A DNA stretch of 20,964 bases from Saprospiraceae bacterium. GTDB lineage: Bacteria; Bacteroidota; Bacteroidia; Bacteroidales; JAIPBB01. The translations under genes were made by a program, and so were the position numbers. Location of the stretch: NCBI GenBank assembly GCA_021739805.1, contig JAIPBB010000043.1, forward strand, positions 1 through 20,964, read 5' to 3'. The notes under the pieces were generated by a model, which was not told where the DNA came from, ran no database searches, and saw nothing but the letters and a program-made list of their open reading frames with translations. Positions 1 to 20,964 of this stretch are shown here, in pieces. The number at the start of each line of letters is the position of its first letter. Position 1 is the stretch's first letter.

Positions 1-62
1 AAGCATTAAATGGAGTGTATGTTCGACAAGCACTGCTTGCATCAATTTTAGGATTAAAATGA
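1..62 (+). CDS. pyrB: Aspartate carbamoyltransferase catalytic subunit, C-terminal fragment
   Basis: This is the last 19 codons of a gene that begins before the window, read in the frame starting at base 3 and ending with TGA at 60-62. The visible tail, ALNGVYVRQALLASILGLK, fits the C-terminal helix of PyrB, which catalyses carbamoyl phosphate plus aspartate to carbamoyl-aspartate in pyrimidine synthesis. The identification leans on the neighbour: an unmistakable regulatory subunit gene starts 25 bp downstream, the usual pyrBI order. Confidence 0.8.
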   Translation, partial: ALNGVYVRQALLASILGLK

Positions 63-87
63 ATTATGAATTTTAAAGAATCGAACA

Positions 88-546
88 ATGGAAAATAAAA
101 AAGAATTAAAAGTACAAGCAATTGAAAACGGCACTGTTATCGACCATATTCCACCAAAAAGTGTTTTTCGTGTAGTTAAAATTCTCAACCTTGAAAAATA
201 CGAAAACCAAATGTATTTGGGAACAAATCTCGATAGCCAGAAATATGGAAAAAAGGGAATCATCAAAATAAGAAACAGATATATTGACGTTGAAGAAACA
301 AATAAAATTGCTCTTGTTGCTCCCTTAGCTACTATAATTGAAATCAAAGATTATGAAGTAACAAATAAAACTAATGTTACAATTCCTGATACCGTAAACA
401 AGTTCATTAAATGCATAAATCCAAATTGTATAACTAACCAACAGGAGGTTGCAACAAAATTTGTAATTATTGATAAAGATGAATTGAAACTTCAATGTCA
501 TTATTGCGAAAAAATCACAACAAGGAAAAATATTGATTTTATTTAG
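88..546 (+). CDS. pyrI: Aspartate carbamoyltransferase regulatory subunit
   Basis: The 152-aa protein matches the usual PyrI length. The N-terminal half (about 1-100) is the nucleotide-binding allosteric domain, with the family's GTVIDHIPP segment at 15-23. The C-terminal half is the zinc domain that docks onto the catalytic chain. Its four metal ligands are visible as C109-x4-C114 and C137-x2-C140. PyrI tunes aspartate transcarbamoylase to nucleotide levels. It follows pyrB by 25 bp and is presumably cotranscribed. The ATG at 88 is the only in-frame start that keeps the conserved N-terminus. Nothing is unusual in the sequence. Confidence 0.96.
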   Translation: MENKKELKVQAIENGTVIDHIPPKSVFRVVKILNLEKYENQMYLGTNLDSQKYGKKGIIKIRNRYIDVEETNKIALVAPLATIIEIKDYEVTNKTNVTIPDTVNKFIKCINPNCITNQQEVATKFVIIDKDELKLQCHYCEKITTRKNIDFI

Positions 547-567
547 AAATCAATTTGTATTTGAAAA

Positions 568-1113
568 ATGAAACTCAAACTTACTTTATTTTTTGCTTCA
601 TTATTGTTCACTTTTATTTCAGAAGGACAGATTGACACAACTTATATAGCAAAAATGAAGGAATCAGATTATTACCAAAAGGTTCTGGGTTTTATACCTG
701 AGACTAAAACAAGTCTGACTTACTTTTACAATAATCCAAATGGAGAAATAATTGACTCTATTAAATCCCCTGATGGATATTGGATTTGTGTTGTTATTGA
801 CAGCCAGATTGAAAATTGGGTAAGATTAAAATCTGTAGCATTTGATCCAGGACTAAAATCATTTCCTAAATTATCTAATTCATGGATTCCAATAAATGAG
901 ATTTGGATAAACCTTGCTAATGATTCAAGTTCTATTTATTTGAAACCAAATAAAAATTCAATAAAACAGACTGTCGGGTTTCATAGGGTTAATCTTATTG
1001 AAATAAATGGTAACTGGGCAAAAATTCAGTTTGAATCAAACGAAAAAAAGATAATTGGATGGATACATAAAGAAGATCAGTGTGGATTACCTTGGACGAC
1101 TTGTAATTATTAG
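568..1113 (+). CDS. Secreted SH3-like domain protein
   Basis: This 181-aa protein starts with a hydrophobic signal peptide (about residues 1-20, ending near SEG-Q), so it should be exported to the periplasm or surface. The C-terminal third, about 125-181, resembles a bacterial SH3-like fold: SSIYLKPN, then a VNLIEINGNWAKIQF strand pair and a GWIHKEDQCGLPWTTC tail. That tail is a familiar ending of small Bacteroidota SH3-domain proteins. SH3b domains usually bind peptidoglycan or other cell-envelope ligands; the ligand here is unknown. It follows pyrI by 21 bp but is unlikely to share its function. A 190-bp spacer with no convincing gene follows. Confidence 0.7.
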   Translation: MKLKLTLFFASLLFTFISEGQIDTTYIAKMKESDYYQKVLGFIPETKTSLTYFYNNPNGEIIDSIKSPDGYWICVVIDSQIENWVRLKSVAFDPGLKSFPKLSNSWIPINEIWINLANDSSSIYLKPNKNSIKQTVGFHRVNLIEINGNWAKIQFESNEKKIIGWIHKEDQCGLPWTTCNY

Positions 1114-1303
1114 TTATTCTGGCTTAACACAAAATAATTAAAAGATAATATTAAACCATTTTTTTGCTTCATCTTGAAAGATTCCATTTCTTTATTGATA
1201 AAATATCAGTTTGGATTTTTCAAGCAAATTTCTATACATCATTAAAATCTTCATAATAAGCTTTTAGAATTATCGTTTACTAAAAAAACTTAATTCTGAC
1301 CCA

Positions 1304-2830
1304 ATGATGCAAAGAAGAATTTCTTTAACAATTATATTAAGTAGTATATTATTTACTACTTTTTTTTATAAACAAAATATTGGTTTGAACCTATTGCTTT
1401 TCGAAGTGATAGTATTTGTTTTACTATTCTATTTCAAAAGAATTAATCTAAATCATCAAACAAGTTTAATAGTGTTTGCAGGCACTTTACTTTCTGCATT
1501 TTTTGTTCTGATTAATAATTCTGATATTTCAATTGTCGTAAATCTTTTATCATTTCTGATTTTTATTGGTCTGATTTTGTATCCGCAATCAAGGTCTTTA
1601 ATTAGCTCATTTGGAATTGGATTTTTAAATCTTTTTACTGCTCAAAGTGACTTTGTAACTTCATCAAACCAAACAATAGACCAGCGACCAAGGTTGAAAA
1701 AAATCCTAAAATATGTTAAAATTATATTTATTCCTATTCTAATAATTTTGCTATTCATTTTTATTTATAGGCTGGCAAATCCGATTTTTGAAAAACATCT
1801 GCTTGACTTCACACGGACTTTAAACCGTATTGTAAACTATATTTTTAGAAAATTAGATATTATAATGTTCCTTTTATTCTTGCTTGGGCTTTTATTTTCG
1901 AACTTCATATTCCTGGGAAAACCAAATAATAAAATCATCGAATTCGAACAATCAAGCAGCGATTTTCTTATTCGTAAAAGGAAGAAGCATTTCTCTAAAT
2001 TCAAAAAACTTGCTCTTATTAACGAGTATAAAGCAGCAATTTTTCTACTATTTGTTTTGAATGCACTTATTCTCATTGTCAATATAATAGATATAAATTG
2101 GGTTTGGATAAACTTTGAATGGAATGGCAAATATTTAAAACAATTTGTGCATGAAGGAACTTATTTACTGATAGTTTCAATACTTATTTCCATTGGAATT
2201 ACTTTATATTTCTTTAGAGGAAACCTGAATTTTTACAAAAAAAATAAGTTCCTAAAAATCCTTTCTTACATTTGGCTTTTTCAAAACGGAATATTGCTAA
2301 TTTCAGTTGCTATTCGGAATTTCTGGTATATCTATTATTTTGCTTTAGCATACAAAAGAATTGGTGTATTTGTTTTTCTTCTTCTCACTTTAGTTGGAAT
2401 AATTACCGTTTTACTAAAAATCAAAGACCAAAAAACCAGCTTTTTTCTTTTAAGAAAAAACACTATGGCTTTGTACATAATTCTTGTTGTAATGACATTT
2501 TTCAATTGGGACATTATCATTGCAAAATACAATATCAAACACTACGAAAGGTCATTTGTTCATCTCGATTTTCTGGCCGGCTTAAGTGAGAAAACTCTCC
2601 CCTATCTTGACTTAGATGACTCTAAGCTGGATGACATTGCATTAAGTCAAAAGGAACTTTTCACATTTAAAGAAAAGTTTATAACAACAGATGAATTCAA
2701 AGAAATAATAAAAAAACGCAAGCATAAATTCACCAAAAAATGGAACAAAACAAAATTCTTTTCGTGGAACTATGCCGATTATAAAGCATATCATAAGCTG
2801 AACAATAAAATTTCTGACAATCAGGAATAA
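1304..2830 (+). CDS. Polytopic membrane protein, DUF4173/DUF4153 type
   Basis: The 508-aa protein has roughly ten hydrophobic segments and should sit in the inner membrane. The central and C-terminal part carries the signature of DUF4173-type proteins: an HEGTYLLIVSIL segment, then FFRGNLNF, LWLFQN-like and AYKRIGVFVFLLL stretches, and a final FFNWDIIIAKYNI. A cytosolic-looking tail of about 90 residues follows, rich in Lys and Asp. No catalytic motif is apparent and the function of the family is not established. It is monocistronic by spacing: 190 bp before it and 76 bp after. The start at 1304 is the first of two tandem ATGs; the second (1307) is equally possible. Confidence 0.7.
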   Translation: MMQRRISLTIILSSILFTTFFYKQNIGLNLLLFEVIVFVLLFYFKRINLNHQTSLIVFAGTLLSAFFVLINNSDISIVVNLLSFLIFIGLILYPQSRSLISSFGIGFLNLFTAQSDFVTSSNQTIDQRPRLKKILKYVKIIFIPILIILLFIFIYRLANPIFEKHLLDFTRTLNRIVNYIFRKLDIIMFLLFLLGLLFSNFIFLGKPNNKIIEFEQSSSDFLIRKRKKHFSKFKKLALINEYKAAIFLLFVLNALILIVNIIDINWVWINFEWNGKYLKQFVHEGTYLLIVSILISIGITLYFFRGNLNFYKKNKFLKILSYIWLFQNGILLISVAIRNFWYIYYFALAYKRIGVFVFLLLTLVGIITVLLKIKDQKTSFFLLRKNTMALYIILVVMTFFNWDIIIAKYNIKHYERSFVHLDFLAGLSEKTLPYLDLDDSKLDDIALSQKELFTFKEKFITTDEFKEIIKKRKHKFTKKWNKTKFFSWNYADYKAYHKLNNKISDNQE

Positions 2831-2848
2831 GAGATGCACTAATTTCCA

Positions 2849-2856
2849 TATCTTTG
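2849..2856 (+). promoter_or_regulatory. Bacteroidota -7 promoter box
   Basis: TATCTTTG is an exact match to the Bacteroidota -7 consensus TAnnTTTG, 51 bp before the peptidase ATG at 2907. No clear TTTG -33 box lies at the expected distance, so the promoter call rests on the -7 element and position. Confidence 0.5.
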
Positions 2857-2858
2857 CC

Positions 2859-2880
2859 TAAAGGAAAATAATTTCCTTTA
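2859..2880 (+). promoter_or_regulatory. Inverted repeat in the leader of the peptidase gene
   Basis: TAAAGGAAA and TTTCCTTTA are perfect 9-bp arms around a 4-base ATAA loop. The repeat begins 3 bp after the -7 box, so it overlaps the probable transcription start. It could be an operator or a 5'-end hairpin in the mRNA; nothing in the sequence decides which. Confidence 0.4.
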
Positions 2881-2906
2881 ATATTATTCATTTCAAAAAA
2901 ATCATT

Positions 2907-4163
2907 ATGAAAAAATTAATCGCTTTTGGAATTATCATTTCAATGATATTTTCAGTTTCAGCATTTGCACAAAGACCAAAACAGGACAAAGGATTTTTCA
3001 AGGAATATGAACCAGGTTATTACCAAAATCATATTTTGAAAGATGTAAGAGCCGTTGAAGAAAACAAGACTGAAAAGAAAGTTGACAAGAAATTCCTTAT
3101 GGATCAGTCGATGCTTAAATTGCCTAATAAATTAGAATTCTACAAAGACCATACTGTTTGGCATCAACCCTCAATTTCACAGGGAAATGGCGGAACATGC
3201 TGGTGTTTCTCAACAATTTCATTTTTTGAATCGGAAATTTATCGTCTTCATAAAAAAGAAATAAAACTTTCGGAAATGTATATTGTTTACTGGGAATATG
3301 TTGAAAAAGCAAGAAGGTTTATTCAGGAAAGAGGCAATTCTGCATTTTCAGAAGGCTCTGAAGCCAATGCAGTAACACGTATATTTAAAATGTATGGAGC
3401 AATGCCATGGAGTGTTTACAATGGTTTGAAAGATGGAAGGAAATTTCATTCGCATGCTGAAATGTTTAAAGAGATGAATACTTATCTTAAAACTTTAAAA
3501 ACAAATAATGCCTGGAACGAAGAAGAAGCTCTGAAAACAATCAAAGCAATTATGAATCACTATATTGGTGAACCTCCAACTGAATTCATGGTTGATGGGA
3601 AAAAATATACTCCGAAAACCTATTTAAAAGACGATATTAAAATTATTCCCGATGATTACGTTGATGTAACTTCTTACTTACAAGAACCTTACTGGAAACA
3701 AGTCGAATATAAAGTACCGGATAACTGGTGGCATAGCGAAGATTATTATAATGTTCCTCTTGAACTTTACACAAGCATAATAAAAAAATCTTTAAACAAA
3801 GGTTATTCGGTTTGCATTGGCGGAGATGTTTCAGAAGCAGGCTTTTCTCGTGAAACAAATGTTGCATTAATTCCAAAATTCGATATTCCATCAGAATATA
3901 TTGATGAAAATGCAAGACAGTTCAGGTTTTCAAACAATACTACTACTGACGACCACGGAATGCACATTGTTGGCTTTTATGTTGACGAACAAGGCGAAAC
4001 ATGGTATTTAGTTAAAGACTCGAGTTCAGGCTCAAGAAACAATGATGAAAACGCACCTGAATTCGGTTATTACTTTTTCCACGAAGATTATGTGAAACTT
4101 AAAATGATGGACTTTATGGTTCACAAAGATATGTTTAAGGATTTGTTTGAGAAGTTTAAGTAG
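2907..4163 (+). CDS. Secreted C1-family (papain/bleomycin hydrolase-like) cysteine peptidase
   Basis: The 418-aa protein has a signal peptide (about 1-22, ending AFA-Q). The papain-type active-site block reads Q92-GNGGT-C98-WCFST, giving the oxyanion Gln and nucleophile Cys. It is followed by LSEMYIVYWEYVEKARRF, which resembles the bleomycin hydrolase/PepC (C1B) branch rather than classical papain. The second block, DDHGMHIVGF, supplies catalytic His350. The third, expected as NSWG, reads KDSSSGSRN, so the usual catalytic Asn is Asp371. A conserved tail, GYYFFHEDYVKLKMM, follows. C1B enzymes are normally cytosolic aminopeptidases, whereas this one is exported. It has its own -7 promoter box and stands alone. 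Confidence 0.88.
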   Translation: MKKLIAFGIIISMIFSVSAFAQRPKQDKGFFKEYEPGYYQNHILKDVRAVEENKTEKKVDKKFLMDQSMLKLPNKLEFYKDHTVWHQPSISQGNGGTCWCFSTISFFESEIYRLHKKEIKLSEMYIVYWEYVEKARRFIQERGNSAFSEGSEANAVTRIFKMYGAMPWSVYNGLKDGRKFHSHAEMFKEMNTYLKTLKTNNAWNEEEALKTIKAIMNHYIGEPPTEFMVDGKKYTPKTYLKDDIKIIPDDYVDVTSYLQEPYWKQVEYKVPDNWWHSEDYYNVPLELYTSIIKKSLNKGYSVCIGGDVSEAGFSRETNVALIPKFDIPSEYIDENARQFRFSNNTTTDDHGMHIVGFYVDEQGETWYLVKDSSSGSRNNDENAPEFGYYFFHEDYVKLKMMDFMVHKDMFKDLFEKFK

Positions 4164-4175
4164 GAAGGCGGTTTT

Positions 4176-4224
4176 CGGTAATCCTACGGACTTGCTTCGC
4201 TTCGTCGGTAATCGGTTCGGTAAT
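4176..4224 (+). repeat. Short dispersed CGGTAAT repeats
   Basis: CGGTAAT occurs three times in the spacer after the peptidase gene (4176-4182, 4206-4212 and 4218-4224). The second copy follows a CTTCGCTTCG-type run. The composition is more GC-rich than the surroundings. It looks like degenerate repetitive intergenic DNA with no coding content. Confidence 0.45.
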
Positions 4225-4260
4225 TAGTTATCAGAACATGAGAGTGGGTGAAGGGGAGCT

Positions 4261-4295
4261 ACGAGAAACAAGTAACAAGAAACGAGAAACAATGA
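4261..4295 (+). repeat. ACRAGWA heptad tandem array, first copy
   Basis: Five 7-bp units run in perfect period: ACGAGAA, ACAAGTA, ACAAGAA, ACGAGAA and ACAATGA. The first four fit ACRAGWA exactly. The fifth contains the ATG (4292) taken as the start of the nucleotidyltransferase. A second array with the same unit consensus lies at 6755-6789, also just before a start codon. Confidence 0.75.
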
Positions 4296-5020
4296 AAGCA
4301 ATGATTTTTGCGGCTGGGTTGGGAACACGCTTACAGCCAATCACAAATAATATACCTAAGGCCTTAGTCGAACTAAAGGGAACTCCCCTACTTGAAATTG
4401 TTATAAAAAAACTTATTTCTTTTGGTTTTGATGAAATCATTGTGAACGTTCATCATTTTGCTGATTTGGTTACTGATTTTTTGAAAACTAAAAACAATTT
4501 CGGAATTAAAATTGAAATTTCTTATGAGCAAGATTTGCTTCTTGACACAGGAGGTGGCTTAAAAAAAGCAAGCTGGTTTTTCAACGATAGTAAACCCTTT
4601 TTGGTTTATAATGTCGATGTTTTATCGGATATTGATTTGCAGGATTTTTATAATTTTCATATCCAGTCTAAGTCTCTGGCAACTCTGGCAGTAAGAAACA
4701 GAGAAACTTCGCGCTATCTTTTATTCAATAAAGAAAACATTTTATGTGGATGGAAAAATATTAAAACCGGTGAAATAATTTTAGCACGATCAAATGAAAA
4801 AAATTTAACTCCGATTGCTTTTAGTGGAATTCAAATTATCGACCCGAAGATTTTTAAATTTATAAATCAAGATGGTAAGTTTTCAATAATAAATTCGTAT
4901 CTTGAGCTGGCAAAAAAACATAAGATTAGTGCTTACAACCACGATGATACAATCTGGATGGATTTAGGCAAAATAGAAAATTTAATTGAAGCGGAGAAAC
5001 TGATTGATAAAATTTTATGA
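4292..5020 (+). CDS. Sugar-1-phosphate nucleotidyltransferase, possibly MurU-like
   Basis: The 242-aa protein has the Rossmann-like nucleotidyltransferase signature at the extreme N-terminus: KAMIFAAGLGTRLQPIT with IPKALVEL (residues 2-27). This is the NTP-binding loop with the catalytic Arg13 and Lys23. DTGGGLKKA (85-93) and YNVDVLSDI with metal-binding Asp109 follow. Length and the DTGGG block resemble MurNAc-1-phosphate uridylyltransferase (MurU) of cell-wall recycling, but substrate cannot be fixed, and no MurNAc kinase gene lies beside it. An in-frame ATG at 4238 would add 18 residues encoded largely by the heptad repeat. The start at 4292 puts the hydrophobic first strand where the family has it. 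The stop overlaps the next ATG (ATGA), so the two are translationally coupled. Confidence 0.85.
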   Translation: MKAMIFAAGLGTRLQPITNNIPKALVELKGTPLLEIVIKKLISFGFDEIIVNVHHFADLVTDFLKTKNNFGIKIEISYEQDLLLDTGGGLKKASWFFNDSKPFLVYNVDVLSDIDLQDFYNFHIQSKSLATLAVRNRETSRYLLFNKENILCGWKNIKTGEIILARSNEKNLTPIAFSGIQIIDPKIFKFINQDGKFSIINSYLELAKKHKISAYNHDDTIWMDLGKIENLIEAEKLIDKIL

Positions 5021-6462
5021 CTAAAATCAAAAAAACAGAAATCTTAATTATCCTGGGTCTATTAGTTTTAGTTGCTCCCTTTTTCTTTTTATCATTTTAT
5101 TGTCATCCTTCGGCTGATGATTTTATTTTTTCAGCAACAGTAAAAAATCACAACTTTTGGGAATATCAACAATTAGCCTACAACAGTTGGGGTGGTAGGT
5201 ATTTTGGAACCTTTATAGTAAGCATAAATCCTTTATGTCTCGATTGGATGTTTGGCTATAAATTAGTTCCTATAGTATTATTTGTTCTACTTTATTTTTC
5301 AATTTATTTTCTATTCAAGATGTTGTTGGAAAATAATTTTCAAAGTAGAACAATCCATTTAATCTCTCTTATTTTCTATGTCCTTTATTTGAATGTAATG
5401 CCTTCAACTGCAGAAGGTTTTTACTGGCTAACGGGGGCATTAGGTTATACTTTTGCTAACATTATTTTACTTTTTTGTGTGGCATTATTAATTAAACTAA
5501 ATTCAATAATCAAAAGAATTCATAAGATTCTATATTTTATCCTGGCATTGATTTTATCGCTTTTTGTAGTTGGAGCAAACGAAATCAGTATGATGGTGTT
5601 ATTTGAAATAATTGGATTAATCCTAATTTATGATTTTATAATAAATAGAGAAATAAATATAACTTATTTCGTGATTTTAGCATTTACTCTTGCTGCTGCA
5701 TTTATTGTTTTCTATGCTCCCGGTACTCAATCAAAATTAAATAATTTACCAAATCATTTTAATCTCGGATTTTCAATTGTTAAGTCAGTTGAGCTTAGTT
5801 TTATGATTATTGGCTTCAATTTACAAAGCTTTCCGTTTATTATTGTTTCGTTAATATTTATTCCATTCGCAAATAGCCTATCGAAATCAAATAACACCCT
5901 AGGAAAAATTGGAGAAATCTCTCCTTACATTTCAATACCAATTTCTTTTGCAATTATCTTTAGTTTGTATTTTGTTGCATATTTTAGTCTGGGGAACAAT
6001 CCAGCCTGGCGTGTTCATAATAATATTTCCTTAGTGTTTATTATTTTATGGTTTCTAAATATTTTGATAATTGTAAAATTTTTCAAGAATAAAAACTACT
6101 CAGTTCCTCCAACACCTCAATATTTAACAACTTTGCTTATTGTAATAGCTTTCCTTTTTACTTTTATCGATTTCCATATCAAAGACCCAAAAGAGGGAAT
6201 AAAATTTAAAGGAAATATTGCTCATGCTTATTATGATTTAATTTTTAAAGCTCCGGCTTATAACAAAGAAATTAATACACGATATTTGCTTATTCAAAAA
6301 GCTAAAAAAGAAAATTCAAACTCTCTGGAAGTAGAAAAAATAAAAAATATACCACAAACAATTATTTATCAGGATATAACTGAAGATGCGGAGAATTGGA
6401 TGAATGCTGGAATGGCAAATTATTATGGGATTAAGGCGATAAAGGTGAAGGCTGAGGATTAG
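5017..6462 (+). CDS. Polytopic GT-C-like membrane protein, DUF6056 type
   Basis: This 481-aa protein has about eleven membrane segments. After the first (about 8-27) comes a short loop with HPSADDFIFS and then WGGRYFGT. An acidic DD pair right after the first membrane helix is the hallmark of GT-C glycosyltransferases that use lipid-linked sugars. The whole pattern matches DUF6056-type proteins. The last roughly 90 residues form a soluble tail. It overlaps the nucleotidyltransferase gene by 4 bp (ATGA), so one enzyme may make an activated sugar and the other may use or move it. That pairing is an inference. No activity is shown by the sequence. Confidence 0.65.
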   Translation: MTKIKKTEILIILGLLVLVAPFFFLSFYCHPSADDFIFSATVKNHNFWEYQQLAYNSWGGRYFGTFIVSINPLCLDWMFGYKLVPIVLFVLLYFSIYFLFKMLLENNFQSRTIHLISLIFYVLYLNVMPSTAEGFYWLTGALGYTFANIILLFCVALLIKLNSIIKRIHKILYFILALILSLFVVGANEISMMVLFEIIGLILIYDFIINREINITYFVILAFTLAAAFIVFYAPGTQSKLNNLPNHFNLGFSIVKSVELSFMIIGFNLQSFPFIIVSLIFIPFANSLSKSNNTLGKIGEISPYISIPISFAIIFSLYFVAYFSLGNNPAWRVHNNISLVFIILWFLNILIIVKFFKNKNYSVPPTPQYLTTLLIVIAFLFTFIDFHIKDPKEGIKFKGNIAHAYYDLIFKAPAYNKEINTRYLLIQKAKKENSNSLEVEKIKNIPQTIIYQDITEDAENWMNAGMANYYGIKAIKVKAED

Positions 6463-6483
6463 GCAGTGGGCTGTTGACAAATT

Positions 6484-6515
6484 GAGCATGGGAGCATGAG
6501 AACTTGAGAGCATGA
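6484..6515 (+). repeat. Degenerate 8-bp tandem array
   Basis: Four consecutive octamers, GAGCATGG, GAGCATGA, GAACTTGA and GAGCATGA, run in register. A related GAGCATAG occurs alone near 6665. Confidence 0.6.
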
Positions 6516-6545
6516 GTGTCTTGTCCTGAAATAAGTTTACATAAA

Positions 6546-6580
6546 TTGAATATTGAATATCGAACATCGAATAATGAATA
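6546..6580 (+). repeat. Degenerate 7-bp tandem array of TTGAATA type
   Basis: Five units in exact 7-bp register, TTGAATA, TTGAATA, TCGAACA, TCGAATA and ATGAATA, are followed by a decayed ATGAAGT. All keep GAA at the third to fifth positions. The unit differs from the ACRAGWA arrays but has the same period. Confidence 0.7.
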
Positions 6581-6624
6581 ATGAAGTTAGCATTAGCAAA
6601 AGGTTACAATCAGTCTATTCAAAG

Positions 6625-6739
6625 CGTCATTGCGATGGAGGAACAACTGAAGCAATCCAATAATTGAGCATAGAAGATTAAGAAACAGATTGCTTCGCTT
6701 TACTTCGACTTCGCTCAGCACAGGCAGCTCGCAATGACG
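6625..6739. repeat. Palindromic intergenic repeat (MITE/REP-like)
   Basis: The outer arms CGTCATTGCGA (6625-6635) and TCGCAATGACG (6729-6739) are perfect 11-bp complements. The inner arms GAAGCAATC (6649-6657) and GATTGCTTC (6688-6696) are perfect 9-bp complements. The right half also carries the CTTCGACTTCGCTCAGCAC stretch. From general knowledge, elements with CGTCATTGCGA and GAAGCAATC arms recur in many bacterial genomes, so this is probably one copy of a dispersed non-coding family. It has no open frame of its own. Confidence 0.75.
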
Positions 6740-6754
6740 TTAAAAGGTCAAATG

Positions 6755-6789
6755 ACAAGAAACGAGTAACAAGAAACGAGTAACGAGAA
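6755..6789 (+). repeat. ACRAGWA heptad tandem array, second copy
   Basis: Five 7-bp units in perfect register are ACAAGAA, ACGAGTA, ACAAGAA, ACGAGTA and ACGAGAA, all fitting ACRAGWA. The array stops 5 bp before the nuclease ATG at 6795. It is the same family as 4261-4295. Confidence 0.8.
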
Positions 6790-6794
6790 AAACC

Positions 6795-9653
6795 ATGCAG
6801 CCATTTTTAAATAAAACAGCAAAATATTTATTTGAGAAGTTCCAAGACGGAATTTCTGATATTTGCATTGTTTTACCTAGTCGCAGGGGAAGTCTTTTCT
6901 TTAAAAAGTATTTGGCTGATAAAATCGAAAAGCCAATTTGGTCACCGACAATTTTTTCCATTGAAGACTTTATTTCAGAAATTTCAGAACTTCAAATTAT
7001 CGACCCAATCACTTTGCTTTTTGAATCTTACAAAGCATATAAAAACATTGAAGGTAAAAATGCTCAGGACTTCGAAACCTTCATTAATTGGGGAAGCATT
7101 CTTTTGCACGACTTCAATGAACTTGACCTTTACCTGGTTAATCCTGATGATATTTTCAGCTATTTAAACGAAGTTAAAGCTCTCGAAAAATGGAATTTAA
7201 ATGGTAAACCATTATCAGAACTCGAACTCAATTATCTAAAATTCTATAATTCATTAGGGAAATATTATAAAGAATTATCAACTCAGCTCCTTTCAAAAAA
7301 TCAAGCATATCAAGGATTAGCTTACAGAAAGGTAGCGGAAGAAATTGAAGATAAAGCAGAGAGTTTGAAATGGTCTAAAATTATTTTTGTTGGTTTCAAT
7401 GCTTTGACTTCTGCCGAAGAATGGATTATCAAAGTTCTTGAAAGCTCAGGCAAAGCTGAAATTTTATGGGATACTGATAAATATTATCATGAAGACCCTA
7501 AACAGGAAGCAGGACGATTTCTTAGAAAATATTTAAAGAATAAACCAAAAGACAAAATCAACTGGATTGAAAATGGTTTTGCCGATTCGGAAAAAGAAAT
7601 TAAAATTATCGGTGTTCCTAAAAATGTCGGACAAACAAAATTGGCTGGGCAAATTTTAAAGGATGAATATGATTCCACAAAACCCGAAAGTTTTGCCATT
7701 GTTTTGGCAGATGAAAATCTTTTGACTCCCCTACTCAACTCTATTCCCGAAAATATTGAAGAGTTCAATGTTACCATGGGTTTGCCATTGAAACTCACTC
7801 CGGCTTACGATTTCTTTAATTCACTTTTCATGCTTCATCTAAATGCTGAAAAGCTTAAGAATATTTCTGCAAAGAATAATGATAAAAATTTAATTCCACG
7901 CTTTTATCATAAAGACATTACAAAGCTTCTATCTCATTCCTTCCTACAGAAAACTTTCAATTCTTTCGATAATGATACAGACTTTATTAGCGAATTAATT
8001 AACAACATTAAAAAGCTCAATAAATCATTCTTTAATTATGATGAATTAAAATCATTGCTAAATTCCGATGAAAAAAGAGCTATCGGATTAATTGATTCAC
8101 TTTTCAATAATTGGAAAAATCCATTTGAAATCTTTGAAAAATTAGTAAATCTAATTTCAATAATTAGGGATTCGTTAATAGAAACGAGCAAAAAAAACTC
8201 AACACATCTAAAAATTGAGCTTGAATATCTTTATACATTTTCGAAAATCTTTAAACGCTTAAAATCACTTAGTGAAGAGTTTGAAGGCTTCGATAATCTT
8301 AAAACTCTAAACACCATATTTAACCAGATTGTTCGAACTTCGACCCTACCCTTTTACGGTGAGCCTCTAAAAGGATTGCAGGTGATGGGAATGCTTGAAA
8401 CCCGAACTCTGGATTTTGATAAAATCGTTTTATTGTCGGCAAACGAAGGACTTTTGCCTTCAGCTAAGTCAGCAAATACATTTATTCCTTACGACATTAA
8501 ACGTGAGTTTAAAATCCCGACTCACAGAGAAAAAGATGCAGTTTTCGCCTATCATTTTTACAGGCTTTTACAGCGAACAAAACAAGCCTACATACTTTAT
8601 AATACTGAAGCTGACCAATTGGGTGGTGGCGACAAAAGTCGTTTTATCACCCAGATTATTCATGAACTTCCAACCTATAATCCAAAAATAAAAATCACTG
8701 AACAAATACTAAGTGTTCCGCCCGTTAAGGATAAAACCGACTATTCAATTAAAATTGAGAAAACCGAAGAAGTTCTTGAAAAGCTGAAAGAAAAGGCAAA
8801 ATCCGGTTTTTCACCAAGCTCACTCAATGCTTACAGAAATTGCTCTTTGCGTTTTTATTTTCAGCAAATTGCAGGACTCAAAGAAATCGAAGAAGTTGAA
8901 GAAACCATTGATGCTGCAACACTTGGTACTGTAGTTCATGAAGTTCTGATGGAACTTTATACTCCATATAAAAACAAGGTTTTAAGTCAGGATATTATTA
9001 AAACAATGATTCCGCAGATTGAAAGCAAAGTGCAAATAGCTTTTAAAAAGGAGTATAAAAGTGGGGATGTGAATTATGGTAAAAATTTATTAATTCTGAA
9101 AGTTGCGAACTCATTTATTAAAAATTTCCTTGCAGCAGAGATGAAATATTTAGCTGAACTTGAAAAGGAAAATAAGAACTATACAATTTTGCATCTCGAA
9201 GAAGCCGTTGAATTTGATTTAAATGAGAATATTAAACTAAAAGGATTTATCGACAGAATTGATAAAGTAGATGATGTTCTAAGGATTATTGATTACAAAA
9301 CTGGCAAAACCGAGCAGAAAGAATTAACAATAAAAAATTGGGAAGATTTGATTTTTGAAAGCAAACACGACAAAGCTTTCCAATTACTCACTTATGCATA
9401 TTTAATTCAAAAATCCGTACTTAAAACCAAAAATATTGAATCCGGCATAATTTCATTCCGTAACCTTGGTAGTGGTTTTATGAAAGTTATAGCTCCATCA
9501 GGTGAATCAATCACAACCGAAGACTTAAACGAATTTGAAATTATTCTCAAAAATCTGATTGACGAAATTCTGGATAAAGAAATTCCTTTCTCCCAAACCG
9601 AAGAAGCTGATAATTGTGAGTATTGTGCGTTTAGGGGGATTTGTTATAGGTAA
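6795..9653 (+). CDS. addB: AddB-like PD-(D/E)XK nuclease of a helicase-nuclease repair complex
   Basis: The 952-aa protein has the length and order of AddB/RexB. The N-terminus (IVLPSRRGSLFFKKYL, about 24-39) lacks a Walker A motif, so this half is a structural, helicase-like scaffold. The C-terminal nuclease has GTVVHE (711-716), GFIDRID with metal-binding Asp820, DYKTGK with Asp833/Lys835, and a QLLTYAY motif. The iron-sulfur cluster ligands are Cys683 (YRNCSLRF) and Cys941, Cys944, Cys950 at the extreme C-terminus. Such proteins work with an AddA helicase in double-strand break repair and degradation of linear DNA. No addA gene follows here. The last 46 bp of the gene are repeated at 10309-10354, on the far side of a toxin-antitoxin module. 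A heptad repeat precedes the start. Confidence 0.88.
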   Translation: MQPFLNKTAKYLFEKFQDGISDICIVLPSRRGSLFFKKYLADKIEKPIWSPTIFSIEDFISEISELQIIDPITLLFESYKAYKNIEGKNAQDFETFINWGSILLHDFNELDLYLVNPDDIFSYLNEVKALEKWNLNGKPLSELELNYLKFYNSLGKYYKELSTQLLSKNQAYQGLAYRKVAEEIEDKAESLKWSKIIFVGFNALTSAEEWIIKVLESSGKAEILWDTDKYYHEDPKQEAGRFLRKYLKNKPKDKINWIENGFADSEKEIKIIGVPKNVGQTKLAGQILKDEYDSTKPESFAIVLADENLLTPLLNSIPENIEEFNVTMGLPLKLTPAYDFFNSLFMLHLNAEKLKNISAKNNDKNLIPRFYHKDITKLLSHSFLQKTFNSFDNDTDFISELINNIKKLNKSFFNYDELKSLLNSDEKRAIGLIDSLFNNWKNPFEIFEKLVNLISIIRDSLIETSKKNSTHLKIELEYLYTFSKIFKRLKSLSEEFEGFDNLKTLNTIFNQIVRTSTLPFYGEPLKGLQVMGMLETRTLDFDKIVLLSANEGLLPSAKSANTFIPYDIKREFKIPTHREKDAVFAYHFYRLLQRTKQAYILYNTEADQLGGGDKSRFITQIIHELPTYNPKIKITEQILSVPPVKDKTDYSIKIEKTEEVLEKLKEKAKSGFSPSSLNAYRNCSLRFYFQQIAGLKEIEEVEETIDAATLGTVVHEVLMELYTPYKNKVLSQDIIKTMIPQIESKVQIAFKKEYKSGDVNYGKNLLILKVANSFIKNFLAAEMKYLAELEKENKNYTILHLEEAVEFDLNENIKLKGFIDRIDKVDDVLRIIDYKTGKTEQKELTIKNWEDLIFESKHDKAFQLLTYAYLIQKSVLKTKNIESGIISFRNLGSGFMKVIAPSGESITTEDLNEFEIILKNLIDEILDKEIPFSQTEEADNCEYCAFRGICYR
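9608..9653 (+). repeat. Direct repeat, left copy, forming the addB 3' end
   Basis: These 46 bp end exactly at the addB stop codon and encode DNCEYCAFRGICYR, including three of the four iron-sulfur ligands. They are identical to 10309-10354 at 45 of 46 positions. Similarity stops abruptly on both sides. Confidence 0.93.
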
Positions 9654-9711
9654 GCTTTTAAATTATCCATTTATTAAAATATTTATTTTGAAAGCTATTA
9701 TTTTGCATAAT

Positions 9712-9742
9712 TTTGAAAAAAAACAAAAATTAATTACTTTTG
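9712..9742 (+). promoter_or_regulatory. Promoter of the ParE-type TA operon
   Basis: TTTG (9712-9715), a 19-bp spacer and TACTTTTG (9735-9742) match the Bacteroidota -33/-7 pattern TTTG-N19-TAnnTTTG. The predicted transcript starts a few bases before the antitoxin ATG at 9760. Confidence 0.6.
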
Positions 9743-9759
9743 AATAAAAAAATTAGGAT

Positions 9760-9996
9760 ATGAGTACAATTGAACTCCGACATTTGATAATAAAATATTT
9801 ATCTCAAATTGATGATATTTCTTTTTTAAAAGCAATAAAGACAATTATTGAATCGAAAGCAGCCGGAGAGTTTTATGAGCTTTCTGAATATCAGAAGAAG
9901 CGTATTGAGTCAGGAAGGGAACAACTTAAAAACGGACAGACAATATCTCATAATTCTATTAACAAAGAGATAGACCAATGGTTAAATTCAAAGTAG
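9760..9996 (+). CDS. Antitoxin of a ParE/RelE-type toxin-antitoxin pair
   Basis: This 78-aa protein is short and mixed-charge. It has an N-terminal helical stretch (RHLIIKYLSQIDD) and a C-terminal segment, YELSEYQKKRIESGREQL to IDQWLNSK. The latter is typical of Bacteroidota antitoxins that precede a ParE-like toxin. The toxin-neutralising part is usually the C-terminal end. No ribbon-helix-helix or HTH motif is clear, so DNA binding cannot be asserted. It overlaps the toxin gene by 19 bp and has its own promoter just upstream. The function is assigned mainly from size, position and the recognisable partner. Confidence 0.72.
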   Translation: MSTIELRHLIIKYLSQIDDISFLKAIKTIIESKAAGEFYELSEYQKKRIESGREQLKNGQTISHNSINKEIDQWLNSK

Positions 9997-10295
9997 AATG
10001 GTCAGTTGAAGCCCGACTTGATTTACTTGACCAACTTGAATATTACAATCAAAGAAACAAGACCACTACATACAGCAGAAAATTATACACCAAAATTAAT
10101 AAAAGCATCAATCTGATTTCCAAAAATCCAAAGCTTGGAATAAAAACTGACATTGATACAGTAAGAGCATTGATTACAGACAATTATCAAATAATTTATG
10201 AAATATTCGAAAAGCAAATACTAATAGTTATGGTATGGGATTGTCGCAGGAATCCTGATGACAAAGTAATAGATAGACATAGAAAACATCAATAA
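9978..10295 (+). CDS. ParE/RelE-superfamily toxin
   Basis: The 105-aa protein has the RelE/ParE fold pattern: an N-terminal VEWSVEARLDLLDQLEYY strand-helix, a middle helix with SINLISKNPKLG, then VRALITDNYQIIYEI and LIVMVWDCRRNPDDK. The last block is the family's conserved C-terminal strand with basic residues. ParE members poison gyrase and RelE members cut mRNA on the ribosome. The helix-rich N-terminus and lack of a clear RelE catalytic set favour ParE, without proof. Translation is coupled to the antitoxin through a 19-bp overlap. The TAA stop overlaps an ATG (10295) opening a 19-codon frame into the right copy of the addB repeat. Confidence 0.82.
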   Translation: MVKFKVEWSVEARLDLLDQLEYYNQRNKTTTYSRKLYTKINKSINLISKNPKLGIKTDIDTVRALITDNYQIIYEIFEKQILIVMVWDCRRNPDDKVIDRHRKHQ

Positions 10296-10308
10296 TGGAC
10301 CACAACAA

Positions 10309-10354
10309 TGATAATTGTGAGTATTGTGCGTTTATGGGGATTTGTTATAGGTAA
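10309..10354 (+). repeat. Direct repeat, right copy, orphan duplicate of the addB 3' end
   Basis: These 46 bp repeat 9608-9653 with a single G-to-T change that turns an Arg codon into Met. An ATG at 10295, overlapping the toxin stop, opens a 19-codon frame reading MDHNNDNCEYCAFMGICYR that ends at the same TAA as the addB copy. It is not likely to be a functional gene. It is best read as a displaced copy of the gene end. Confidence 0.93.
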
Positions 10355-10447
10355 AATAAATTTGGAAATATATTTGAGAATTATTTTTTAATCCCTTAAA
10401 TTGTTTTAATTTTAGTTAAAGTTGTATTTTTTTAAAAACATGACGAT

Positions 10448-10651
10448 ATGGAACTGATTCAGTTATATAGAAAATTAAATTATTTGCCGACTGATTTAAA
10501 ATCAGAAGTAAATGACTTTATAGATTTTCTGTTAAGTAAAAGGAAAAAGGAGATTAAGAAAAAGACACCTATATTTGGATGTGCAAAAGGTCAGATTTAT
10601 ATATCTCCTGATTTTGATGAGCCATTAGACGATTTTAAAGAATATATGTAA
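10448..10651 (+). CDS. DUF2281-type antitoxin of a VapBC-like pair
   Basis: The 67-aa protein shows the small DUF2281 pattern. An N-terminal helix, LIQLYRKLNYLPTDLKSEV-, is followed by NDFIDFLLSKRK, and a C-terminal FGCAKGQIYISPDFDEPLDDFKEYM segment then wraps the toxin in such pairs. These proteins usually sit directly upstream of a PIN-domain ribonuclease and neutralise it. Here the downstream toxin is truncated, so the antitoxin is likely an orphan. Its stop overlaps the toxin start as TAATG. A possible weak -7-like TAAAGTTG lies upstream. Confidence 0.78.
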   Translation: MELIQLYRKLNYLPTDLKSEVNDFIDFLLSKRKKEIKKKTPIFGCAKGQIYISPDFDEPLDDFKEYM

Positions 10652-10749
10652 TGGACTTATTGCTTGATACACATTCATTGATATGGTTTCTAAATGGAGA
10701 CAAAAAGTTATCTGATAAGGCAAAATCCGCAATTGAAGACCATCGCTAG
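10651..10749 (+). pseudogene. Truncated PIN-domain toxin (VapC-like)
   Basis: Only 32 codons remain of a family that is normally about 125-135 aa. The start, MDLLLDTHSLIWFLNGD, is the textbook first strand of a PIN ribonuclease with the first catalytic Asp (D6), followed by KLSDKAKSAIEDH. The frame then stops at TAG (10747-10749). None of the later acidic residues is found in any forward frame downstream, so the rest of the gene seems deleted or replaced at about 10745. It shares a TAATG junction with the antitoxin. Confidence 0.8.
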
Positions 10750-10835
10750 TGCACGAATCCTTTCCTGTTCTATTTTGGATATGAAGCTGATGCAGTTATA
10801 TTGAAAATTAAATTATTCCTAATCCGAAAATAATA

Positions 10836-10849
10836 TACCCGTAAAGGTA
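10836..10849. promoter_or_regulatory. Operator-like palindrome, degenerate copy
   Basis: TACCCGTAAAGGTA has 4-bp complementary ends and matches the reverse complement of the second site (TACCCGAAAGGGTA) at 12 of 14 positions. The centres of the two sites are 40 bp apart, close to four helical turns, as expected for a pair of repressor-dimer sites. Confidence 0.4.
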
Positions 10850-10875
10850 CACTCCAAATATTAATCAATTATTTA

Positions 10876-10889
10876 TACCCTTTCGGGTA
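10876..10889. promoter_or_regulatory. Operator-like palindrome, intact copy
   Basis: TACCCTTTCGGGTA has perfect 5-bp arms around TTTC. Sites of the form TACCC-N4-GGGTA look like operators of small Xre/HipB-type regulators, but no such gene is present here. The site may be left over from a lost regulator gene. Confidence 0.4.
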
Positions 10890-10937
10890 GAAATTAAATT
10901 ATAAACCTAAAATTACCAACCTCTAAATTTTAAATTC

Positions 10938-10973
10938 TATCCATTTGAAACAGTATATTTAATATCTTAGTGG
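10938..10973 (+). promoter_or_regulatory. Conserved 36-bp promoter-like repeat, copy A
   Basis: The core reads TTTGAAACA, 15 bp, then TATCTTAG and TGG. It is 34/36 identical to 14333-14368 and ends 44 bp before the GH106-like start codon. TTTG plus TATCTTAG resembles -33/-7 boxes with a short spacer. The TGAAAC could alternatively be the -35 of an ECF-type sigma factor. Confidence 0.6.
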
Positions 10974-11017
10974 TTCAAACCAATAATAATTAACCTTTAT
11001 TTTGAATAAGTGTACCT

Positions 11018-13018
11018 ATGAAAAAATCTCAAATTAAAGAAATCCTTGTTCCTGTGATGATTTCGGTTTTACTGTTCGTTTTAATTATCGCTTGTAGGCA
11101 AACGGATACCGATTCAAGTATTGAAAATGAAAACCTAAAAAGTAATATGGAGTATATTTCAAAACCATTTGCTCGTTACTGGTGGTTTGCCTCGGAAATT
11201 CAAAAAGAAGATGTTAAATACAATCTTGACTGGTTAAAGAAAAATGGTTTTGGAGGAATTGAAATTGCTTGGGTTTATCCGCTTAATGCAATGGATAAAA
11301 GCTTAGACACTTCATACACTCCTCGTTATACATGGTTAGGTTCACAGTGGCAACAAATAGTAAACTACACTATTTTATATGCTGATAGTATTGGACTTGG
11401 CTGTGATATGACCATGGGTACACTTTGGCCCGTTGGAGATTCTCATGTGAGTTTTGAACAGGCGACACAAATATACGGTCAGGAAGAAAGACAGAAAATT
11501 TCACGTTCATGGGAATATCCGGTGCAAGGATATGTTGTTGACCATTTAAATCCTGAAAACTATCTGAAATATTTCAAACGTATTATCGACTCATTTCCTC
11601 AACCAAAAATCAATTTACCTCAATCATATTTTGTTGACAGTTGGGAGGTCGAAACTAAACACATTTGGGCAGATGGTTTTGAAAAGGATTTTCAAAACAA
11701 ATTCGGATATGACATACGTCCTTTTATGGACTCTATATACGAAACAAAATATCAGCATCAACTCTACGATTATATGAAACTGATTTCATCGAAAGTAATT
11801 GGGTTTTATAAAAATTTTGATAGTATTCTAAATGATAGAAATATTTTTTCGAGAGGTCAATGCTCCGGAGCACCCTGTGATCTTATTTCAGCTTATGCTT
11901 ATCTGGATATTCCCGAAGGCGAATCAATGTTGTATGAACCCGAATATAACAGCATACCGGCTTCTTCCGCTGCCCTTGGAAGCAAAAAAGTTGTCAGTGC
12001 CGAAACATTTACTTGTTTATATGGATGGCCAAGAAATCACATTCGGGAAGAACAAACAGCAGATTTGAAACTGGTTGCTGATGCTTTATTTGCTAATGGA
12101 GTTAATCATATTGTCTGGCATGGAAAAGCTCATAATCATAAAAACCAGGATACCACAAGATTTTATGCCAGTGTTCATATCGGGAAAGATGGTAGCCTGG
12201 CTGCAGAATTACCGGCATTTAACAAATATCTAAGTACTATTTCTGAATATATGAAAAAGGGCAATACATACACTGATGTTGCTGTTTATTTGCCAACAGA
12301 AGATTCATGGATAAAAGGAATTATGCCAAAAGAAAAGCAGTTTATATGGGCATGGGGATATTACGAAATGCGTTATGTATATTTCCCTGAAGAAGTGAAG
12401 GGTCATCATCCTATCTGGATAAATAAAGAATTTTTAGAAAAAGCTCAATACATAAATAATAAAATCAAAGTTGGAGATATTAGCTTTAATTCTTTATACT
12501 TTGATGTTCATTACCTTGATTATGAAGTTTTAGTAAAGATGCTTGAACTTGCCAAAAAAGGTGCACCAATTAGCTTGAAACAAACTCCTTTGGAAGCTGG
12601 AGTAAAAAAACATTTAAACTGGAATACAATTTTGGATAAACTTTACTCACTCCCCAATGTTTCAAAAAGTTTCTCTCCTAAAAACCTACCATTAATAGAA
12701 GGCAATGAGCTACCTTCTTTTTGGGCAAGAGAATTTAACAATAGCTTATACATTTTTTTCGCTAATCCTAAATCTAAGCATTTGGCTTTTCCTCTTGAAT
12801 ATGGACAATCCTATATTCAGGACACACTGGTTTATGATATTAATATTAATTACCATGGAAAAACATATAGTCAAAAGCTAATTTTTAAACCTTATGCTTC
12901 ACTTTTGTTTAAAGTCGAAAATGATATGTTACAGCAAATTGATATTGAATTTATACCTAAAACTCCTGAAGTGAACACACTAACTGAAGATATTAAAAAG
13001 CCATGGTTGGTTCCATAA
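11018..13018 (+). CDS. GH106-like glycoside hydrolase lipoprotein (alpha-L-rhamnosidase type)
   Basis: This 666-aa protein has a lipoprotein signal with lipobox LIIAC (Cys26). The TIM-barrel start resembles GH106: RYWWFASE (53-60), LDWLKKNGFGGIEIAWVYPL, then LGLGCDMTMGTLWPVG. FVDSWEVE (205-212) and VSAETFTCLYGWPRNH (Glu329) are candidate acidic active-site segments, and NGVNHIVWHG matches the family's VNH-xxxHG stretch. GH106 enzymes cut alpha-L-rhamnose linkages, for example in pectin rhamnogalacturonans. Canonical members exceed 1000 aa, so this is a short relative lacking the C-terminal beta domains, and the exact substrate is uncertain. It is probably anchored on the outer or periplasmic membrane. 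A promoter-like repeat shared with the lipoprotein gene at 14408 lies upstream. Confidence 0.75.
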   Translation: MKKSQIKEILVPVMISVLLFVLIIACRQTDTDSSIENENLKSNMEYISKPFARYWWFASEIQKEDVKYNLDWLKKNGFGGIEIAWVYPLNAMDKSLDTSYTPRYTWLGSQWQQIVNYTILYADSIGLGCDMTMGTLWPVGDSHVSFEQATQIYGQEERQKISRSWEYPVQGYVVDHLNPENYLKYFKRIIDSFPQPKINLPQSYFVDSWEVETKHIWADGFEKDFQNKFGYDIRPFMDSIYETKYQHQLYDYMKLISSKVIGFYKNFDSILNDRNIFSRGQCSGAPCDLISAYAYLDIPEGESMLYEPEYNSIPASSAALGSKKVVSAETFTCLYGWPRNHIREEQTADLKLVADALFANGVNHIVWHGKAHNHKNQDTTRFYASVHIGKDGSLAAELPAFNKYLSTISEYMKKGNTYTDVAVYLPTEDSWIKGIMPKEKQFIWAWGYYEMRYVYFPEEVKGHHPIWINKEFLEKAQYINNKIKVGDISFNSLYFDVHYLDYEVLVKMLELAKKGAPISLKQTPLEAGVKKHLNWNTILDKLYSLPNVSKSFSPKNLPLIEGNELPSFWAREFNNSLYIFFANPKSKHLAFPLEYGQSYIQDTLVYDININYHGKTYSQKLIFKPYASLLFKVENDMLQQIDIEFIPKTPEVNTLTEDIKKPWLVP

Positions 13019-13072
13019 ATTTATAAAGTTTTTTTATTGGGATTGAAACTTCAAACCATAGTTTTTTAATAA

Positions 13073-13104
13073 TATCTATTTGAAACATTGTGTAATATTT
13101 ATAG
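13073..13104 (+). promoter_or_regulatory. Degenerate copy B of the promoter-like repeat
   Basis: TATCTATTTGAAACATT matches the left half of copies A and C, and the right half (TAATATTTATAG) is only partly conserved. It lies in the spacer after the GH106-like gene, 170 bp before the next start codon, with no gene directly behind it. Confidence 0.4.
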
Positions 13105-13108
13105 ATGC

Positions 13109-13122
13109 AATAAAGCTTTATT
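13109..13122. repeat. Perfect 14-bp palindrome
   Basis: AATAAAGCTTTATT is fully self-complementary. It sits between the orphan promoter-like repeat and the nested hairpin. Its role is unknown. Confidence 0.4.
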
Positions 13123-13138
13123 GGATTTGAAGGTATTA

Positions 13139-13204
13139 ATAATTCTTATTAATCAGAAGAGAAGTCAACTACCGAGGAATCCTCGATAGTTCAATAAGAA
13201 TTAT
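13139..13204. repeat. Nested hairpin element
   Basis: The outer arms ATAATTCTTATT (13139-13150) and AATAAGAATTAT (13193-13204) are perfect 12-bp complements. The inner pair AACTACCGAGGA/TCCTCGATAGTT (13167-13191) is complementary at 11 of 12 positions around a single central A. The left linker is 16 nt and the right linker 1 nt. It could be a small mobile palindromic element or a terminator-like structure; no poly-T tract follows. Confidence 0.65.
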
Positions 13205-13225
13205 AAAGAAGAGTAAAAAATAAAA

Positions 13226-13259
13226 TTTGAATTTGTTATTTAATGTTTTATTAGCTTTG
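13226..13259 (+). promoter_or_regulatory. Promoter of the RhuM-Fic gene
   Basis: TTTG (13226-13229) and TAGCTTTG (13252-13259, an exact TAnnTTTG match) are 22 bp apart. A second TTTG at 13232 gives a 16-bp spacer. The predicted start of transcription falls within about 10 bp of the ATG, so the mRNA would have almost no leader. Confidence 0.55.
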
Positions 13260-13273
13260 TAAAAAAAGCTAAT
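13250..13273. promoter_or_regulatory. Inverted repeat abutting the RhuM-Fic start codon
   Basis: ATTAGCTTT and AAAGCTAAT are perfect 9-bp arms around GTAAAA. The left arm covers the -7 box and the right arm ends at the base before the ATG. A protein bound here would block transcription, so it is a good autoregulatory operator candidate. Confidence 0.55.
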
Positions 13274-14266
13274 ATGAATAATTCTCAAATAGAAATATAT
13301 CAGCTTGAAAACGGAAAGACTGAAATTAAGGTTCAATTAGAAAATGAATCTGTTTGGTTAAGTTTAAATCAAATGGTAGATTTATTTGACCGTGATAAAT
13401 CTGTTATATCAAGGCATTTAAATAATGTATTCAAAGAAAATGAGTTATCGAAAGAAGCAACTGTTGCAAAAATTGCAACAGTTCAATATGAAGGAGAAAG
13501 GAAAGTTGAAAGAATTATAGAACATTTTAATCTTGATGTTATTATATCCGTTGGATATAGAATTAAATCTCAAAGGGGAACACAATTTAGAATTTGGGCA
13601 AATAAAGTTTTAAAAGAGTACTTGATAAAAGGTTATTCATTAAATGAAAAACGTTTAACACAACAAAACGAACAACTAAAAGAATTACAAGAGTCAGTAA
13701 AAATGCTTGGAAGTGTATTAAATTATAAAGCTCTAACAAATGATGAAAGTGTTGGTTTATTAAAAATAATTTCAGACTATGCTTATGCACTGGATATTTT
13801 AGACCAATACGACTATCAAAGACTAGAAATAAAAGATACATCAGGAAAAGAAATCTACCAATTGACTTATGAAGAAGCAATAAGCCAAATAAAGTTAGTG
13901 AAAAAAGCACAAGGCAATAGCGATTTGTTCGGACGTGAAAAAGATGAGTCATTTAAAAGTTCGATAAGTACTATTTATCAAACATTTGAAGGTATTGATC
14001 TGTATCCTAGTATCGAAGAAAAAGCAGCAAATTTGCTCTATTTTATTACTAAAAATCATTCATTTACAGATGGAAATAAGCGAATAGCCGCATTTCTGTT
14101 TCTGTATTTCCTAGAAAAAAATAAAATTCTATTTGATAAAAAGGGAAATAAAAGAATTGCTGACAATACATTAGTTGCATTGACATTAATGATTGCTGTT
14201 AGCAAACCTGACGAAAAAGATATTATGACAAAAGTGATTGTAAATTTGATTAATAAAAACAACTAG
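13274..14266 (+). CDS. RhuM-Fic/Doc fusion protein
   Basis: The 330-aa protein has two parts. Residues about 1-130 are a RhuM-type domain: EIYQLENGKTEIKVQLENES with VWLSLNQMVDLFDRD, ISRHLNNVF, and RIKSQRGTQFRIWANKVLKEYL. This region was first noted in a Salmonella island protein and is common in prophages and accessory loci. A Gln/Glu-rich linker (about 135-150) leads to a Fic/Doc domain whose active motif is H262-SFTDGNKR-I271. Lys in place of the second Gly (GNKR rather than GNGR) is the Doc arrangement, which phosphorylates EF-Tu, rather than that of AMP-transferring Fic enzymes. No separate antitoxin gene lies beside it. An inverted repeat overlaps its promoter, suggesting self-regulation. 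Confidence 0.85.
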   Translation: MNNSQIEIYQLENGKTEIKVQLENESVWLSLNQMVDLFDRDKSVISRHLNNVFKENELSKEATVAKIATVQYEGERKVERIIEHFNLDVIISVGYRIKSQRGTQFRIWANKVLKEYLIKGYSLNEKRLTQQNEQLKELQESVKMLGSVLNYKALTNDESVGLLKIISDYAYALDILDQYDYQRLEIKDTSGKEIYQLTYEEAISQIKLVKKAQGNSDLFGREKDESFKSSISTIYQTFEGIDLYPSIEEKAANLLYFITKNHSFTDGNKRIAAFLFLYFLEKNKILFDKKGNKRIADNTLVALTLMIAVSKPDEKDIMTKVIVNLINKNN

Positions 14267-14332
14267 CTGAGGTCAACAATAGAAAATCATCCATCCCCAT
14301 TAAAAAATCATAAACCTTAAAGTTTCAAATAA

Positions 14333-14368
14333 TATCCTTTTGAAACATTATATTTAATATCTTAGTGG
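14333..14368 (+). promoter_or_regulatory. Conserved 36-bp promoter-like repeat, copy C
   Basis: It differs from 10938-10973 at only two positions and ends 39 bp before the lipoprotein ATG at 14408, nearly the same distance as copy A. The core is TTTGAAACA then TATCTTAG-TGG. Confidence 0.6.
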
Positions 14369-14407
14369 GATTAATAAACAAACCCAGCTTAGCAGTAATA
14401 AATAGAA

Positions 14408-15034
14408 ATGAGAATACTAATATTAACACTATTGATGTCAGGAATCGTTTTCGGCTGCAAAACGAAAAACGAACAAAAAGAAGACACTTCAAGACAAGTA
14501 GAGTCATATTTAACACCGGATAAGATAGAAGCATCAAGTGCTCATGTTTCAGAAAGTGTTATTCTGGACACAACAAACCTGATTAAAAATTTGAATGAAT
14601 TTATCCCGACTATTACCAAGTTACCCCACTCATTTACATGTAAATTGGAGTCATTGGAATACGATTCTACCCACTTTTCATATTACTATAATCTTTTTAC
14701 AGATTCCACTATTTTAATTTCCTATACATTTGAATGTGGAGACTATTTTAAAAATATCAAGGTGATTGAAGCCTTATATACCGATTTCCAAAACTCACAG
14801 AGAGTGTTTTCTGAATTAAAGGACATAAGTAATACAGGACACTTTTGCTTAACAAAAGCAAATGACTATTTAGTAAGCTTTGAAGATAGAATCTATTGGT
14901 TAAATGGGAGTTGCTACTATCCTTATTATAATTTCCAAAGAATCGAAAAAATATTTCTTAATTCACTGACTAGTAACTCAATAAATGACTCAATTAAATG
15001 TAAATGTGGGGGTCAAAATATGACTAACAAATAA
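14408..15034 (+). CDS. Hypothetical lipoprotein
   Basis: The 208-aa protein starts with a short lipoprotein signal ending IVFGC (Cys17), followed by a Lys/Glu-rich tether. The remainder is not a family I recognise. It has a segment with alternating beta-like stretches (FTCKLESLEYDSTHFSYYYN) and a late Cys pair, CKCGG, near the C-terminus. It lies 46 bp before the GH29 gene and is preceded by promoter-like repeat C, so both may belong to one transcript. No enzymatic motif is visible. Confidence 0.7.
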   Translation: MRILILTLLMSGIVFGCKTKNEQKEDTSRQVESYLTPDKIEASSAHVSESVILDTTNLIKNLNEFIPTITKLPHSFTCKLESLEYDSTHFSYYYNLFTDSTILISYTFECGDYFKNIKVIEALYTDFQNSQRVFSELKDISNTGHFCLTKANDYLVSFEDRIYWLNGSCYYPYYNFQRIEKIFLNSLTSNSINDSIKCKCGGQNMTNK

Positions 15035-15079
15035 AAACTGCCACAAAAAAAACAAAAAATCAAATACACAAATAAATCC

Positions 15080-16564
15080 ATGAAAAACACCCTCCTACTT
15101 ATAATTTTAATAGCAATACAAATAACAACTTTCTCACAAGCTGTTTATGAAGATGAAAGATATGTTCCTGAAACAGATTCTCTTGTCTTAGAAAAATTAG
15201 CTCAATGGCAGGATTTTAAATTTGGATTACTTATGCATTGGGGAACTTACAGTCAATGGGGAATAGTTGAATCCTGGTCATTATGCCCCGAAGAATATGG
15301 TTGGTGTGAACGGAAGAAAGGCTCTAATCCTGATGATTATTTTACATATAAGAAAGAATATGAAGCCTTAAAAACAACTTTTAACCCTGTGAAGTTTGCA
15401 CCCAAAAAATGGGCAGATGCTGCAAAAAATGCAGGTATGAAATATGTGGTTTTCACAACTAAACATCATGATGGCTTTTGCATGTTTGATTCAAAATATA
15501 CTGATTATAAAATCACTGCTCCTGATTGCCCTTTTTCTGTTAATCCAAAATCTAATATTACCAAAGAAATATTCAATGCCTTTCGAAAAGAAGATATGTG
15601 GGTTGGAGCCTATTTTTCAAAACCCGACTGGAATATCCCCTATTATTGGGATCCAAAATATCCACCACGCGACAGAAATGTAAATTATGAACCGGAAGCA
15701 AATCCTGAGCAATGGAATAAATATATTGAATTCACTCATAATCAAATATTAGAATTACTAACAAACTATGGCAAAGTTGATATTTTATGGTTAGATGGTG
15801 GCTGGGTAGCTAAAGCACAAAAATCAGAAATCACATCATGGTATGACAGACAATTGAAAGAAGCGGAAAATGGATATTTAAAACGGCGGGTTATTAATCA
15901 GGATATTGATATGGATGGGCTTGTTATCAAAGCACGAAAAAAGCAGCCCGGACTTATTATTGTTGACCGAGCAGTTCATGGAAAAAACCAAAATTACCTT
16001 ACTCCCGAAAATCGTATTCCTGAAAAAGAACTGCCCTACCCCTGGGAATCCTGTATTATTTCAGGTGGTGGCTGGGCGCACACCAAAGATGCAAAATATA
16101 TGAGCGGCAGAGAAGGCATTCAAATCTTAGTTGACATTGTTGCAAAAGGAGGAAATTTATTATTGAATATTGCACCAACACCTGAAGGAGAATGGCAAAA
16201 GGGTGCTTACGATTTATTAGAAGAATATGGCAAATGGATGAAAATAAATAGCGAAGGAATCTATAACTCAAAAGTTCTTAAACCTTATAAAGAAAACAAT
16301 ATTTGCATGAGCCAACAAAAAAATGGAAATGCTTATTTTTTCTATATGTGTAAAGAGAATGAATCTACAATGCCATCAGAAATAATCATTACTTCACAGC
16401 AACCAAAAAAAGGAAGTAAGGTGATGCTGCTAGGTTACGAAAAGCCACTTAAATGGGAAAAGCTTGAAAGTGGATTTAAAGTTATAATTCCTGAAGCATT
16501 ACGACAAAATCCACCTTGCAATTATGTTTGGACGATAAAGGTTGAGGAGATTTTAAATAATTAA
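15080..16564 (+). CDS. GH29 alpha-L-fucosidase, secreted
   Basis: The 494-aa protein has a signal peptide (about 1-20). The GH29 landmarks are in order: KFGLLMHWGTYSQWG at the barrel start, AKNAGMKYVVFTTKHHDGF with His129/His130, and VDILWLDGGW with Asp239 as the retaining nucleophile. ILVDIVAKGGNLLLNIAPTPEG marks the barrel end, and a small C-terminal beta domain completes the protein. GH29 enzymes release terminal alpha-L-fucose from glycans; linkage cannot be read from sequence. The acid/base Glu is not fixed by one motif and was not assigned. Together with the GH106-like gene it suggests attack on deoxyhexose-decorated polysaccharides. No SusC/SusD pair is in the window. Confidence 0.93.
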   Translation: MKNTLLLIILIAIQITTFSQAVYEDERYVPETDSLVLEKLAQWQDFKFGLLMHWGTYSQWGIVESWSLCPEEYGWCERKKGSNPDDYFTYKKEYEALKTTFNPVKFAPKKWADAAKNAGMKYVVFTTKHHDGFCMFDSKYTDYKITAPDCPFSVNPKSNITKEIFNAFRKEDMWVGAYFSKPDWNIPYYWDPKYPPRDRNVNYEPEANPEQWNKYIEFTHNQILELLTNYGKVDILWLDGGWVAKAQKSEITSWYDRQLKEAENGYLKRRVINQDIDMDGLVIKARKKQPGLIIVDRAVHGKNQNYLTPENRIPEKELPYPWESCIISGGGWAHTKDAKYMSGREGIQILVDIVAKGGNLLLNIAPTPEGEWQKGAYDLLEEYGKWMKINSEGIYNSKVLKPYKENNICMSQQKNGNAYFFYMCKENESTMPSEIIITSQQPKKGSKVMLLGYEKPLKWEKLESGFKVIIPEALRQNPPCNYVWTIKVEEILNN

Positions 16565-16579
16565 GAAATTAGAAATTAG

Positions 16580-17278
16580 ATGAAAATACCCAAGAAAATA
16601 TATAGATTAAATAAGAAACTTAAAAAGGCTTCTAAAAAGCTTGGGCGATATGAAGAATTTGGAGATTCCAGAGATATGTTTTTAAAGTTTAAAAATCGTC
16701 AAATAAAAATCAATAATAAAATCAACGAATTATTAGTACCAATTTTAGAAAACGAAAATCAAGAATTTCTAAAAATAGCAGATGAAAATTATTCTTTACT
16801 AATTACGAAAAAATTCAAATTTAAAATTACTGCCAATGGATTAGCTATGTATGGTTCTTATACTGATTATATGGAAGGAAGATTAAATGCAAATGGACAC
16901 ATTTACTGCGAATCAAAAAAAACTAATTTCCCATATCCTTTTTCTTCATATAAATACCCAAAAAGGATGGAAGGTTTTATTGATTGTTTAGGAAATGTTT
17001 CGCTGGAAACAGTTAAAACAGGAGCTGCATTCATAAAAAGACTTCCGGTTTTATTTGATAGTGTTATTGAGCCGGATGGTTACATTAAAATATTTACTAC
17101 TGAACGAGAAGGAGATTTTCTAACCGGTGGTGATATGTATATTTCAAATATTATAGGAAATCCTTTTTATCATAGAGAAAAAGACAGAGAAACATTTAAT
17201 TCAAATAGAAATAAGTTGTTGAGTATTTTGAATAAATTTAGAGATTCTAATAACATTATGACAGTAAATAAAAAATAA
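16580..17278 (+). CDS. Unrecognised 232-aa protein
   Basis: I do not recognise a family. Residues 1-60 are very Lys-rich and likely helical (KKIYRLNKKLKKASKKLG), with no signal peptide, so it is probably cytosolic. The middle has ITANGLAMYGSYTDYMEGRLNANG and FIDCLGNVSLETVKTG, short strand-turn patterns, and an acidic FTTEREGDFLTGGDMY stretch. It starts 15 bp after the fucosidase stop and ends 17 bp before the racemase, so it looks like part of that run. Two AGAAATT units directly precede the ATG, which sits in a third partial unit. Gene status rests on length and spacing. Confidence 0.6.
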   Translation: MKIPKKIYRLNKKLKKASKKLGRYEEFGDSRDMFLKFKNRQIKINNKINELLVPILENENQEFLKIADENYSLLITKKFKFKITANGLAMYGSYTDYMEGRLNANGHIYCESKKTNFPYPFSSYKYPKRMEGFIDCLGNVSLETVKTGAAFIKRLPVLFDSVIEPDGYIKIFTTEREGDFLTGGDMYISNIIGNPFYHREKDRETFNSNRNKLLSILNKFRDSNNIMTVNKK

Positions 17279-17295
17279 TAACTATAAGCCATAAA

Positions 17296-18006
17296 ATGAA
17301 AACAATCGGATTAATAGGCGGAATGAGTTGGGAATCATCAATTGTGTATTATGAACTAATAAATAAAAAAGTTCATGAATTGTTGGGTGGTCATCATTCT
17401 TGTAAAAATGTTATGTACACTGTGGATTTTGATAATATAGTAAAGCTACAACATGAAGACAAGTGGGAAGAGCTTGATGTGATTATGGCTGATGCAGCAT
17501 TAAGGCTTGAAAAGGCAGGTGCTGATATAGTAGTTTTATGCACCAATACCATGCATTTATGTAGTGAAGCAATTAAAGAAAAAATCTCAATACCATTTCT
17601 TCACATTGCCGAAGCTGTTGGATTGGAAATCACAAATCGTACTATTAAAAAAGTTGCCCTTCTCGGAACAAAATTTACAATGGAAAAAGATTTCTACAAA
17701 AATGTTCTAGCCGAAAAATTTGATATTGAAGTTATTATACCAAATGAACAGCAAAGAGAAATTATTCATAAAATAATTTATGGCGAGCTGGTACACGGAC
17801 TGATAAAAGATAATTCAAGAGAAGAGTATAAAACAGTAATTAAAAATCTTGAAAACCGTGGTGCTGAGGGTGTAATTTTAGGATGCACGGAAATTCCTTT
17901 GTTAATTTCTGATTCTGATGTGAATATTCTAACATTTGACACCACAAGAATTCACGCTGAAAAAGCTGTTGAATGGGCTTTGAATTCTGATAAATGGCGA
18001 GATTAA
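17296..18006 (+). CDS. Aspartate/glutamate racemase family protein
   Basis: This 236-aa protein matches the length of the cofactor-independent Asp/Glu racemases. It opens with KTIGLIGGMSWESS, the family start. The two catalytic cysteines lie in VVLCTNTMH (Cys82) and ILGCTEIPLL (Cys197). ALLGT and a TRIHAEKAVEWAL tail are also typical. It interconverts L- and D-forms of an acidic or related amino acid, possibly with broad specificity (YgeA/RacX relatives), so substrate is not settled. It is more like YgeA than the cell-wall MurI by its GGMSWESS opening. Context with the fucosidase gives no clear pathway. Confidence 0.88.
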   Translation: MKTIGLIGGMSWESSIVYYELINKKVHELLGGHHSCKNVMYTVDFDNIVKLQHEDKWEELDVIMADAALRLEKAGADIVVLCTNTMHLCSEAIKEKISIPFLHIAEAVGLEITNRTIKKVALLGTKFTMEKDFYKNVLAEKFDIEVIIPNEQQREIIHKIIYGELVHGLIKDNSREEYKTVIKNLENRGAEGVILGCTEIPLLISDSDVNILTFDTTRIHAEKAVEWALNSDKWRD

Positions 18007-18082
18007 AAAATTAAAATTTATAAATTTTTAAAATAAAACATTGGCAAGGTAATCAATTCAATTATTTTTCTTATATTACACT

Positions 18083-18090
18083 CACTTTTG
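18083..18090 (+). promoter_or_regulatory. Possible -7 box for the large surface protein
   Basis: CACTTTTG differs from TAnnTTTG only at the first position and lies 18 bp before the ATG at 18108. No clear -33 element was found. Weak. Confidence 0.25.
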
Positions 18091-18107
18091 TATAAACAAT
18101 AATTGTT

Positions 18108-20964
18108 ATGATAAATCCACATAAAATCCTTATTTTCCTAGTGTTTTTCATGGTTTTTAATCTTTATAGTTTTTCCCAAAAAAGACAATTAAGAGCTAAT
18201 TCAACTACAGATAAAAGCACTTTTGCAGAGAAATGCCTTCCTCCTTCTGCTCATTCAGTTCTGGATATTAATAATGTTAGTGCCAGAATAAATTCAGGTG
18301 CACAACATTGGTGGGACAAACAAGGAAATGCTAATTATGAAATACCCAAAGGCTCCGGAATTAATTCTCTTTTTTCCGGTTCGATATGGATAGGCGGAAA
18401 AGATATAAACGGCCAAATAAAAGTTGCCGGAGAAAATTATGGTGGTAATGGAACGGATTTCTATTCAGGACCTTTGGCAAAGGGTACAGCCACAACTGAT
18501 GGAAAAACATGCAATGAGTATGATAAAGTTTATAAAATTAACAAATCGGAAGTTATTGATTTTGTAAGTTGGTGGAATAATCCGGCTTTATATCCCGATT
18601 ATAAAATTCCTGAATCAATAAAAAACTGGCCTGCACATGGAGACATCACCAAAAATGAATCTTATTATTTAGCACCATTTTTTGATAATAATTCTGATGG
18701 TGACTATAATCCTGCCGATGGTGATTATCCATATTTTAATCTTAATAATCAAACAATTAATCCAATGGACCCTTCTTATGAAGGAAATGGATTTCTTGCT
18801 GACCAAATTCTAAAAGGCGACCAATCATTATGGTGGATTTTTAATGATGCCGGAAATACACATGGCGAAAGTGGTGGCTCTCCCATAGGAATTGAAGTCA
18901 GGGCACAAGCTTATGCTTACCAGACAAATGATGAGTTAAACAATATGACTTTTTATTCTTATGAAATTATAAACAGGTCAACTAACAAATTAAATGATTC
19001 ATGGTTTGGATTTTTTATTGATGGAGATTTAGGTTACCCTTATGATGATTTTATGGCATCAGATGTAAGTCGTGGAATGGGCTATTTTTATAATGGAGAT
19101 AATAATGATGAAAATGGTAATGGCAGCCTAGGTTATGGAAGCCAACCACCGGCTATTGGAATTGACTTTTATCAGGGACCATATATGGATGCTGACGGGA
19201 TTGATAATCCAAATTTTAATTCAACAGGAACACAAATTTGTGATGTTAATATAACAGGACAAAACTTTGGAGATGGGATAATTGATAATGAAAGATATGG
19301 AATGAGAAAGTTTATGACTACGATGAAAGGACCAGCTCTACCAATTGGGACACCCTATTCAGATTCTCAGTTTTATTGCCTTTTACGTGGATTATTTTTT
19401 GATAATTCACCACTCATGTATGGTGGAAATGGTATTCCTAACGGTAGTCCTCCTCCATATGGCCCGGCATGCAGTTTTATGTTTCCCGGTGATTCAGACC
19501 CTTGTTTATGGAATACAAATGGCTTACAACCAAATGGTCCTGTTTACTGGTCGGAAGAAACAGCAGGTAATGTTCCTTATGACAGAAGATTTATGGCTTC
19601 AACCGGACCTTTTACACTTGAAGCCGGTGGAGTAAATTATATAACTTTCGGAATTCCCTGGGCTCAGGCAAACAATAGATTAGCTTCCGTTGAGCTACTT
19701 AAAATGCTTGATGATAAAGTTCAAAGACTTTTCGATAAGGGATTTAAAATTATTGAAGGTCCTGCCGCTCCTGAACTTATTGTCAGAGAAATGGAAAACG
19801 AATTGATTTTTTATCTTACAAACCGTAAAATTTCTAATAACTACAGTGAAGAATATATTGATTGGGATCCAGGCATTATTTCACCTGATTCATTACCGCA
19901 ATCTTCAAGATATGATTCTCTATACAGATTTGAAGGTTACCAGGTTTTTCAGCTTAAAAATAAAGATGTTGATATTGACGATTTAGAAAATCCTGATAAA
20001 GCAAGATTAGTTTTTCAATGCGATATTGAAAATTATTATACAGGAGGACAGCCAATTAGCCGATTAATAAATTATGAATATTCCGAAGATTTAACACTGG
20101 AAGTTCCTGTTGAAAAAGTTGATGGAGAAAATGCCGGAATTTCTCATTCTTTCAAAATCACCAAAGATAAATTCTCATCAAACGAAGCTAAACTTGTGAA
20201 TTTTAAAAGATATTATTATATAGCAGTTGCTTATGCTTATAATGAATACGCTAAATACACACCAAATGTAAATAATGGAATAGGTCAGAAAAGGCCATAT
20301 TTGCGAAGTAAAAGTTCAGTGGAAGGTGGAAAAGTTATGGTCGTAACAGCAATTCCGCATAATACATCTTCAGCAGGATTAGTTCATAAATCTCTTTATG
20401 GTCACGCCCCGAAAATAACACGAATTGAAGGCAACGGCAATGGTGGCAATGTGTTGGATTTAACACAAGCATCAATCGACACTATTCTTTCAAATCCAAA
20501 TCACATTGCAATTAATCCAGAATATTTGGGTTCAAAAGGACCAATTGATGTGAAAATCATTGACCCATTAAATGTAAAAAATGGAAATTATATATTGAAA
20601 TTTAATACAATAGCAAACAATATTGACTCAGCCACATGGACACTTATAAATGAAGAAACCAATGAGCAATGGGAATCGGAAAAAGCTATAAATATTTCCA
20701 ACGAACAATTAATACTAGATTTAGGAATTTCAATAACAATAAAACAAACTTCAAATCCGGGAAATCCGGAAATAAACAATAATGGATTTTTAGAATCCAG
20801 TATTGATTTTTCAGACCCAGAAAAAAAATGGTTAAGTGGAGTTAAAGATGTTGATGAATCAAGCCCATTAAACTGGATTCGCTCAGGAACGCTTGAAGAT
20901 AATATGGAATCAGCAAATAGTGATTATAAGAATGGTAGTGATTGGGTTGACCCTGAAGAAAATT
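18108..20964 (+). CDS. Giant secreted surface protein, probable type IX secretion substrate (N-terminal part)
   Basis: An open frame runs from ATG at 18108 off the window, giving 952 codons without a stop. Residues 1-24 form a signal peptide (ending FSQ). The N-terminal block, DINNVSARINSGAQHWWD then YEIPKGSG and SGSIWIGG, is characteristic of large Bacteroidota proteins that usually end with a type IX sorting domain. The C-terminus is not visible. An Asp-rich run, D197-GDYNPADGDYP-208, resembles a calcium-binding dockerin/thrombospondin-3 loop. Trp-, Gly- and Asn-rich segments continue to the end. Function is unknown; adhesion or matrix roles are guesses. The frame is intact throughout, with no frameshift. 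Confidence 0.8.
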   Translation, partial: MINPHKILIFLVFFMVFNLYSFSQKRQLRANSTTDKSTFAEKCLPPSAHSVLDINNVSARINSGAQHWWDKQGNANYEIPKGSGINSLFSGSIWIGGKDINGQIKVAGENYGGNGTDFYSGPLAKGTATTDGKTCNEYDKVYKINKSEVIDFVSWWNNPALYPDYKIPESIKNWPAHGDITKNESYYLAPFFDNNSDGDYNPADGDYPYFNLNNQTINPMDPSYEGNGFLADQILKGDQSLWWIFNDAGNTHGESGGSPIGIEVRAQAYAYQTNDELNNMTFYSYEIINRSTNKLNDSWFGFFIDGDLGYPYDDFMASDVSRGMGYFYNGDNNDENGNGSLGYGSQPPAIGIDFYQGPYMDADGIDNPNFNSTGTQICDVNITGQNFGDGIIDNERYGMRKFMTTMKGPALPIGTPYSDSQFYCLLRGLFFDNSPLMYGGNGIPNGSPPPYGPACSFMFPGDSDPCLWNTNGLQPNGPVYWSEETAGNVPYDRRFMASTGPFTLEAGGVNYITFGIPWAQANNRLASVELLKMLDDKVQRLFDKGFKIIEGPAAPELIVREMENELIFYLTNRKISNNYSEEYIDWDPGIISPDSLPQSSRYDSLYRFEGYQVFQLKNKDVDIDDLENPDKARLVFQCDIENYYTGGQPISRLINYEYSEDLTLEVPVEKVDGENAGISHSFKITKDKFSSNEAKLVNFKRYYYIAVAYAYNEYAKYTPNVNNGIGQKRPYLRSKSSVEGGKVMVVTAIPHNTSSAGLVHKSLYGHAPKITRIEGNGNGGNVLDLTQASIDTILSNPNHIAINPEYLGSKGPIDVKIIDPLNVKNGNYILKFNTIANNIDSATWTLINEETNEQWESEKAINISNEQLILDLGISITIKQTSNPGNPEINNNGFLESSIDFSDPEKKWLSGVKDVDESSPLNWIRSGTLEDNMESANSDYKNGSDWVDPEEN

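Follow-up and report, generated by a model that had tools for sequence, protein, structure and literature searches.

A toxin–antitoxin operon between two copies of the addB 3′ end in a Saprospiraceae bacterium, probably inserted with a long target duplication

A bare antitoxin/ParE operon in a Saprospiraceae bacterium lies between two direct copies of the last 46 bp of addB, and this bracket probably reflects insertion of the module with a long target duplication of variable length. Direct observations stand behind this reading: the bracket in the window (the whole stretch of 20,964 bp analysed here), its likeness to loci elsewhere for which an empty site can be read, and, at one site that has received many inserts, the variable ends of the duplicated stretch and complete inserts in which no recombinase was seen. 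In our view of the field, the question addressed is the mobility of lone chromosomal toxin–antitoxin (TA) modules, which, to our knowledge, are widespread and often transferred without carrying transfer genes.

The bracketed cassette in the window

A repeat search of the window found the two 46-nt copies to be identical at 45 positions (98%) with a spacing of 701, leaving 655 bp between them, and identity drops immediately outside both copies on either side. The single mismatch falls in the R codon following CEYCAF (AGG in the proximal copy, ATG in the distal one). A preliminary description of this DNA had reported a duplicate of the addB end around a TA cassette, with one mismatch, abrupt edges and a right end exactly at the stop codon, all of which the search bears out, the proximal copy finishing on the TAA of addB (Table 1). 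Its statement that a ParE-type TA pair is the sole content between the copies also holds: only two ORFs of at least 60 aa start there, one a PF05016 toxin and the other an overlapping 78-aa ORF, and no recombinase gene lies between the copies.

Table 1. Features of the addB–TA region, in window coordinates
Feature	Position	Strand	Basis and remarks
addB-like PD-(D/E)XK nuclease gene, 952 aa	6795..9653	+	open up to stop; C-terminus CEYCAFRGICYR
Proximal 46-bp copy, final 46 bp of addB including TAA	9608..9653	+	repeat search
TA operon promoter-like element, TTTG-17-TAATTTTG	9687..9715	+	TTTG 9687-9690, 17 bp, TAATTTTG 9708-9715; by eye
Putative antitoxin ORF, 78 aa	9760..9996	+	no Pfam or NCBIfam match
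ParE/RelE-type toxin ORF, 105 aa	9978..10295	+	PF05016 ParE_toxin, 35 bits vs 23-bit cut-off
Distal 46-bp copy	10309..10354	+	repeat search; single mismatch AGG to ATG
vapB-like antitoxin gene	10448..10651	+	DUF2281, NF050009; next TA beside the cassette
Putative vapC start, stop after 32 codons	10651..10749	+	by eye
Partial second copy of vapB start, 40 bp, 90%	10778..10817	+	repeat search

Judged by toxin family and the small adjacent ORF, the pair is a predicted type II TA system. It resembles ParDE/RelBE systems in combining a PF05016 toxin with an overlapping upstream ORF, and differs from them in that this upstream ORF matches no family. We take the promoter-like element in front of it to fit the Bacteroidota-type consensus. 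No recombinase was matched among the 17 window proteins scanned, several of which had no match of any kind, and neither Rfam families nor tRNAs were found in the window. The toxin gave no hit in phage records or viral contigs and a single hit, at 38%, in plasmid records. The cassette has company: downstream of it lie a vapB-like gene, an apparently cut-off vapC, which we take to be a shortened PIN toxin gene, and a copy of the vapB start.

Tandem duplication of the addB end together with the TA pair, with one of the two TA copies lost later, would also leave two copies of the addB end. TA arrays in tandem copies do exist (L073 and L107, by eye) and a partial vapB repeat lies nearby in the window; however, no cassette repeat follows past 10354 and the edge is sharp exactly at the repeat end, making this origin quite improbable. 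The preliminary description had itself given the opposing case, a second addB in complete form or else tandem duplication and decay; neither was seen, identity stopping at both 46-bp edges. As the window is an entire metagenome contig, an assembly artefact might also be considered, but the copies differ and their longest exact match is only 26 bp, and we give this explanation hardly any credence.

Relatives and other addB loci

No close relative of the window was found; a search of genome contigs returned seven loci at 33–42%. The best identity among the matches listed from 395 genomes was 43%, and a search of one order at E ≤ 1e-100 matched 0 of 98 genomes, a negative that would need a positive control to carry weight. 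The closest AddB, 64% identical, sits on a 4.2-kb contig. Among 59 further addB stretches that extend 400 bp or more past the gene (median downstream length about 1.5 kb), none repeats its addB 3′ end; these represent 55 distinct regions, with L001/L008, L002/L009, L005/L010 and L006/L011 being the same places. On this count we rejected addB as a special anchor. The suggested link of the TA module to addB or DNA repair likewise found no backing; the other duplicated targets are a methyltransferase/Ppx-GppA pair, sequence downstream of metK and, in L169, the 3′ end of a gene.

Survey of bracketed TA loci

The bracketing repeat of the window scores 43, and a score of at least 40 in equal geometry and tight placement was reached in 1 of 640 random windows. 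Tight bracketing by direct repeats at a score of at least 20 was observed for 16 of 124 RelE/ParE loci but only 4 of the 640 random windows (p = 2.7e-10), and at a score of at least 30 for 11 and 2, respectively (p = 8e-8), where the random windows, drawn from 40 stretches of 20 kb, overlap and loci from one genus are non-independent. The 124 loci comprise sets of 14, 30 and 80, the last being the strongest further matches from the listing that supplied the 30, with contig-end places excluded, and eight loci with a stop inside the toxin match were retained. Survey counts were made with a relaxed complexity filter, as the stricter one drops AT-rich repeats, including the window's own; under the filter that drops them, none of 204 mock centres placed within AddB loci reached a score of 20. 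Among comparison families of 30 loci each, bracketing was seen for two PIN and three DUF4143 loci, and ParE loci showed no clear excess over the acetyltransferase control (19/124 in the wide count versus 1/30, p = 0.06; p = 0.06–0.11 over the counts compared), so that bracketing may not be particular to TA modules.

By eye, several of the 16 bracketed ParE loci are something else. L073 is a tandem TA, L094 and L121 resemble dispersed repeats and L186 and L140 resemble IS elements, while L107, L142 and L176 may be either cassette-type or dispersed repeats. At L169, where 66 bp of a gene 3′ end are repeated, no empty site could be read: 10 of 40 genomes match both the left and the right piece, and in these the two pieces lie apart.

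Sites with empty alleles

The preliminary description had proposed looking for empty sites with a single copy, or for other cargo between two copies. Both exist at one analogue site and the former at a second, though not at addB. Behind metK (L134), a 40-bp repeat of 100% identity brackets the module. Its flanks, when joined, can be aligned to genome G027 along 610 bp (69%), and G027 has a single copy and represents an empty site.

The richer case is the L115 site, located in two overlapping tail-to-tail genes and matched in 39 of the 41 genomes of that genus. Eight of the 20 fetched stretches are empty, their flanks sharing a single copy of 38–39 bp, and in all eight the flanking genes overlap by 68 bp. 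Cargo at this site includes ParDE, PhdYeFM-like with YoeB, AbiEii, RHH with ParE, and AAA_14-DUF4143, and no recombinase was seen in those inserts that are complete. Other DNA at this site does not belong to a TA module: no gene was recognised in the first insert of L269 (about 746 bp), and behind the left copy, with the right flank absent, lie an HTH protein (HTH_23/HTH_33) in L274 and an aldo-keto reductase-like ORF in L288. Both flanking genes are open at all seven occupied sites where both are visible, and they remain unbroken because the long target duplication provides each overlapping gene with its own end.

Eleven junction pairs at the L115 site gave estimated duplications of 39, 45, 68, 84, 87, 25, 125, 85, 43, 72 and 33 bp, with nine different start points. 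For seven of the pairs a direct repeat of 33–92 bp is also visible inside the locus; in the remaining four there is none, and the duplication was estimated from alignment to empty sites alone. These events are not all independent, because L269 and L270 have a common ParDE right junction and six inserts end on the right in AATGAGTCAACCC. Shared descent could explain this common end, and so could a recognition end. Close to where the ParDE cassette stops on the right lies a dispersed sequence, also present at other places, which was considered as a possible recombination end.

The bracket had been likened to attL/attR of an element integrated in a gene end. The general picture of modules between gene-end copies, with empty sister sites, stands for the analogues. 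The attL/attR reading finds no support: a single event is known at addB, and at the L115 site the estimated ends of the duplicated stretch differ among events (25–125 bp), giving no sign of a fixed core. A tyrosine recombinase acting in trans at the addB 3′ end, with the 46 bp as att core and the TA pair as remnant or satellite, would explain why a conserved gene 3′ end is used, why its frame is restored and why the repeat stops at the stop codon. Set against this are the variable ends at the comparable multi-event site, the lack of a recombinase match among the scanned window proteins and the other addB stretches, all without a repeated end, and we consider such an enzyme unlikely.

Comparison with known systems

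Integrative elements in gene 3′ ends, such as SCC and ICE/IME, are flanked by attL/attR. They share with the window a restored gene end with a second copy on the far side, whereas the element here is 701 bp without a recombinase and the comparable site shows no sign of a fixed core. TA gene cassettes are known from chromosomal integrons. They too present a repeat-bracketed TA pair, but the repeat in the window is the coding end of addB. A passage in PMC3874152 also places TA genes in integrons.

The closest likeness is to restriction-modification (R-M) genes of Helicobacter pylori, for which passages in PMC1643837 and PMC3874152 describe insertion with long target duplication. Both cases involve a self-contained killer or addiction module between long direct copies of its target, from tens of bp up to about 100 bp (46 bp in the window). 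Both also have duplications of variable length and an empty allele in a sister genome, here for the analogues rather than for addB. They differ in cargo, which is TA here (with AbiEii and AAA_14-DUF4143 at the analogue site), in host, which is Bacteroidota, and in the repeated use of the L115 site with varied duplications inside two overlapping genes. Since its cargo is TA and not R-M, the addB cassette would be a variant working alike and not the same thing. Such insertion of R-M genes in H. pylori was reportedly described by Nobusato et al. in 2000. On the best reading, a long target duplication known before for R-M genes would here be found with TA modules.

Possible mechanism and significance

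By analogy with the loci that have empty sites, we infer that the operon, lying in the 655 bp separating the copies, would have inserted at the addB 3′ end and duplicated 46 bp of target, addB retaining its whole 3′ end and the second copy coming to lie beyond the module. The insertion may have come about when a long-staggered break captured a fragment and was filled in around it, or through template switching. Alternatively, a relative's fragment may have joined by homology on one side and illegitimately on the other, in which case the proximal copy would be donor DNA. Modules that kill cells losing them would then be retained after insertion.

The last-named route, one-sided homologous capture of a transformed fragment carrying an addB 3′ end and the TA pair, with the distal copy being the old end, is one route inside the duplication reading and no alternative to it. 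It yields long, arbitrary duplications without an element-encoded enzyme and would account for one mismatch in 46; in L161, the 29-bp copy is internal to a gene, which the far-side sequence, by eye, still resembles. On the other hand, it requires a donor with TA already behind addB, and no repeated end occurs in the 59 other stretches, which were screened for repeats alone. We regard it as possible, with the balance somewhat against it.

More generally, and tentatively enough that we would lean against it for now, TA modules of Bacteroidota and kindred single-operon killers (AbiE, AAA_14-DUF4143) may be mobile units with no recombinase of their own, inserted through a process of the host in which tens of bp to about 100 bp of target are duplicated, the long duplication allowing harmless entry into gene ends, even those of overlapping genes. 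The right end AATGAGTCAACCC on six inserts of different cargo at the L115 site might belong to this process. The signature can be scanned for, as the end of the neighbouring gene is repeated beyond the module, and together with sister species that have the site empty and a site that has been hit repeatedly it would make TA mobility countable and testable. For dense genomes, it would mean that DNA may be taken up without breaking the neighbours.

The duplicated addB end and its cassette

The window is a single metagenome contig of 20,964 bp; two of its own proteins (P0001 and P0121) are recorded on one contig of exactly this size. The preliminary description placed a toxin–antitoxin (TA) operon between two copies of the last 46 bp of addB, and this was confirmed, with 655 bp separating the two copies. 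The toxin was matched by 231 proteins, the window's own among them, and among the 120 matches listed every one bearing an organism name came from a Bacteroidota MAG. No tRNA or Rfam match was found anywhere in the window. Pfam gave no recombinase among 17 window proteins, several of which had no match at all, with the part beyond 18006 partly scanned. The genes and partial copy past the second repeat look like a TA remnant directly adjoining the cassette, and they make it probable that more than one TA has occupied the place downstream of addB.

Features of the window
Feature	Position	Description
addB-like gene	6795-9653	open; ends CEYCAFRGICYR-stop
Second copy of addB 3′ end	10309-10354	repeat of last 46 bp of addB; one mismatch
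78-aa ORF	between copies	no family match; overlaps toxin ORF
105-aa ORF (toxin)	between copies	PF05016 (ParE_toxin), above cut-off
vapB-like gene, then apparent vapC	10445-10817	past second copy; vapC stopped after 32 codons
Partial copy of vapB start	within 10445-10817	40 bp, 90%; beside cassette
65-bp repeat	10909-10973, 14304-14368	83%; copies end ~40-45 bp before ORFs at 11018 (GH106 match) and 14408
RhuM + Fic domain gene	13274-14266	matches PADLOC candidate PDC-S23 (E 7.8e-142)
43-bp repeat	4261-4303, 6755-6797	81%; ACGAGAAACAAGTAACAAGAAACGAGAAAC...; near two ORF starts

The 65-bp repeat may represent a promoter or leader common to both ORFs, or a further bracket, enclosing the GH106 and RhuM-Fic genes.

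Relatives of AddB

The window comes from Bacteroidota: AddB relatives at 49-51% identity are labelled, for example, Bacteroidetes or Bacteroidales bacterium. In a tree the window's AddB groups with metagenome proteins, adjoining a flavobacterial group. A genome scan gave seven loci at 33-42% identity. AddB matches occurred in 143 of 395 genomes of the phylum, the best identity among the matches listed being 43%, while at E ≤ 1e-100 none was found in the 98 genomes that stand for the whole order of genome G260. Among 59 AddB stretches (55 regions) that extend 400 bp or more past the gene, none had a repeated addB end, and the idea that AddAB takes part, drawn from addB being the target, is not supported. 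The C-terminal CxxC...C cluster, whose cysteines we take to be iron–sulphur ligands, is kept by the window's AddB and 39 relatives (P0002-P0040). Flavobacterial-type frames (L001-L004, L008, L009, L015-L043) stop before it, an apparent loss of these ligands.

Bracketing repeats around RelE/ParE loci

In a survey of 124 RelE/ParE loci, we scored direct repeats (≥20 bp, ≥84% identity) with one copy on each side of the toxin. Under a tight geometry (copy 1 ending ≤700 bp before the toxin, copy 2 beginning ≤250 bp after it), 16, 11 and 10 loci were bracketed at repeat scores of 20, 30 and 40; random windows (640, drawn from 40 stretches of the same sample's genomes) gave 4, 2 and 1 (p = 2.7e-10 at score 20, 8e-8 at score 30). 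With wider limits (1100/350 bp, score 20), brackets were found at 19/124 ParE, 3/30 DUF4143, 2/30 PIN and 1/30 acetyltransferase loci and in 5/640 random windows. No significant difference separated ParE loci from acetyltransferase (p = 0.063 wide, 0.11 tight), PIN or DUF4143 loci. RelE/ParE modules thus carry bracketing repeats far more often than random DNA does, but the same may hold for accessory genes of other kinds.

Judged by eye, the 16 bracketed loci are a mixed set. In L115, L134, L169 and L161 the repeat is taken from the end or the start of a gene or from a terminator-like stretch; L073 is a tandem TA; L107, L142, L176, L094 and L121 have cassette-like or dispersed repeats in appearance; L186 and L140 appear IS-like; and L089, L091, L090 and L095 fitted no class. 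L169 mirrors the window, its 66-bp copy beginning exactly where the convergent gene has its stop. Among the DUF4143 loci, an ATPase gene (L323) is bracketed by a 92-bp, 87% copy that resembles, by eye, the beginning of a gene for an FAD oxidoreductase.

Empty and occupied alleles

Two of these loci have empty counterparts. At L134 (genome G117), the TA follows metK (named by eye), ahead of the next gene, and its two bracketing 40-bp copies are identical. Joined without the TA, its flanks align continuously to G027 over 610 bp at 69%, and G027 carries one copy of the 40-bp stretch. Including G117, the search covered six genomes of the genus; in the remaining four, matches to this gene pair lie ~150-400 bp apart, which leaves the TA absent, and the 40-bp stretch is too diverged for recognition.

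At L115 (genome G103), ParDE is bracketed by 39 bp. On one side is a gene that matches Thump_like and, weakly, methyltransferase; on the other is a Ppx-GppA gene in convergent orientation. We searched 41 genomes of the genus of G103 (match in 39) and fetched 20 stretches. Eight sites are empty (L272, L275, L276, L277, L279, L280, L284, L286), with a single copy common to both flanks, and six more are occupied with both flanks present (L269, L278, L281, L282, L283, L285). L270 is also occupied, its right side cut by a contig end, with the right gene on another contig of that genome (L271); L273, L274 and L288 show one flank only, and L287 is a stray copy elsewhere. By Pfam, the cargo comprises ParD-ParE, an RHH-type protein with ParE (twice), YoeB with a PhdYeFM-like protein (the latter below cut-off), AbiEii with a 232-aa partner lacking a match, and AAA_14-DUF4143 ATPases of ~398 and 434 aa (L281, L282, L283, L278, L285; in L269 by likeness). 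Non-TA cases are the first insert of L269, without any recognised gene, an HTH_23/HTH_33 protein in L274 and an L288 ORF resembling an aldo-keto reductase. No recombinase was seen in the complete inserts.

In all eight empty sites the two flanking genes run into each other tail to tail, sharing 68 bp. Both remain open at occupied sites because the target is duplicated: they read to a stop at 7/7 sites where both are visible, the left retaining CIYA.RC.PGD and the right QGLRFG.AQ.EL.R, with the last residues altered.

We placed 11 junction pairs on the empty sites by local alignment, with edges uncertain by some bp. The estimated duplications are 39, 45, 68, 84, 87, 25, 125, 85, 43, 72 and 33 bp long; their respective start positions are 1, 12, 7, 32, 7, 21, 6, 20, 6, 18 and 19, nine distinct values of which some differ by just 1 bp. 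Direct search within loci showed both copies in 7 of the 11 (39, 39, 64, 70, 92, 52 and 33 bp) and no two copies in the remaining four. Ends this variable would not arise from a recombinase whose crossover core is fixed. The events are not all independent, as L269 and L270 have the ParDE right junction in common. Just inside the right copy, AATGAGTCAACCC is shared by six inserts of differing cargo in five genomes (L278 twice, L281, L282, L283, L285). It could be left over from a single early insertion, or the end itself could have significance. The ParDE cassette of L115 also has, at its right end (2345-2399), a dispersed sequence of 55 bp that recurs elsewhere in the genus (L299-L307).

Relation to a described kind of insertion

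A comparison between two strains of H. pylori brought to light insertion with long target duplication, a process connected with restriction–modification genes (PMC1643837; see also PMC3031569), and some restriction–modification systems are stated to insert with long, variable target duplications of about 100 bp (PMC3874152). Whereas the described class has restriction–modification genes as cargo, the window has a bare TA module; the titles and opening abstract lines found in a limited literature search report no target duplications around TA modules. The 701-bp unit fits with the L115 and L134 insertions in testable respects: it is a bare TA with a long direct gene-end copy, sharp edges and no recombinase. 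We regard it as a probable variant of this insertion kind.

Entry could have proceeded through a long staggered break followed by fill-in, one-sided homologous capture of a foreign fragment, or template switching, with selection accounting for surviving events that keep the neighbour genes whole. The multi-event L115 site offers a clean handle on the movement of TA modules.
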